Positions 1 to 64,000 of a DNA stretch of 64,000 bases are shown here, piece after piece; within the stretch, counting starts at the first letter, position 1, and each line of letters begins with the position of its first letter. The notes beneath the pieces were generated by a model. That model searched no databases. It saw only the letters and a program-made list of their open reading frames with translations, and was not told the DNA's origin. The stretch spans positions 922,370-986,369 of the forward strand of contig NZ_CP043875.1 in NCBI RefSeq assembly GCF_032878975.1, given 5' to 3'. A program made the position numbers and the translations under genes. The stretch is from Methanoplanus sp. FWC-SCC4. Lineage in GTDB: Archaea; Halobacteriota; Methanomicrobia; Methanomicrobiales; Methanomicrobiaceae.

Positions 1-240
1 ACATGATAAAAATTTTCAAGGAGAGGTATTATTTTCTTATAATCATCATACCTTGCGTGGATGAGAATTTTTTTCATATACAATGATTGATGGTATAAAA
101 TATCTATTTTATGTGAGCATGACACTTACCGTATAATTTCATAAATATCCGGATAATTTTAAACAGGGTAAATATTGGTCCGGGGATGTGTATACTCTAA
201 AAAATGATTATAAATCTCTGATTTCATTATAGAGGTTTAA

Positions 241-1662
241 TTAATTATAGGTAGATATTTTATAATAAAAGAATTTATTGCCAATCCCATGAATTTCTGC
301 CGGACTGAACTTTAGTTCACTCAATATACAGATATGAAGAATTATATCAAGCAGAATTATAAGTTCGGCTATCATTTCTTTGTCCGGAGGATTGTTAATC
401 ATGTGAATGTCCCTGTGAACAATAAAATTCCTGGCCGAAGACACGTTTTTTGAAAAATTTTCAAAATCTTTTATGTATTCTGACATGTAGCCGGAATGGT
501 AGTTTAAAATATCAAAAATTCTGTTTTCAAAATTGAGACGGTTTCCAAACTTTAATGTGCTCATTATCGACTCCCTTACTTTTTTTGGGAATACATTTTG
601 TTTTTGAAGAGCCTTTTTGACACTATTCATTCTGTTTTTGTATTCTTCCGGATTTATAACATAATTCTTAAATTTTCCTGAAACTCTGTGATATAATTCA
701 AGGGACTGGCATAATGCCAGAAATATGTTCTCCGGAATTCCTTTTGAATAAAAAGTGCTCTCAAAATACAGATCAATAAGGGCGGAATATTTCTTTGAAA
801 AATCAAACCATAAGTTCAGTTTCTCTTCAAAGTTTTCGGAGATATCCATAAACGGTGTAAGATATGGAATTTCAGAAATGGTTTTTGAATTATTAAAACC
901 CATGATGCGTGAATTAAGAAGATAAATTTTAGAACCGGATTTTATTTTTTTACCAACATATTCCGAAAGAAGCGGATTTTTTTCACGGATGGCATATATA
1001 TCTGTTGCATAAACGGGGAATGAGATGAAAAAACTGAAAAAATTCTGGATAACAGTAAGATCTTTAATTATTTCAGATAATTCTTTTAGAGACGGATAAT
1101 TTATTTTAATGTCCGGATTTTCATTTAAAGTAAGATTTTTTATGCCGGTTATTTCATGATTTAATTTGATAGCAATTTCAAATTGGTTTTTTATGTTATA
1201 TGTTAAAGAACCTGATTTATATTTATCACTCTTTAGATTGTTTTCTTTTATCAAGTCCTCTGAATAGTTAAACCACCTGTTTACGTGCTCAAAATTTACG
1301 CTGACAGAATCAAAAGAGATATCCTCTTTCTTCAAAAAAATTTCCCCGTCTATTACGATATCAGAGGTATACAGGAATCCTTTTCTTAAGCCTGAATAAA
1401 TACCGGATTTTATAAAACCTGATTCAACAAGAGTAATCTGACTACTGTTGTTTCCTTTTCCGGTGATTATCGGATAAAAATTCTGTTTTGCAATTTCCCT
1501 GAAAAGATAGACCTGGCGTTTTTTTGCAATTTCCTCCGGAAAAGGGTTTTTTAATTCCAGAATCGCATTTTTACCGGGAGTCAGACTGAGTGTTCCTGTT
1601 ACTGGTTCATCACCCAGTCCGGGTATCTGCCATTTACCGTTTATTAATAAAGTTTCTCTCAT
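241..1662 (-). CDS. ApeA-like HEPN-domain protein (probable anti-phage RNase)
   Basis: A 473-residue protein whose layout matches ApeA: a beta-rich N-terminal half (about residues 1-190) and an all-helical C-terminal half. The C-terminal half holds the HEPN signature R-x4-H as RNFIVH at residues 411-416, inside a helix pair. HEPN proteins of this kind are metal-independent RNases, and E. coli ApeA blocks phages by abortive infection. The N-terminal half is taken as the sensor or regulator by analogy only. There is no signal peptide or membrane segment, so it should be cytosolic. It stands alone in very AT-rich DNA at the window edge, separated by about 200 bp from pycA, which reads the same way. 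No strong ribosome site precedes the ATG. Family assignment is by eye; function is inferred. Confidence 0.68.
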   Translation of the reverse strand: MRETLLINGKWQIPGLGDEPVTGTLSLTPGKNAILELKNPFPEEIAKKRQVYLFREIAKQNFYPIITGKGNNSSQITLVESGFIKSGIYSGLRKGFLYTSDIVIDGEIFLKKEDISFDSVSVNFEHVNRWFNYSEDLIKENNLKSDKYKSGSLTYNIKNQFEIAIKLNHEITGIKNLTLNENPDIKINYPSLKELSEIIKDLTVIQNFFSFFISFPVYATDIYAIREKNPLLSEYVGKKIKSGSKIYLLNSRIMGFNNSKTISEIPYLTPFMDISENFEEKLNLWFDFSKKYSALIDLYFESTFYSKGIPENIFLALCQSLELYHRVSGKFKNYVINPEEYKNRMNSVKKALQKQNVFPKKVRESIMSTLKFGNRLNFENRIFDILNYHSGYMSEYIKDFENFSKNVSSARNFIVHRDIHMINNPPDKEMIAELIILLDIILHICILSELKFSPAEIHGIGNKFFYYKISTYN

Positions 1663-1859
1663 TTTATCTCTGAAATATGAACCGGCTGTTTTTTGTTTAT
1701 AGTATAGCAGAAGTATTAATATTAATTATTAAAAATACTCATAAATCAAAAATTATCATTAAAAAATAATTATTGATAAGAGGTCTGATTCTAAAAAGGG
1801 ATTAATATTTAGTATTGATTTTTAATTAGCCTGAGATTGAATAAAAAATATTCTGGATT

Positions 1860-3341
1860 TCAGGAATTATTTTTTTGTGACTGAATGTATACATTAACTG
1901 CGGCAGTAATTGCTGCGGCTTCTTTACCATGTCTTAGAGATTCTGCAAGGTTTTGCATTCTTGTCTCTTCTTCACGAAGATAACGTCCCAGACTGTTTTT
2001 GATATGTTCTTCTTTTAGAAAATGCGTGTGAGTATTCCCTGCGACGAATTCTTTGTTATTCATAATTGCATGGTGAAGAGGCAATGTTGTCCTTACACCA
2101 AGAATTACATATTCATATATCGCCCTTCTCATTCTTTCAATTGATTCCTGCCTGTCAACACCCCATGAACAGAGCTTTGAAATCATCGAATCATACATTG
2201 GAGGAATTGAGTACCCCATATGGATACCGGAATCCACTCTTATTCCCGGACCGCCCGGCGATCTGTACCTGACTATCTTACCTGGATCGGCTGTGAAATT
2301 ATTAAGTGGATCTTCGGCATTAATGCGGCACTCAATTGCATGTCCGTGTAAATTTATGTCTTCCTGTGAAAGTGAGAGCTCTTCTCCGGCGGCTACTTTT
2401 ATCTGCTGGCGCACAAGATCAATACCGGTAATCATTTCGGTTACGGTATGCTCCACCTGGAGACGGGTGTTCATTTCCATGAAATAATATTCCCCGTCTG
2501 AGTAAAGGAATTCAACAGTGCCTGCATTATAATATCCCGATACTTCAGCCACTTTAAGTGCTGATTGCGACATCTTTTCACGGAGTTCATCGGTCATAAT
2601 CGGACATGGAGCTTCTTCAACAAGTTTTTGATGTCTTCTTTGAATCGAGCATTCCCTGTCATAGAGATGTACTCTGTTGCCCTGCTGATCACAAAGAACC
2701 TGAAATTCTATATGGCGTGGTTTAACCAGATATTTTTCAATGAACACTGTTGAGTCACCAAATGCGGATTTGGCAATTCTCATTCCTTTCTCGATAGCCT
2801 CTTCAAGTTCTGCCTCGCTTTCGACTATCTGCATTCCAATACCTCCGCCGCCTGCACTGGCCTTGACAATGACAGGATATCCAATATTTCCGGCTATCTT
2901 TTTTGCGTCATCAACAGAGGTTACACCATCAGGAGTATATGGCAGAACCGGGACGCCTGCTTTTTCCATCATGTGTTTGGAGCCAAGCTTTGATCCCATC
3001 TCTTCAATGCATTTCCAGGAAGGTCCGATGAAAGTAATTCCCTCCTCTTCGCAGAGTTTTGCAAATTCAGAATTTTCAGCTAGAAAACCGTACCCCGGGT
3101 GGATGGCCTCGGCACCGGACTGTAATGCTGTTTTGATGATTTTATCCTTGTTGAGATAGCTTTTGGAAGGGTGTGCTTCTCCCACAAGGTATGCTTCATC
3201 TGCATATTTCACATGGAGTGAATTTTTATCCGGTTCTGAATATATGGCTACAGTTTCTATACCCAGTTCTCTGCATGCCCTCATTACACGGATTGCAATT
3301 TCGCCGCGGTTTGCTATGAGTATTTTATTGAAGTACTTCAT
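1860..3341 (-). CDS. pycA: Pyruvate carboxylase subunit A (biotin carboxylase)
   Basis: This 493-residue protein is a biotin carboxylase of the ATP-grasp family. It uses ATP and bicarbonate to carboxylate the biotin carried by PycB. The N-terminus [14 protein letters not shown], the glycine-rich ATP loop [11 protein letters not shown] (about residue 161) and the active-site stretch [14 protein letters not shown] (about 290) are all present. Length is as expected for the separate archaeal subunit. The start codon overlaps the pycB stop by 4 bp (ATGA), and a GGTGAT ribosome site sits inside the end of pycB, so the two are translationally coupled. In methanogens the complex makes oxaloacetate for the incomplete TCA pathway. 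The close relative acetyl-CoA carboxylase subunit is unlikely given the pycB partner. Confidence 0.95.
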
Positions 3342-5074
3342 TCAATCACCAGCAAAACGTCTCCGTTCTGCACAGTGTCGCCAGCATCGACAAAAATCTG
3401 AGTTACTTTGCCGTTCTTTGCTGACTTAATCGGGTTTTCCATCTTCATCGCCTCAAGGACAACAAGAGTGTCTCCCTCTTTAACCTGTGCACCAACATTG
3501 GTCTCAATTTTCAGTACCATGCCCTGCATATTGCTTTTAACTCCGCCTTTAATATCACGCGGAATCTTTTTTGCTCCAACAGATGCAGAGGACTCGACTG
3601 CGCTGCCTTCAACAGACAGAATACGTACCGCAAAGATTTCACCGTCAACTTCAACCTCCATACAGCTTGGTATATCGGCAACCGATGGTGCAGCATGTGT
3701 GGATTTCTTTGGTATGAGCTCCGGTTTTCTTTCGCCTTTTAAAAATGACGGGGCAATCGCAGGATATAGGATGTATGTCAGAATGTCTTCATCCTTTTTG
3801 ACAATGCCTTTTTCACGTGCTTCCTCTGCCATTTTCTCATAAATCGGGCCGAGAAGATCTCCCGGACGGCCTGTGAACGGTTCTTCATCTCCGATTATCT
3901 TAACCATTATTTCCTTTGAGATGAGTCCCGGAGCCTTTCCATAAAGACCTCGAACGTAATCTTTTACTTCCTGAGTTACGTTTGAGTATCTTTCACCGCC
4001 CATTAACACATTCAATACAGCCTGTGTTCCGACAATCTGACTGGTGGGTGTAACAAGAGGAGGATATCCGAGATCTTTTCTTACGTGAGGAATTTCCTTG
4101 TGAACTGCTTCAAGTTTATCAAGAGCGTTCTGTTCTTTTAATTGTGAAACAAGGTTTGATATCATACCGCCCGGAAGCTGGTATATAAGGACATCACTGT
4201 CAATTCTTTCAGATATAGGATCAATGAGACCTTCGTATTTATCCCTTACAAGCAGACATTTATTTTTTACTTCGCGAAGGGCCATTAGATCAATGCCTGT
4301 ATCATGAACAGTTCCTTTAAGACTTGCGACAACACTTTCAGTTGCGGGTTGTGAAGTTCCCATTGCAAAAGGCGACATTGCGGTGTCAAGGATGTCAACA
4401 CCTGCATCAATTGCTGCCTGATAACTCATTAAAGAGATACCGCTTGTTGAGTGTGAATGAAGGTTTACCGGAATATCGATGGCATCTTTAATCCCTGCTA
4501 CAAGTTCGGATGCAGCATTGGGCATAATTAGTCCTGCCATATCTTTTATGCATATTGAATCGCTTCCTTTTGAGTAAAGCTCTTCTGCAAATTTTATGAA
4601 TTTTTCATTTGAATGGACAGGGCTTGTTGTATAGCTGATGGTGCCCTGAAGGTGTGCGCCGATATCCTTTACAACTTCCATTGACTTTTCCATATTCCTG
4701 ATATCATTAAGTGCATCAAAAACACGGAAAATCTCCACACCATTTTTGCCTGCCGCTTCAATGAATTTCTCAACAACATCATCAGGATAATGTCTGTAAC
4801 CAACAAGATTCTGACCTCTTAAGAGCATCTGTATCGGAGTATTTTCCAAAACAGCTTTCAGGTCACGAAGTCTCTGCCACGGGTCATCATTTAAAAACCG
4901 GATACAGCTGTCAAATGTAGCTCCCCCCCATGCTTCTACCGAAAAAAAGCCTATTTTGTCTAATTCCCGTGCTATAGGGATCATATCCTCTGTCTTGAGG
5001 CGTGTTGCTATTAGGGACTGGTGTGCATCCCTAAGGGTAGTATCTGTTATTTTTACAGGATTAGTCACACTCAT
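3338..5074 (-). CDS. pycB: Pyruvate carboxylase subunit B (carboxyltransferase plus biotin carrier)
   Basis: The 578-residue protein transfers the carboxyl group from biotin to pyruvate, giving oxaloacetate. The N-terminal HMGL-like TIM barrel begins with the metal/active-site motif [10 protein letters not shown] (residues 11-20). A conserved carboxylase domain follows, and the last 70 or so residues form a biotinyl domain with the acceptor lysine in LEAMKMENP. It is first in the pycB-pycA pair and has a strong ribosome site, AGGAGGTAC, 5 nt before the ATG. Biotin transporter genes and birA lie just upstream on the same strand, which fits a shared biotin-dependent role. Sodium-pump oxaloacetate decarboxylase alpha has the same architecture, but no beta or gamma subunit is nearby. 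Confidence 0.95.
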
Positions 5075-5106
5075 AAAGTACCTCCTCTTCTTCTGGGGGC
5101 ATAAAT

Positions 5107-5118
5107 ATTGTTCACAAT
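5107..5118. promoter_or_regulatory. Palindrome in the pycB promoter region
   Basis: ATTGT-TC-ACAAT is a perfect 5-bp inverted repeat with a 2-nt spacer, about 35 bp upstream of the pycB start. It is next to an AT-rich box (AATATTTATG on the coding strand) that could be the TATA element. The place fits an operator, possibly for BirA, whose gene is nearby and carries a DNA-binding domain. I found no matching copy before bioY, so the link to BirA is a guess. Confidence 0.28.
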
Positions 5119-5154
5119 TGCAATTATTCAGCTTCTAATAATTTCGCCTCCGAA

Positions 5155-5796
5155 CTATAAATATCTCACTAACTCAAAAAGAGACAATAATAATATTCCA
5201 ATTGAAAAAATTAAGGAAAGAAGGTCTTTTTTTGTTGTATTGAACTTTGTGCGCAGGGTACCTCCTAATGTATATCCACGTAGTGCAAGGATTTTACCAT
5301 GCTCGCCTGATTCTCTTAATAGCCATATTAAAATATTACCCATTACAGGAATTATTTCAGCCATTCCAAATTTATTTTTTTTAAGAATTACGGCAATTTT
5401 GGCCCTTTTATAATCCTGTGAAATTTTTCGGATCTGAATTAAAGACATTTCGGATACGAGGCCAAGTTCAAATCCCCGTTTTTCTCCCAAAGCCCATGTA
5501 AGAACATTGAGCATATCTCCAGTCTGGATTTCTGTATAAGCCCATCCTGCAATCAGAAGAATAACGGACATTTTTACGAAATATGACAATCCGTCTCCTT
5601 CCCCGATAATCAGTATCAGTGACACAGCCCCTGTCATAACCAAAAGCCCTGTGAAAAGTTTTGGTGAAGGAATGGATTTTTGTCTTTTTGAAAATAGGAT
5701 CCACCATATAAACACCATTGCAGAGCCCGGAGTTCCTGTAAAGGCTGACAGGGAAAGCATTATTGTTGATGCTATTCTTATTCTTGCATCCTGCAT
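5155..5796 (-). CDS. Energy-coupling factor transporter membrane subunit (EcfT/BioN)
   Basis: A 213-residue membrane protein with about five hydrophobic segments, in the position expected for the T subunit of an ECF vitamin transporter. It couples the two ATPases to the substrate-binding BioY protein. The start of family similarity is loose, as is usual for EcfT; a charged stretch near residues 120-145 could hold the coupling helices that contact the ATPases. It overlaps the upstream ATPase gene by 19 bp and is last in the bioY-ecfA-ecfA-ecfT run. Biotin is the likely substrate because bioY leads the operon. Confidence 0.78.
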   Translation of the reverse strand: MQDARIRIASTIMLSLSAFTGTPGSAMVFIWWILFSKRQKSIPSPKLFTGLLVMTGAVSLILIIGEGDGLSYFVKMSVILLIAGWAYTEIQTGDMLNVLTWALGEKRGFELGLVSEMSLIQIRKISQDYKRAKIAVILKKNKFGMAEIIPVMGNILIWLLRESGEHGKILALRGYTLGGTLRTKFNTTKKDLLSLIFSIGILLLSLFELVRYL

Positions 5797-6485
5797 AGGG
5801 CCTCCAGAGTATCTTCAAATCTTATATTCTCAGGTGATGCTCCTTTTTCATGGGCAAATTTCAGGTATTCCGGAGCATTCTTCCATTTATCCAGTGAATC
5901 CGGAACTTTACCTATAAAATTTAATTTTCCTTTGGATATTTCCCATATGTAATCAGCTTTTGGAAGAACTGCCTGTTCATGAGTAAAAATAATTATCAGT
6001 TTGTCAGCATAATTCAGATTTTTAGTGAATCTTTTTTTCCATAATACATCCAGACTGCTGAAAGGTTCATCCAGAAGCAAAAGATCGAAGGGTTTTGATA
6101 AGACACAGGCCAGATGAAGACGCTTTAGTTCTCCTCTTGAGAGGTTCATCGGGTCTTCATTTCCCCTGCCTTGTAACTCCGCGGTTTTGAGAATTTCTAA
6201 AGGGGAAAGATCCCATGATTTTATTTCAGATTCAATTTTTGTTTTGGTGAGGTGGTATTCGGGAAACTGCATTGAAAGCATTTTTTTTTCAATTCCATAA
6301 GTTGATATTGTCCCCGAGTCCGGATTAAGAAACCCGGAGAGTATCATTGAAAGAGTTGTTTTTCCAGAACCAATTTTGCCCGTTACAATATGAATTCCGC
6401 TTTTAAATATGCCATTAGCCTCAAGCGAGAAATTTCCTCTTTTGATTGATATATTGTTAAGGGAGAGTTCAGGCAAATTCTTCAA
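5778..6485 (-). CDS. ECF transporter ATP-binding protein (second EcfA)
   Basis: A 235-residue ABC ATPase. The Walker A loop GKIGSGKTT lies at about residue 37, the signature LSRGELKRLHLA at about 114 and Walker B LLLLDEPFSSLD just after. The signature has R in place of the usual second G (LSGGE), as in some EcfA' subunits. It pairs with the ATPase encoded just upstream, overlapping it by 17 bp, to power biotin uptake through BioY and EcfT. Confidence 0.85.
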   Translation of the reverse strand: MKNLPELSLNNISIKRGNFSLEANGIFKSGIHIVTGKIGSGKTTLSMILSGFLNPDSGTISTYGIEKKMLSMQFPEYHLTKTKIESEIKSWDLSPLEILKTAELQGRGNEDPMNLSRGELKRLHLACVLSKPFDLLLLDEPFSSLDVLWKKRFTKNLNYADKLIIIFTHEQAVLPKADYIWEISKGKLNFIGKVPDSLDKWKNAPEYLKFAHEKGASPENIRFEDTLEALCRMQE

Positions 6486-7149
6486 GCCTCCTTTTATGAG
6501 GATAAAAGCAGGTATTTTTTAATTTTTCAAATACAAAATCCGGTTTACCATAAATTTCAATATTTCCTTTTTGGAGGAATAATACATAATCTGATTCATA
6601 AGCTGTATTCATATCCTGGGTGCAGTGTATTATGTGGGATATCTCTGAAATTCCACATAAAATATTTTTTAGTTCATTGTTTGTCTCAAAATCCAGATGT
6701 GAATCAGTTTCATCCAATACCAGAATTTCAGGTTTCATTACAAGGGCTGTTGCCAGTGAGACAAATGTTTTTTCTCCGCCGGAAAGATCAGTTGTCCGCC
6801 TGTTTAGAATATTTGCAATTCCAAGAGTCTTAGAGGTATTTTGAACAATTGTTTCAATTTCTTTGGATGGATAGTGTGAGAATCTAAGGGGAGATGCGAT
6901 CTCATTGAATACATTTTCAAAAATAATATTTCTGTCAGGAAATTCAGAAACGTAGCCAACATTTATGCTGCGAATATTTTTATTATCTATTGTGATTTTT
7001 CCTGCATCAGGACGTTCTATTCCGGAGCATAGCTTTAGGAGAGTACTTTTGCCACTGCCGTTTTCGCCGGTTACACAGCAATAGCCCTCCGGGATTAAAA
7101 GGCTGTTGACTGAGAGAATTTTGTGTTTTAGACCTGTAATTTCAATCAT
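6469..7149 (-). CDS. ECF transporter ATP-binding protein (first EcfA)
   Basis: A 226-residue ABC ATPase with Walker A GENGSGKST (about residue 29), signature LSGGEKTFVSLA and Walker B EILVLDETDSHLD. The residue after the catalytic glutamate is threonine rather than the common proline. The ATG overlaps the bioY stop by 4 bp, so it is translated with bioY. With its downstream neighbour it forms the ATPase pair of a biotin ECF transporter. Confidence 0.86.
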   Translation of the reverse strand: MIEITGLKHKILSVNSLLIPEGYCCVTGENGSGKSTLLKLCSGIERPDAGKITIDNKNIRSINVGYVSEFPDRNIIFENVFNEIASPLRFSHYPSKEIETIVQNTSKTLGIANILNRRTTDLSGGEKTFVSLATALVMKPEILVLDETDSHLDFETNNELKNILCGISEISHIIHCTQDMNTAYESDYVLFLQKGNIEIYGKPDFVFEKLKNTCFYPHKRRLEEFA

Positions 7150-7697
7150 TTGTTTTCGTTAATTCTTTCTCCGATGATATACGCAGCAGCTGTCTTAATT
7201 ATGTCGCCGGGTATGAACGGGAGAACACCAATTAAAAAAGCCTGTCCAAATGTCATTGAAGTGGATACAAAAAGCCATAAGACGCCAAAAATTGCAATTA
7301 TTGCTGTTCCTGCAAAAAGACCTGCTATTCTTGTTAATTTTTTATCATTTTCATAGATTACACCAACAACCGCCGCTGCTGCAACAAATCCGATTAGATA
7401 ACCTCCCGTAGGTCCTAAAAGAACACCCGGACCCGATGTAAACTGATGAAATACAGGAAGGCCGATTGTTCCGAGGATTACATAAAGCAGAACGGGAATT
7501 ATTGCATATCTCTTCATTATGCATCCTGCAAGAAGAACAAAAAGAGTCTGCATTGTTATAGGGACAGGAAACATTGGTATTTGTATATAGCTTCCAATAG
7601 AGATCAGAGCAATAAACAGAGCTGTTTGTGATATTATTTTTGTTCGATTTTCGTCGCCGTACATTATGTCAACCACTCTTTTATTTTGGGTTGACAT
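7146..7697 (-). CDS. bioY: Biotin transporter substrate-binding subunit BioY
   Basis: This 183-residue integral membrane protein carries the BioY pattern: PVPITMQTLFVLLAG after the first helix and LLGPTGGYLIGF mid-protein, with about six membrane helices. BioY binds biotin and is the S component of an ECF transporter. It heads an operon with two ATPases and a T subunit, all overlapping. No clear ribosome site lies before the ATG used here. An internal ATG at codon 12 is a possible alternative start. Confidence 0.92.
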   Translation of the reverse strand: MSTQNKRVVDIMYGDENRTKIISQTALFIALISIGSYIQIPMFPVPITMQTLFVLLAGCIMKRYAIIPVLLYVILGTIGLPVFHQFTSGPGVLLGPTGGYLIGFVAAAAVVGVIYENDKKLTRIAGLFAGTAIIAIFGVLWLFVSTSMTFGQAFLIGVLPFIPGDIIKTAAAYIIGERINENK

Positions 7698-7823
7698 AAT
7701 ATGATTTTTTTAATTTAAAAGAATTTCTGATATTGTTTATTTGAGAAAAATGCAAAATATCCTGCAAGTTTAAAAAAATAAATTTTTAGTTAGACAATAA
7801 TTTGGTAAAAAACAAATTTATTT

Positions 7824-8807
7824 TTATTGTACCGGAGTACAGTCTCCGGAGATTACTCTTTCAATCATTCCGTTGTCCTTTTTCACAATCAGAGCACCGT
7901 ATTCATCAAGATCAATTGCCTCTCCCTCAAAACTTTTTCTGGGGGTTGTAATCCGGACTCTTTTTTCAAGAGTAAGTGACAGACTCTTCCATTCATGAAC
8001 AATTGATTCGAACTCGCCCTCTTCAATCATCTCATATCTTCTTTCAAATTCACGAAGGACAGTTGCAAAAAATTCTGCTCTGTTAATATCCTCTCCGTTT
8101 TCGACACTAATGGAAGTTACCGGTGTTTTCATTCCGCCCTGAAGATCCTCGGGCTTTACATTTGCATCAATACCTATTCCAAGAAGGCAATAATGAATCT
8201 GATCCGCTTCTGCTGAAAGTTCCAACAGTATACCTGAAACTTTACTGTCGCCGATATAGATGTCGTTTGGCCATTTTATTAATGCTCCAATGTCAAACAT
8301 TCTTCGGATTGCCCTTGCAACAGCTATTGATCCTGCCATTGTAACAAAGAAAAGTCTGTCAATTGGAACATTTGGCTTTATGATTATGGTTGTCCATATG
8401 CCACCCTTTGGGGAGAACCATGCACGCCCCAGACGTCCCACACCTCCGGTCTGTTCCTCGGCAACGAGTACTGTACCGTTCAGATTTTTTGGATCTTCGT
8501 TGGAACATAAATCCTTTGCAACCCATGTCGTGGAAGGCGTACTCTCAAAATAACGAATATCACGGCCGATAAAATCGGTTTTTAGATATCTGTTAATTTC
8601 ATAGGGCAAAAGCTTTGTAGTTTTTTCGATTAGCTCGTAACCTTCGGTTCTTGAAGAATTTATTTCATATCCCATATTTTTAAGCTCGTTAATCTGCTTC
8701 CATACTGCTGATCTGGTTATCCCCAGGATATTGCTTATTTCTTCACCTGATACTGGGGATTTTTTTTCTTCGAGAATTTTTAAGATTTTTTCTGCAGTTT
8801 TATTCAT
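7824..8807 (-). CDS. birA: Biotin-protein ligase with N-terminal repressor domain (BirA)
   Basis: The protein joins biotin to its carrier lysine, here most likely in PycB, via biotinyl-AMP. An N-terminal winged helix-turn-helix (about residues 1-60, with SGEEISNILGITRSAVWKQI) precedes the ligase domain, in which GGVGRLGRAW is the biotinyl-AMP loop and IKWPNDIYI a further family motif. The C-terminal SH3-like domain ends at GDCTPV. I start at the ATG at 8807 (327 residues) because AAAGGT lies 6-7 nt before it; a longer reading would run into the DUF2111 gene upstream. The HTH suggests it also represses biotin genes. Confidence 0.93.
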   Translation of the reverse strand: MNKTAEKILKILEEKKSPVSGEEISNILGITRSAVWKQINELKNMGYEINSSRTEGYELIEKTTKLLPYEINRYLKTDFIGRDIRYFESTPSTTWVAKDLCSNEDPKNLNGTVLVAEEQTGGVGRLGRAWFSPKGGIWTTIIIKPNVPIDRLFFVTMAGSIAVARAIRRMFDIGALIKWPNDIYIGDSKVSGILLELSAEADQIHYCLLGIGIDANVKPEDLQGGMKTPVTSISVENGEDINRAEFFATVLREFERRYEMIEEGEFESIVHEWKSLSLTLEKRVRITTPRKSFEGEAIDLDEYGALIVKKDNGMIERVISGDCTPVQ

Positions 8808-8812
8808 ATTTA

Positions 8813-9232
8813 TTACCTTTTTGAGCCTGTTAACTCTGTAGGAAGGGGACATGGATCTTTTCCACACACCTGTTTTAATATTACAGACTGGTGTTCCATT
8901 AATGTTGCAAGATCAAAAACGCCTGCAAAATCAACTACACCAATCGAGCCGATTGCCTCACCATTATCATCTCTTATCGGTGCAACAATTACAGGTACTC
9001 CTTTGTAGGGGCCGTTTTCAGGTACTGTGTTTAAAAGGGCATTTATGTGGATTGATTCCTCTAAAACAGGACCTGTATAGTCATTATCGATCAGGTGCCC
9101 TTCTTCAATTCGTACTCCTTTTTTGTTTTTGGTTCTTGCTGTTACAGGAAGCCTCACAATCCTGTGAATTGCCATAGCAACAGGATAAAGATCGCAGGAA
9201 TCAGAGTCTGCAAATATCCTATGTTCACTCAT
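8813..9232 (-). CDS. DUF2111 family protein
   Basis: A 139-residue soluble protein of a family I know only from methanogens (DUF2111). It has the conserved run MAIHRIVRLPVTARTK near the start and the central GVPVIVAPIRDDNGEAIGSIGVVD, which looks like a small GAF/PAS-like ligand-binding fold. The gene ends 5 bp before the birA start, so the two are probably cotranscribed. Its function is unknown. A link to biotin or to the RtcB genes upstream is suggested only by position. Confidence 0.72.
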   Translation of the reverse strand: MSEHRIFADSDSCDLYPVAMAIHRIVRLPVTARTKNKKGVRIEEGHLIDNDYTGPVLEESIHINALLNTVPENGPYKGVPVIVAPIRDDNGEAIGSIGVVDFAGVFDLATLMEHQSVILKQVCGKDPCPLPTELTGSKR

Positions 9233-9268
9233 AAAAAATACTCCGGTAATATTCCATTCTTTTTTAAA

Positions 9269-9853
9269 CTAAAATAAGATTTCTGCTTCTCCGGTACAAA
9301 AATTTCTGATAAACGACCTTGAAGGGAATTCGTGTATGGAGGTTACTATGAAATAACCTTCACCGTATTTTTTCCCAATCATTATTGCTTTTCCTTCTTT
9401 TGTCTGTGCTATTACATCTGTCTGTTCATCAAAATCTGTAAAATAGCCGTCACACTCGATATTTTCTATGTTGAAATCCTCCATTATTTCTGAAAACGGG
9501 CTATTGCAGTCAATTTTAATGGGTGATCCAAAGTATTCATGAACATATTTTGTGCAAAAGGGAAGCCATTTGTAGGCCTCTTCATTTTCAGACATTGCTC
9601 CAAATGAAATGACTTTACCTCCCTTTTCTACAAATTTTCTAATTCTGTTTTCAGAAGCGCATAGTGCAGGCAGGAGCCCTGAATACATTTTATTTGCAAA
9701 ACCAGTCGGAATTACAAGGGCTACAAGTCTTCCTTTGAAGAATGGTGCCGCCATCATCTGGGGTGTAATCGAATCACAGTTTATCCCGCATTCTTCAAGG
9801 TATCTGTTAATATAGCCTTCACATTCCCATGCAATACCTGCTCTGCATTTCAT
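9269..9853 (-). CDS. Class I glutamine amidotransferase-like protein, function unknown
   Basis: A 194-residue protein that resembles the amidotransferase-like 'BPL_N' fold: a strand LVALVIPTGFA, a loop into FVEKGGKVISFGA, and a late GEGYFIVTSIHEFPSR with a histidine where the catalytic base would sit. The usual nucleophile-elbow motif GxCxG is not present, so catalysis is doubtful. Its ATG overlaps the rtcB stop by 4 bp (9850-9853), which points to translational coupling with the RNA ligase. The biotin ligase gene lies two genes downstream. Fold assignment is tentative. Confidence 0.5.
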   Translation of the reverse strand: MKCRAGIAWECEGYINRYLEECGINCDSITPQMMAAPFFKGRLVALVIPTGFANKMYSGLLPALCASENRIRKFVEKGGKVISFGAMSENEEAYKWLPFCTKYVHEYFGSPIKIDCNSPFSEIMEDFNIENIECDGYFTDFDEQTDVIAQTKEGKAIMIGKKYGEGYFIVTSIHEFPSRSFIRNFCTGEAEILF

Positions 9854-11283
9854 CCTTTTATAACTCCTATTGGTTCAAGCCGGGCTACTTCCAGGGAAAT
9901 ACCTGCCTTGTGAACAACACTCACAACTTCGCTGCTTGGTTTGTATGCCTCAGGTGATTCCTCAGCAATTACTTTATTGCTTGTTGCTTTAACAAATATA
10001 CCCTTCTTTTCTAGTTCATCTTTTATTTCCGCACCCTGTGCGCTCTTTTTTGCCTTTGATCTTGAAAATATCCTGCCGGAGCCGTGGCAGGTGCTTCCAA
10101 ATGTTTTTTCCATTGCAGTTTGTGTGCCTTTGAGAAGATATGATGAAGTGCCCATACTTCCGGGAATAATTACCGGCTGACCAAAATCAGAGAGTTCGTG
10201 CGGAATGTCGTGGCAGCCCGGGCCGAAAGCCCTTGTTGCGCCTTTTCGATGAACACATACTTCTGTTTTTTGCCCGTTTACGACATGTGTCTCATACTTT
10301 GCAACATTGTGCGTTACATCATATACAAGTTTCATGTCGCTGTAATCAATTTTATAAACCTTCTCGAAAATTTCCCTTACCATGTGGGTTATCATCTGTC
10401 TGTTTGCCCATGCGTAATTTGCAGATGCGGCCATAGCTCCAAAATATGCTTTTCCTTCATCACTTTTTATTGGTGCACATGCCAGCTGGGCATCAGGGAT
10501 ATTGATGTGGTATTTTTTGGTTGCTGATTCGAGATCCTTTAAATGATCCGTGCATACCTGATGACCCAGTCCTCTTGATCCGCAGTGAATCATTACACAG
10601 ATCTGATCTTTTGATACACCGAATTTGTCTGCAACCTCAGGATCCATTATCTCTGAAACTTCCTGTATTTCGAGAAAATGGTTTCCTGAACCAAGAGTCC
10701 CGCATTGCGGCATTCCCCTCAATCTTGCTTTTTTACTTACAAAATCAGTGTCAGCAGCTTCCATGAACCCTTTTTCTTCGCAGCGGTTTAGGTCTTCGGG
10801 GGTACCATATCCCATGTTAACTGCCCATTTGGCGCCTTCACACATCATGTCTTCTAATTCATCCGCTGAAAGTTTCTTTTCAGAACGGGTTCCAACACCT
10901 GTGGGCACTGTATGGAAAAGCTCATTGATTAGTCTTTTTGGTTTTCCAAGGTCAGATTTTTTAAGAGGGGTTGTAAGTAGCCTTACACCGCAGTTTATAT
11001 CAAATCCTACCCCTCCGGGTGAAATAATGCCTGTCTCCATCTCAAAGGCGGCAACACCGCCAATCGGAAATCCGTATCCCCAGTGAATGTCCGGCATACC
11101 GTATGAATATTTTAAGATTCCGGGTAATGTCGCGACATTTGCAAGCTGTTTTATTGCACCTTCTTCAAGTGTTTCTGCGAGAGAATCGGAAAGAAAAAAT
11201 TTTCCCGGCACCCTCATTTCAGGAACAAATCCCGGTTTTACTTCCCACTCAACTTCGTTTAGCCTGTCGATTCCTTCAATCAA
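9850..11283 (-). CDS. rtcB: tRNA-splicing RNA ligase RtcB
   Basis: The 477-residue RtcB joins 2',3'-cyclic phosphate and 5'-OH RNA ends, using GTP and manganese, in tRNA splicing and RNA repair. Metal- and GMP-binding motifs are in place: GGVGFDINCGVRLL (about residues 91-104), GSGNHFLEI (about 200), MIHCGSRGLGHQV (about 230) and the late SCHGSGR containing the GMP-accepting histidine region. Length matches intein-free archaeal RtcB. The archease gene ends 12 bp upstream and the next gene overlaps its stop, so this is an RNA-repair operon. Confidence 0.95.
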   Translation of the reverse strand: MIEGIDRLNEVEWEVKPGFVPEMRVPGKFFLSDSLAETLEEGAIKQLANVATLPGILKYSYGMPDIHWGYGFPIGGVAAFEMETGIISPGGVGFDINCGVRLLTTPLKKSDLGKPKRLINELFHTVPTGVGTRSEKKLSADELEDMMCEGAKWAVNMGYGTPEDLNRCEEKGFMEAADTDFVSKKARLRGMPQCGTLGSGNHFLEIQEVSEIMDPEVADKFGVSKDQICVMIHCGSRGLGHQVCTDHLKDLESATKKYHINIPDAQLACAPIKSDEGKAYFGAMAASANYAWANRQMITHMVREIFEKVYKIDYSDMKLVYDVTHNVAKYETHVVNGQKTEVCVHRKGATRAFGPGCHDIPHELSDFGQPVIIPGSMGTSSYLLKGTQTAMEKTFGSTCHGSGRIFSRSKAKKSAQGAEIKDELEKKGIFVKATSNKVIAEESPEAYKPSSEVVSVVHKAGISLEVARLEPIGVIKG

Positions 11284-11295
11284 AATAACACCCTC

Positions 11296-11712
11296 TCAAA
11301 CATCAAATATGATATCTACCTGATAAAGACCTTCATTCTTTTTAATTACTATCCCTGATCGGGAGATTCCCTTTATTTCCGATCCACCCATATGTCTCGA
11401 TTTGTCAAAATATTCACCAACAGCACTGGCAAAAAGAGACTTATCATTTAATTTTACTGATACGTCGGAGAAAACAATTCCATCCACTTCTGATATAAAC
11501 AAAAGCTCTGATAAAAAATCAAGAAGAAGGCTTTCGTAACTATCGGCTGAAACAGTAAATTCCCTGATGACGTTTTGGTTTTTGCGGTCTTCAAACATTA
11601 TTGAAAACATGGCAGAAGCCGAAGCTGAAAACAGCTCTTCTATTGAGTTTCCTTTGCACCTGAACAAAAAATCTGCAGTGTGGTCAAGTTCCTCAAACGG
11701 TAGAAAATTCAT
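11296..11712 (-). CDS. Archease, RtcB activator
   Basis: A 138-residue acidic protein that matches archease: the N-terminal ELDHTADF motif with its metal-binding aspartate, LLLDFLSELLFISE in the centre, and GLYQVDIIFDV at the C-terminus. Archease speeds guanylation of RtcB and allows multiple turnovers. The rtcB gene follows 12 bp later on the same strand. Confidence 0.92.
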   Translation of the reverse strand: MNFLPFEELDHTADFLFRCKGNSIEELFSASASAMFSIMFEDRKNQNVIREFTVSADSYESLLLDFLSELLFISEVDGIVFSDVSVKLNDKSLFASAVGEYFDKSRHMGGSEIKGISRSGIVIKKNEGLYQVDIIFDV

Positions 11713-11751
11713 ATCAATTACGACCAGAGTTCAGATTTATTGCCAACTATC

Positions 11752-12021
11752 TTAAAAGTAATCACAGTATTTTGGAACCATGCTCATATCGACATATTCT
11801 ATAAAGCGCGCCTGATACATTGAAATATATAATATGTAATCCCCGATATAAATTTCGAGATCTGATGATTTAGGAGGCTTTACTGCGGTAGAAAGGAGAA
11901 TAGGGCCCCCACAGGATGTACATATTCTGAAATTGCATTTTCTGTCAATAATGTACTGACGAACATCCTCTGTTACAATAATCTCGTGATTCTCGTAATT
12001 GTCACTTGAACCGTTATCCAT
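11752..12021 (-). CDS. Small conserved-looking protein with a CxxC motif, unknown function
   Basis: An 89-residue protein I cannot place. It has KCNFRICTSCGGP (C at about residues 30, 35 and 38) and one more cysteine near the end (KYCDYF). It could bind a metal, but a full zinc ribbon needs a second CxxC pair, which is absent. It lies 39 bp upstream of archease on the same strand and may be the first gene of that operon. Confidence 0.55.
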   Translation of the reverse strand: MDNGSSDNYENHEIIVTEDVRQYIIDRKCNFRICTSCGGPILLSTAVKPPKSSDLEIYIGDYILYISMYQARFIEYVDMSMVPKYCDYF

Positions 12022-12072
12022 TCTTTACATGTTTGTAAAGAAGATAAAAATAGATTATGTTAATAAAGAAAA

Positions 12073-12387
12073 TCAGGTACAGGACACTGCACGTTCTACA
12101 AGATCGGCATATTGATCTTTTAATTTGTAGCAGGTCTGGTCGTTGTCTTTGGATTTAATTACATGAAATATGCCAATTCTTGAAGCTATAATGCCAACCA
12201 TTGATGCAACTGACTGGTAACTGACTTCAAATTTATCTGCCAGTCTTTTATGAGTCTCCGCAATGGTAAGGGATTTTGCTTTAACAAAGATATTCAGCAG
12301 CGTCCGTCGAATGCCATTCTTATCTCTTGAAAGATAATTCTTGAGACGCTTTTCTATCTCATTTTTCAGATCTGCCGCTGATCTCAT
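12073..12387 (-). CDS. DUF2551 family protein, probable winged-helix
   Basis: A 104-residue protein that matches the DUF2551 family of methanogens. Residues 20-85 look like a winged helix: KNGIRRTLLNIFVKAKSLTIAE, then RLADKFEVSYQSVASMVGIIASRIGI as helix-turn-helix, then a short beta wing. A DNA-binding or regulatory role is likely from the fold only. It reads away from secF, and the 215 bp between them should hold both promoters. Confidence 0.65.
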   Translation of the reverse strand: MRSAADLKNEIEKRLKNYLSRDKNGIRRTLLNIFVKAKSLTIAETHKRLADKFEVSYQSVASMVGIIASRIGIFHVIKSKDNDQTCYKLKDQYADLVERAVSCT

Positions 12388-12602
12388 ATCTTTAAATTAA
12401 ACTGAACTTTATTTATATTTTACCATTATTTTTTATGAATAAATCTGTGATATTTAACTTCAGATGATATTTTTGTTTAAGAGAATTTTCTATTCATATA
12501 ATAAAATAATATATTCAATTATCATGCGGATTATTTTGGAAAAAGTTCGTGAATGTTTAAGTAAACGGAACAATTAATCATTTCTGAAACAAATTTAATT
12601 GC

Positions 12603-13469
12603 ATGGGTAAATTTACCTATGATATTAACAAATATGAGCCAAAGCAGATGGTTGCTCTGCCTCTCGGGCTTTTAATAATCTCCATAATTTTTCTGGCTTT
12701 CAATACCTTTTCAACAGGGATGCCTGTTGAACCGGGAATTGATTTCGCCGGGGGAGTTGCGGTAACCGTCTTTACAACGGACTCTCAGGAAGATATTAAG
12801 GCATTTTTCTCAGATTATCCGCTAAAGAGCATTGGAGAAAGTGTAAATGATGGATACTACCTGGTATTTGATTATCTTGAAGATGATAAATTCAGGGATT
12901 TGACAAAAAAAGTTCTAGATAAGTACCCCGATGCCAAAGTGGATCAGATCGGTGAAACATTTGGAAAAACCCTTCAGTCCCAGGCTGTATGGGCATTGTT
13001 GATTGCTTTTATTTTAATGGCAATTGTGGTATTTGTCGCATTCAAAAGTTTTGTTCCTTCTGCTGCAGTAGTTATATCCGCATTTTCCGATATTGTAATT
13101 ACAGCTGCATTAATGGATGTTTTTGGAATTTCACTTTCACTTGGAACAACCGCGGCACTTTTAATGCTTATTGGTTATTCGGTCGACAGTGACATACTTT
13201 TGACAACACGTCTTTTGAAACGTAAGGGAAATCTTGACGAGAAGCTGCGCGGTGCATTTCGTACCGGATTTATTATGACCACTACAACTATCACAGCTGT
13301 CTTTGCAATGTTTGTTGTAACAGCTGTTGGGCAGGTTGTAATAATCAGGGATATATCCGCTGTGCTTTTAATCGGTCTTTTTGTTGACATGATGAACACA
13401 TGGATGCTTAATGCAGGGCTTTTAAAATGGTATCTGACAAGAAAGGGAGGATACAGAAATGGCAGATGA
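12603..13469 (+). CDS. secF: Protein translocase subunit SecF
   Basis: The 288-residue SecF has the expected six membrane helices: one near residues 18-36, a short external domain with GIDFAGGVAV (about residues 46-55), then five C-terminal helices with the RND motif LMLIGYSVDSDILLTTRL. With SecD it uses the ion gradient to pull exported proteins through the Sec channel. The secD start lies inside the end of this gene (11-bp overlap). Archaea place secF before secD. No ribosome site is visible before the ATG, so a leaderless message is possible. Confidence 0.95.
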   Translation: MGKFTYDINKYEPKQMVALPLGLLIISIIFLAFNTFSTGMPVEPGIDFAGGVAVTVFTTDSQEDIKAFFSDYPLKSIGESVNDGYYLVFDYLEDDKFRDLTKKVLDKYPDAKVDQIGETFGKTLQSQAVWALLIAFILMAIVVFVAFKSFVPSAAVVISAFSDIVITAALMDVFGISLSLGTTAALLMLIGYSVDSDILLTTRLLKRKGNLDEKLRGAFRTGFIMTTTTITAVFAMFVVTAVGQVVIIRDISAVLLIGLFVDMMNTWMLNAGLLKWYLTRKGGYRNGR

Positions 13470-14937
13470 AGATAGTACAATAAGTAAAATTTTAACAGAC
13501 TGGCGTGTAATCATCATGCTCTTTCTGGTAATATTCTCTATAGCAAGCATATATCTGATTCCGCCCAACTTTGACAAAGGTCTTGAAGGAAACCTCCAGT
13601 TAGGTCTTGATCTTGAAGGAGGATCATGGATTCAGTTATCATTCCAGTCAGAGATTGTCAGATATTCATCTGATATGCCGCAGGCCCAGTTTGTAGATCA
13701 GCTCAGCAAAAAAATTGATGCTGAGGTAATCCCGGTAACTGCTGATAAAATTGAAATAAGAAAATATTACTCTGAAGAGGATCTACAAGCCATATTTGAT
13801 GAATTTGGCGCTAAAATAATTTCATATGATCAGGGTGTCTCAAAGGAGACTGCTGAAGATATTAAGAGAATTCTTGAAGATAAAGTCAACACACTTGGAA
13901 CACAGGATGCAAGAATTAACACTTTAAGCGGCTTAAATGAGGTGACACGCTACATTCGTGTAGAACTTGCAGGAACTGATATTAATACCGCTCAGGACCT
14001 TGTAAGTGCCCAGGGTAAATTCGAGATCAGAATTCAGACAGAAGGTAATTCAACTGCTCATGTATTATTTGGTGATGCAGTAACAAGTGTTTCAACACCA
14101 ACCCAGAACCCTCCGGGAAGTCAGAACTGGGGTGTAGGATTTACTCTGAGTCCTGAGGGAGCAGATGCATTCCGCGAGGCATCAATAAAATATGATGCTG
14201 TTAAAAATCCTCAGGCCCATCCTCTTGTGATGCTCCTTGACGGAGAAGTCGTTTACAGTGCACCTCTTTCTGAAAGTCTTGCAGGTAAACTGGTTTCAGG
14301 AACTGTTCGTGATTTGAGTGCTTCAACCGGAAGCGGACCAGAGGCTTTGGAAGAAGCAAAACTCCTTGAAATACATCTTCGTGCAGGTGCTCTGCCAGTG
14401 GATGTAAAAATAGCAGGTTCCGGATCGGTTCCGGCAAAGCTTGGAGATTACTTTAAGATTGTATGTATTATAGCAGCAATTCTTGCCCTTATTGCAGTGG
14501 CAGTTACTGTATACATACGTTACAAGGAACCATCCATTGTTCTGCCAATGATAATGACCAATATTGCCGAGATAGTAATTCTGCTTGGTATCGCAAGGTA
14601 TATCCAACAGCTTGATCTGGCAAGTATTGCCGCTTTGGTTGCTGTATTGGGAACAGGTATTGATCAGCTTGTCGTAATAACCGATGAGGTGCTTCATGAA
14701 GGCAAAGTGCCGTCTCCGAATGTTTATATGAAGAGATTCAAGCGTGCACTGATTATCATCACAGTTGCGGCCTGCACTACAATATTTGCAATGCTTCCTC
14801 TTGCGGTAATGGATTTATCCACACTCAAAGGATTTGCATTAATCACAATCATTGGAGTACTGGTCGGTGTCTTAATCACACGTCCGGCATATGGAAAGAT
14901 CATAATGGCGATTCTCTCAAAGAAACCCGCCAGGTGA
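13459..14937 (+). CDS. secD: Protein translocase subunit SecD
   Basis: A 492-residue RND-family membrane protein. A first helix (residues 16-35) precedes the motif LQLGLDLEGGSW, a large external P1 domain of about 280 residues, then five helices with LVAVLGTGIDQLVVITDEVLHEGK (the RND helix pair). A strong GGGAGGAT site is 5-6 nt upstream of the ATG, within secF. It works with SecF in the late step of protein export. A T-rich stretch and the thioredoxin promoter follow. Confidence 0.95.
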   Translation: MADEDSTISKILTDWRVIIMLFLVIFSIASIYLIPPNFDKGLEGNLQLGLDLEGGSWIQLSFQSEIVRYSSDMPQAQFVDQLSKKIDAEVIPVTADKIEIRKYYSEEDLQAIFDEFGAKIISYDQGVSKETAEDIKRILEDKVNTLGTQDARINTLSGLNEVTRYIRVELAGTDINTAQDLVSAQGKFEIRIQTEGNSTAHVLFGDAVTSVSTPTQNPPGSQNWGVGFTLSPEGADAFREASIKYDAVKNPQAHPLVMLLDGEVVYSAPLSESLAGKLVSGTVRDLSASTGSGPEALEEAKLLEIHLRAGALPVDVKIAGSGSVPAKLGDYFKIVCIIAAILALIAVAVTVYIRYKEPSIVLPMIMTNIAEIVILLGIARYIQQLDLASIAALVAVLGTGIDQLVVITDEVLHEGKVPSPNVYMKRFKRALIIITVAACTTIFAMLPLAVMDLSTLKGFALITIIGVLVGVLITRPAYGKIIMAILSKKPAR

Positions 14938-15014
14938 TCATTTTCAGCATTCCAAAAAACAAAAATTTATATCTTTTTCTGACCTCTTCTCTCTAAGAGA
15001 GGTGTATGATAATT

Positions 15015-15287
15015 ATGTCAAAACCAGTACTGATGGATTTTTACGCTGAATGGTGTGGTCCATGTAAAATGCAGACTCCGATTCTCGAACAGTTAAAGAG
15101 TATGATGGGGGATTCAATTGAGATTAAGAAGATCGATGTTGATGAAAGTATGGATGCTGCAGTAAAATACGGGATACAGGTTGTTCCAACTTTAATTATC
15201 GAAAAAGACGGAAAAGTTGAGCACCGTCTTGAAGGTGTCACTCCTGCTGATACACTTCAGAGTCTGATTCTTCCGCTTTTGGATTAA
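15015..15287 (+). CDS. Thioredoxin-like protein
   Basis: A 90-residue thioredoxin fold with the redox motif WCGPCK near residue 12 and the cis-proline in VVPTLII. It is short, as are many archaeal thioredoxins and glutaredoxin-like proteins. I take the second ATG (15015) because GAGAGAGGTG ends 10 nt before it; the upstream ATG at 15006 is only 1 nt from that site. Likely a cytosolic disulfide reductase. Confidence 0.85.
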   Translation: MSKPVLMDFYAEWCGPCKMQTPILEQLKSMMGDSIEIKKIDVDESMDAAVKYGIQVVPTLIIEKDGKVEHRLEGVTPADTLQSLILPLLD

Positions 15288-15314
15288 TTAATTTCTTAAA
15301 TTTATTTTTTAAAA

Positions 15315-15950
15315 ATGCAGGACGAAGAAGTCTGTCAGAAAATTGAGCTTTTGATAAATTTCCTGAAAAATACTTATGGCTATATCGACTGGTGGCCAGG
15401 TACGCCCGATGAGATAATTATCGGTTCGATACTTACCCAGCAGACGAAATGGAAAAATGTCGAAAATGCTATTCTGAATTTAAGGGAACAGAATATCAGC
15501 TCTTTAAAAGATATTAATAATGCCTCTTTCGAGAGTATTGGTGAAGCAATAAAATGCACGGGTTTTTACAGACTTAAGACTGACAGGTTAAAGGAACTCT
15601 CACATTTTATACTCTCAGTGTATGTATCGGCAGAAAATATGAAGAATATCCCGACAGATGTTTTGAGAAAAGAGTTACTGTCAATAAAAGGTGTCGGGCC
15701 GGAAACAGCGGACAGTATTCTTTGTTATGGTCTTTCGAAGAATAGTTTTGTTATTGATGCATATACGGAAAAGATCTGTAAATGTGCAGATATTCTGGTT
15801 AAAAAAAGCGATTTGAAATCTCTGTTTGAGAAAGTTTTGCCGGAATCAAACATGGATTACAGGACGTGCCATGCATGGTTTGTTGAATACGGAAAAGAAT
15901 ACTGTACAAATAAAAGGTGTGATGAATGCAAAATAAGGAATTTGAGATAA
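15315..15950 (+). CDS. Endonuclease III-like HhH-GPD DNA glycosylase
   Basis: A 211-residue base-excision protein. The helix-hairpin-helix LLSIKGVGPETADSILCYGL (residues 116-135) is followed by the catalytic-aspartate region FVIDAYTEKI (D143). The C-terminal iron-sulfur loop reads C-x4-C-x2-C and then the protein ends at KIRNLR, so the usual fourth cysteine is missing. The N-terminal ILTQQTKWKNVENAI fits the family, although an asparagine or glutamine often follows differently. It overlaps the next gene by 25 bp. Confidence 0.82.
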   Translation: MQDEEVCQKIELLINFLKNTYGYIDWWPGTPDEIIIGSILTQQTKWKNVENAILNLREQNISSLKDINNASFESIGEAIKCTGFYRLKTDRLKELSHFILSVYVSAENMKNIPTDVLRKELLSIKGVGPETADSILCYGLSKNSFVIDAYTEKICKCADILVKKSDLKSLFEKVLPESNMDYRTCHAWFVEYGKEYCTNKRCDECKIRNLR

Positions 15951-16471
15951 TTGGCAAACGACTTTTTACTGAAGGTCTTGTTGGCGGAAATTTTGGAAAT
16001 ATGAGTATAAGATCCAAAAACGGTTTTTATGTAACCCCAAGTGGATCTTACCTTGATGAGCCCTGTGATCTGAAGTTTGTATCTGATGATGGAAAACCAG
16101 AATCTGGTTCTTCGAGTGAGTGGCGTGTGCATTATAAGGCCTATTCAATGACGGATGCATCGGCAATTGTACATGCCCATCCTGCAATGTCTGTTGCTGC
16201 ATCATTTTATTTTGACGAGATTGTCCCGATAGACAGTGAAGGAAAAATGCTATGCCCGATAATTCCTGTTGTGTCCGGAGAACCCGGAACAGATAAGCTT
16301 GCAGAAAATATTGGTCTGGCTCTTAAAAAATCCCCGGTTGCAATAGCCCGGGGGCATGGAACTTTTGTTACAGGCAATAGTTTAAAAGAAGCGTATCTTA
16401 TGACATCAATAGCTGAGCATGCCTGCAAAATAATTTATTTGACAGGAGGGTTCGGAGGCCGGAGCCTCTGA
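15926..16471 (+). CDS. Class II aldolase/adducin family protein
   Basis: A 181-residue zinc aldolase-type protein related to fuculose-phosphate aldolase and methylthioribulose-phosphate dehydratase. GGNFGNMSIR and TPSG near the N-terminus bind phosphate, HAHPAMS supplies two zinc histidines, and RGHGTFV supplies the third. The true substrate cannot be told from sequence. Its start lies 25 bp inside the upstream glycosylase gene, and its 3' end overlaps the convergent glycosyltransferase gene by 37 bp. Confidence 0.8.
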   Translation: MQNKEFEIIGKRLFTEGLVGGNFGNMSIRSKNGFYVTPSGSYLDEPCDLKFVSDDGKPESGSSSEWRVHYKAYSMTDASAIVHAHPAMSVAASFYFDEIVPIDSEGKMLCPIIPVVSGEPGTDKLAENIGLALKKSPVAIARGHGTFVTGNSLKEAYLMTSIAEHACKIIYLTGGFGGRSL

Positions 16472-17361
16472 ATTTCTCTTCTTAATTCTCTGTTAAATGA
16501 TACGAGCATGTCGGCAATGACACCGAACATGAATATCTGAAATCCCATTATTATCAGAAGAACCGTCAGTAATGCAAGTTCTGTATGTGTTGTGCCGGCA
16601 AACCATTCAACAGCCACATATATCCCCGCTATTAATCCGATAAGAGATACAAAAAGGCCTATTACACCAAAATAAAATATCGGATTGCTGACCCTTGCAA
16701 GTCTCCAGACTGCTGATATTATCTTTGCCCCGTCTCTGACCGGGTGAAGTTTAGTCTGTGTTCCCGGTCTTGGTTTGTATTGTATCTCTACAACTGATAC
16801 TTTCTGCTGGTTTCTTATTGTTTCAACTGAAATTTCTGTTTCAATCTCAAAACCGTTCTCCTTAAGGCTCATTCTTTTGACAGAGTCAAGAGTAAATGCA
16901 CGGTAACCGGAGAGGATGTCATGAAGATATTCTCCGTGTGCCACCTTGAACAGATAATTTATGACCTGATTGCCAAAATGATTGAGATTGCTTAGTGCTC
17001 CCGGTTCAAAAGTATCAAGTCTGTTTCCGATAACATGATCAAATCCGTTGAAAAGAGGATAGAGCATCTTTTCGGAATCTTCAGGCAGGTATGTTCCGTC
17101 ACCGTCAAGCATCAGAATATAGGGCTGTTGAATAAAATCAATTGCTTCAATTATTGCTCTGCCTTTTCCTTTACCTGTCTGTATTTTTACAATTGCGCCT
17201 GATTCCTCTGCAATTTTTACCGTTTTGTCAGTGCTTTTGCCGTCCATTACGAATATATGAGTGTAACCCATTTCTTTGAATGAATTGACCAGTTCCCCTA
17301 TTGTTGGCGCTTCATTGAGTGTCGGGATGAATATGCATACTTCATCCTTTTTGATATCCAT
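16435..17361 (-). CDS. Family 2 glycosyltransferase, AglJ-like dolichyl-phosphate sugar synthase
   Basis: A 308-residue enzyme with a GT-A domain (IPTLNEAPTIGELV, MDGKSTDKT, LDGDGTYLPED with the DxD metal motif) and two C-terminal membrane helices (about residues 225-248 and 262-285). It resembles haloarchaeal AglJ, which starts the S-layer N-glycan by loading the first sugar onto dolichol phosphate. The exact sugar is not deducible. The last 37 bp overlap the convergent aldolase gene, so the RNAs would be complementary there. Confidence 0.8.
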   Translation of the reverse strand: MDIKKDEVCIFIPTLNEAPTIGELVNSFKEMGYTHIFVMDGKSTDKTVKIAEESGAIVKIQTGKGKGRAIIEAIDFIQQPYILMLDGDGTYLPEDSEKMLYPLFNGFDHVIGNRLDTFEPGALSNLNHFGNQVINYLFKVAHGEYLHDILSGYRAFTLDSVKRMSLKENGFEIETEISVETIRNQQKVSVVEIQYKPRPGTQTKLHPVRDGAKIISAVWRLARVSNPIFYFGVIGLFVSLIGLIAGIYVAVEWFAGTTHTELALLTVLLIIMGFQIFMFGVIADMLVSFNRELRREIQRLRPPNPPVK

Positions 17362-17400
17362 TGCTACATTATATAAAAATCTAAAGTCATAAGTGCTTTC

Positions 17401-17988
17401 ATGCAGACTTCGAAATCAGGTATAAGAATACTTGGCATCGCGGAAAGCTTTTCTCAGGGCGCAAATAATTCATTATTTGCCGGTGTCGTGATGCGAAAGG
17501 ATCTTATCATCGACGGATTTGCTTTTTCACATGCTACTGTAGGGGGTATGGATGCAACAGATGCCGTGATTGGAATTTTTGATAAGCTTAACAGGCGTGA
17601 TATTAACTGTATAGTGCTTTCCGGCTGTGTGGTCTCCTGGTTTAATATCATTGATCCGGATCTTATTTTTAAAACAACAAATGTCCCCGTAATCGGGGTG
17701 ACATATGAGGATTCAAAAGGGTTAAAAGAGCATATTATTCACCATTTTCCTGGTGATGAAAACAGGCTTTCTGCATACGAAAAACTCGGAGAGAGGACTT
17801 TTGTGAAACTGGATAATAAGTATGGTATTTATATACGTACTGCCGGACTTTTAAAAGAAGAAGCTTTTAGCATATGCAATTCCTTTGCAAAAGAAGGAAA
17901 AATACCTGAACCATTAAGGGTTGCACGTCTTCTTGCAAGGTCTTTTTTTAAGGATGAAAACAGATCCAATATTTTGAATATTTCCTGA
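17401..17988 (+). CDS. DUF99 family protein (UPF0215, endonuclease dU-like)
   Basis: The 195-residue protein matches DUF99: GIRILGIAESF at the start, DGFAFSHATVGGMDATDAVI, and CIVLSGCVVSWFNIID followed by PVIGVTYED. Family members have been linked to cleavage at deoxyuridine in DNA and resemble endonuclease V in fold; no activity is known for this one. It is divergent from the glycosyltransferase gene, with only 39 bp between starts. Confidence 0.78.
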   Translation: MQTSKSGIRILGIAESFSQGANNSLFAGVVMRKDLIIDGFAFSHATVGGMDATDAVIGIFDKLNRRDINCIVLSGCVVSWFNIIDPDLIFKTTNVPVIGVTYEDSKGLKEHIIHHFPGDENRLSAYEKLGERTFVKLDNKYGIYIRTAGLLKEEAFSICNSFAKEGKIPEPLRVARLLARSFFKDENRSNILNIS

Positions 17989-18031
17989 CAATAATCAGGA
18001 TAATTTAAAGCTTTTTTTCAGATTTCTGTCT

Positions 18032-18547
18032 TCATAAAGGCACTCTGAATGTATCTCTTGATATTATTTTGTTTTCAGTTTTGGAAATTATATCAATTTT
18101 CACTTCGTCGCCAGGTTTTATAAGCCCGTTTGAGAGGTCAAGGCTTATTTTTTCTTTCGGATACCAGTTGGTGTTTTGGCATCCTGTACCTCCTATTGTC
18201 TGAACAAAGAAGTGATTGGTTGGAATAAAATCATGGCCGTTTAGTGTTGTAATTCTGCATTTTAAAAGTGCATCATTACAGTAAATATCCGCCTCAAGAA
18301 GAGAATTGTCATAAGGTTTAATTCTGGAATGAGACAATATTATCCGGCTGTCATAATCAGGGGGTGATGTAAGAATATTTGTTATTACAAATATTTCCGG
18401 AATTTCCTCGGGAAGACTAAAAAGAGGAATCTCGAATTTCATGCAATACAGTAAAACAATCAAAAAAAGAATGAATACGATTGCAACCATAAGCAGGTGG
18501 CCGATAACCGGAGATGTACCTTCTTCTGAATTATATTTGTATTTCAA
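18032..18547 (-). CDS. Archaeal type IV pilin-like protein
   Basis: A 171-residue protein with the archaeal pilin N-terminus: a short charged leader ending near EEGTSPVIG, then one hydrophobic helix (HLLMVAIVFILFLIVLLY). The SPVIG motif is the usual mark of the type IV pilin N-terminal domain, cut by a class III prepilin peptidase. The rest is a mostly beta external domain. No pilus assembly genes are in the window, so which structure it joins is unknown. Confidence 0.72.
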   Translation of the reverse strand: MKYKYNSEEGTSPVIGHLLMVAIVFILFLIVLLYCMKFEIPLFSLPEEIPEIFVITNILTSPPDYDSRIILSHSRIKPYDNSLLEADIYCNDALLKCRITTLNGHDFIPTNHFFVQTIGGTGCQNTNWYPKEKISLDLSNGLIKPGDEVKIDIISKTENKIISRDTFRVPL

Positions 18548-18593
18548 TAATGAGTAATTTAAAAAAGAATATAATAAATTTTTTTAATTTATT

Positions 18594-18938
18594 CTATCCT
18601 TCTGAAAACTCTTCAATTGCAAGCTGGTACATCCAGTCCATTAAATAGGGACATTCTTCCACAGTGCATTCCTCCTCACAACCTATGCAAGGCAATAGTT
18701 CCCCGCCGGCAAGCAGTAGTGATGGGTTGACTGCGCGTTTTCTTGCTTTTAGAAGATATGTCTTGACTCCGTCGGATTTGTACTCTATTCTTTCAATCTG
18801 TTCGCTATCGGTCAGTTTTTTTACAATTCTCGAACATTTTCTGCTGTCGATATCTAAAACTTTCCAAAGCTCACTCTGAAGTACTCCTTCGGGTTTGGAC
18901 TGAATTATTTTGAACGCTTCTTCTTCAATTTCGGACAT
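18594..18938 (-). CDS. Winged-helix factor with RPC39/TFE-beta-like iron-sulfur motif
   Basis: About 114 residues from the ATG at 18938. Residues 5-70 form a winged helix. The C-terminus reads LPC-x2-C-x3-C-x4-CPYLMDWM, which closely follows the end of the RNA polymerase III subunit RPC39, LPC-x2-C...C...C-x-Y-x3-W, where the cysteines hold a 4Fe-4S cluster. The archaeal relative is TFE-beta, which helps promoter opening. I infer this to be a short TFE-beta-like protein; a simple redox-sensing HTH regulator is the alternative. It lies just downstream of the Sm-like gene on the same strand. Confidence 0.6.
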   Translation of the reverse strand: MSEIEEEAFKIIQSKPEGVLQSELWKVLDIDSRKCSRIVKKLTDSEQIERIEYKSDGVKTYLLKARKRAVNPSLLLAGGELLPCIGCEEECTVEECPYLMDWMYQLAIEEFSEG

Positions 18939-18957
18939 AAAGCTCAAAAAGTTTATT

Positions 18958-19194
18958 TTAAATTAATGGTGCTATGGTCAGGATGTTGCTTCCGCGAATA
19001 ACTACAGTTCCAAGATTCCTGCCTCTTTCACCATCAACATATTCTGTTGCCTGATCCATCTGAATATTCAGGTGTTCATCTACTGCAACAAGTTTTCCCT
19101 GAAGTTTTTTGCCCTCATCTTTGATTTCAACGGATATTTTGGAATCAACAAGAGCGGATACTTTCTTAATTGGCAGAACAATGCTATTAACCAT
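18958..19194 (-). CDS. Archaeal Sm-like (LSm) RNA-binding protein
   Basis: A 78-residue protein of Sm fold: LVDSKISVEIKDEGKKLQGKLVAVDEHLNIQMDQA (Sm1) and LGTVVIRGSNILTIAP (Sm2, with the RG pair that contacts RNA). LSm proteins form six- or seven-member rings that bind U-rich RNA. I start at ATG 19194 instead of the TTG two codons upstream. It probably shares a transcript with the winged-helix gene 19 bp downstream. Confidence 0.88.
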   Translation of the reverse strand: MVNSIVLPIKKVSALVDSKISVEIKDEGKKLQGKLVAVDEHLNIQMDQATEYVDGERGRNLGTVVIRGSNILTIAPLI

Positions 19195-19283
19195 CGTCAA
19201 TTATATGGATAGCCAGCTAAATAATCATTTCCCTTAAATACAAACCGGCAGAGAAAAAAAGATAATAAAGATATTTATTTTGT

Positions 19284-20174
19284 TTATTTCATAATTTCTT
19301 CAAGCCTTTCAATAATCCCCTGACTTCCCACATATATGGGAGTTTTATGATGAGGTTCCTCTGGTTTTACTGACAGGAGATCCCTTTTGCCGTCTGAAAT
19401 AGCTCCTCCTGCCTGTTTTGCGATGAATCCTATTGGATTAGCTTCAAAGACAAGTCTTAATTTGCCTTTTTCATTTTTTACGGTTGCAGGATAACAGTAA
19501 ACGCCTCCGTATTTCAGAATCTGGTGAAAATCAGCAACAAAAGACCCGGAATATCTTAGTTTCCCTCCCTGTTCCTCAATTTCGGTTATGAACTTTTCAT
19601 GCTCTTTTGTCCATTCTCTTTTTAGTGCGCCGCTTCCGTAGATTTTTCCTTCTGGAATTTTTACAGGTCCTTCAAGCATCTGGTAAGTTTCCTCGTCAAG
19701 TGCAAATGTGTAAACACCATCTCCGACTGTGATTGTTAAAACAGTCATCGGCCCGTACAGCATATACATTGCAGCTTTTAGATCCTTTCCACAGTTGAGT
19801 GCAGATCCGTTGTCATATATGCCGATTATGGTTCCTACGCAAAGATTTACCTGTATAAGTGAAGAACCGTCAAGGGGATCCATTACAACAGCGTATTCTG
19901 CCTTTGCATCCGGAAATTTTAGAATTTCATCCTTTTCTTCAGATGCAAGTTCTTTTACGAGTTTTGAATTTTTCAAAACTTCTGTTATGTGATTATCTGC
20001 CCACACATCAAGTGCCGCCTGCTGTTCACCCGATGCATTTTCAGTATCTGCATAAGACTGATTTTTAATAAATGCCTCTCTTATTGCAACAGCCTGGACG
20101 GATATTAACTCAATAAGTTCTTTTAATTCTTCTTTGCAGTCTGTTTTATCAAGATATTCCCGCAATGTTGTCAT
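19284..20174 (-). CDS. fbp: Fructose-1,6-bisphosphatase, class I
   Basis: A 296-residue class I enzyme. The metal-binding motif MDPLDGSS is at about residues 97-104, LRYSGSFVADFHQIL and the late GGAISDGKRDLL are also typical. It removes the 1-phosphate of fructose bisphosphate in gluconeogenesis, which autotrophic methanogens need. Many archaea use a bifunctional aldolase/phosphatase instead, so a class I enzyme may reflect transfer from bacteria. GGTGAGATC lies 2-8 nt before the ATG as the ribosome site. Confidence 0.92.
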   Translation of the reverse strand: MTTLREYLDKTDCKEELKELIELISVQAVAIREAFIKNQSYADTENASGEQQAALDVWADNHITEVLKNSKLVKELASEEKDEILKFPDAKAEYAVVMDPLDGSSLIQVNLCVGTIIGIYDNGSALNCGKDLKAAMYMLYGPMTVLTITVGDGVYTFALDEETYQMLEGPVKIPEGKIYGSGALKREWTKEHEKFITEIEEQGGKLRYSGSFVADFHQILKYGGVYCYPATVKNEKGKLRLVFEANPIGFIAKQAGGAISDGKRDLLSVKPEEPHHKTPIYVGSQGIIERLEEIMK

Positions 20175-20333
20175 TTGATCTCACCAACCATTTAATTGCA
20201 TTTGATATTGTCTTTAATAATTAATCTTGATTTTGAAAAACAAAGTTTTGCCCTTAACATTATAAATGTAAATTGACAGGAATCTTTGGATTCAATTTTA
20301 TCAAAAATAGGTTTTATGATTTAATTTGCTGAA

Positions 20334-20807
20334 TTAATTTGAAATTATCTGATTTTCGTCGGCAGTTTTGACATTTATTTCAAGAACGCCGTTTCTAAAA
20401 TGATATTTCATTGTCTCTTTTTTAATATCAGGCACCTCGATTTTTGCCTCATGTTTAACATCATTTGAGAATGATGTTATCTGAAGATGATTTTCCTGAA
20501 CTGATATTGCTGTGTTGTATATATCAGCACCGGGAATATCTGCATAAATCTGAACATTGTCGCCGTCTTTGTGAACTTCTGTGTGGGGTGTATTTACCCT
20601 GACGTTTTGAGAGTTGCATGATGATTTGGTATCATCCTCATCATCATCGAAGTCATAATTGTTTAAATCCAGGGGAAGTCTTCCTCCGGTAATGGTAATT
20701 GAGAATTTTCCATCCTGTGGAAAATTCCCCTTCTTTGTTGCCTGTTCAAGCATTTTACGGATTATTTCGCTGATGTCGTTTATACCGTCTTTGTTGTCTT
20801 CTGACAT
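20334..20807 (-). CDS. Hsp20/alpha-crystallin family small heat shock protein
   Basis: A 157-residue protein. An acidic, disordered first half (DFDDDEDDTK near residue 53) leads into an alpha-crystallin domain from about residue 75: DNVQIYADIPGADIYNTAISVQ and a late FRNGVLEINV, the conserved G-x-L motif. Small heat shock proteins hold unfolding proteins in oligomers. The gene sits 24 bp downstream of cdc48 on the same strand, so the two are probably one operon. Confidence 0.82.
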   Translation of the reverse strand: MSEDNKDGINDISEIIRKMLEQATKKGNFPQDGKFSITITGGRLPLDLNNYDFDDDEDDTKSSCNSQNVRVNTPHTEVHKDGDNVQIYADIPGADIYNTAISVQENHLQITSFSNDVKHEAKIEVPDIKKETMKYHFRNGVLEINVKTADENQIISN

Positions 20808-20831
20808 GTTATGGATTGCCCCGGTTTTAGT

Positions 20832-23330
20832 TTAATCTGCTTTAAGTAGTATATCTTCAAGCCTGACTGTTAAGTTTTGGATTGTTGCAATATCTTTCTT
20901 TCTGGCGTAAGTTGCATTCCTTAACTCTTCTGCTGCCGTTTTTCTCTCTTCTGTCTCTTCTCCGTAGCCTGCACGCATGATAACGGATGCAGCTTTTTCA
21001 AGTATGGCTCTCTCGTCCTGACTGTACAGTACAGGCCAGGCTTTTTTCTCATATGCCTCTATTGCCTCCCTGTCCAGTGTCCCTTTCACTTTTTTCATGG
21101 ATTTGCCGAAGTGTGCTTTGGTTACACGCACATTTGAAAGCGCATCAGATCTTTCAATTTCAGTTTTTCCTGCCATTGCATTCAGGAATTCACGCATTGC
21201 TTCCAGTTTTGCCTCGCGTACGACCATTTCAATGTCAGCACCAACGTACCCTTCAGTTTTTTTCACAAGTTCTTCAATATCAATGTCTTTTGAGATGACC
21301 GAATCCGTGCCTTTGAGGTAAACTTCAAAGATCTTTCTTCTGCTTTCCGCATCAGGAGGCGGAACGTAAATAATTCTGTCAAGACGTCCCGGCCTCATAA
21401 GGGCTTCGTCAAGCATATCCGGTCTGTTGGTTGCACCAAGAACTGTTACATTTTTCAGTTCTTCCATACCATCGAGTTCGGTTAAGATCTGGCTGACAAC
21501 ACTTTCTGTAACATGTGATGAAGAACCCTGATATGCTCCTCTTTTTGGAAGAAGTGCATCGATTTCATCAAAGAATATTATAGATGGTGCTGCCTGTCTT
21601 GCTTTTCTGAAGATGTCTCTTATGCCTTTTTCTGATTCGCCTACCCACTTTGAGAGGAGTTCGGGTCCTTTTACCGATATGAAGTTGCATTCACTTTTGT
21701 TTGCGACAGCCTTTGCAAGCAGGGTTTTTCCTGTTCCCGGAGGACCAAAGAGAAGTATTCCGCCCGGAGGTCTGGTATCAAGTCTTTCAAAGATTTCAGG
21801 ATATTTCAAAGGCCATTCAACTGCTTCGGTAAGTTCTGTTTTTACATCCTCAAGGCCGCCGATGTCATCCCAGGAAATATCAGGAATTTCAACGAGTACT
21901 TCACGCATTGCGGAAGGTTCCACGTGTTTTAATGCCGCTTCAAAGTCAGTGAGTCTGACTTTTAACCTTTCAATGATTTCTATGGGTATGTCTTCGCCTG
22001 TTTTGACGTCCTTTAACTCTTCACGAAGAGCATGCATTGCAGCTTCTTTTACGAGGAGTGAGATGTCTGCACCGACAAATCCATGGGTGACAGCAGCAAA
22101 GGGTTCTAAAAATTTCCTCCTTTTGATTTCATCCTCATGCTTTTTGCCTTCCTGCTCTCCGGCTTCTGCAAATGTTTTACCAAGCTCTATTGCTTCTTCT
22201 CCGGTAATTTCAATGCCGCTTAAGTCAAGAGGAACGCCCCTTGTGTGAACCTGGAATATTTCAAGGCGTCCTTTTTTGTCAGGTATACCAATCTCAATTT
22301 CCCTGTCAAAACGACCGCCCCTGCGCAGTGCGGGATCAATTTTGTCGGGAAGATTTGTAGCGGCAATTACTATTACTTCACCACGGCCTTTCAGGCCGTC
22401 CATTAATGCGAGGAGCTGTGCAACGACTCTTTGTTCCACCTCTCCTTTTGTTTCTTCACGTTTTGGTGCGATTGAGTCTATTTCGTCTATGAAGATGATA
22501 GTGGGAGCATTTTGCTGGGCTTCCTCAAATACTTCCCTTAATTTGCTTTCACTCTCTCCATAGTACTTGCTCATGATCTCCGGACCGGAAAGTGTGATGA
22601 AATGTGCATCTACTTCATTTGCAACCGCCTTTGCAATGAGGGTCTTGCCTGTCCCCGGAGGTCCGTAGAGGAGAACTCCTTTTGGAGGTTCAATCCCGAG
22701 TCTTTCAAAGATCTCAGGATGCTTTAGAGGAAGCTCAATCATCTCACGTACCTGATCAAGTTCTCTTCCAAGACCGCCTATGTCTTCATAGTGAACATCC
22801 GGAATTTCCTTTATGCCTTCTTTTGATTCGTAAGGTTTTTCTTTAATTTCAATTTCAGTCTGCGGACTGACTATCGCAATACCATCCGGTTTTACTTTTG
22901 ATATTACAAAGGTCAGGGCATTACCCATAATGTTTACACGGAACAGTTCTCCTTCAGTGACAGGCCGTCCATTTAGGAGTCTTGCCATGTAATGTTCCCC
23001 GCCCTGAAGAGATACCGGCTGTGTCGGCTGGATCACCAGTTTTTCAGCGTAACGTGCCTCAACTTTTTTTATGGAAACTTTTTCATCAATACCGGTCTGT
23101 GCATTGCTTCTGATATTTCCGTCAATACGAACAATGCCTCTCCCTGTATCCTGTGAATAACCAGGCCAAACAGTTGCTGCGGCCTTTTTTTGTCCCTTAA
23201 TTTCAATCACATCACCACTGCGAAGGCCGAGTGCCTGCATTATTTCGATACTCACACGGGCTATTCCCCGTCCTGCGTCCTGGTGTGATGCTTCTTTTAC
23301 TGTAACTTCAAATGCTTGTGAATTTGTCAT
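20832..23330 (-). CDS. Cdc48/VAT-type AAA+ unfoldase
   Basis: An 832-residue AAA+ protein with an N domain (double-psi barrel, residues 1-180) and two ATPase rings. Walker A GPPGTGKT occurs at residues 223-230 and 529-536, with Walker B IIFIDEID and IIFFDEID. It forms a hexamer that threads proteins, often feeding the 20S proteasome. Between the rings there is a lysine/glutamate-rich insert around residues 388-406. The C-terminus, LLKAD, has no HbYX proteasome-docking motif. GGAGGT lies 10 nt upstream of the ATG, and a long palindrome sits over the likely transcription start. Confidence 0.95.
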
Positions 23331-23352
23331 GTTGGTTAAACCTCCAAGATGT

Positions 23353-23379
23353 TATATTTACCAAATGTTAGTAAATATA
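23353..23379. promoter_or_regulatory. Long palindrome over the cdc48-hsp20 promoter
   Basis: TATATTTAC and GTAAATATA form a perfect 9-bp inverted repeat with a 9-nt spacer; 11 of 12 positions pair when the arms extend inward. On the cdc48 strand a TATA-like TTTAAATA lies at about 23384-23393, which puts transcription start near 23362, inside the palindrome. A repressor here would block polymerase. In Archaeoglobus and Pyrococcus, hsp20 and cdc48-type genes are controlled this way by HSR1 and Phr. Confidence 0.55.
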
Positions 23380-23510
23380 TTATTTAAATATGTGCCTCGT
23401 GACAATTTTTTTCATTCTTTATTTGAAGTATTTTAGTATCTGGATTATGTTTAAAAACTGATAAAAAACAGGTGAAAATGATAAATCTGGATTTGATTTA
23501 GCAAAAAAAA

Positions 23511-23924
23511 TTATTTTGGAATATCTTCATCAGGGAAATGTGTTTTGAAGACACGAAGAGAGGATGCAAGAAGTTTTGTTTTTCCAATCATTGCTGCGAT
23601 GAGTATGGTATCCAGGATTTCTTCTTTTGTTGCGCCGTTTTCCATTGCGGCTTTTATATGTACATTTAAGCAGTTGTCGGCATCTGCTGCGACTGCAGCT
23701 GAAATTGTTATCAGCTCAGCGGTTTTTGGATCAAGGTTTTCCGGCCTTAATGTCATATATTCAGCGAGTGCAGTTGGTGCAAATGATTCAGGTCTCTGAC
23801 GAAGGACCTTAAAAATAAAAGGAACCTGTCCCATAATTTCTTTAAAGTCTTCTAAAAGATCATCGCCGATTTCATCTGCGTGGCTGAAAAATTCATCAAC
23901 TGCTTTTTGGCTATTTTCTTTCAT
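23511..23924 (-). CDS. Carboxymuconolactone decarboxylase (CMD/AhpD-like) family protein
   Basis: A 137-residue all-helical protein with the CMD core ADNCLNVHIKAAMENGATKEEILDTILIA. AhpD-type enzymes use C-x-x-C-x3-H; here the first cysteine is alanine, leaving one cysteine and the histidine. A disulfide reductase role is therefore doubtful. It overlaps the aroD stop by 4 bp and follows it in the same transcript. The true substrate is unknown. Confidence 0.8.
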   Translation of the reverse strand: MKENSQKAVDEFFSHADEIGDDLLEDFKEIMGQVPFIFKVLRQRPESFAPTALAEYMTLRPENLDPKTAELITISAAVAADADNCLNVHIKAAMENGATKEEILDTILIAAMIGKTKLLASSLRVFKTHFPDEDIPK

Positions 23925-24556
23925 ATTATCATTTCAAGTATCTTTTTCATATCACTAATATGATACTGTCCGGTTGCGGCTTTTTCTCCGGAATGGCAGT
24001 AAACTATCATTGAACCAAATAAAAGAAGAACCACCCTCGCCCATCTGAACTCTTCACCCATGACGCTTGTAATAACTGGTTTTTCTGCATCAATTGTGAA
24101 ACGGATGAAGGAGAGTAGGTCTTCATTACTCCCTGGAGTTACCACAATTTTAGGGATGTCACCATATCCTTTTAATTCCCGGTGAATTGAGAGCAGTTCA
24201 TTATTGTCAGGCATATAGTTCAGGTGCGCGGAAGCGATTATCTTTGTGTCTGTTTCCTTAATATCTTTGGAGAAGTGTGAAAATTTTCTTTCAATATCAA
24301 TATAGTCCGCACAACAGCACCAGGGTTCAATTATTTTTCTCCAGTCTTCATCACCACCTTTAAATTTTCCGCCTTCCTCAAAACTTCGGATTGTGGCTAT
24401 TATGGGAATATTCAGTCCATTTTTACATAATTCTATTAATTCTCTGCTATCTCTTTCATTTGAAATCAAATCAATTCTGATTTCACAAAAGTCTGCACCA
24501 GTAAGTTTTGCATTGTTCCAGTCTGCCGGAGAAGATATAGAAAGTGCTGTTTTCAA
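23921..24556 (-). CDS. aroD: 3-dehydroquinate dehydratase, type I
   Basis: About 211 residues. Type I enzymes make a Schiff base to remove water from 3-dehydroquinate in the shikimate pathway. CEIRIDLI (general region of the conserved ExR) is at residue 24 or so, IIASAHLNYMP carries a catalytic histidine, and KIVVTPGSNEDLL should contain the Schiff-base lysine. I prefer the TTG at 24556 because AGGTGAT lies 5 nt before it; the GTG three codons upstream overlaps that site. Confidence 0.85.
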   Translation of the reverse strand: MKTALSISSPADWNNAKLTGADFCEIRIDLISNERDSRELIELCKNGLNIPIIATIRSFEEGGKFKGGDEDWRKIIEPWCCCADYIDIERKFSHFSKDIKETDTKIIASAHLNYMPDNNELLSIHRELKGYGDIPKIVVTPGSNEDLLSFIRFTIDAEKPVITSVMGEEFRWARVVLLLFGSMIVYCHSGEKAATGQYHISDMKKILEMII

Positions 24557-24687
24557 ACCAATCACCTGAAAAACAATAGATTATTTGTGCTGATCAAAGA
24601 TTAATTATCTTTTCAAAAAATAAAAAATAAAGACGAATTATAAGCATCAGTTTCGGCATTATAATATTGATATTATCCGGTGATTTT

Positions 24688-25449
24688 TTGAAGGTAAATT
24701 TTGGAGGATTTGTTCCTTTAAGTACAGTGGACTGGCGCGGAAGGTCTGTATGCACAGTTTTCTTTCGTGGTTGTCCTGTAAGGTGTCATTACTGTCACAA
24801 TAAAGAATTGCAAACAGGTCTTGATTTGCGTGAAACAGATGAAATTGTTGATATGATCAGACAGTCGAAAATTGCAGCATCCGGTGTAATATTCTCCGGT
24901 GGGGAGGCTGCAATGCAAAAAGATGCTCTGATCGAACTTGCCAAAAGATCAAAAGAAATGGGTTTATGCGTAGGTTTACAGACCAACGGGGCTTTTCCCG
25001 AGACTCTTGAAGAACTGATCTCAAAAAAGGCTGTTGATCTCATTCATCTTGACATTAAAACAAGATGGGAACATTATCCGCATTTATTAAAGGTCAGTAC
25101 CGGCATAACCGATAAAATAAAGGAATCCCTGAATATTTGTAAGGATGCATATAATAACGGTAGTCTTCCTGAATTACAGGTAGTCTGCACCCTGTTTCCC
25201 GGAAGGGAGGATGATGCATATTATATCTCAAAAGAAACAGAAGGGCTGAATCTTGTTCTTCAGCAGGGTGTGACAGGAAATATTCCCCCCCTCTCGTTTG
25301 GTGATCTTAAAAAAATTGCAGATAAAATTCATCGGGATGTTTATATAAGGACGCGGGAAGACGGTGAAGTTAGATACGAAAACAACAAGATAATAATTGC
25401 AGATTCAATAGTGCTCACTGACATATTGCAGGCGCGAAGAAATTATTAG
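24688..25449 (+). CDS. Radical SAM activating protein for anaerobic ribonucleotide reductase (NrdG2-type)
   Basis: About 253 residues. FRGCPVRCHYCHN holds the C-x3-C-x2-C cluster motif that binds 4Fe-4S and SAM, preceded by STVDWRGRSVCTVFFRG, which is typical of this NrdG2 subfamily. GVIFSGGEAAMQ is the GGE SAM-binding motif. The enzyme would install the glycyl radical on class III ribonucleotide reductase. A TTG at 24688 with GGTGAT 4 nt upstream is the better start; a TTG seven codons earlier is possible. The reductase is not in the window. Confidence 0.82.
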   Translation: MKVNFGGFVPLSTVDWRGRSVCTVFFRGCPVRCHYCHNKELQTGLDLRETDEIVDMIRQSKIAASGVIFSGGEAAMQKDALIELAKRSKEMGLCVGLQTNGAFPETLEELISKKAVDLIHLDIKTRWEHYPHLLKVSTGITDKIKESLNICKDAYNNGSLPELQVVCTLFPGREDDAYYISKETEGLNLVLQQGVTGNIPPLSFGDLKKIADKIHRDVYIRTREDGEVRYENNKIIIADSIVLTDILQARRNY

Positions 25450-25479
25450 ATCAATACTTAGTTTAACGGTGATATATCA

Positions 25480-26028
25480 ATGAAGATTATAGGCGTTGTC
25501 GGAATGCCGGCAAGCGGTAAAGGTGAATTTTCACGAATCGCAAAGGAAATGAACATACCCATAGTTGTACTGGGTGATATTATCAGAAATGCCGTCAAAG
25601 ATGCAGGTCTAAAAATCACAGATAAAAATATGGGGGAGATGTCCAAATGTCTGCGTCGGGGTCTTGGTATGGATGCACTGGCACAGCTTTCAATACCTAT
25701 AATTGAAGAGCAAAAAGGAAATATTGTAATCGTTGACGGCATCAGAGGTGACGCCGAGGTAGATACACTTTCAGGGCATTTCCATGATTTTCATCTTGTA
25801 GCAGTACATTCATCGTTTGAAACAAGACTTAAACGCCTTTCTGAGAGAAAAAGATCAGATGATCTTCCGGATGCTGATAGCCTTAAAATGCGTGATGACA
25901 GGGAAATCGGGTGGGGTCTTTTGAATGCATTTTCAATGGCGGATTTAAAAATTGACAATGAAGGGACTATGGAAGAGTTTGAAATGAAAGTAAAGGATAC
26001 TCTTTACAAATTAAGGATGGAAAAATGA
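25480..26028 (+). CDS. UPF0200 family P-loop kinase-like protein
   Basis: A 182-residue P-loop protein similar to dephospho-CoA and adenylate kinases: GVVGMPASGKGEFSRIA is the Walker A region and VVLGDIIRNAVKDAGL follows, as in UPF0200. The lid region is LKRLSERKRSDDLPD. Its substrate is unknown. GGTGATA lies 5-6 nt before the ATG. The stop overlaps the next start by 4 bp, so it is coupled to the TIM-barrel gene and RNase Z. Confidence 0.8.
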   Translation: MKIIGVVGMPASGKGEFSRIAKEMNIPIVVLGDIIRNAVKDAGLKITDKNMGEMSKCLRRGLGMDALAQLSIPIIEEQKGNIVIVDGIRGDAEVDTLSGHFHDFHLVAVHSSFETRLKRLSERKRSDDLPDADSLKMRDDREIGWGLLNAFSMADLKIDNEGTMEEFEMKVKDTLYKLRMEK

Positions 26029-26798
26029 GTTGCGATTATTATTTTGCTTCATCTGCCAAAGTCTGGTCTTCAATAGAATGGGTATATGGAATTGAAGAAA
26101 CCGGTTATGACGGATGGGAGATTTCTGCGGATGGCAACTATCGTCTTGACAATAAAGAGGCAAATTCAAGAATAAAGGAAGTTCTTGAAACAACAACCCT
26201 CAAAGCATCTGTTCATGCCCCCTTCGCTGATTTAAACCTTGCTTCGATGAATCATCCGATATATAATGAAACAATTCGTCAGATGAATGAATGCATAAAG
26301 CTTGCCTCGGATTTCACTGACAGGGTTACAATTCATCCCGGATATCTGTCCCCTGCCGGAAAACTGGTTCCGGATAAAGTATGGGGTCTTCAAAAAGATG
26401 CACTGACAGAGATTGGCAAAGTTGCTTTGGAATACGGAGTCCGGGTAGGTCTTGAAAATATGCCGGATATACCTGATTTTTTGTGCAGGGACTGCAATGA
26501 GATATTTGGGATGATAGACAGTGTTGATGGTATGGGCATTACTATCGATCTCGGTCATGCAAATACTGTCGGCCAGCTGGACAAATTTCTTTCAAGACTA
26601 TGTGATGCAGGCCACCTGCATATTCATGACAATATGGGAAAACGTGATGATCACAGTCCGCTTGGTGAGGGAAATATTGACTGGGACAAGGCAGGTGCTT
26701 TGATAAAAAAGAATTATTCGGGCATTTGTGTTGTGGAAGGGAGAAGCATTGAGGAATCAAAGAAGAGTCTTGGTGTAATTAAGAGGTGCTTTTTATGA
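26025..26798 (+). CDS. Xylose-isomerase-like TIM barrel protein (sugar phosphate isomerase/epimerase)
   Basis: A 257-residue AP endonuclease 2/xylose isomerase-type TIM barrel. SVHAPFADLNLAS, VTIHPGYLS, VGLENMPDI, ITIDLGHANTVG and LHIHDNMGKRDDH place the metal-ligand histidines, glutamate and aspartate in the usual order. Members act as sugar epimerases or as endonuclease IV; the substrate cannot be read here. It overlaps both neighbours by 4 bp in one operon with RNase Z. Confidence 0.8.
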   Translation: MSCDYYFASSAKVWSSIEWVYGIEETGYDGWEISADGNYRLDNKEANSRIKEVLETTTLKASVHAPFADLNLASMNHPIYNETIRQMNECIKLASDFTDRVTIHPGYLSPAGKLVPDKVWGLQKDALTEIGKVALEYGVRVGLENMPDIPDFLCRDCNEIFGMIDSVDGMGITIDLGHANTVGQLDKFLSRLCDAGHLHIHDNMGKRDDHSPLGEGNIDWDKAGALIKKNYSGICVVEGRSIEESKKSLGVIKRCFL

Positions 26799-27733
26799 GT
26801 GGAGAAACCCTCCAGGTATATTTTTTAGGCACAGCAGGTGCGCTTCCAACTCCCTATCGGAATCCTTCATGTATAATGGTCAGAAGAGGCTCGGAAACCC
26901 TTCTTTTTGACTGTGGTGAAGGTGCCCAGCAGCAGATGATGCGTGCAAAAACAGGTTTTACAGTTGACGCTGTCTTTATTTCACACTGGCATGCTGACCA
27001 TTATCTCGGGCTTTTAGGGCTTGTTCAGACCATGTCTTTCATGGGGAGAAAAGACCCCCTGATGATTTACGGGCCAAAATGGATTTTTGAATTTGTTGAA
27101 CATGTGGAAAACATTTCAAAGACAAAGCTTGGATACAGAATTATCCCGTCTGAACTTAAGCACGGCTCTGTTGTTCCTTTTAATGGTTATACAATCCGTG
27201 CATTTTCTTCAAAACACGGCATGCCGGGTCTTGGATATATTCTTTTTGAAGATGAAAGACCGGGAAGATTTGATCGTGAACATGCAATATCCCTTGGAAT
27301 AAAACCCGGTCCTTTATTTGGAAGACTTCAGCGCGGACAAACTATTACTATTGAAAGAGATGGTGAGGAGGTTTTAATCAAACCTTCTGATGTAATGGGA
27401 GAATCAAGACCGGGCCGGAAACTGATATATACGGGAGACACCCGGCCTGACTGTAATAAATGGCGTGAATGGGGAGAGGAAGCTGATATTCTCATACATG
27501 ATGCGACTTATGATGATGCCGAATCAGTAAGGGCAAAGGAAGTTTTTCACTCTACGGCCGGCGAGGCAGGGAGTATAGCAACCAGGATTAATGCGCAGAG
27601 ACTGGCCCTTGTACATATAAGCTCACGTTACACAAATATGACAAGTCATATACAGGATGCCGAAAAACAGTTTAAAGGCGATATAATAGTACCTGAAGAT
27701 CTTGACATGATTGAGATCCCATATCGGAGTTGA
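26795..27733 (+). CDS. rnz: Ribonuclease Z (tRNA 3' endonuclease)
   Basis: About 312 residues of metallo-beta-lactamase fold. The motif SHWHADHYLG gives the HxHxDH zinc ligands; a flexible arm of FGRLQRGQTI type, LIYTGDTRP and the late LVHISSRY complete the site. It cuts precursor tRNA after the discriminator base. I start at ATG 26795, which overlaps the previous stop and has AGAGGTG 5-6 nt upstream. Confidence 0.94.
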   Translation: MSGETLQVYFLGTAGALPTPYRNPSCIMVRRGSETLLFDCGEGAQQQMMRAKTGFTVDAVFISHWHADHYLGLLGLVQTMSFMGRKDPLMIYGPKWIFEFVEHVENISKTKLGYRIIPSELKHGSVVPFNGYTIRAFSSKHGMPGLGYILFEDERPGRFDREHAISLGIKPGPLFGRLQRGQTITIERDGEEVLIKPSDVMGESRPGRKLIYTGDTRPDCNKWREWGEEADILIHDATYDDAESVRAKEVFHSTAGEAGSIATRINAQRLALVHISSRYTNMTSHIQDAEKQFKGDIIVPEDLDMIEIPYRS

Positions 27734-27753
27734 TTTAAAAATGGGTGATGATG

Positions 27754-28956
27754 ATGAAGTTCCCGGTTGTAGATGTTCATCAGTTGCACCTGTTTTTAAT
27801 CGGGCTGTTAGCTCTTTTGATTAGTGCATTTGCTGCAAGTGTTGCCGGAATATATCTTGGTTCGGTTGGAGAAATACTCGCATACCTGCCGGGATTAATG
27901 GTAATTGTCCCTCCCTCAATAAACATGAGGGGAAGTATCTCCGGAGTTTTGGCATCAAGGCTTTCGTCATCGATGCATCTTGGAGAATTTGAGATAAATT
28001 TTTCAAAGGACAGTATACTCGGATCAAATACCCGCGCATCATTGTCAATTTCAATAATTATAGCTTTTGTACTTGGCTTTTTTGCTTATCTGTTGTCATC
28101 TGCATTTGGTCTGGAAGGGCTTTACATAAGTGATTTTATAGTAATTTCTGTAATATCAGGGATTATTTCAAGTATAATTGTAATGGGTGTGACACTTGTT
28201 ATAACACTGCTGAGTTATAAAAAAAGCATTGACCTTGATATGATTGCCGCCCCTTCGGTTACAACATCGGGAGATCTTGTAACATTGCCTGTTTTGATAA
28301 TTACAGCCGTTGCAATTTTAAATTGTCCTGTAATTATTCGTGATGTTTTATTGATACTTGTAATAATGATGCTTATCTTTAGCATCTATGTTTCATTGCG
28401 GTCAAATGAAGAGATAAAATCAATATCGAGGGAAATTATCCCTTTGTTGATTCCACTGTGTCTTGTTGGAACTTTTGCCGGAATAACATACGCCACCGAC
28501 CTTGAAAAACTGGTTGCATATTCAGTTTTTCTTATACTTATTCCGCCTTTTACAGGATGCTGCGGATCAATCGGGGGAATTTTATGCTCGAGACTTGCAA
28601 CAGGGATGCATACAGGAGAAATTGATCCTAAAATGTTGCCGTCAAAAGATGTCAGTGAATATTTCATATCCACATACATCTATGCAATTATTATAATGCC
28701 CCTTTTGGGAATAATTGCAGATATCTCAGCATCTGCTCTTGGAATGTCAACGCCGGGGATATTATCCATGTTTCTGGTAAGCACAGCTGCAGGGCTTTTG
28801 GTAATAACATTTGTAAATATTGTGGGATATGCAACAGCAAGCATATCTTTTAGGAAAGGGTTTGATCCTGATAATTTTGGAATACCTGTTATAACCAGTT
28901 TTATAGATCTGATTGGTGCCGGAGTACTGGTTGCATTTATTAATTTGATTATTTGA
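27754..28956 (+). CDS. MgtE/SLC41-type divalent cation transporter (two membrane repeats)
   Basis: About 400 residues, almost all membrane helices. Two MgtE integral domains are seen: PGLMVIVPPSINMRGSISGVLASRL near residue 45 and LIPPFTGCCGSIGGILCSRLATGMHTGE near residue 270. Each holds the short conserved motif with P, N or C, and G-S-I-G/S. Unlike bacterial MgtE it has no N-terminal cytosolic domain or CBS pair. Magnesium is the likely ion. GGGTGAT precedes the chosen ATG. The next gene, with PhoU and TrkA-C repeats, probably regulates it. Confidence 0.82.
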   Translation: MKFPVVDVHQLHLFLIGLLALLISAFAASVAGIYLGSVGEILAYLPGLMVIVPPSINMRGSISGVLASRLSSSMHLGEFEINFSKDSILGSNTRASLSISIIIAFVLGFFAYLLSSAFGLEGLYISDFIVISVISGIISSIIVMGVTLVITLLSYKKSIDLDMIAAPSVTTSGDLVTLPVLIITAVAILNCPVIIRDVLLILVIMMLIFSIYVSLRSNEEIKSISREIIPLLIPLCLVGTFAGITYATDLEKLVAYSVFLILIPPFTGCCGSIGGILCSRLATGMHTGEIDPKMLPSKDVSEYFISTYIYAIIIMPLLGIIADISASALGMSTPGILSMFLVSTAAGLLVITFVNIVGYATASISFRKGFDPDNFGIPVITSFIDLIGAGVLVAFINLII

Positions 28957-29012
28957 ACACAACACTTACAAATATCTATTTAGATGAACAATGTATATTG
29001 GACTATAAACCC

Positions 29013-30233
29013 ATGACCGAACTTGAATATCAGCCTATGAGTTTCAAAGATGTCCTGATTGAGATGAAGGATATCGCAGAACTCATGGTTGATCTGGCCT
29101 ATTCTGCAATTCTTTTTGAAAATAAAGAGATTGCACGTGAAGTTTTGAATCTTGAAGAAATTATGAATAAACTCGTTTATCAGGCACGCATACAGAGTAT
29201 ACTTAGTGCAAGGCGTGTTGATGAAGCAGAGTCTATGAGTGGTATGCTTCAGGTTGCAGAATCTACAGAAAAAATTTCCAATTCGGCATCAGAAATAGCA
29301 ACAATCATACTCAAAAATGTTAAGTTCCCTGCAAAACTCAAACAGGCTCTTCCTGAAGCGGAAGAAGTAACTGTAAGGGTAAAAGTTCAGGAAAATTCTT
29401 TAATTGATGGGAAAACACTTGGTGAGCAGAAACTTCAGAGTACTACCGGAATGCGCATTATTGCCATTCGCAGGGGCGTCTCATGGACATATGATCCTGA
29501 CAGGGATTCCAGAATTATTGACGGAGATATTTTGCTTGCAAAAGGTATGGAGTCAGGCGTATCCTTATTATATGATATTACAGGAAATGTTTTGAATATA
29601 TCTGATGAAGAATCAAGTGAGGCTGTTGTTTCTGATTTGGACAGAGCTGTTTCACTCATTATTGAAATGAAGGATTTAAGTGAACTTGGAGTAGGACTTG
29701 CATATACTTCTCTTTTATTTGACAGCAGGGAAGTTGCAGACGAAGTAAGATCACTTGATTCCAGAATGGATGATATGAGGTATAAACTGGATCTGTGGAT
29801 TTTGGAAGCTGCTAAAAGGATATCAAATGTGGAATATCTGAGAGGACTTTTGTACATGTCTTCTTTTGCTGAAAATATCAGCAATGCAGCATCTTCAATA
29901 GTTGATGTTATATTACGGGATATTGAGATTCCCCCTGTCTTTAAAAGAATCGTACGTGAGTCTGATGAAATTATTACCAAAGTAAATGTAGAGGAAGGTT
30001 CCTCTCTTGTTGGAAAAACTCTGAAAGATGCTTCCCTTGGTACTGTTACCGGCATGGTTGTTCTTGCAATAAACAGTAAAGGGCGATGGAAGTATCGTCC
30101 CGGCAAGAATGATTTGATCAATGCAAATGATGTCATTATTGCAAAGGGAAGGCGTGACGGAGAATGCAGATTGTATGATCTTTCCAAAACAAGAAAAGGA
30201 TATAAGAAAAATACCATAATCGGAAGTGAATAA
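29013..30233 (+). CDS. Duplicated PhoU-like/TrkA-C protein, probable transporter regulator
   Basis: About 406 residues made of two copies of one unit. Each unit has a helical PhoU-like segment (IEMKDIAELMVDLAYSAILF and IEMKDLSELGVGLAYTSLLF) and then a TrkA-C domain (LIDGKTLGEQKLQSTTGMRI and LVGKTLKDASLGTVTGMVVL). TrkA-C domains bind small ligands such as cyclic di-AMP. Since it follows the MgtE-like gene directly, it is a likely cytosolic gate or regulator for that transporter. I prefer ATG 29013 to the TTG at 28953 because homologous units begin near this point; neither has a clear ribosome site. Confidence 0.78.
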   Translation: MTELEYQPMSFKDVLIEMKDIAELMVDLAYSAILFENKEIAREVLNLEEIMNKLVYQARIQSILSARRVDEAESMSGMLQVAESTEKISNSASEIATIILKNVKFPAKLKQALPEAEEVTVRVKVQENSLIDGKTLGEQKLQSTTGMRIIAIRRGVSWTYDPDRDSRIIDGDILLAKGMESGVSLLYDITGNVLNISDEESSEAVVSDLDRAVSLIIEMKDLSELGVGLAYTSLLFDSREVADEVRSLDSRMDDMRYKLDLWILEAAKRISNVEYLRGLLYMSSFAENISNAASSIVDVILRDIEIPPVFKRIVRESDEIITKVNVEEGSSLVGKTLKDASLGTVTGMVVLAINSKGRWKYRPGKNDLINANDVIIAKGRRDGECRLYDLSKTRKGYKKNTIIGSE

Positions 30234-32069
30234 ATGGGTAGTAAAAAAATTGTATATCGTCTTGGTTCAGGTTGTGAACTTGAAGACATAGTTGTTGGAA
30301 ATATATATGAAGTTCGCGTGCAGGGATTTGCCAAGTTTGGATCTTTTGTATATCTGAATAATCACATAAAAGGCCTGATTCACGTAAGCAATGTTAAAAC
30401 GGATCATAAGGAAGGAGAAATTCTTTACGTCAATGTAAGAAATATTCGTGACAACGGAAATATTGATCTTGAAGAGATTAGTATTGAGGGAGATATTGAG
30501 ATAAAAACAGTTTCCTGCAAGAAATCAGGTACACGTCTTTCTGACCTCAAAAACAAAGTTGGCCGGAATGTAACTGTTGAAGCTGAAATTGCACAAATTA
30601 AGCAAACCTCCGGACCGACAATCTTTACTCTTGTGGATGAAACCGGTACTGAGAGTGCTGCAGCATTCATTGAGGCCGGTAAGAGATCTTATCCTGAGAT
30701 CGAACTTGGCGATATCGTTTCATTATCAGGCGAAGTAATGATGAGAAACGGCCAGCTTCAGATTGAAGTCAGTCATATGATGGCTCTTTTTGGTGAAGAA
30801 AAAGAGGATGTCAAAAAAAGGATTGAAAAGGCACTTGATGAGAGAGCCCGTCCTGAAGATATTCCTTTCATGATTGAGAGTGAAGTTCTCGAAAATCTTA
30901 AACCGGAGATGCAAAAAGTTGCTTATCTTATCAGAAAAGCCATTTTTACAAACCAGCCGATAATTCTCAGACACCATGCCGATGCAGACGGAATTGTTGC
31001 TGCCGTATCCGTAGAAAAAGCGATCATTTCCCTAATTCGTGAAGAAGGCGGTGATATGGATACTGAAAGCCATCTCTTTAAAAGGGCTCCTTCGAAAGCA
31101 CCATTTTATGAAATTGAAGACATTACAAGAGATCTTGATTTTGCATTAAAGGACAATGTAAAGTTTGGCCAGAAACTGCCGATGATTCTCATGATGGATA
31201 ATGGTTCAACAGAGGAAGACGAACCATCGTACAGAATGGCAAAAGTTTACGGACTCTCAATAGTTGTTGTTGATCACCACCATCCTGATGAATCGACAGA
31301 TGCATACCTGGATGCACATGTAAATCCGTATCATGTCGGAGGCGACTTTGGTGTAACTGCAGGTATGCTTGGAGCTGAACTTGCACGTATGATTTATCCG
31401 GCAGTAGAAGAGCATATCAGACATTTCCCTGCTGTAGCTGCCGTCGGTGACAGAAGTGAGGCTCCTGAGAGAGAGAGATATCTTGCACTTGTAGCTGATT
31501 CCTACACTGAGGATGACTGCAAGGATATTGCACTTGCTCTTGATTATGAACAGTTCTGGCTTAGATTTAATGATGGAAGGGAAATCGTAAAGGATATTCT
31601 CAACATTAAAGATAATTACACAATCCATAAAAATCTGGTTTCATTGCTTGTAAAAGAGGCAAACCTGGCAATAAAAGAGCAGATGGATACATCACTGCCA
31701 CATGTAAAGGACAGTGTTCTTGAAAACGGCTCCCACCTGTTTACCATTGATGTTGAAATATTTGCACATCGTTTCACATTCCCACCACCAGGAAAGACAT
31801 CCGGCGAAATACATGATCTTTTATGCCGCAAGAATGAAGGTAAACCTGTTGTTACACTTGGTATAGGTCCTGATTTTGTTGTTATCAGGTCAAGAGGAGT
31901 TCTTATGAATATTCCTCAGATGGTTCGTGAACTTCGTGAAGAAATCAAAGGCGGCGGTGTAAATGGCGGCGGACACCTTGTCGTAGGATCGATTAAATTT
32001 GTTGAAGGTATGAGGAATATCGTTGTTGAAAGACTTATTAAAAAAATAGGGGAATTCCCTGTAGAATAG
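30234..32069 (+). CDS. DHH-family phosphoesterase with S1 and OB domains (archaeal RecJ-like)
   Basis: A 611-residue nuclease. An S1 RNA/ssDNA-binding domain (about residues 18-78, GSFVYLNNHIKGLIHVSN) and an OB domain (about 100-190) precede the DHH domain: ILRHHADADGIVAAVS, MMDNGSTEED, VVDHHHPDE and the C-terminal DHHA1 motif GGGVNGGGHLVVGS. The motifs give the manganese site of RecJ-type exonucleases. Archaeal relatives degrade single-stranded DNA or RNA. The start follows the previous stop without a gap. Confidence 0.88.
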   Translation: MGSKKIVYRLGSGCELEDIVVGNIYEVRVQGFAKFGSFVYLNNHIKGLIHVSNVKTDHKEGEILYVNVRNIRDNGNIDLEEISIEGDIEIKTVSCKKSGTRLSDLKNKVGRNVTVEAEIAQIKQTSGPTIFTLVDETGTESAAAFIEAGKRSYPEIELGDIVSLSGEVMMRNGQLQIEVSHMMALFGEEKEDVKKRIEKALDERARPEDIPFMIESEVLENLKPEMQKVAYLIRKAIFTNQPIILRHHADADGIVAAVSVEKAIISLIREEGGDMDTESHLFKRAPSKAPFYEIEDITRDLDFALKDNVKFGQKLPMILMMDNGSTEEDEPSYRMAKVYGLSIVVVDHHHPDESTDAYLDAHVNPYHVGGDFGVTAGMLGAELARMIYPAVEEHIRHFPAVAAVGDRSEAPERERYLALVADSYTEDDCKDIALALDYEQFWLRFNDGREIVKDILNIKDNYTIHKNLVSLLVKEANLAIKEQMDTSLPHVKDSVLENGSHLFTIDVEIFAHRFTFPPPGKTSGEIHDLLCRKNEGKPVVTLGIGPDFVVIRSRGVLMNIPQMVRELREEIKGGGVNGGGHLVVGSIKFVEGMRNIVVERLIKKIGEFPVE

Positions 32070-32071
32070 TC

Positions 32072-32078
32072 TTTTTTT
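32072..32078 (+). terminator. T-run terminator after the DHH gene
   Basis: Seven T just after the TAG stop (at 32067-32069), on the coding strand. Archaeal RNA polymerase stops at such T tracts without needing a hairpin. The next gene has its own promoter. Confidence 0.5.
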
Positions 32079-32213
32079 AAAATAAACTAATTTAACTAAT
32101 CAATTATTTATATCAAAGAGTCCTATATTAATTATAATAAATTTTAGAAATAAGACTATATGGTTTAAGTTTATTGCTAAATTTTCAATAAAATAAAAAA
32201 AGAACCGCAAATC

Positions 32214-32229
32214 TCGAAAGTTATATATA
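32214..32229 (+). promoter_or_regulatory. BRE/TATA promoter of the DUF7123-like gene
   Basis: CGAAAG (BRE-like) followed by TTATATATA fits a strong archaeal promoter. Transcription would start near 32250. The leader then carries CTGGAGGGGAAT, a strong ribosome site next to the ATG at 32270. Confidence 0.7.
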
Positions 32230-32269
32230 CTGCCTTAACAAAATAAGGATTTGTCTTCTGGAGGGGAAT

Positions 32270-32521
32270 ATGAGCACGAAAGAGGATATGCAGACAGAAT
32301 ACACATCTACTCAAAACAGAATAGTTTACTATTTGAAATCAGGCATTGAAATGGGGAAGCATTACTTTAAGTCAAAGTATATTGCTAAGGATCTTGGGCT
32401 TTCATCAAAAGAAGTTGGGACAAATCTTGCAATTCTTGCTGATATCTGTGAGGAACTTGAAATTTCCCGCTGGAGTTATTCGAACAGTACTACCTGGAGA
32501 GTTTCTCCAAGAGCAGTATGA
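32270..32521 (+). CDS. DUF7123-like winged-helix protein
   Basis: An 83-residue protein that resembles the haloarchaeal DUF7123 family. Residues 15-65 read as a winged helix (YYLKSGIEMGKHYFKSKYIAKDLGLSSKEVGTNLAIL), and the tail SRWSYSNSTTWRVSP is the best conserved part. No catalytic residues are seen; DNA binding is inferred. The promoter and ribosome site are both strong, so it should be well expressed, apparently as a single gene. Confidence 0.72.
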   Translation: MSTKEDMQTEYTSTQNRIVYYLKSGIEMGKHYFKSKYIAKDLGLSSKEVGTNLAILADICEELEISRWSYSNSTTWRVSPRAV

Positions 32522-32596
32522 TTAAAAATTAACATTTTTTCAAAAATTAATGTCAGATGCGGAAATTACATATATTTTTCAATGAAGAATTATTGT

Positions 32597-32809
32597 ATGA
32601 CTAATAAGATAGAATTTGTTTCTGATATAGAGTTTATTGCCAGTATTGATGAAAATAAGGATTGTCTGATGAACCAGAGTACTAAGGAAGATTCAGTTGA
32701 GAAATCAGAGATGAATCCTCATGGTTTATGGTTTAACATTGATGTACCAAAGGGACACGGATTTAAATCAGGTGATCTTATCAAAATTACCGTTGAAAAA
32801 GTTAAATAA
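32597..32809 (+). CDS. Small unknown protein, probably leaderless
   Basis: Seventy residues from ATG 32597. A TATA box TTACATATAT at 32566-32575 puts the transcription start at about 32597, so this ATG fits a leaderless message; the ATG five codons upstream (32582) would lie before the transcript start. The C-terminal part, NIDVPKGHGFKSGDLIKITVEKV, looks like a small beta fold similar to the end of AbrB-like proteins, but I do not recognise the family. Confidence 0.45.
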   Translation: MTNKIEFVSDIEFIASIDENKDCLMNQSTKEDSVEKSEMNPHGLWFNIDVPKGHGFKSGDLIKITVEKVK

Positions 32810-33172
32810 TCATTTTTGTTCCTCTGAATCTGTCAATAATTTATTAGAATAATTATTTTTCGGATTTGAGCTGAACGGCCCCCAAATCAAAATAATATCT
32901 TTATTTCCGTTAATTTTTAATGAATTGTCTGATCTCGGTTACGAATTGATTTGTATATTTAATGAATACAAAAAATAACTATTTATAGAGATAAAAGTAA
33001 ACTTTTATAAAAAGGATTATGGTAAAGAGAATCAGGCAATGTCTGGTTGTATAACCCCCTTGAATAAAAAAAATTTTTTGGAAACATTGGCTGATGATTT
33101 TGCTTTCACCGTTGTTTTCAAACATATACTTTAAGTAAATTTTGAGGAAATATCAGGGAGCATAATACGAAT
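32810..33172. other. Gene-poor stretch of 363 bp with a palindrome
   Basis: No ORF of note. It holds a perfect 8-bp inverted repeat ATAAAAGT-AA-ACTTTTAT at 32991-33008. Past it an 11-codon ORF (ATG at 33019, MVKRIRQCLVV) lies over a weak hairpin (CAGGC/GTCTG) and an A/T-rich tract at 33066-33079. It could be an operator and a leader of the lipoprotein gene, or a small RNA; the evidence is thin. Confidence 0.4.
32991..33008. repeat. Perfect 8-bp inverted repeat
   Basis: ATAAAAGT and ACTTTTAT are separated by AA. The sequence is AT-rich, so it may be a regulator site or, in RNA, a weak hairpin. It is 165 bp upstream of the lipoprotein gene. Confidence 0.45.
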
Positions 33173-33790
33173 ATGGAAATCAAAAAAAAATGTTTAGTTT
33201 TAAAACCGTTAGCATTTTTTGTCATAGTTGTGATTATGCTGACATCAGGGTGTCTTTCTTTTAACTCACAGAATTCCAGCACTGATGACATTAAAGTCAC
33301 CATGACAAATGCGGCTGAAAAGATCAATTCAATTAACTGGAACACTGATCACCCGGGGAATATAAGGGCAAAGCTGCTGGGAGCCGAAACAGATTTCACA
33401 AATTCATTCAATCTTCTCTCCGGCATTAAGCCGGAAACCGGAGATGAATCTGAAGAGATATACGGTCTTCGTGCAATTTCATGTGGATATCTGGAAATGA
33501 TTTCCGCAATGATGGATTTGACCAATGTCATTGAGCATTATAATTATGCAGATTATTATGCATCACTTTACGAGCAGGACAACTGGGTTATGGAGATAAG
33601 GACTGCTGATACGGCACTTGCATCGGCAAGAAACAAATTATATTCAGCAAAATACAGACTTGACGGCATCAATATGAACATGGTACCTTTAAATCTTCAG
33701 GGGGATCTAACCGAGATGAAAGTCCGGATGGGCCAGCTGGATAAAATAATGGAAAATCTTGCAACTGAATTTTCAAAAGCTCTTAAATAA
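33173..33790 (+). CDS. Predicted lipoprotein of unknown function
   Basis: A 205-residue protein with a basic start (KKK), a hydrophobic helix at about residues 13-24, and the lipobox LTSGC (Cys27). The mature part is helical and acidic, with no motif I know; it has long helices in the second half (SARNKLYSAKYRLDG and later). It would be anchored to the outer face of the membrane. It stands alone, so its role cannot be guessed. Confidence 0.65.
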   Translation: MEIKKKCLVLKPLAFFVIVVIMLTSGCLSFNSQNSSTDDIKVTMTNAAEKINSINWNTDHPGNIRAKLLGAETDFTNSFNLLSGIKPETGDESEEIYGLRAISCGYLEMISAMMDLTNVIEHYNYADYYASLYEQDNWVMEIRTADTALASARNKLYSAKYRLDGINMNMVPLNLQGDLTEMKVRMGQLDKIMENLATEFSKALK

Positions 33791-33969
33791 TAAAATTATA
33801 AAATTTTATTTTCAAATTTTACATTTAATCATTGTTCAAAGCTGCTTTATTATATTCATGGATTTTTAAAATAAATTATATCATTATTCTTTATTTAACT
33901 AAGATATTTTTAGAATCTGAAAAAAAACATAAAATATAATCTCCTGTTGTTTCATAATATATATTGTTA

Positions 33970-34917
33970 ATGACTAAATGCAAAGTCCTGATTATTGGTG
34001 CAGGTGCGGTCGGGCTCTCCATTGCTGCAAAAATCTCTGAGAATGCAGATGTTTCAGTTGTATGCAGAAAACGACATAGTGATTCAATAGCCAAAAACGG
34101 ATTGCTAATGGATGGAATCTGGGGGGAGAAAACAGTCTGTAACATTAATTGTATAACTGAAAAAAATCCTGCCAAAAACGATGATTATGATTTTATTTTT
34201 CTTACTTCAAAAAGCACTGATACTGAAAAATTGTGCGATGAATATAAGGGGCTGATGTCCGGCAAACCTGTTGTAAGTATTCAAAATGGCATTGGAAATG
34301 AGGAGATAATTTCCGGTTTTACCGACATTGTGCTTGGTGCTACAATCACTACAAATTTTCAGGCCACAGGGGATGGCCGGGTAAATGTGAATAGTGAAAG
34401 CGGTTCTATGAAAATTGGTTTCTTCCCTGATGATTCTCTGATAAACTATAATGCAAATGAAATTCTGGATAATATTATTGAGATTTTAACAAAGTCCGGA
34501 ATACCTGTTGAAAAATCCTCTAACATCAAATCGGCAATCTGGGAGAAATCTCTGCTTAATATTGCAGTGAATCCCCTTACGGCAATATTATCAGTAAATA
34601 CCGGAGAGTTGCTGGACGAAAATCTGAAGGAAATTGTCAGTGAAATAATTTATGAGGCTTTTGAAGTTATAAAAGCGGAAAAAATTTCTGTAAAATGGAA
34701 TGATGCAGAAGATTATCTTTCATACCTTTTTGAATATCTGCTGCCTGCATTTTATACCAGTTATACATCAATGTATCAGGATTTAAAATTAAACAGGATG
34801 ACTGAGATTGACTTTATTAACGGTGCAATTGTAAAGAGAGGCAAAGATCACGGAATTATAACGCCTTATAATTCATTTGTTTCAGGTCTTGTCAGATATA
34901 AACAGAAAAAATCATGA
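33970..34917 (+). CDS. Ketopantoate reductase (PanE/ApbA) family protein
   Basis: About 315 residues. The NADPH-binding motif LIIGAGAVGLSIAAKIS is at the N-terminus, VSIQNGIGNEE mid-way is the usual NG motif, and WEKSLLNIAVNPLTAI is the start of the C-terminal helical domain. The enzyme would reduce ketopantoate to pantoate for coenzyme A. Many paralogues of this family act on other 2-keto acids, so the substrate is uncertain. I start at ATG 33970, not the TTG 6 bp upstream; no ribosome site is visible. Confidence 0.8.
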   Translation: MTKCKVLIIGAGAVGLSIAAKISENADVSVVCRKRHSDSIAKNGLLMDGIWGEKTVCNINCITEKNPAKNDDYDFIFLTSKSTDTEKLCDEYKGLMSGKPVVSIQNGIGNEEIISGFTDIVLGATITTNFQATGDGRVNVNSESGSMKIGFFPDDSLINYNANEILDNIIEILTKSGIPVEKSSNIKSAIWEKSLLNIAVNPLTAILSVNTGELLDENLKEIVSEIIYEAFEVIKAEKISVKWNDAEDYLSYLFEYLLPAFYTSYTSMYQDLKLNRMTEIDFINGAIVKRGKDHGIITPYNSFVSGLVRYKQKKS

Positions 34918-34931
34918 TATTATCCTGATTA

Positions 34932-34942
34932 TTTTTTTTTTT
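34932..34942 (+). terminator. T11 terminator after the PanE-like gene
   Basis: Eleven T in a row 15 bp after the stop codon, on the coding strand. It lies just before the next promoter element. Confidence 0.55.
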
Positions 34943-34946
34943 AAAA

Positions 34947-34979
34947 TACTTTCACACCGCACGCCCTGTACATATATAG
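34947..34979 (+). promoter_or_regulatory. Copy A of the TACTTTCACACCG element with TATA box
   Basis: TACTTTCACACCGCACGC (34947-34964) is 8 nt upstream of TATATAG (34973-34979). The same 18-bp element with at most five changes is found before uvrA and before the 59-residue gene. Transcription would start near 35001, but no ORF of note follows. Confidence 0.6.
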
Positions 34980-35000
34980 CTACAATTTTAATATTTAGAT

Positions 35001-35191
35001 TGTGTCAGGTTAAGCTAATGATGCATCACCTCGTTATCAGGTTTTAGAAGTCTGTGTCCGAAAATATAGATAAAAAACATGTTTCCTGAGTGAAATATCA
35101 TTTAATTGTTTGATGAAAAAGCCTCCCTTAATACTGGCACGATTACCCCATAATATCCGGTTAACCTCCGGAAAAACCTTCTCTATTTTTT
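35001..35191 (+). ncRNA. Possible small RNA from the orphan promoter
   Basis: The predicted transcript begins about 25 nt after the TATA box and could end at a perfect 5-bp GC hairpin (TCCGG at 35156-35160, CCGGA at 35168-35172) followed by T6 at 35186-35191. No real ORF is in between: only 9- and 26-codon frames exist. A short peptide or an untranslated RNA are both possible. No known RNA family is recognised. Confidence 0.25.
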
Positions 35192-35351
35192 AAATCTTAT
35201 TTTCAACTAATATTTCCAATATTTTGTATATTTGTAATTTAAGATCTGAAAATAGTATATCATATTATCTTTATTAATAATTTCAAAATTATTTTTCTCA
35301 AGTTTTTTAGAAAAATACAACCCGGAAGTTAATTTGGTAGAGTCCTAATAT

Positions 35352-35564
35352 TCAGGACTCAACTTCAAAAAATCTTAGAACAACCGGAACATGGTTCTCA
35401 ACTTCTTCATAGAAATATTTTCCAAGCTCAGGTCCGGAATCTGCAATGGACTGGTTAATTGTTTTAATTAACCAGGGAGCAACATTTCCTTCTTTGTCTA
35501 CTGAGTTCATCAAAACGACGATTGCTTCATCTACATCAATTTTGTTATGCCATCTATATCCCAT
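35352..35564 (-). CDS. Small protein of unknown function
   Basis: A 70-residue protein (MGYRWHNKIDVDEAIVVLMN...). A good ribosome site, GGGGGGAT, is 7 nt upstream of the ATG, and codon use looks like its neighbours, so it is probably a true gene. It has no cysteine or known motif and appears mostly helical with a short hydrophobic end. I do not recognise it. Confidence 0.6.
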   Translation of the reverse strand: MGYRWHNKIDVDEAIVVLMNSVDKEGNVAPWLIKTINQSIADSGPELGKYFYEEVENHVPVVLRFFEVES

Positions 35565-35760
35565 AAATAAATCCCCCCATATTTTTTGGTTGAGTTTTAA
35601 TTACATATTCAAACTATTTAATAATTGTCTGTAAAATGTTTTGGATTTTTTTCCAAATCTGCTTGACATTTATTGTCTGAATATTTCTGATAAATAATTA
35701 ATGCAGGCATAATATAGAGATTTCAGATTTAGGTAATTTTAAAAAAAATTGGAAACAGAA

Positions 35761-36813
35761 TTATTTATCAATTCCAAGTAATATCGTAATCCACTTTGTT
35801 TTTTCGTTGTAGCTTAGGGCAATAAGGATCATCAGGGTAAAAGGGACTGATATGAGCATCCCGACAGGGCCTAAAACCCATGTCCATAACACCAGCGAAA
35901 CAACGACAACGAGAGGCGGCATATTAAAATCGTCAGCAGCAAATTTAGAGAATACCACATTTTCAACGACAGCATTTATGATGCATATCCCTGCAGCGAC
36001 AATTATGACTCCTCCGATTCCAAGTTGAATCCAGGCAAGTATGATGGCAGGTATTGCCACGAGTATTAAACCGATATATGGGATGTAACTTAGGATGACT
36101 GCCAGAACGCCCCAGAAGATTGCCAGATCAACACCCATTGCATATAACAGTCCTCCAAAACATGCTCCAAGTACAAGATTGGTTTTTGTCTTCACATAGA
36201 GCCATTTTATCATGCTGTTGCACATTTCCTGATATTTCTCTGAAAGCCTTTTTTCTCCGTTTGTTATCTTTTCAAAACGTCTTCCTAAATCGGGAATTTC
36301 AAGAAGCAGAAAACTTGTAATTACAAATATGAAAAAACCGTTCATCAGTAAAAAAGATAATTCTCCGACAAGACTTACTGTAACCTTTGAAATGGTTCCT
36401 AAATTTGTGGCAAGATCCTGTATGCTGTCAAAAGTAATTCCGATTTTTGACAACATTTCGTTGAGACCTGCAAGACGGGTTTCGAGTAAACTATGATATT
36501 CCGGGAGATTACTGACAAAGAGATTTCCTGAGGCATATATCAAAAGTATAAAGGCCAGAATTGAGAAAGCATATAACACCATAATTATACCGACAGAAAC
36601 AAAGTCTGACATACCTTTTTCCTTTAGCCAGTATAGAAGCGGAGTTCCGATCATTGCAAGAATAAGGGATAGAATAAGCATATTGATTAAATATGCAGTT
36701 TCATGCATCCCTACAAGTACGATGAATATAAGTGCTGATATGAGTAAATAACCAATCAGACCACTTTGTCCGCCTGTCTGATTATTAAAAAATGATTTAT
36801 TGTCAGGTACCAT
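35761..36813 (-). CDS. AI-2E family (PerM-like) membrane transporter
   Basis: A 350-residue protein with about eight membrane helices. The family features are an external/cytosolic helical region after helix 3 (residues 100-150), the segment GLLYAMGVDLAIFWGVLAVILSYIPYIGLILVAIPAII and a late VVVSLVLWTWVLGPVGMLISVPFT. Family members move signals, sodium/protons or are uncharacterised; no autoinducer role should be assumed in an archaeon. It is followed by the EamA gene upstream on the same strand. Confidence 0.84.
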   Translation of the reverse strand: MVPDNKSFFNNQTGGQSGLIGYLLISALIFIVLVGMHETAYLINMLILSLILAMIGTPLLYWLKEKGMSDFVSVGIIMVLYAFSILAFILLIYASGNLFVSNLPEYHSLLETRLAGLNEMLSKIGITFDSIQDLATNLGTISKVTVSLVGELSFLLMNGFFIFVITSFLLLEIPDLGRRFEKITNGEKRLSEKYQEMCNSMIKWLYVKTKTNLVLGACFGGLLYAMGVDLAIFWGVLAVILSYIPYIGLILVAIPAIILAWIQLGIGGVIIVAAGICIINAVVENVVFSKFAADDFNMPPLVVVVSLVLWTWVLGPVGMLISVPFTLMILIALSYNEKTKWITILLGIDK

Positions 36814-36853
36814 TAATAGAAAAGTTGTTTTTTAATTTGATAATACAATCCAT

Positions 36854-37939
36854 TTAATGTTTATGTCTGTGGTGTATATCCGGAGAATGCGGGTGTTCAT
36901 GCCATCTTTCTATATGTTCATGAAGGTGACAGTGTTCTCCTGAGGGTGAAAGAGGAGGATCGGTGCTGTCATGCTGGTGATCATGATGGAGTTTATCCTG
37001 TGAGTGCCTGTGCCTGTGTTCATGAATTTGTGAACGATGATGGTGCATGTGAGAATGTTTTTCAAAGATTAAAAGCAATGCCCCGATAAGCATTATCGGA
37101 AATGCCAGATAAAATGAAAAATCTGGTACGTCATTGAAAAGAAGGAATGATATCCCGACTCCAAAGAAAGGAGATATTGCCAGAAGTGAGCCTGTTCTTG
37201 ATGTTCCTATGCCTCTTAAAGCCAGAAGAAACAAAACGCTTGTCATACCCCCATATGCAAAAAAACCTACGACCATTGCCAAAACCGAAGTCTGCAATGA
37301 TGGAAGAGACTGGCCTATTGCAAGTGCAAATACCAGTGAAATAAATCCTGCTCCCGTACCTTTTATTGCAACAATTTTTATAGGGTCTTTTGATGATATG
37401 TTTCTGCTGAAATTATTGTCCAGTGCCCAAAAGCAGCATGTTAAAAGTATACCTATGGCTGCGAGTGAAAATTCCAGGTTTCCTTCAGGATTCCATGTCA
37501 GTATTATGCATGAAAGTGTTATGCATCCGAGTGCGGCCCAGATATGTTTTCCTACAGCTTCTCCAAACAGCATAAAGGCAATAATTGTTGTTGATACCGC
37601 CTCAAAATTCAGAAGAAGTGATGCAGTTGCTGCAGGAGTCATTAAAAGACTGTACATTAATGTTACCGGTGCAAGTACTCCTCCAAACAGTGTCACTCCA
37701 AATAGCCAGGGATAATCGGATTTTTGTAAAGAAGCTTCTAAGAATTTTTTCTTTTTAGAGACAATTCCCTGTAACAAAATATATATTATGAGTCCAAATC
37801 CGCTTCCAAGGTAAAAAAGTGAAGCAAGAATTATTGGATCGATACCATCAAGCAGGATTTTGGCTATAGGTGCCGTTCCTCCAAAGAGTGCAGCAGCAAG
37901 AAAAGCACAGATGACTGAAAAATTCTTTTCTGAGACCAT
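36854..37939 (-). CDS. EamA/DMT family transporter with a His-rich C-terminal tail
   Basis: A 361-residue protein with ten membrane helices in two EamA repeats (residues 8-140 and 155-290). The last 67 residues (295-361) hold 24 histidines, in clusters like HMHHH and HEHRHRH, and would face the cytosol if the usual DMT topology holds. Such tails bind nickel, cobalt, zinc or copper. This suggests a metal exporter/importer or a metal-sensing tail on a metabolite transporter. Most EamA members have no such tail. Confidence 0.84.
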   Translation of the reverse strand: MVSEKNFSVICAFLAAALFGGTAPIAKILLDGIDPIILASLFYLGSGFGLIIYILLQGIVSKKKKFLEASLQKSDYPWLFGVTLFGGVLAPVTLMYSLLMTPAATASLLLNFEAVSTTIIAFMLFGEAVGKHIWAALGCITLSCIILTWNPEGNLEFSLAAIGILLTCCFWALDNNFSRNISSKDPIKIVAIKGTGAGFISLVFALAIGQSLPSLQTSVLAMVVGFFAYGGMTSVLFLLALRGIGTSRTGSLLAISPFFGVGISFLLFNDVPDFSFYLAFPIMLIGALLLIFEKHSHMHHHRSQIHEHRHRHSQDKLHHDHQHDSTDPPLSPSGEHCHLHEHIERWHEHPHSPDIHHRHKH

Positions 37940-38187
37940 ATTGAGATTTCCTGAAATTTAACCTTATATGGTTTGTTTTACATATGGATATAATTTTTAT
38001 ATCTTCTGCTTTCAAAAAATTTGATTTTTGTAGGAATTTTGCTGATTAAAAATATGGATTATGTGTTTTTCAAAATACAGTTTCATCAATATTTTGATGT
38101 ATGAATTGATTAAAATTATAGCTTTTATTTTTCCCCCTATTGCCGGGAGATTTGGTTGTTAATTTTTGTAAACAAATATACTGTCTT

Positions 38188-38652
38188 TTAACTTTTTAAT
38201 TCTTTTAAAACTTCTTCTGCATGTCCTTTTACTTTTACTTTTCTCCAGATTTTTTTAATTATCCCGTTTTCATCAATTAGGAAAGTACTTCTTTCAACGC
38301 CAAGGAATTCTTTTCCAAACATTTTTTTGGGTTTCCACACATTGTAGGACTTAAGAACATCATGTTCCGGATTGGATAAAAGAATAAATCCGATATTGTG
38401 TTTCCGGGAAAACTTTCTGTGGCTTTCACATGAATCAGGACTGATGCCGATAACAATAGCATCCAGGTCTTCAAATTCTTTAAGTTTTTCAGTAAAACTT
38501 ACCGCTTCGAGTGTGCATCCGGGAGTATTGTCTTTTGGATAAAAATATAATATAATTTTTGTGCCTTTAAATACTGAAAGACAGGTTTCTTTCTCATTTG
38601 AATCCCTGATAGAAAATTCAGGTGCCATATCTCCTGTTTTTATTTCATCCAT
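38188..38652 (-). CDS. Peroxiredoxin of the BCP/AhpC-TSA family
   Basis: About 154 residues. The peroxidatic cysteine lies in YPKDNTPGCTLEAVSF, the BCP signature; the usual resolving cysteine five residues on is absent (A in TLEAV), so it would be of the 1-Cys type or use an outside thiol. C at SPDSCESH might serve instead. It reduces peroxides in the cytosol. I start at ATG 38652, 6 nt from a GGAAG ribosome site, rather than at the two upstream starts. Confidence 0.86.
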   Translation of the reverse strand: MDEIKTGDMAPEFSIRDSNEKETCLSVFKGTKIILYFYPKDNTPGCTLEAVSFTEKLKEFEDLDAIVIGISPDSCESHRKFSRKHNIGFILLSNPEHDVLKSYNVWKPKKMFGKEFLGVERSTFLIDENGIIKKIWRKVKVKGHAEEVLKELKS

Positions 38653-38809
38653 ATTCATCTTCCTTTTCTTTCGAAGATACGACTGATGGATGATAAGTCT
38701 TCCTGTCAAAAAAAATTCCGTTCAGGGTTTATATTATGATACTATTTCTATTAAGTTCTTGATTTAAAATTAAATTCAATATCTTAAAATACAGATTATT
38801 TATAACAAA

Positions 38810-40273
38810 ATGTCTGACGCAAATTCATCTGATTTATGGCTTAAATCTGAATCAAAAAAAGATTTGAAATTTGATTTAATATTAAATTCTTTAAAGCAGG
38901 AATTCCCTCAAAATTCTGAAAGTGATTTTATAACTCTTATGTGTTCATCATTTCAAAATTCGGTTGATGAAACATACTGGGTTACAAAAGAAAAAAAGGT
39001 GATATTGGCAAATAAAAAGGCCTGTTACACACTTGGATATAATATTGAGGAAATTCTTGGCAAAAATTTTGGTGAAATCCGAATTGATATCGATGATGAT
39101 TTTACTTTTAGTACCTTATGGGACAGGCTGAAAAGCCGGAATATTATTCACTACGAGATTAAACACAAAAAATCAGATGGTACATATTATGATGTTGAGT
39201 CACATGCAAAAAGGTATTGTCTGAATAATATTGAGTTTATCTGTATATTTTCACGTGATATTTCTGAAAGGAAGAAATATGAAAATATTTTAAAGGAATC
39301 CGAAAATGAAAAGACTGCAATAATAAATGCTGTTCATGAAAATGTGATATATTATGATAAAGACCTCTCGATAAAATGGATTAATGAAAAACCGGCAGAG
39401 GCTGTTGGCAAAAAACCTGAAGATATTATCGGAAAGAAGTGTTATACTTTCTCGCATAACGGTGAATGTGAATGCAGTGAATGCACAATTAAAAAAGTTA
39501 TAAAAACCGGTCAGAGTCTTGTAGAGGAGAAATATAAATCAAGCGGGCGCTGCCTTGAAATTTCCGGTTACCCGGTATATGATAACTGTGGAAATATAAC
39601 AGGAGCTGTTGAATCAATTCTGGACATAACAAGGCGAAAAAATACTGAAATCGCACTCCAGACCCGTGAAAAGCAGTACAAAGAGCTTTTTACAACGATG
39701 ACAAATGCCTTTGCGCTTCATGAGATAATTACAGATGATCAAAATGTACCTGTTGATTACAGATTTCTGGAAGTAAATCCTGCATTTGAAGAGATGTCCG
39801 GAATTAAGGCGGCAGATATAACCGGCAGAACATTTCTTGAAGTATTTCCTATGGGAAGAAAAGGAATGATAGATAAGTATTCACATGTTGCTCTGACAGG
39901 AGAATCTGTTAGTTTTACAGATTATAATCCCGTTTTTGAAAAGCATCATAATATCTATGCATACAGTCCGCGTAAGGGTCAGTTTGCAACAGTGTTTACT
40001 GATATTACAGATGTTGTAAAATTAAAAAATGAACAGAAGATCTCTTTAGATCAGATCAATAAAAATTTAGAGGAACTTGCAATATTAAACGATGAGATCA
40101 GAAATCCTCTTCAGGCGATAATGGGCTATATTATGCTTGAGGATTTTAAATACTCGGAGAAAGTGATTAGCCAGATTGAAATTATTGATAAACTGGTAAA
40201 CCGGCTTGATCAGAGATGGCTTGAATCTGAAAAAATACGCGATTTCCTAAGAAAGCACTATGACTTTGAGTAA
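38810..40273 (+). CDS. PAS-domain sensor protein, first of a tandem pair, without kinase core
   Basis: A 487-residue cytosolic protein with three PAS domains: about residues 45-155, 165-285 and 290-405. The second has a C-x-C-x2-C set in GECECSECTIKK and the earlier KKCYTFSH, as in many methanogen sensors, and may bind a cofactor. The C-terminal 65 residues resemble a DHp helix pair, but the H-box S-H-E-L-R-T-P-L is read here N-D-E-I-R-N-P-L: the histidine is aspartate (D428). There is no ATPase domain. The role is likely signal relay by partner binding. Confidence 0.82.
   Translation: MSDANSSDLWLKSESKKDLKFDLILNSLKQEFPQNSESDFITLMCSSFQNSVDETYWVTKEKKVILANKKACYTLGYNIEEILGKNFGEIRIDIDDDFTFSTLWDRLKSRNIIHYEIKHKKSDGTYYDVESHAKRYCLNNIEFICIFSRDISERKKYENILKESENEKTAIINAVHENVIYYDKDLSIKWINEKPAEAVGKKPEDIIGKKCYTFSHNGECECSECTIKKVIKTGQSLVEEKYKSSGRCLEISGYPVYDNCGNITGAVESILDITRRKNTEIALQTREKQYKELFTTMTNAFALHEIITDDQNVPVDYRFLEVNPAFEEMSGIKAADITGRTFLEVFPMGRKGMIDKYSHVALTGESVSFTDYNPVFEKHHNIYAYSPRKGQFATVFTDITDVVKLKNEQKISLDQINKNLEELAILNDEIRNPLQAIMGYIMLEDFKYSEKVISQIEIIDKLVNRLDQRWLESEKIRDFLRKHYDFE
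40076..40273 (+). repeat. 198-bp near-identical repeat, copy 1 (3' end of PAS gene 1)
   Basis: The stretch coding for LAILNDEIRNPL to the stop is repeated at 41783-41980 with about 96% DNA identity and complete protein identity. Flanking codons drop quickly in similarity, pointing to gene conversion. Confidence 0.85.
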
Positions 40274-40519
40274 AACAGGTATTAAGGTCATAAATAATTC
40301 AAGATAATTTTTAATATTTTTTCCAATCCGGATTTCTTCAGAGTTAAGAAAGAAATCATAAATAATTAATTTAAATGCAGGATTATTCATAAATTTTATT
40401 ATCATAGGCTTTTAGATTCAAGGTATTTGCATTTGAAATTTTTTAAAAAAGTAAATATAAATTATATATTTTATGGCCAAAAGCTCAAAATATGACAAAA
40501 GTAAATTATCATAAATACC

Positions 40520-41980
40520 ATGCCTGTCAAACACAAAAAAAATATTTCCAGTCCTGATAAGTCAAAAGTCCCGGGTGAAGGAAATACTATCATAGATTTT
40601 CAAACCGGATTTTTAAAAATGTCAGACAAAATCGATTATAGTCTCATGTGTTTTGTCCTTGAAAATTCCGAAGACGAGATATATCTGGTTAATAAAAAAG
40701 GGAAAGTTCTTTTTGCAAATGATCGGGCATGCAGATCACTGGGTATTATAAGAGATGAAATTATTAATGAAAATATAGATTTTATATTTTATAAACCCTG
40801 TAATCAAAAAGATAATGGGAATTTTTTGGAATTGCAATCTGAAAATGAAGGGAAAAAATTCATCAATATTCAGAGAAGAAAAGATGGAACACAGTATTTT
40901 ACAGAATCTTATTTTAGGATCTTTAATTTCAAAGATTTGGAAATATTTTCAGTATATTCAAGAGATATTACTGATAAAATAAATTATGAAGAATCTTTGA
41001 AGAATTCAGAAAAGGAAAAAACTATTATCCTAAATTCAATACACGAAAACCTTGTTTATTATGATAAAGATTTCTCAATAAAATGGGCAAATCAGGACCC
41101 TGCGGACTCTGTCGGATTGAATCCTGTGGATTTAATCGGGAAAAAATGTTATAGCCTGTGGTATAATAGAGAAGAACCATGCAGGGACTGTACAATTCGA
41201 AAGGCAATGAGAGAAGGCCGGATTTATATTGAAGAAAAAACAAAATCCAGCGGCAGATCAGTTAAGGTTGCAGCTTATCCGGTTTTTAATGATGAAGGAG
41301 AAGTAGTTGGTGCAGTAGAATCCCTTCTGGACATAACCAAACGAAAAAATGCAGAAAAGGCTCTTGAGATCAGTGAAAAACAATATAAAGAGCTTTTTTC
41401 AACCATGACCAATGGATTTGTTCTTAATAAGGTAATTACTGACAGCGAGGATAATCCTGTTGATTATCAATTCATTGAAGTAAATCCTGCATTTGAGCAG
41501 ATGACGGGTCTTAAAGCGGAGGATATAATAGGGAAAAATTTTCTGGAAATATTTCCAAATTGCAGGAGAGATTTAGTAGAAAGATACGGGCGTATTGCTC
41601 TTAGTGGAGTTTCCGAAGAATTTACCGATTATAACCCTTTCTTCAAAAAACATTATCATATATATTCATATAGTCCGAAAAAAGGGTTTTTTGCAATAAT
41701 ATTGTCTGACATAACTGATCTGGTGTTGCTTAAAAAACAGCAGAGAGAATCCCTTGAGCAGATAAACAAAAATTTTGAGCAGCTCGCGATACTAAACGAT
41801 GAGATCAGAAATCCGCTTCAGGCGATAATGGGCTATATCATGCTTGAGGATTTTAAATACTCAGAGAAAGTGATTAGTCAGATTGAAATTATTGATAAAC
41901 TGGTAAACCGGCTTGATCAGAGATGGCTTGAATCTGAAAAAATACGTGATTTCCTAAGAAAGCACTATGATTTTGAGTAA
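40520..41980 (+). CDS. PAS-domain sensor protein, second of a tandem pair
   Basis: A 486-residue paralogue of the gene 246 bp upstream, with the same three PAS domains and the same DHp-like end. The second PAS has the cysteines in GKKCYSLWYNREEPCRDCTIRK. From codon 422 on the protein is identical to its neighbour and the DNA differs at only about eight silent sites in 198 bp, while the N-terminal parts differ strongly. H-box histidine is replaced by aspartate (D427), and there is no ATPase domain. Confidence 0.82.
   Translation: MPVKHKKNISSPDKSKVPGEGNTIIDFQTGFLKMSDKIDYSLMCFVLENSEDEIYLVNKKGKVLFANDRACRSLGIIRDEIINENIDFIFYKPCNQKDNGNFLELQSENEGKKFINIQRRKDGTQYFTESYFRIFNFKDLEIFSVYSRDITDKINYEESLKNSEKEKTIILNSIHENLVYYDKDFSIKWANQDPADSVGLNPVDLIGKKCYSLWYNREEPCRDCTIRKAMREGRIYIEEKTKSSGRSVKVAAYPVFNDEGEVVGAVESLLDITKRKNAEKALEISEKQYKELFSTMTNGFVLNKVITDSEDNPVDYQFIEVNPAFEQMTGLKAEDIIGKNFLEIFPNCRRDLVERYGRIALSGVSEEFTDYNPFFKKHYHIYSYSPKKGFFAIILSDITDLVLLKKQQRESLEQINKNFEQLAILNDEIRNPLQAIMGYIMLEDFKYSEKVISQIEIIDKLVNRLDQRWLESEKIRDFLRKHYDFE
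41783..41980 (+). repeat. 198-bp near-identical repeat, copy 2 (3' end of PAS gene 2)
   Basis: This is the partner of the block at 40076-40273. All differences are silent third-position or leucine first-position changes. Confidence 0.85.
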
Positions 41981-41984
41981 ATAA

Positions 41985-41991
41985 TTTTTTT
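41985..41991 (+). terminator. T-run terminator after PAS gene 2
   Basis: Seven T, four bp after the TAA stop, in the short gap before the convergent glycosylase gene. Confidence 0.45.
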
Positions 41992-42499
41992 AGTCGATCC
42001 ATTTTTTAATATAAATCCATTCTTCTTTTTTCCTATTAAAGGAATAAAGTGCATTTGCAGGACTTGTTGATACCATTTCCAGAATTTCAATATCCGGATA
42101 TTTTTCAAATAAGGACTTTTGAGTTTTTTTAAACCATTTTCCCGCTCCGCTTTTTCCGTTCAGGACAATGCATTTTATTGTGGGATTATTTTGTAAAAAG
42201 CTTTCAATGTCATTTGGAACAACTTCTTTTATGCTGTTGTCACTGCTCCCTTCCCTTTTGCATTTCATCAATACATCCCAGAGAGCAATCCCTTTTTCCT
42301 TTAGCATATCGGTTTTCTTTTCGTATGACATATTTGAATCAATTCCCGTGATCTCCTCCATAATTTTCCAGAAATGATTCCTTTTATTTCCGTAATATTC
42401 ATGTTTTTCAAGTGATATTACTCCCGGAAAGCTTCCCAGAATTAATATGCGGGGATTTTTTCCGGCAACAGGCAAAAAACCCTCACTGTTCTCAGTCAT
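41990..42499 (-). CDS. Hypoxanthine-DNA glycosylase (UDG family 6-like)
   Basis: About 169 residues from ATG 42499. The UDG-fold motif ILILGSFPGVISL, then EYYGNKRNHFW, GIALWDVLMKCKREGSSDNSI and late VSTSPAN match the deoxyinosine glycosylase family, which removes hypoxanthine from DNA. The frame stays open to 42616, but those first 39 codons are lysine/asparagine-rich and lie over promoter DNA for uvrA, so I reject them. AAAAAGG directly abuts the ATG. It is divergent from uvrA. Confidence 0.83.
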   Translation of the reverse strand: MTENSEGFLPVAGKNPRILILGSFPGVISLEKHEYYGNKRNHFWKIMEEITGIDSNMSYEKKTDMLKEKGIALWDVLMKCKREGSSDNSIKEVVPNDIESFLQNNPTIKCIVLNGKSGAGKWFKKTQKSLFEKYPDIEILEMVSTSPANALYSFNRKKEEWIYIKKWID

Positions 42500-42560
42500 C
42501 CTTTTTAGATAATTGACAAACCTGAATATCAATTTTAAGATTATGCACAAAAAATCCGGG

Positions 42561-42590
42561 TTTTTTAGATTTTTTAGATCTATTTTTAGA
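42561..42590. repeat. Three short TTTTTAGA direct repeats upstream of the uvrA element
   Basis: TTTTTTAGAT, TTTTTAGAT and ATTTTTAGA occur at about 10-bp and 11-12-bp steps, in line with one DNA turn. T tracts in phase bend DNA. They lie just before the TACTTTCACACCG element and may help promoter access. Confidence 0.4.
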
Positions 42591-42594
42591 TTAT

Positions 42595-42631
42595 TACTTT
42601 CACACCGCATGCCCACATGCTCATTTATATG
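42595..42631 (+). promoter_or_regulatory. Copy B of the TACTTTCACACCG element with TATA box (uvrA promoter)
   Basis: TACTTTCACACCGCATGC (42595-42612) is 11 nt before TTTATATG (42624-42631). Transcription would start near 42653, leaving a very short leader before the uvrA ATG at 42661. The element is in the activator position relative to TATA. Confidence 0.65.
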
Positions 42632-42660
42632 AAGTTACAATAACTGATGATTAGTAAAGG

Positions 42661-45480
42661 ATGGATAAATTAGTAATACGGGGAGCAAGGGAACACAACC
42701 TCAAAAATATTTCCGTAGAGCTCCCAAGAGACAAACTGATTGTAATAACAGGAGTTTCAGGCTCAGGAAAATCTACTCTGGCATTTGATACGATATATGC
42801 GGAGGGTCAGCGAAGGTATGTTGAATCTCTCTCTGCTTATGCAAGACAGTTTCTTGGTTTAATGAATAAACCTGATGTTGATTCAATAGACGGCCTTTCA
42901 CCTGCAATTTCAATAGAACAGAAAACAACCTCTAAAAATCCGAGAAGTACTGTCGGGACTGTCACTGAAATATATGATTACCTTCGTCTTTTGTATGCGA
43001 GGGTAGGTATTCCGTATTGTCCTGAACACAATATTATAATTGAGTCAAGATCTCCTGAAAAAATTGCAGACTCGATAAAAGATGACTTTTCAGGAATGGT
43101 TACAATACTTGCACCTGTAATCAGGCAGAAGAAAGGCACTTACCAACATGTCTTAAAAGAACTTGACAGTGAAGGGTTTACAAGAGCAAGAGTTGACGGG
43201 GAAATCATCCGGACTGATGAAGAGATCAATCTTGAAAGATATGTCAAGCATGATATCGACGTTGTCATCGACAGACTTGAGCCGGGAGAAGACAGATCAA
43301 GGCTTGTTGAAGCAGTTGAAAATGCTCTTTTAAAATCTGAGGGACTTTTGATAGTTTCAGGAGAGAATGATACTGAAAAGATGTATTCCTCCCGTATGGC
43401 ATGTCCTGTTTGTGGGATCTCCTTTGAGGAGCTTCAGCCGAGAATGTTTTCATTCAACAGTCCTTTTGGTGCATGTGAGGAGTGCAACGGGCTTGGAATA
43501 AAGATGGAGTTTGATGCTGAACTAATAATTCCGGATAAATCAAAATCACTCTCCGAAGGGGCGGTTGCAATGTACAGAAATTTCCTTGACGGATTCAGGG
43601 TTCAGTATTTGGCTGCCGTTGCAAAACATTACGGATTTGATATATTCACTCCGTTAAAGGATCTTACAAAAGAGCAGTATAATGCTCTTGTATATGGATC
43701 GGATGATTCTATACGCTTTAACATGAAGATGAAGGGAGGGGATGCGTTCTGGTCACATAACGGGAAATGGGAAGGGTTGATCCCTCAGGCAGCCCGTCTT
43801 TATGGTCAGACCAAATCTGAATACAGAAAAAAAGAACTTGAAAAGTTCATGCGAATCTCTGTTTGCCCGAAATGCGGGGGTAAGCGTTTAAAGGATAAAG
43901 TCCTCTCTGTAAAAGTAGCTGATAAATCCATAATTGACGTTACAGATCTTTCCATCTCTAAATCCCTTGAGTTCTTTGAAGATCTTTCTCTTTCAAGGAA
44001 GGAGACTGATATTGCAAAACAGGTTTTAAAAGAAATAAAATCGCGGCTTTTGTTTCTTAACGAGGTTGGACTCGGGTACCTGACATTGTCAAGAACGGCA
44101 GGGACTCTTTCCGGAGGAGAGGCGCAAAGAATCAGACTTGCAACACAGATTGGATCAAATCTTATGGGTGTATTGTACGTTTTGGATGAACCCTCAATAG
44201 GTCTCCATCAGCGTGATAATCATAAACTTATTGAAACCCTGCAAAAACTTCGTGATCTTGGCAATACGCTTGTGGTCGTTGAACATGATGAAGATACGAT
44301 CAGGGAGGCGGATTATGTTGTGGATATTGGCCCCGGCGCAGGTGTTCATGGCGGAAATATTGTTGCGTTGGGAACGCCGGAAGAGATTGAGGCAAATCCT
44401 GATTCACTCACCGGCAAATATCTTTCCGGGACTGAAATTATTGAAATTCCAAAGAAAAGGCGGAAGAGCGATTCTTTCATTCATATAACCGGATGCAGTG
44501 AAAATAATCTCAAATCTGTTGATGCACATATTCCGATAGGTCTTTTAACCCTGATTACAGGAGTTTCCGGCAGTGGTAAATCAACACTTGTATACGATAC
44601 ATTATACCGTGCCCTTATGAAAACGGTAAACGATTCAAAGACAAGTCCCGGGAAATATGAAAAGCTTGAATTTGATTCTGAAATTGACAAAGTTATTGTA
44701 ATTGATCAAAGCCCTATAGGAAGAACGCCCCGTTCCAATCCTGCAACATACACCAAAGTGTTTGATGAGATAAGGAAGATATTTGCCGAAACAAAAGAGG
44801 CAAAGCTAAGAGGCTATAAACCTGGAAGATTTTCATTCAATGTCAAAGGGGGACGCTGTGAGGCATGCAACGGTGACGGGCTTATAAAAATTGAGATGAA
44901 CTTTTTGCCTGATGTGTATGTTGAGTGCGAGGAATGTAAAGGAACAAGATACAATGCCGAAACTCTTGAAGTCAAATATAAGGGAAAATCAATTTCAGAT
45001 GTTTTGAACATGACAGTTGAAGAGGCATACTATCTCTTTGAAAATATTCCTTCAATTAAAAACAAACTCGAAACTCTTTGCAGGGTAGGTCTTGGTTATG
45101 TAAAACTTGGCCAGAGTTCAACAACTCTTTCCGGAGGAGAGGCACAGAGAATTAAACTCACAAGGGAGCTATCCAAAAAAGGTACCGGAAAAACAATTTA
45201 TCTTCTGGATGAACCAACTACCGGTCTGCATTTCCATGACGTGAAAAAACTGATTCAGGTTCTAAACAGTCTTGTTGACAAGGGAAATACTGTTGTTGTA
45301 ATTGAACACAATCTTGATGTGATTAAATCGGCAGATCATATTATTGATTTGGGACCTGAGGGAGGCGATATGGGAGGAGAAATAATTGCCACCGGCACTC
45401 CAGAACAGGTTGCAGAGAATATGAAAAGTTATACCGGACATTTTCTTGCCTATATGATGAAAAAAGAAACTAAAAAATAA
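42661..45480 (+). CDS. uvrA: Excinuclease ABC subunit A (UvrA)
   Basis: The 939-residue UvrA recognises damaged DNA and loads UvrB. It has two ABC ATPase halves with Walker [10 protein letters not shown] (both copies), signatures LSGGEAQRI twice, and zinc modules: CPVCGISF...CEECNG and CEACNGDG...CEECKG. Length matches bacterial UvrA. The bacterial-type repair system is present in some methanogens by old transfer. It heads uvrA-uvrC-uvrB behind the TACTTTCACACCG promoter element. Confidence 0.97.
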
Positions 45481-45526
45481 TCCATAAATTCTTTAATTCC
45501 GGTTATAAATAAAAATCTAATATTGT

Positions 45527-47077
45527 ATGATTGATTTATCAGTTATTCCAAAAGACCCCGGCTGTTATCTTTACAAAGATCAAAATGGAAAAATAATATA
45601 CATCGGAAAAGCAAAAAACCTAAAAAAAAGGGTTTCATCTTATTTTAACAAAAAGGATCACGATCCTAAGACAAAAGCTCTTCTAAAGGCAATTGTGGAT
45701 ATTGATCTCATAATAACAGGAACTGAAGTAGAGGCTTTAATTCTTGAAAACAACCTGATTAAAAGATACCAGCCAAAATATAATATTGATTTAAAGGATT
45801 CCAAAAATTATGCATATATCCGGATTAGCGGAGAAAAATTTCCACGAATTGGTATTGCCAGAACAAAAAGCAGTAGTGGCGAATATTTCGGGCCTTTTGT
45901 TTCTGCAAAGGAAAGGGACTATGTACTCTCGGTGTTAAAGAAAATTTTCAGGCTTCGATCATGCAGAAGAATGACAAAGAAGGCCTGTCTGAGGTACCAC
46001 ATCGGAACATGCACGGGCCCCTGCACCGGCAATATCAGTGAGGAAGAATATAGAAACCTGATCTTAAAAGCTGAATCTGTACTCCGTGGAAATACAAAGG
46101 AATTACTTTCATCCCTGGAATCTGAGATGAAAGAAAAATCCAAAAATCTTGAATTTGAAAAAGCCATTGAACTCAGGGAGCAAATCGAAGCAGTCCGGCA
46201 TCTTGATGACAGACAGCATATAGATCGCCGAAAAATTACTGATGAAGATATTATCAATTATTCTATCCGAAACGGTGTTATGTACCTGATGATTTTTTCA
46301 GTTTATAAAGGAACTCTCTCTGAAAAACAGGAATTTGTTTTTGAGGGTGGAGATGAATCCCTTGAAGAATTCATTGTTCAGTATTATTCGGAAAATGAAC
46401 CTCCCCTGGAACTGATTCTGCCAAGGGAAACAGAACCTGTTATAGCTGAATTCTTATCCTCACAAAAGAGCAGAAAAGTAAAAGTAACTGTTCCTAAAAA
46501 AGGGGATAAGAAAAACCTGCTTGATCTTGTAAAGCATAATGTGGATACGGTGTTTTTTGGAGGCGAGATTAAGGTAAAAGAACTTAAAAAACGCCTTCAT
46601 CTCTCCGAAGAGCCGGAAATAATTGAGTGTTTTGACATATCACATCTTGCGGGTACATCAATGGTCGGGTCAATGGTGCAGTTTAGATACGGAAAACCTG
46701 ATAAGAGAAATTACCGAAGATTCAGGATTAAAACAATTGATGGCATTGATGATTTTGCTGCCATTGCCGAAGTTGTAAAAAGAAGATACCAGCGAATAAA
46801 AAATGAAAACGGTGAGTTCCCGGATCTCATAATTATTGACGGTGGTAAAGGACAGCTTTCATCTGCAAAAAATATCCTTGATGAAATTGGTGTAAAGATA
46901 CCTGTTATATCCATTGCAAAAAGAGAGGAGGAGATATATGTGCCCGGGCTTAAATATCCCCTTCCATTAAAAAAAGATGAGAAAGCATCTCTTTTTATTC
47001 AGGAGATAAGAGATGAGGCACATCGTTTTGCAATAAGTTATAACCGTCTGTTAAGGAAAAAGGAAATTACGGGGTGA
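45527..47077 (+). CDS. uvrC: Excinuclease ABC subunit C (UvrC), lacking the C-terminal HhH domain
   Basis: A 516-residue UvrC. The GIY-YIG nuclease (residues 8-90, GCYLYKDQNGKIIYIGKA) makes the 3' cut, a UVR motif (about 190-230) binds UvrB, and the RNase H-like domain ECFDISHLAGTSMVGSMV...DGGKGQLS makes the 5' cut. The protein ends shortly after RDEAHRFAISYNRLLRKK, the place where bacterial UvrC continues with two helix-hairpin-helix motifs. The uvrB GTG overlaps its stop by 4 bp, so the missing part is not a frameshift. Confidence 0.95.
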   Translation: MIDLSVIPKDPGCYLYKDQNGKIIYIGKAKNLKKRVSSYFNKKDHDPKTKALLKAIVDIDLIITGTEVEALILENNLIKRYQPKYNIDLKDSKNYAYIRISGEKFPRIGIARTKSSSGEYFGPFVSAKERDYVLSVLKKIFRLRSCRRMTKKACLRYHIGTCTGPCTGNISEEEYRNLILKAESVLRGNTKELLSSLESEMKEKSKNLEFEKAIELREQIEAVRHLDDRQHIDRRKITDEDIINYSIRNGVMYLMIFSVYKGTLSEKQEFVFEGGDESLEEFIVQYYSENEPPLELILPRETEPVIAEFLSSQKSRKVKVTVPKKGDKKNLLDLVKHNVDTVFFGGEIKVKELKKRLHLSEEPEIIECFDISHLAGTSMVGSMVQFRYGKPDKRNYRRFRIKTIDGIDDFAAIAEVVKRRYQRIKNENGEFPDLIIIDGGKGQLSSAKNILDEIGVKIPVISIAKREEEIYVPGLKYPLPLKKDEKASLFIQEIRDEAHRFAISYNRLLRKKEITG

Positions 47078-49029
47078 TAAATATTAAAGCAAATCAGAAG
47101 TTTGAACTGGTCTCTGATTTTAAACCGGAGGGATCACAGCCTGAAGCAATTGAAGAGCTAACCAAAGGGTTAACCGTCCATAAAAGGTTTCAGACACTGC
47201 TGGGTGTTACTGGTTCGGGAAAAACCTTTACAATTGCAAATGTAATTTCGAAAGTACAAAAGCCAACCCTTGTCCTTGCACACAATAAAACACTTGCTGC
47301 ACAGTTATACAATGAATTTAAGGAGTTTTTCCCAAAAAACAGGGTTGAATATTTTGTATCCTATTATGATTTTTATCAGCCTGAATCCTATCTCCCCGCA
47401 AAAGATCAGTATATAGAAAAAGACGCCCACATAAATCCTAAAATTGAGCAGATGCGTCTTTCCGCCACGGCTTCTCTTCTCTCAGGAAAAGATGTGATTG
47501 TTGTTGCATCGGTTTCGGCAATATACGGTCTTGGAAACCCTGAAAATTTTGAAAAAATGGGATTTGAACTAAATGTTGGGGATATCGTAAAAAGAAACGA
47601 TATTCTTGAAAAACTTATTGACATTTTGTTTGAGAGAAATGATATTGAACTCATGCCCGGACGCTTCCGGGTAAAAGGTGATACAATTGATTTAATCCCG
47701 GGGTATTTCAACAATATTATCAGAATTGAGATGTTTGGTGATGAGATTGAAAGAATCTCCGAGATTGATAAAATAACGGGAAACCGTCTTGACCAGATGA
47801 ATTACTTTTTTGTTTATCCTGCAAAGCATTTTGTTATACCGGAGTCTGAAAAAGAGGAGGCACTTTTGGAGATAAATAATGAGCTTGACGAATGGCTGCC
47901 AAATCTTGGTCTTCTGGAATCTCACAGGCTTAAACAAAGAACCCTTTTTGATATTGAAATGATTCGGGAGACAGGTTCATGCAAAGGAATTGAAAATTAT
48001 TCCCGCTTTTTTGATCACAGAGAGAAGGGAGTAAAACCGTTTTGCCTTCTGGATTATTTCCCTGAAGATTTTTTGATGGTAATTGATGAAAGCCATCAGA
48101 CTCTTCCACAGGTAAGGGGTATGTACAACGGAGACAGATCCAGAAAAGAACCGCTTGTAAAATATGGTTTCAGACTTCCATCCGCATTTGATAATCGTCC
48201 TCTGGTTTTCAGCGAATTCGAAGAGTATATGAAAAATGTGATTTTTGTATCCGCCACACCCGGAAGCTATGAAAATGAAAATTCACCTGAGATTGTTGAA
48301 CAGATTATAAGACCGACAGGGCTTATTGACCCGGAGGTTGAAGTCAGGCCTGTTAAGGGACAGACAGATGATGTCTTAAAAGAGATTAAAAAGACGATTG
48401 AAAAAGGGGACAGGGTGCTTATCACAACCCTCACCAAAAAACTTGCGGAAGAACTATCGGATTATCTTGCCGAACAGAATATCAAAACAAGGTATCTTCA
48501 TTCAGATATTAAAACAATTGAAAGAACGGAGATTATCCGTGAACTTCGTCTTGGTAAATTTGATGTTCTTGTCGGAATCAACCTTTTAAGAGAAGGTCTT
48601 GATATTCCCGAAGTAGGTTTTATCGGTATTCTGGATGCTGACAAAGAAGGATTTTTGCGTGATGCAAAAAGCCTTATACAGATAATTGGTCGTGCTGCAA
48701 GAAACGTAAATTCTCATGTTGTTCTTTACGGTGACAGGATGACGGATTCCATGAAAACCGCAATTGAAGAGACAAACCGCCGCAGGAAGATTCAGGTTGA
48801 ATATAATCAGTCACATGGTATCACTCCGACAACTGTTGTAAAACCAATACGGGAAAAAGAGGTGGAAATTAAGGATACGAAACACATCCCGAAGAGAGAT
48901 ATACCAAATGTTTTAATCGAACTTGAATCTGAAATGTATTCGGCAGCAGATTCACTTGATTTTGAAAGGGCCATTGAATTAAGAGAGAGAATAAAAAGAT
49001 TAAAAGAAGATCTCAATAAAGCTGATTAA
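47074..49029 (+). CDS. uvrB: Excinuclease ABC subunit B (UvrB)
   Basis: The 651-residue UvrB verifies damage and hands DNA to UvrC. Walker A GVTGSGKTFT (about residue 45), the beta hairpin YYDFYQPESYLPAKDQYIEKDA (about 97-118), helicase motif DESHQT, motif VI QIIGRAARN and the C-terminal UVR helix pair LDFERAIELRERI are all in place. The GTG start overlaps the uvrC stop; AAGGAAA lies about 7-13 nt upstream. Confidence 0.96.
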   Translation: MINIKANQKFELVSDFKPEGSQPEAIEELTKGLTVHKRFQTLLGVTGSGKTFTIANVISKVQKPTLVLAHNKTLAAQLYNEFKEFFPKNRVEYFVSYYDFYQPESYLPAKDQYIEKDAHINPKIEQMRLSATASLLSGKDVIVVASVSAIYGLGNPENFEKMGFELNVGDIVKRNDILEKLIDILFERNDIELMPGRFRVKGDTIDLIPGYFNNIIRIEMFGDEIERISEIDKITGNRLDQMNYFFVYPAKHFVIPESEKEEALLEINNELDEWLPNLGLLESHRLKQRTLFDIEMIRETGSCKGIENYSRFFDHREKGVKPFCLLDYFPEDFLMVIDESHQTLPQVRGMYNGDRSRKEPLVKYGFRLPSAFDNRPLVFSEFEEYMKNVIFVSATPGSYENENSPEIVEQIIRPTGLIDPEVEVRPVKGQTDDVLKEIKKTIEKGDRVLITTLTKKLAEELSDYLAEQNIKTRYLHSDIKTIERTEIIRELRLGKFDVLVGINLLREGLDIPEVGFIGILDADKEGFLRDAKSLIQIIGRAARNVNSHVVLYGDRMTDSMKTAIEETNRRRKIQVEYNQSHGITPTTVVKPIREKEVEIKDTKHIPKRDIPNVLIELESEMYSAADSLDFERAIELRERIKRLKEDLNKAD

Positions 49030-49100
49030 AATTATTACAGGTAAAAACCGGTTTTTTGTTGCAATATATCTTTTTTTAACACATCATTTTTATGAAAAAT

Positions 49101-49133
49101 TACTTTCACACCGTGCGCAAAGCAGATATATAG
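49101..49133 (+). promoter_or_regulatory. Copy C of the TACTTTCACACCG element with TATA box
   Basis: TACTTTCACACCGTGCGC (49101-49118) is 8 nt before TATATAG (49127-49133), the same spacing as copy A. Transcription would start about at the ATG at 49155, so the message is probably leaderless. Confidence 0.62.
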
Positions 49134-49154
49134 TCCTGATGTTCATTTTAAAAT

Positions 49155-49334
49155 ATGAAAAACATCGAAATGTCAAAAGACGGAAATATTCTTACTTTAA
49201 AAGTGGATCTCTCACAAGAATTCGGAGAATCAAAATCCGGAAAATCCATAACAATTGCATCAACAGAAGGGAATATATCTGTGCCTGATGATGAAGACAT
49301 TAAAATAGGCCTTAATATTTACCGGAAAAAATAA
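49155..49334 (+). CDS. Small conserved methanogen protein (59 residues)
   Basis: The frame codes for MKNIEMSKDGNILTLKVDLSQ... and ends in GLNIYRKK. I recall near-identical small proteins in other Methanomicrobia, always of unknown function. It has alternating polar/hydrophobic strands, so a small beta fold, and no cysteine. It has its own TATA box and the same upstream element as uvrA, with the ATG at the expected transcript start. A DNA-damage-linked role is inferred from the shared element only. Confidence 0.7.
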   Translation: MKNIEMSKDGNILTLKVDLSQEFGESKSGKSITIASTEGNISVPDDEDIKIGLNIYRKK

Positions 49335-49409
49335 CCGGATCATGATTGGGGCTTTTCCCGGATTATTAAATTTGTTCTGAACAAAAAAAATTGTGAATTA
49401 AAAAAATTA

Positions 49410-50027
49410 TTATTTTAATTCTTCAAGGCCGTTTTTGAATTCATCAATGTATTCTTTCATTGAAAGACTTCCTTCGGGGAAAGGGCAGTCAATATCATAC
49501 ATCTTTTCAATCATTGGATTTGAGGGAAGAAAGATCATATCTGTTTTGGTTTTTTTGCATGCTTCGACCATTGCTTTTCTAAACGGACCTATGCAGTAAG
49601 CAATTCTTTTTTGATAAGTTTTTTTTGTTTTGTTGAGGTAACCAACGAGTCTGTACACTTCAATTCTGTGAAAATCAATTCTTTCCTTATCATTGGTGCA
49701 TTTACCAAGCATGTAATGATAATTTGAATATGGATACATGAGTTCAAGCTCTGAGGGTACTGTTCCGCATGTTCCGAATATTACCACATGGTACTTTTCA
49801 GGAGGAAGGGCATTTTTTATAATTTTGTGAAACAGTTTATGGCTCGGGCTCTGACTGTAAGGTTTTCGTAGTGCACAGGGAATAAATATCCCTATTTCTT
49901 TTTCTTCGATGTGATAATTATCTATTATATACCTGTATGCGTCTTCGAATTCCGGTCTGTAAAAAGGGGGATCATAAATCTCGATTTTGTTTCCTTTTTT
50001 GTCTGTAACGTAATTTTTCTGTGACAT
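49410..50027 (-). CDS. DUF5591 domain protein (archaeosine-synthase-like middle domain)
   Basis: A 205-residue protein. The motif IPCALRKPYSQSPSHKLF and HVVIFGTCGTVPSELELMYP are those of DUF5591, the domain found inside archaeosine synthase (ArcS/TgtA2). This is a stand-alone copy with no tRNA-binding PUA domain. It may act in tRNA modification, but this is only by family. The gene lies alone between the uvr cluster and an FKBP gene. Confidence 0.7.
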   Translation of the reverse strand: MSQKNYVTDKKGNKIEIYDPPFYRPEFEDAYRYIIDNYHIEEKEIGIFIPCALRKPYSQSPSHKLFHKIIKNALPPEKYHVVIFGTCGTVPSELELMYPYSNYHYMLGKCTNDKERIDFHRIEVYRLVGYLNKTKKTYQKRIAYCIGPFRKAMVEACKKTKTDMIFLPSNPMIEKMYDIDCPFPEGSLSMKEYIDEFKNGLEELK

Positions 50028-50114
50028 CTTTGAAATCAGCCCAATTCCCTGGTGAAAAATGTTTTAGATTAATTAAATTTCAAAAATTAATATTGCTTTG
50101 TATTGTACAGGTAT

Positions 50115-50549
50115 TTATTCTGGAAGCAGATCAATTAGTTCAAGTTCATATGTAAGGTTCATTCCCGCCATTGGATGATTTGCATCGACTTTTATTGTTT
50201 TTGTGTTGATTTCCATTACTTTTACAAGTGAGTTCTGGCCTGTTGGTAGTTTCAGGTTTACGATCTGTCCGGGTTTTGGATCATATGTAAAGTTCAGACC
50301 TTTTTTCCTCAATTTAAATACGAGTCTTTTATTATATTCTCCGTATGCATTTTCAGCAGGAAGATCAACTTTTACAACGTCTCCTGGTTTTTTTCCATAA
50401 AGTGCTTCTTCAAATGCCGGATTTATATTTCCGTCACCTAAGACAATTCTTTGCGGGTCTTCATTTTTTGAACTTTCAAATATATCTCCGTCTTCAGTTA
50501 TGCTCGTGAAATGAACAAGAAGAAGATCTCCTTTCTTTGCACCAGTCAT
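50115..50549 (-). CDS. FKBP-type peptidyl-prolyl isomerase, SlyD-like
   Basis: A 144-residue cytosolic FKBP. The N-terminal strand GDLLLVHFTSITEDGDIFESS, the GDGNINPAFEEALYGKKPGDVVKVDLPAENAYGEY run and the C-terminal VDANHPMAGMNLTYELELID identify the SlyD-type domain with the insert-in-flap chaperone part. It helps protein folding by turning proline bonds. It has no metal-binding tail. Confidence 0.92.
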   Translation of the reverse strand: MTGAKKGDLLLVHFTSITEDGDIFESSKNEDPQRIVLGDGNINPAFEEALYGKKPGDVVKVDLPAENAYGEYNKRLVFKLRKKGLNFTYDPKPGQIVNLKLPTGQNSLVKVMEINTKTIKVDANHPMAGMNLTYELELIDLLPE

Positions 50550-50684
50550 GCTTCACCTGCCTGTTTTTTGTAAATTTCATAGTTTTTTAATATTTTTCGA
50601 TACAGTTTTTAAAAATAATTCTTCTTCATCAATGTTTGCCATGGAAAACATAAATGTGAATAATGTTCCAATAACTCAATCACT

Positions 50685-51026
50685 ATGTCCGGTGAGTTAA
50701 AAAAAGTTATTGTTGTTTTATGTACTGTTTCATCAGAAGAATCTAAAAAAATATGCAAAGATATAATCAAATCGGGATATGCCGCCTGTATTAATAAAAT
50801 TCCTGTTGGTTCATATTATTTGTGGGATGATAAATTCTGCCATGATGAAGAGGATTTGTTGATAATAAAGACAATTGAATCGCAATTTGATGATCTGAAA
50901 GAATTTATTAAAGCCCGTCATTCATATGCACTTCCTGAGATAATATCAATACCTGTGGAAAACGGCTCAGAGGATTATTTAAACTGGGTACGTGAGACCG
51001 TTACTTCGTTTAAAAAATCAAAATGA
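50685..51026 (+). CDS. cutA: Divalent-cation tolerance protein CutA
   Basis: A 113-residue CutA. VVLCTVSSEESKKICKDIIKSGYAACINKIPVGSYYLWDDK and YALPEIISIPVENGSEDYLNWV are the family motifs. CutA forms very stable trimers; the copper-tolerance role is not well supported outside enterobacteria. A short AT-rich gap with a likely TATA box separates it from the divergent FKBP. Confidence 0.92.
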   Translation: MSGELKKVIVVLCTVSSEESKKICKDIIKSGYAACINKIPVGSYYLWDDKFCHDEEDLLIIKTIESQFDDLKEFIKARHSYALPEIISIPVENGSEDYLNWVRETVTSFKKSK

Positions 51027-51097
51027 TATTTATATTTCAGTCACTGTTTTGGTAATTTTGATAATAACAGAAAAACAGGCTGATTAAAAAAAATAAT

Positions 51098-51631
51098 TTA
51101 TCTGGGTGAAATCAATTTGTCCAGAGTTATCTCAAATGTCAGATTCTTTCCTGCCAGCGGGTGATTTGCATCAAGTGTAACTTCACTTTCATTGAAATCT
51201 GTTATGGTCACCTGATATACACTTCCGTCATTTCCGCTCATTCCAAAACTTTTGCCTTTTTCAAGTTCAAAAGATTCCGGGAACTGGTCTCTGCCGGCAA
51301 TAAATGTCAGATTTTCATCACGTTCACCGTATGCTTCATCCGGTGTCAGTGTTACGGTTTTTATTTCTCCCTCTTTCATTCCAACAACAGCTTTTTCAAA
51401 TCCGGAAATCATCTGTTTTTTTCCAAGAACAAATTTAAGGGGAGTGCCGTTTCCTTTAACTGACTGGTCAAAAACAGTTCCGTCATCAAGGGTTCCAGTA
51501 TAATATACTTCCACAGTATCTCCATATCTTGCAGAATCAGTATTATTTTCAGCTGACTGGGTACATCCTGCTGTCAGAACAGTCATGATTGCCAAAAATA
51601 CTATTAAAAATCCAAAACTTAATTTTTTCAT
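51098..51631 (-). CDS. FKBP-type peptidyl-prolyl isomerase, lipoprotein
   Basis: A 177-residue secreted FKBP. A signal helix (residues 6-20) ends with the lipobox LTAGC (Cys23), so it is held at the outer face of the membrane. The FKBP part has VEVYYTGTLDDGTVFDQS and the C-terminal LDANHPLAGKNLTFEITLD. It is a paralogue of the cytosolic FKBP 550 bp away and would fold exported proteins. Confidence 0.9.
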   Translation of the reverse strand: MKKLSFGFLIVFLAIMTVLTAGCTQSAENNTDSARYGDTVEVYYTGTLDDGTVFDQSVKGNGTPLKFVLGKKQMISGFEKAVVGMKEGEIKTVTLTPDEAYGERDENLTFIAGRDQFPESFELEKGKSFGMSGNDGSVYQVTITDFNESEVTLDANHPLAGKNLTFEITLDKLISPR

Positions 51632-51770
51632 GAAATCTCTCTTTTTATTTTAGGAATAATAAGAAAATAAAGTATTTGATCATTTTATTTTTCAAAAAAG
51701 TTTATGAAAATTTGGCAGGTATTTTTAATTGAATTATAATCAAATATAATCAGGTTGAAAATAATAAGGA

Positions 51771-53558
51771 ATGTTGCCGATAATGGAAAATGCTTCTTCA
51801 TTTAAGAAAATAATGTTAATCGGGATAACAGTGGGTATTATTTCCGGTGTCGGTGCTCTTTTGTTTTTCTGGGGATTAAAATACGGTACTCTGTTTGTTA
51901 TGGAGACATTTTTCGAATATTATCTGCCTCTTGAAGGACAGACTATTTCTGAAATTTCAGGCTGGACGCCGCCTCCTGTCATATGGCTTATATTGCCGAT
52001 AATATGTACCGGTGCTTTTTTATCGGGTTTACTGGTTTACAGGTTTGCACCTGAGGCTGAAGGCCATGGTACTGATGCGGCAATAAAAGCGTTTCACGGG
52101 GAAGGCCGGATAAGATGGAGAGTACCTGTAATTAAAGCAGTTGCCTCTATTCTCACAATCTCAACAGGAGGAAGTGCCGGAAGAGAGGGGCCGACAGCAC
52201 AGATATCTGCAGGTTTTGGTTCAATTGCCGCCGATGCATTACATCTATCTCCAAAAGAGAGAAGAATTGCACTTGCAACCGGTATAGGAGCAGGTATCGG
52301 TACAATTTTTAAGGCGCCTCTTGGAGGGGCAATTCTTGCCGCAGAAATATTATATACGCGGGATGTGGAATCAGAAGCAATATTGCCTGCATTTCTTGCT
52401 TCAATTATCGGTTACTCAATCTTTGGTTATTTTGAAGGATATGATGCAATTTTCGGCACGGCTAAAATAATATGGAATATCCACCAGATCCCCCTGTTTA
52501 TTACTCTTGGTATAATCTGTGCGTTTATCGGACTTTTGTATATCAGCTGTTTTTACGGTACAAGAAAAGCATTTTCAGACTTTTTTGAGAAACATAATCT
52601 CCCCAGGTACTTAAAGCCGGTAACAGGTGCATTTTTTATTGGCATTTTTGTAATAACCCTTTCTTACATCTCTCCGGAGACGATGATTACAGGTCTTGCA
52701 AGTCTTGGAACCGGTTACGGTTTTATTCAGCTTGCAATTTATAATCTGCTCCCGCTTTCAGTACTTTTATTTTTGCCGTTTACGAAAATACTCACTACTT
52801 CCTTTACAATCGGATCAGGAGGAAGCGGGGGTGTCTTTGCACCTGGTCTTGCCATTGGTGGTGCAACCGGCGGAGCTTTCGGAATGATATTGTATTATCT
52901 TATTCCTGAAATTGTACCTTTGTCTTCAGTGCCGGCCTTTGTAATTGTCGGTATGATTGCCCTTTTTGGCGGAATTGCAAATGCCCCTATTGCTGTTATG
53001 ATTATGGTTATTGAAATGACCGGGGATTTTTCACTGTTGGTCCCGGCAATGGGTGCGGTTGCAGTTTCAAATGTTCTGACCGGAGAAAATACAATATTCA
53101 GGGAGCAGTTAAAAACCAAGGCACAGTCATCTGCACACAGGGGTGAATATAATAGTGAAATATTAGAAGAAATATCTGCAAAAAGTGCAATGAGAACTTC
53201 TGCTGAACTGATCCTTTTAAGTCCGGATGATTATCAGTCCTGTATAATTGAGATTATTGATGAAACCCGTCATACCGGTTTTCCTGTAGTGAAAGACGGG
53301 AAGCTTGTCGGAATAGTAACCCACCGTGACATATTCAGGGATAATGATACATTAAAAGTTTCAGAGATTATGAAAAAGAAATTATTCACACTTAATCCTG
53401 AATCAACACTTGATATTGCACTCTCTATTATGATTGAAAAAGAAATCCATCACCTTCCTGTTGTGGATAAAGCCGATAATACAAGATTAGTCGGATTTAT
53501 TACATCCACAGATATAATGAAAGCATATACACAGAAAATGAAGGAATTAACTAAATAA
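51771..53558 (+). CDS. ClC-family chloride channel/transporter with CBS pair
   Basis: A 595-residue protein. The membrane part (residues 10-440) has the ClC motifs GGSAGREGPTAQ (GxEGP; E position is the gating glutamate), GIGTIFKAPLGGAILAAE and GSGGSGGVFAPGLAIGG. A CBS pair (about 475-590) that may bind nucleotides ends it. It moves chloride or acts as a chloride/proton exchanger. The start is ATG 51771; ATG 51783, 12 nt further, is as good by its spacing from AAGGA. Confidence 0.93.
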   Translation: MLPIMENASSFKKIMLIGITVGIISGVGALLFFWGLKYGTLFVMETFFEYYLPLEGQTISEISGWTPPPVIWLILPIICTGAFLSGLLVYRFAPEAEGHGTDAAIKAFHGEGRIRWRVPVIKAVASILTISTGGSAGREGPTAQISAGFGSIAADALHLSPKERRIALATGIGAGIGTIFKAPLGGAILAAEILYTRDVESEAILPAFLASIIGYSIFGYFEGYDAIFGTAKIIWNIHQIPLFITLGIICAFIGLLYISCFYGTRKAFSDFFEKHNLPRYLKPVTGAFFIGIFVITLSYISPETMITGLASLGTGYGFIQLAIYNLLPLSVLLFLPFTKILTTSFTIGSGGSGGVFAPGLAIGGATGGAFGMILYYLIPEIVPLSSVPAFVIVGMIALFGGIANAPIAVMIMVIEMTGDFSLLVPAMGAVAVSNVLTGENTIFREQLKTKAQSSAHRGEYNSEILEEISAKSAMRTSAELILLSPDDYQSCIIEIIDETRHTGFPVVKDGKLVGIVTHRDIFRDNDTLKVSEIMKKKLFTLNPESTLDIALSIMIEKEIHHLPVVDKADNTRLVGFITSTDIMKAYTQKMKELTK

Positions 53559-53567
53559 ACAGAATAT

Positions 53568-53574
53568 TTTTTTA
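53568..53574 (+). terminator. T-run terminator after the ClC gene
   Basis: Seven T ten bp after the TAA stop, on the coding strand. Confidence 0.45.
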
Positions 53575-53742
53575 CAAGCCATGATTTTATGAGATGATTT
53601 TTATATCTATTAACATTGTGGCACGCTGATTATGTTTATTTTAATCTTTCAATTCTATTCCTTAACTGATCAATTCTATAAAGAAATCTATATATGTTTA
53701 TAATACAAGCATTCAAAATAATATTTTCAGGTGTTGTTGGCA

Positions 53743-54219
53743 ATGGATATTGTTAAGATTCCAAAGATGGAAAAAAAAGAATACGACAGACTGATAGAAG
53801 AAGGATATATCTGCAGGATAGCATTCCGTGGGAAAAAGTATCCCTATCTCGCTCCTTTTTTGTATGTATTTGATGGAAAATTTTTATATTTCCTTTCAAC
53901 CAAATACGGGCGTAAAAATGATCTATACAAATTAAATCCACACGTATCTGTTGAAGTTGAAAAATATTCAAAGGATTTGTCCTGTTACACATTTATAACG
54001 ATGCAGGGATACATAGTCCAGGAAGAGGATGCAATAACAAAAAAACAGGTAAGACAAAAATTTGTTGAGATGATTAAGGAAAAAAATCTCTCGCAAAACA
54101 TTCTTGCAGCATTAGGTCATGATCCTTCTGAGGAAGTTGAAGCCATTGTGACAGAAGAAAGGTCAAATATCTGGAAACTTACCGGTGTTACAGATATTGT
54201 GGCTTTAAAAAATTTATAA
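53743..54219 (+). CDS. Pyridoxamine 5'-phosphate oxidase-like flavin-binding protein
   Basis: About 158 residues. The split-barrel fold of the FMN-binding PNPOx family is seen in EEGYICRIAFRGKKYPYLAPFLYVFDGKFLYFLSTKYGRKNDLYKLNPHVSVEVEK. Such proteins reduce or bind flavin or heme; true vitamin B6 activity is unlikely. I start at ATG 53743 with AGGTG 9 nt upstream, rather than the GTG at 53731, which overlaps that site. Confidence 0.8.
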   Translation: MDIVKIPKMEKKEYDRLIEEGYICRIAFRGKKYPYLAPFLYVFDGKFLYFLSTKYGRKNDLYKLNPHVSVEVEKYSKDLSCYTFITMQGYIVQEEDAITKKQVRQKFVEMIKEKNLSQNILAALGHDPSEEVEAIVTEERSNIWKLTGVTDIVALKNL

Positions 54220-54220
54220 C

Positions 54221-54227
54221 TTTTTTT
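54221..54227 (+). terminator. T-run terminator after the PNPOx-like gene
   Basis: Seven T directly after the stop codon. The next gene has a TATA-like box (TATATACTAT) about 35 bp upstream. Confidence 0.45.
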
Positions 54228-54280
54228 GGGCAAATCTTTAAGTTTAGTATATACTATTCTACATCACCAACCGGAGAAGA

Positions 54281-54676
54281 ATGGTGATGAGCGCAAATAT
54301 TCCTGAACTAAATGACTCAAACTGGGAAACATTTGTTGAAAAAAACAAAAAACCTGTTTTCATAATGTTTTATAGTGAGACATGTCCTCACTGCAGAACA
54401 ATGATGCCTTATTTTGAGCAATATGCAGAAGAATATGGTGAAAGGGTTGTTTTCGGCCTTTTAAATACTGACAACAGCGTCTGGATCCGGGAAAAATACG
54501 GTGTTTTTTCAACCCCTACCTTCAAATATTTCTGCGGTGGCAAACCTGTCGGTGATATTGTAGGTGCCGTATATCCTGCCTTGCTTAAAAGAATGATTGA
54601 GGATATGATAAAAAATGGAAGTGTCTGTGCATTAAAGTCAACTGAAATTGATTATGAGATTACCGGTTATGCCTGA
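54281..54676 (+). CDS. Thioredoxin-fold protein with CPHC active site
   Basis: A 131-residue protein. FYSETCPHCRTMMPYFEQYAEEYGERVVFGLLNTD is a thioredoxin core, but the active site is CPHC, as in DsbA, not CGPC, which makes a more oxidising thiol pair. cis-Proline is in VFSTPTFKYF. No signal peptide is seen. GGAGAAG precedes the ATG. ATG 54287 is an alternative start. Confidence 0.85.
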   Translation: MVMSANIPELNDSNWETFVEKNKKPVFIMFYSETCPHCRTMMPYFEQYAEEYGERVVFGLLNTDNSVWIREKYGVFSTPTFKYFCGGKPVGDIVGAVYPALLKRMIEDMIKNGSVCALKSTEIDYEITGYA

Positions 54677-54858
54677 AAAAAGCAGGTATAATCAGGCAAT
54701 ATTTTTTAAAAGAGGTTTTGTATAAAATATTTTTCACCAAATTGTATTTTTAATTTTTCAAAACCAAAACATTCATTCAAAATATTATATTGATGGATAT
54801 CTTATATAATCTCTAAAAAATTATATGTTCTGCATTACAATAATTTATACGAATTAGT

Positions 54859-55311
54859 ATGGAAACTGATCAGATTTGTTTGGATGTGGAAAAAAAAATT
54901 GGGTATAACTTTAAAAACAGAGAATATCTTATCCGAGCATTAACCCGCCATTCATACTCTAAAGAAAGAGATCTCCCTGAAAATGACTATATGGATGCAT
55001 ATGCAACACTTGGTGATGCAGTAATTGACGTCATAGTAATCAAATTTATTATTGACTCAGGAGAACATGAAAAAGGAAGTATAACCCTGAAAAAAACAAA
55101 TATGGTAAATATGAGCAGTTTAAGGAAACTGGGGGAGAAACTGGATATTCATGAGAATGTTTTATGGGGCAAAGGTGAAAGGCAGCAGGAGATCTGGACT
55201 TCGGGAAGGGTTCTTGCAGAATGCATGGAAGCGATTGCAGGTGCTGTTTTTCTTGACGGCGGACTTGAAGTTGTCTTTGAAATGTTAAAAAAGATAGACT
55301 TTGTTGATTAA
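54859..55311 (+). CDS. RNase III-family domain protein without dsRNA-binding domain
   Basis: A 150-residue protein. The RNase III signature reads DAYATLGDAVIDVIV instead of ERLEFLGDAVL, and the second catalytic region is AECMEAIAGAVFLDGG. Of the four acidic residues of bacterial RNase III, the first is aspartate, the second is alanine, and the aspartate in GDA and glutamate in MEA are kept. No dsRNA-binding domain follows. RNase III is rare in archaea. It may cut structured RNA like mini-III, or only bind it. Confidence 0.78.
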   Translation: METDQICLDVEKKIGYNFKNREYLIRALTRHSYSKERDLPENDYMDAYATLGDAVIDVIVIKFIIDSGEHEKGSITLKKTNMVNMSSLRKLGEKLDIHENVLWGKGERQQEIWTSGRVLAECMEAIAGAVFLDGGLEVVFEMLKKIDFVD

Positions 55312-55333
55312 AACTATTAAATTTAAAATAAAT

Positions 55334-55984
55334 TTATTTGATTTCTATTCTTTTCCCCTCAACCATGAAATATATTTTTTCTGCCATAAGACAGGCGTGA
55401 TCCCCTACTCTCTCAAGATGGCTTGAGACCATAACGTACTCGATACAGCCTGAAATATTTTTTTTATCTTCCATCATGTAGCTTATGCTTTCACGAAATA
55501 TCGATTTCTGAAGGTTGTCCACATCATCATCAAGATATGAAAGATTCTGTAATTTATCTGTTTTTTCTGATTTAAAGCCGTCCAATGCATCATTTAACAT
55601 TGAAATTACACATTTGCCCATGCGACAGAGGGAATTTATAATCTCAAGATGCTTTGAAAATTCGAGTGATTTTACCAGTTTTGCTACCTTTTTCCCGTTT
55701 CTTCCCACTCTATAAAATGAAACATTCATCTGACTTATACAGGTAATGGTCCTGATATCTGCTGCAACCGGCTGATACAATGCGAGTATCCTGAGTGTCT
55801 CTTCTTCTATTTGTGTATAATAATCAGAGAGTTTTTCTTTTCTTAAATATACATCTTCAGCGAGTTCTTTATCCATTGATTTTAATGCTTTCAGGGAATC
55901 AGAGAGCATTTCAATTGAAAAATTTCCCATTTCAATTACTTCTTTTTTTAAAGAATCAAGTTCTTCGTGAAATTTGTCATGCAT
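55334..55984 (-). CDS. phoU: Phosphate signalling protein PhoU
   Basis: A 216-residue helical protein with two PhoU three-helix repeats; LALYQPVAADIRTITCISQMNVSFYRVGRNGKKVA is the conserved metal-site region (the common D-R-x2-x-E pattern has N and G variants) and SSHLERVGDHACLMAEKIYF is the second. It restrains phosphate uptake through PstB. AAGGAGGTCAC is 7 nt before the ATG. It is last in the pst operon. Confidence 0.92.
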   Translation of the reverse strand: MHDKFHEELDSLKKEVIEMGNFSIEMLSDSLKALKSMDKELAEDVYLRKEKLSDYYTQIEEETLRILALYQPVAADIRTITCISQMNVSFYRVGRNGKKVAKLVKSLEFSKHLEIINSLCRMGKCVISMLNDALDGFKSEKTDKLQNLSYLDDDVDNLQKSIFRESISYMMEDKKNISGCIEYVMVSSHLERVGDHACLMAEKIYFMVEGKRIEIK

Positions 55985-55998
55985 TTATTGTGACCTCC

Positions 55999-56763
55999 TT
56001 ATCCGAATCTTCCTGTAATATAGTTGTTCGTCAGTTTGTTGTCAGGCGATGAAAATATCTTTTCAGTCTCCCCGAATTCAATCAGTTCACCCATATACAT
56101 AAATCCTGTATAATCGCTTATTCTTGATGCCTGCTGCATGCTGTGCGTAACTATTATGACAGTATAATCTTTTTTCAGCTCTTCTATGAGAGATTCGATT
56201 TTTGCAGTCGCTATCGGATCAAGAGCTGAACAGGGTTCATCCATAAGAATTACTTCAGGTTCTACTGCAAGCGTTCTTGCAATACAGAGTCTTTGCTGTT
56301 GTCCTCCGGAGAGGCCTGTTGCAGGATCGTCGAGCCGGTTGCTGACTTCATCCCATAATGCCGCCTGTTTCAGACTTTTTTCAACAATCTCATCCAGTTT
56401 TTTTTCGTCTTTAATCCCGTGAACTCTCGGCCCGTATGCAACATTTTCATATATTGATTTTGGGAAAGGATTTGGATGCTGAAAAACCATTCCAATTAAC
56501 TTTCTCAGGTTTACAACGTCAACACCGGGTGCATACAGATTTTTTTCATGATACAGGATTTCTCCTTTTATTTTGCAGTTATCAACAAGATCATTCATAC
56601 GGTTAAAGCATCTTAGAAGTGTGGACTTTCCGCATCCCGATGGACCTATAAGTGCTGTTACTTTATTTTTTTCAATTGAGATGCCTATATCTTTCAGAGC
56701 GGATTTATCTCCATAATGGAGATTAAGATCCTTTGTATTTAGTATAATATTTTCATTTTTCAT
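55999..56763 (-). CDS. pstB: Phosphate ABC transporter ATP-binding protein PstB
   Basis: About 254 residues. Walker [10 protein letters not shown], the Q-loop [22 protein letters not shown], signature [13 protein letters not shown] and Walker [17 protein letters not shown] are those of PstB. I start at ATG 56763, 5 nt after GGTGA; the upstream GTG overlaps the pstCA stop. It powers high-affinity phosphate uptake. Confidence 0.95.
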
Positions 56764-56768
56764 TTCGT

Positions 56769-58724
56769 TCACCACTGTATTTTTTTCTGGAAACTGTTTC
56801 TAATTAAAATCGCTGCTGAATAGATCAATATTACAAGAGTTATCAGTACAAGTGCTGTGCCGTACTGGTTTGATTCTGCTCCCGGCACATTTGTTGAGAG
56901 GATGAAGAGATGATAAGGAAGTGCCATTACAGGTTCAAATGGCGATGAAGGCAAAAACCTTGTTGAAAATACAACCGCTGTAAACATTATCGGTGCAGTC
57001 TCTCCTGCCGCTCTTCCTATTGAAAGTATCGTTCCGGTTATTATTCCCGGAACTGCACATGGAAGAATTACTTTTCTTATGGTCTGCCATTTTGTTGCCC
57101 CCAGGGCAAGACTTCCATGTCTTAATGAATCAGGTACACTTTTGAGGGACTCTTCGGTTGTCCTGATAATCGTTGGCAGGATCATCAGTCCAAGTGTTAT
57201 TTGTCCTACAATAAGGCTGATTCCAAAATCCAGATATAAAACCAGAAACGCAAAACCAAAAAGGCCGAATACTATTGAGGGCGTTCCGTTTAGCAGATCA
57301 ATTCCTGTTCTGATTATCGAAGTAATCCTGTTTTGTTTTGTGTACTCGTTCATGTAAACTGCCGAGCCGATACCAATTGGGAGAGAGAAAAGAACTGCTC
57401 CTGCAACAAGGTAGGCCGTTCCGATAATTGCAGGGAATATGCCTCCTTCTCTTCCCAGATTTTTAGGTGACTGTGTTAAAAATTCCCACGATATTGCGGG
57501 AAGTCCGTTTGATATTATGTCATAGAGTATCAATGCAAGCACTAAGAGGACAATTGCAACGGATGCATATATTAGTGAAAAGGCAATTTTTTGCTTTGTA
57601 TTTCTGCTGAATTTTGCATTTAGAAGTGCATATAACAGGTATATCCCGCCTATTGAAATCGCCGCTGCAATATTTAGCAGAACTGATATCACAATCAAAA
57701 CAACTGCCAGAATTGTCAGATTCAGAAGGAGTCTTTTATTACCGCTAAAAGATGAATGTTTAAAGAATTTTTTTATCTTCAACCCGGAATTTTTATTGAG
57801 ATTTTTTATTATATGTCCTGCTGAGAGGTTAATGAACAATGTAATAAAAAGTAAAAGACATGCTACCCCGAATAATGCATGATAATGAAGACTTCCTATG
57901 GCAACTTCCCCCATTTCAATTCCAAGAGTTCCTGTAAGAGTCCTGACCGGAGACAATACATTTAAAAGGGGTTCGGGTATTATTGCGGCATTTCCGGTAA
58001 CCATTAAAACCGCCATGGTTTCACCTATTGCTCTTCCCATTCCGAGAATTAATGCTGCTGTTATTCCTGAGGATGCGGCAGGAATCAAAACTTTTACTAT
58101 TGTTTGCAGATGTGTTGCACCAAGACCAAGTGAACCTTGTTTGTATGACATTGGAACAGAACTTATTGCATCTTCAGAGACACTGATAATGGTAGGTAAT
58201 GCCATAATGCCTAGAAGAATCGAACCGGCAAGCCAGCATTCCCCTGAAGGAATATCAAAGGCTATTCTCAGATAATTTGTAAGCACAATTAATCCGAAAA
58301 ATCCGTATACTACTGAAGGTATCCCTGCAAGAAGTTCTATTGCAGGCTTTACAACGGCTCTCGTTTTCGGTGATGCAATCTCTGATATATATACTGCACT
58401 TGCAATTCCAAGAGGTGTTGCAATAAGCATAGCGCCCAAAGTTACAAGAATTGTACCTGTCCAGAGAGGCATCGTCCCATATGAGGGATTTGCTCCCGAT
58501 GGATTCCAGACATTTCCAAAGAGAAATTCAGGAAGACTTACGTTTTCAAACAGGGAAACCGCATCTTTTAAGAGAAACAGCAATATGAAAAATACCGAAA
58601 ATGCTGCAAATATTGTTGTTAAAAACAATAAAGCCCCTGGTATTTTTTCGCCATAATGCTTTAATTTATTTCTGCTGCCCAAATCTCCTTTGAATGCAGA
58701 TTCTGATGAAAGAGTCATTTTCAT
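56769..58724 (-). CDS. Fused phosphate ABC transporter permease PstC-PstA
   Basis: A 651-residue single chain that carries both permeases. Residues 30-305 match PstC (EAA loop [20 protein letters not shown]) and residues about 400-650 match PstA (EAA loop [20 protein letters not shown]). Between them are extra membrane helices (about 330-410), of which some belong to the start of PstA. PstC and PstA are normally separate proteins. No internal stop or frameshift is needed, and the frame is open throughout. Confidence 0.9.
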
Positions 58725-58760
58725 GCCAAAAATTGATAATTTTCCTGAAAACTGACCCGA

Positions 58761-59624
58761 TCAGGCTATGGGAATGTATCCTTCTTTTTCAACAACCGAC
58801 TGCCCTTCAGGACTTTTTAAAAATTCCAGATATTCTTTTGCAAGACCTTCCGGTTCTCCTCTGGTAATCATGTTAAGAGTTCTTGCAATCGGGTATTTTC
58901 CATCGACCACATTTTCAATGTTTGGAAGAATAACCTCTCCGTTTTCGAGAATGCCCAGACCATTTACATCTTCACCAAGGTATCCCATGCTGACATAGCC
59001 GATTGCACCTGGTGTCTGGGAAACAGTCTGTTTTACAGCACCGTTTGAATTCTTTTCAAGCTGGGTCTTTACAAAGTCCTGTTTTTCCATTACCTTTTCA
59101 TAGAAAAACTCTCTTGTACCTGAAGAACTGTCACGACCAACAACAACAATTTCCATGTCATCACCGCCGAGTTCTTTCCAGTTTGAAATTTCACCTTTGT
59201 AAACTTTCACCAGATTTTCAGATGTAATATCATCTACCAAATTTTCTTTATGCACAATAACCGCAATACCATCAAGGGCAACAACGTGCTGAATAAGTTC
59301 CGGATATTTTTCAGTTTCTGATGATTTTAAATCGCGTGATGCCATTCCTATATCAACAGTTCCTTCACCTGCTGATTGTATGCCGACACTTGATCCTCCT
59401 CCTGAAACCTGGAGATCCGTATTGGAATACTGGTCCATGAATTTTTCAGCTACTGCCTGTCCTATCGGAAGGACGGTTGTTGAACCCGTTATTGTAAGTG
59501 TTTCAATTTTTCCATTATCTGCACCTGATTTGTCATCACCTGTACATCCACTGACTAATACAGCCATAATTACAACAGCTACAAAAGAAAGTAGAAATAG
59601 AGCATTTTTTTTTGATACTTTCAT
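58761..59624 (-). CDS. pstS: Phosphate-binding lipoprotein PstS
   Basis: About 287 residues. A signal helix ends in the lipobox VSGCTG, and the mature part has the phosphate-binding motifs TITGSTTVLPIGQAVAEKF, VSGGGSSVGIQSAGEGTVDIGMASRDL and VVGRDSSSGTREFF. It is the extracellular phosphate receptor of the Pst system. I start at ATG 59624 because GGTAAT is 6 nt upstream, rather than at the two ATGs just before. Confidence 0.94.
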   Translation of the reverse strand: MKVSKKNALFLLSFVAVVIMAVLVSGCTGDDKSGADNGKIETLTITGSTTVLPIGQAVAEKFMDQYSNTDLQVSGGGSSVGIQSAGEGTVDIGMASRDLKSSETEKYPELIQHVVALDGIAVIVHKENLVDDITSENLVKVYKGEISNWKELGGDDMEIVVVGRDSSSGTREFFYEKVMEKQDFVKTQLEKNSNGAVKQTVSQTPGAIGYVSMGYLGEDVNGLGILENGEVILPNIENVVDGKYPIARTLNMITRGEPEGLAKEYLEFLKSPEGQSVVEKEGYIPIA

Positions 59625-59693
59625 AGTCATATTACCAATATCCAATTGGAAAAGTGATTATAAAGGTATTGTCGAAGTAAAATATATTTTGAC

Positions 59694-59705
59694 TATTGAT
59701 CAATA
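59694..59705. promoter_or_regulatory. Palindrome between pstS and the AbrB-PhoU gene
   Basis: TATTGATCAATA is a perfect 12-bp palindrome in the 132-bp divergent gap. AT-rich arms AATATATT lie on both sides. It fits a site for a dimeric regulator that acts on the pst operon and the AbrB-PhoU gene; the AbrB-PhoU protein itself is a candidate. Confidence 0.4.
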
Positions 59706-59756
59706 TATTAGTACGGGTTAAAAATTTATATTTTTAGATTTAAGATAATAATATAT

Positions 59757-60770
59757 ATGGATATCAGAAAAGTTCAGATGAGCGGAGGATCTTCTTATAT
59801 TGTATCTCTTCCTAAGGAATGGGTCAAAAAAAGTAATATCCATAAAAATGATCCTGTCGGGCTTATTGTACAGGAAGACGGGAACCTTATGATCACTCCC
59901 AATACAAGCGGTTTTCAGGTACAAAAAATCTGGGAATTTGAAGTTAATGCATCAACTGATCAGAATTATTTTCTTAGGTGTATGATTGGAGCATATATTT
60001 CAGGATACACTTCAATGAAAATATGGGCACATGGCAGACTTCCTGCCTTTGTTACTGAAAGAGTAAGAGAATTTACCAATATGGCAATCGGCCAGGAAGT
60101 GGTTGAGGAGTCTGATAAAACAATCATTATAAAAGATCTCTTAAACCCTTCAGAGATGCCTATCCTGAATACTCTCAACAGAATGTCTGTAATTGTTGCA
60201 AAAATGCACAGGGATGCACTTATTGCGCTAAAAGAGAATGACTTAAATCTTTCTAAAAACGTAATTGCAAGAGATAGTGATGTTGACAGACTGCACTGGC
60301 TTATTGGAAGACAGTCTCATCTGATTATAAATGACCTGAATCTTTCAAGAAGAATGAAAGTATCTCCTGATATGGCAGCCAGTTATTTTTTAATCAGCAG
60401 AATTATTGAACGTGTGGGTGATCATGCAACAAGAATAGCAGGCAATGTCGAAAAAATTGCAGGGAAAAATATTCCTGAAGAAATTTATGAAAAAATTGAA
60501 TCCGTAAGCAGTGAATCGCTAAAGGTGTTTCAGATGAGTACAGATTCATTTTTCCAAAATGACATTGAAAAAGGCAACAGTGTAATCGAACTTGCTTTTG
60601 ATATAGAGGAAAAGTGCAGGGAAATAAATAAAGAAGCAATAAATTATGACGCTGTTCTCGCAATACCGATTGTAAATATTTCAGACAGTATCAGAAGAGT
60701 ATTTGATTACTCTACTGACATCTGTGAAAATCTTATAAATGAAATTGTCGGAAAAACTCCAAAGATGTAA
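59757..60770 (+). CDS. AbrB-type DNA-binding and PhoU domain fusion protein
   Basis: A 337-residue protein. Residues 1-50 (MSGGSSYIVSLPKEWVKKSNIHKNDPVGLIVQEDG) are a SpoVT/AbrB-type swapped-hairpin DNA-binding domain. Two PhoU repeats follow; LISRIIERVGDHATRIAGNVEKIAG is the metal-site region of one. It is transcribed away from pstS over 132 bp. The build suggests a phosphate-responsive transcription regulator that senses PstB or metal through PhoU and binds DNA by AbrB, though this is inferred. Confidence 0.87.
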   Translation: MDIRKVQMSGGSSYIVSLPKEWVKKSNIHKNDPVGLIVQEDGNLMITPNTSGFQVQKIWEFEVNASTDQNYFLRCMIGAYISGYTSMKIWAHGRLPAFVTERVREFTNMAIGQEVVEESDKTIIIKDLLNPSEMPILNTLNRMSVIVAKMHRDALIALKENDLNLSKNVIARDSDVDRLHWLIGRQSHLIINDLNLSRRMKVSPDMAASYFLISRIIERVGDHATRIAGNVEKIAGKNIPEEIYEKIESVSSESLKVFQMSTDSFFQNDIEKGNSVIELAFDIEEKCREINKEAINYDAVLAIPIVNISDSIRRVFDYSTDICENLINEIVGKTPKM

Positions 60771-60855
60771 CCTGATTTAAAATATTTTCTTTTTAAAACC
60801 CTGGTTAATTTAAGTATATTTAAACATACTGATGATAATATTTTATTGATTTGTA

Positions 60856-62613
60856 ATGGGAAATATCAACTTTCCTTTTTTTAAGGGGGATAAAAAGGAA
60901 GAAAAACAATACCTGATTGTCGGACTTATTGCACTGTCCACAATTGGGGCATTTATAATTTCATATTTTGCACTAATTAATGGTATATCCGGCATATACC
61001 CTCATTTTTTTTATGTACCGGTTATTTTATCGTCATATTTTTTCCTGAGAAAAGGACTTTTATTTTCTTTGGTTATTTCTTTGGGATACTTTCTTGAAAC
61101 TCTGATATTTTTCCCGTATGATTACTTCATAATTTTCGGGGCAGGTGTGAGATCAATTGTTCTGTTATCAGTATCTTCAATTATTGTTTTCCTGGTGGAC
61201 AAACAAAGAGAAACTGAAAAGGATCTTAAAATTAGCCAGTTTGCAGTCGACAATTCTCCTGATGAGATTTTTTATCTGGATAAATCCGGTAATTTCTGTT
61301 ACGTAAATGAAACTTTTTGTTCAAATCTTGGATATTCAAAAGATGAACTAATTAGAAGTAATATTTCTAATTTCATTCCCGGGTTTTGTCCGGTTAAATG
61401 GAATGAATTTTACTCTCTTGTTAAAAAGGACGGCATTAAAACCTTTGAAACATATCAGACAGATTCCGGAGGGAAAAAGTATCCTGTTGAAGTCAAGGTT
61501 TTTTCAAGGGATTATGACAATCAGGAACTTCTATATTTCTTCTCAAGAAATATACTTGAGAGGAAACTTTTTGAGGAATCTCTTCAAAAATCAGAAAGAG
61601 AAATTACTCTTATTCTTAACAGCATAAGCGAAGGATTAATTTTTCTGGACACTGACTTCAGGGTAATCGGGGTAAACCGTGCAATAGAAAATTTATTTGA
61701 AAAGAAAAAAGAAGAAATCATTGGAAAAAAATGTCATGAAATATTTTATGGCAGAAATGAATTCTGTGAAAAATGTATTGCACAAATGTCACTTTCAGAT
61801 AAGAATTTTCAGTGTGGTGATTTTGAATCTCCTATTGGACGTATTTTCAGAATAAATTCAAATCCGGTTTTTGATGAAGAGGGTGAATTTTCAGGAATCG
61901 TTGAATCGGTTCTTGATATTACTGATAAAAAAAGTTATGAAAAGGCTCTTAAAAATTCAAACAAAAAACTAAACCTTTTATCTTCAATAACCAGACATGA
62001 CATTTTAAACCAGGTCACTGCCATAAAACTTGCCGGGGATCTTATCGCTTATGATGATAAAATACCCCCCGAATCTGAAACCGCAGAATATATTCAGATG
62101 ATCCTTGAATCAGTTGAAGTCATTAACAAACAAATTAGTTTTACAAAGGATTACGAAGAACTTGGAATAGAGCTTGCAGACTGGCAGGACGTTTCTGCGA
62201 TTATAAAAAATAATTATGCGAATAAAATTTTTGAATCTTTTAATCTAAAGTGTGACATCCCGGATTTTGAAGTCTTCGCTGATCCCATGTTTAAAAAAGT
62301 TATTTTCAATATGTTTGATAATTCCCTAAGGCATGGTGTTAATGTTACCTCTGTGAAATTTTCATTTATAGAGAATGAAGACAACGGTGTTTTGGTCTAT
62401 GAAGATAACGGACAGGGCGTTTTGGATGATAAAAAATCAATGATATTTGAAAAGGGTTTTGGATCAAATACCGGCCTTGGCCTTTACCTAAGCAAGGAGA
62501 TTCTCGGGATAACTGATATATCAATAACTGAAAACGGCGTTTATGGAAAAGGTGTACGTTTTGAAATAATTATTCCTTCTAAATACTGGAGGATGAAAAA
62601 TCAGGAACATTGA
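60856..62613 (+). CDS. Membrane-bound PAS histidine kinase
   Basis: A 585-residue sensor kinase. Four membrane helices (residues 20-115, with GIYPHFFYVPVILSSYFF as the family motif), two PAS domains (about 130-245 and 255-370; the second has KKCHEIFYGRNEFCEKC), an H-box RHDILNQ (about residue 380) and an ATPase domain (FNMFDNSLRHG, EDNGQGV, GFGSNTGLGLYLSKEI). All kinase parts are present. No response regulator is near. Confidence 0.88.
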   Translation: MGNINFPFFKGDKKEEKQYLIVGLIALSTIGAFIISYFALINGISGIYPHFFYVPVILSSYFFLRKGLLFSLVISLGYFLETLIFFPYDYFIIFGAGVRSIVLLSVSSIIVFLVDKQRETEKDLKISQFAVDNSPDEIFYLDKSGNFCYVNETFCSNLGYSKDELIRSNISNFIPGFCPVKWNEFYSLVKKDGIKTFETYQTDSGGKKYPVEVKVFSRDYDNQELLYFFSRNILERKLFEESLQKSEREITLILNSISEGLIFLDTDFRVIGVNRAIENLFEKKKEEIIGKKCHEIFYGRNEFCEKCIAQMSLSDKNFQCGDFESPIGRIFRINSNPVFDEEGEFSGIVESVLDITDKKSYEKALKNSNKKLNLLSSITRHDILNQVTAIKLAGDLIAYDDKIPPESETAEYIQMILESVEVINKQISFTKDYEELGIELADWQDVSAIIKNNYANKIFESFNLKCDIPDFEVFADPMFKKVIFNMFDNSLRHGVNVTSVKFSFIENEDNGVLVYEDNGQGVLDDKKSMIFEKGFGSNTGLGLYLSKEILGITDISITENGVYGKGVRFEIIIPSKYWRMKNQEH

Positions 62614-62665
62614 ATCTTTTTTTATTAAGATATTTCTAAAAAAATTATATTTTTAAAAAGTTAAA

Positions 62666-63550
62666 TTATTGAAGTTCTTTTGAAAGGGGGATGTTTAAAT
62701 CCGGACATTTTTTAGGGTCGTCTTCTGCAAACCATACAACTCTCTGCGGGAATGGAATTTCTATACCTTCAGACTCAAGAGCATCCTTTATTTTTAACAG
62801 AAGAACAATTTCAGTATTCCAGTAATCCCATGAAGGTGCCCACATCCTTGCAACTATGTCAACCCCGTTGTCACCGAGATTTTTTATCCAGGTATATGGT
62901 GCAGGATTTTTAAGAATATAGGGCTCTTTTTCAATTACATCCTTAATAACCTGAACAGCCTTGTCTCCGTTATCTTGATAGCTGATATTAACGGTATATT
63001 CAAATCTTATCGCCACATTTGTGACATAGTTGATTATTTTTGAGTTGAACACTTTTTCATTTGGGAACCGGACGAACTTGCCTTCATACGTTCTGATAAT
63101 TGTCGAGAGTATTCTGATGTCGTCAACATATCCCATTTCATCTTCAATTACTATCTTGTCGCCGACTTTTATCGGATGCTCAATTATTAAGAATAATCCT
63201 GATACAAGATTTGAAACCGTGCTCTGACTGGCAAAACCGATTATTATACTGAATACTCCGCCGGCGAGGAGAAGACCTGAGACGTCGGATATAATATTTG
63301 GCAAAGCTACCAGAAAACCGGTTATGACAATTCCGTAAAATAAAATCTTCCTGATAAGATTTAATTCATTGTCATCGAGTTTTTCCTTTAGTGTTTTGGT
63401 GAGGCTGTTTGTAACTATTCTTGCAATCAGGAATGTTGCACAAATAATTACAATGAATGAAGCGATATCATAGATTGAAATGCTGGTGGTTCCTAAGGAT
63501 TGTGTGAAATATTTGGATATTTCACTTGTATTTATATCGGATGTATCCAT
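62666..63550 (-). CDS. Small-conductance mechanosensitive channel (MscS family)
   Basis: A 294-residue MscS. Three membrane helices (residues 25-45, 65-85, 95-115), then the pore helix region LLAGGVFSIIIGFASQSTVSNLVSGLFLIIEHPIKVGD and the beta domain with DEMGYVDDIRILSTIIRTYEGKFVRFPNEKV, which is the MscS signature. It opens under membrane tension to release solutes. It lies 3 bp after the DUF432 gene on the same strand, a pair common in methanogens. Confidence 0.92.
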   Translation of the reverse strand: MDTSDINTSEISKYFTQSLGTTSISIYDIASFIVIICATFLIARIVTNSLTKTLKEKLDDNELNLIRKILFYGIVITGFLVALPNIISDVSGLLLAGGVFSIIIGFASQSTVSNLVSGLFLIIEHPIKVGDKIVIEDEMGYVDDIRILSTIIRTYEGKFVRFPNEKVFNSKIINYVTNVAIRFEYTVNISYQDNGDKAVQVIKDVIEKEPYILKNPAPYTWIKNLGDNGVDIVARMWAPSWDYWNTEIVLLLKIKDALESEGIEIPFPQRVVWFAEDDPKKCPDLNIPLSKELQ

Positions 63551-63553
63551 TGT

Positions 63554-64000
63554 TTAGTAACCCCATTCCATTGTAAATGTCTTCCCGACAACAGGTATGT
63601 TTCTGGCTGCAAAAACCTCTATTGATTTTTTCATTCCTTTATTAAGAGGTCTTGCACAGCAGAGAGTTTCAGCATCTTTTTTGCTCTGGATTTTCATTCG
63701 GCCGGCCATTGAAACAAGAGATTTATCGTAATATAATTTCATCCCGTATCCGTCCAGAATTATTCTGTTGATCTCCATCCACTCTGACATTTTATTCTCT
63801 ATTTCGATGCTGATCACCCCTTCTTTTTGGTTATCTGTTTCAGGGACTGATGAGTAGATTTCACTTTTTGTCCATCTTGTTATTGTGCCACCGTTAGGAT
63901 TACCATAAAGAGATAATTTGGGACTGTTGAATGAAAAAATATCAATCAGATGAGAATATTTGTTTGATATTAAAAATACTCCTATTTCGACAGGGAATTT
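63554..64000 (-). CDS. DUF432 family protein, 5' part cut by the window end
   Basis: A frame read from the window edge to 63554 with no stop. The visible 148 residues begin KFPVEIGVFLISNKYSHLIDI and end GKTFTMEWGY. The pattern, with LCCARPLNKGM and SIEVFAARNIPVVG, matches the C-terminal part of DUF432, a methanogen family that is usually next to MscS channels. A shorter 87-codon frame starting at GTG 63817 is possible, but open coding sequence runs on upstream and a GGGGTGATC there overlaps the GTG, so I favour the longer gene. Confidence 0.72.
   Translation of the reverse strand, partial: KFPVEIGVFLISNKYSHLIDIFSFNSPKLSLYGNPNGGTITRWTKSEIYSSVPETDNQKEGVISIEIENKMSEWMEINRIILDGYGMKLYYDKSLVSMAGRMKIQSKKDAETLCCARPLNKGMKKSIEVFAARNIPVVGKTFTMEWGY

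Follow-up and report, generated by a model that had tools for sequence, protein, structure and literature searches.

The locus and its neighbours

The window analysed here is a stretch of 64,000 nt from the genome of Methanoplanus sp. FWC-SCC4, a single contig of 2.31 Mb (G000 in our genome set). The locus of interest follows panE, a ketopantoate-reductase-like gene (33970-34917, + strand), and opens with a promoter element, ACTTTCACACCGCACGCC (34948-34965, + strand). A TATA box, TATATAG (34973-34979, + strand), comes next; its T and the first A of the element are 25 nt apart, a distance shared with another copy of the element, at 49102. When the window was shuffled 100 times, the 32-nt string from the element through TATATAG never arose by chance. 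Beyond the promoter are about 190 nt in which the only ATG frames have 9 codons (35018) and 26 codons (35113), and the stretch closes with a GC hairpin, UCCGG-UUAACCU-CCGGA in the RNA and TCCGG-TTAACCT-CCGGA in the DNA (35156-35172, + strand), and a run of six Ts (35186-35191, + strand) that is probably an archaeal terminator. An earlier reading made from the window's sequence only had described the element, TATATAG, the short frames, the hairpin and the T-run, together with the shared spacing and the lack of a credible open reading frame, and it holds in every particular once the start is moved from 34947 to 34948.

Downstream, a conserved 70-aa gene present in 23 of the family's 28 genomes is convergent (35352-35564, - strand), and the next genes on the + strand begin only at 38810, past a block of minus-strand genes, which leaves the promoter at 34948 no downstream mRNA of the ordinary kind to drive. 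We place the predicted small-RNA gene at 34999-35191 (+ strand), from an AUUGUG 5' end, which would fall ~25 nt downstream of the TATA box, to the final T-run. The choice of 5' end relies on a fixed distance of 50-51 nt between ACTTTCRC and ATTGTG in nine genomes.

Farther along the window (38810-41980) are two adjacent PAS-domain-like sensor genes whose C-terminal ~60 residues are identical, which suggests a recent tandem duplication or gene conversion.

A promoter element shared by repair genes

The pattern ACTTTCACWCYGCRYG matches the window's genome six times in the forward direction and never in reverse, and a reversed control pattern has no matches at all. Over the order, the 13-mer ACTTTCACACCGC occurs in exact copies in 87 of 232 Methanomicrobiales genomes (reversed control, five matches in total). 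In the window's genome, the element with a TATA-like sequence precedes uvrA, radA, an RPA-type ssDNA-binding gene, dinB, mre11/sbcD, a Cdd1/HHH gene and a 59-aa ORF near 49155; a gene of unassigned function beginning MQKAGYIKKSGYH is also found behind it, both here and in relatives. Pfam matches identify dinB (IMS), Mre11/SbcD (Metallophos) and Cdd1, and the remaining names are those we presume from the N-terminal sequences. In relatives, the genes behind the element include radA (in many genomes), RPA, uvrA, Orc1/Cdc6, an RFC-like ATPase, an XerA-like recombinase and radical-SAM genes.

Two further copies lie within the window, at 42596-42613 (+ strand) upstream of uvrA (42661-45480) and, together with TATATAG, at 49102-49133 (+ strand) upstream of the 59-aa ORF (~49155-49335). 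The orphan copy, too, precedes a TATA box in a fixed orientation and at a fixed spacing. The placement of the element before repair genes, in one orientation and with an almost empty reversed control, is strong evidence that it marks a DNA-damage regulon across Methanomicrobiales; that damage induces these genes is what we infer from their content. We found the element described nowhere in the literature searched. The regulon appears to be undescribed, and it is a larger finding than the small RNA alone.

Several other observations concern genes behind the element. The form ACTTTC[AG]CACCGC stands ahead of many repair and replication genes across the order (for example L061, L065, L160, L281, L297 and L370) and also ahead of a TnpB-like gene in G092. 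One of the genes that most often follow the element encodes a conserved protein of ~140 aa starting MQK[AS]GY, the N-terminal part of which has no Pfam match (L084, L138, L163, L264, L289, L298). A second conserved protein of unassigned function, FEHIGAARQYEGTLRIDIKTMQAV..., follows the element in several f5 genomes (L263, L265, L266, L275, L278). The 59-aa ORF, directly after uvrB, has no Pfam match either, and the segment 42661-49029 is a uvrA-uvrC-uvrB cluster of bacterial type in an archaeal genome.

Relatives of the RNA

A blastn search of the region against 60 relatives returned element matches and short chance matches, with no homolog of the RNA body, and Rfam 15 gave no match at the gathering score, only a chance match to TtnuCD4 (E 2.7). 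Relatives can be recognized by their promoter and layout. An element copy without an ORF in G015 (L134) has close homologs in G008 and G001; these three members were revealed by an order-wide search with the tail motif ACCTCCGGAAA..CCT, most matches of which fall in coding regions. Searching the order for ACTTTCRC-N(41-44)-ATTGTG added G013, G022 and G024. The matches to this pattern that were inspected outside the family look like chance or, in the single case of L259, like the start of a radA-like gene.

In all, nine genomes from three genera (G000, G001, G007, G008, G013, G015, G019, G022 and G024) carry the element, the TATA box and AUUGUG, with an ACTTTC-to-ATTGTG distance of 50 or 51 nt in every case. 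A covariance model built on promoter and RNA together and run over the 232 genomes scores the nine at 81-115 bits. These scores are partly circular rather than independent, since the nine were found by the promoter pattern and then trained the model; the gap beneath them is informative, as the next score, 33.6 bits, belongs to a regulon promoter, that of the 59-aa ORF. A weaker match at 27 bits (G003:C22) shows the spacing of the nine, closes its stem with GUGCC/GGCAC and carries AUCCUCC in its tail; it is a probable tenth member. The RNA is therefore found in three, probably four, of the family's nine genera, and the regulon throughout the order.

The sequence-only reading held that poor conservation of the region beside a conserved promoter would refute it. 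As far as primary sequence goes, conservation is indeed poor, with no homolog by blastn, but structure, termini and spacing are kept. Recurrence of position, promoter spacing and structure despite this lack of sequence homologs argues that the orphan copy is not an accident.

Two more element copies without an ORF, L075 (G044) and L164 (G151), are followed by strongly self-complementary sequence, which in L075 ends in a T-run; they are possibly independent damage-regulon RNAs. BLAST searches with the regions downstream of L075, L149 and L164 found no relatives, L075 and L164 matching only themselves.

Predicted structure

The RNA is predicted to fold as a rod. Its 5' end, AUUGUGUC, would pair with GGCACGA/GGCACAA near the 3' end and leave a 3' tail; in the window's RNA the arms of the long closing stem are GAUUGUGUCAGGUUAAG (34998-35014, + strand) and CUUAAU.A.CUGGCACGAUU (35127-35144, + strand), the first placed by the fold and the second by fold and stem alignment. 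All members have the same architecture: a closing stem AUUGUGY../..G.CACAA, a variable inner helix, and a 3' tail with AC(C)UCC, usually followed by a T-run (in G022 and G024 there is no clear T-run directly after the tail motif). The AUUGUG start finds a partner of the CACAA, CACGA, CACAG or CGCAA type near the 3' end in every member, and the stem continues inward from the termini into an inner helix that differs in sequence and length from one member to another. The closing of the rod and its 3' tail are supported by this recurrence in nine to ten genomes.

All ten RNAs fold better than their dinucleotide shuffles, with z from -2.3 to -5.2: -2.75 (G000), -3.65, -3.81, -3.88, -5.21, -2.27, -5.04, -3.81 and -3.97 for the nine, and -4.11 for the probable tenth in G003. 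For the window's RNA, z is about -2.1 when the whole RNA is folded and -2.75 for its stem-loop part. In the alignment of the closing stem, 90.5% of cells are paired, compared with 25-58% when the arms are slid, and all of the unpaired cells are due to a one-base bulge that shifts the stem in the G001/G008/G015 group. One pair is C-G in four sequences and A-U in two. The 5' arm is nearly invariant, and for this reason covariation in the closing stem stays within the range of column shuffles (136 of 500 attain the observed value); covariation proper is only suggestive. A search for covariation in related genomes, proposed earlier as a check, thus returned a secondary structure that is conserved in 9-10 genomes, with weak formal covariation.

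Motifs resembling the 16S rRNA 3' end

The archaeal 16S rRNA 3' end has the general sequence GGAUCACCUCCU, which was used here rather than the window genome's own gene. Two stretches of the RNA are identical to pieces of it. The first, AUCACCUC (35025-35032, + strand), is a possible Shine-Dalgarno-binding stretch; its AUCACC also occurs in loops of the G019, G008 and G001 RNAs, making four members with G000. The second, ACCUCC (35164-35169, + strand), lies in the 3' tail on the loop side of the terminator hairpin and is our proposed seed. AC(C)UCC is found in the tails of nine of nine members, mostly predicted to be unpaired; when the tails are shuffled, the probabilities of meeting the motif at least once in each, multiplied over the seven less related members, come to ~1e-6, for a motif that was chosen post hoc. 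By their sequence, AUCACC and ACCUCC could mask Shine-Dalgarno sequences. The corresponding target pattern, CCGGAGGTT-N-ATG, is frequent in every one of the family's 28 genomes and singles out no target.

Interpretation

Taken together, we propose that 34948-35191 is a complete small-RNA gene of the DNA-damage regulon. The element and TATA box would drive a transcript from ~34999 to the T-run, both ends being predicted, and damage would induce it jointly with uvrA, radA, RPA, dinB and mre11. The unpaired, C/U-rich AUCACC and ACCUCC would then pair in trans with Shine-Dalgarno sequences, so that translation of at least one mRNA is repressed while the cell responds to damage. To this full reading, a trans-acting, Shine-Dalgarno-directed small RNA of the damage regulon, we assign a probability of about 0.6. 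Its first part is firmer: the existence of the RNA and its membership of the regulon are well supported by the comparisons above, and a real noncoding RNA gene belonging to the regulon is very probably what lies here. The repair genes gathered behind the element, and the recurrence in nine or ten genomes of a structured RNA at constant spacing from it, bear out the earlier suggestion of a small RNA in the uvrA regulon. Methanogens may thus use regulatory RNA within their DNA-damage response. A bolder version, in which an order-wide, SOS-like regulon built around a long non-palindromic element has a dedicated small RNA that mimics the 3' terminus of 16S rRNA and lowers translation initiation during repair, whether for all mRNAs or for selected ones, is speculative and would surprise us somewhat if it proved correct.

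The strongest competitor agrees that this is a noncoding RNA of the damage regulon and has it act as a scaffold or decoy for a protein, such as the regulon's own regulator, an Sm-like protein or some repair factor, instead of pairing with mRNA. Conservation of rod and termini around an inner helix of free sequence is what one would see in an RNA recognized by shape, and the search for conserved target sites named no target. On the other hand, AC(C)UCC is kept in every tail, where a role in shape only would not need it, and we regard protein binding as rather unlikely.

The genomic surroundings bear on a second possibility, namely that the transcript works in cis, as an antisense RNA or 3' UTR, on one of its neighbours, panE upstream or the convergent 70-aa gene. 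The RNA does lie exactly between these two genes in G019, as in the window, and G007 is arranged likewise; the panE neighbourhood is shared by G013 as well. In G001, G008 and G015, however, the RNA is convergent to a moaB-like gene, other genes lie near it in G022 and G024, and its neighbour in G003 is an ATPase-subunit-like gene, so that the RNA alone is constant. This variety of contexts suggests action in trans, and it makes a cis role improbable.

A peptide is less probable still. The transcript could be a short damage-induced mRNA for a micropeptide, MMHHLVIRF or MKKPPLILARLPHNIRLTSGKTFSIF, as the sequence-only reading had offered beside the small RNA, and AGGT does stand a short way ahead of the 9-codon frame (35018). 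The 26-codon frame lacks a Shine-Dalgarno sequence, no ATG frame is common to the members, and the RNAs of G008 and G013 have no ATG at all, which makes a conserved micropeptide unlikely. Four other orphan-looking element copies (L062, L083, L140, L146), which were set aside, do precede a small conserved protein; it has ~50 aa and the consensus ERAxxYPxxxRRSQMxK, begins ~50-90 nt after the element and occurs in three families. At the present locus, the gene has its own promoter, a terminator recognized by sequence and no conserved ORF, as befits a small RNA. Finally, a promoter left behind as a relic when its gene was lost, or a chance copy of the element that yields nothing functional, would explain why the RNA body has neither blastn homolog nor ORF, but this reading is largely refuted by the recurrence of spacing, 5' end, closing stem and tail in three or four genera and several contexts.

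Comparison with known systems

To our knowledge, how euryarchaea coordinate their response to DNA damage is poorly understood. A single element before uvrA, radA, RPA, dinB and mre11 across Methanomicrobiales offers a concrete, testable regulon, and the RNA, if our reading of it is true, adds a post-transcriptional arm with a defined, mutable seed. In the bacterial SOS regulon, one cis element, the LexA box, serves uvrA, the recombinase gene and dinB. The present regulon is similar in that a single cis element is common to the same three kinds of gene; it differs in having an element other than the palindromic LexA box and an archaeal core promoter (TATA).

A well-studied archaeal case for comparison is the Orc1-2 regulon of Sulfolobales (PMC9738581, PMC5817253). 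There, Orc1-2 binds a damage element that contains ANTTTC (PMC9738581; promoter study, PMC5817253). Like ours, it is non-palindromic and sits ahead of the core promoter, there in genes that damage induces. The Methanomicrobiales element opens with ACTTTC, and the likeness in sequence is confined to the ANTTTC core. Ours, moreover, is ~17 nt long, belongs to a different phylum and appears to control repair genes of the uvrA, radA and dinB type. In some relatives Orc1/Cdc6 is among the genes that follow the element, which makes an Orc1-2-type link a lead.

For the RNA, the closest comparison is sRNA162 of Methanosarcina mazei, a trans-acting RNA whose single-stranded region masks a ribosome binding site (PMC3510493). 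Both are intergenic, structured RNAs of methanogens with a single-stranded stretch able to mask such a site. The available part of that report does not describe control of sRNA162 by a damage element, and of the two RNAs it is sRNA162 that has experimental targets (PMC3510493).
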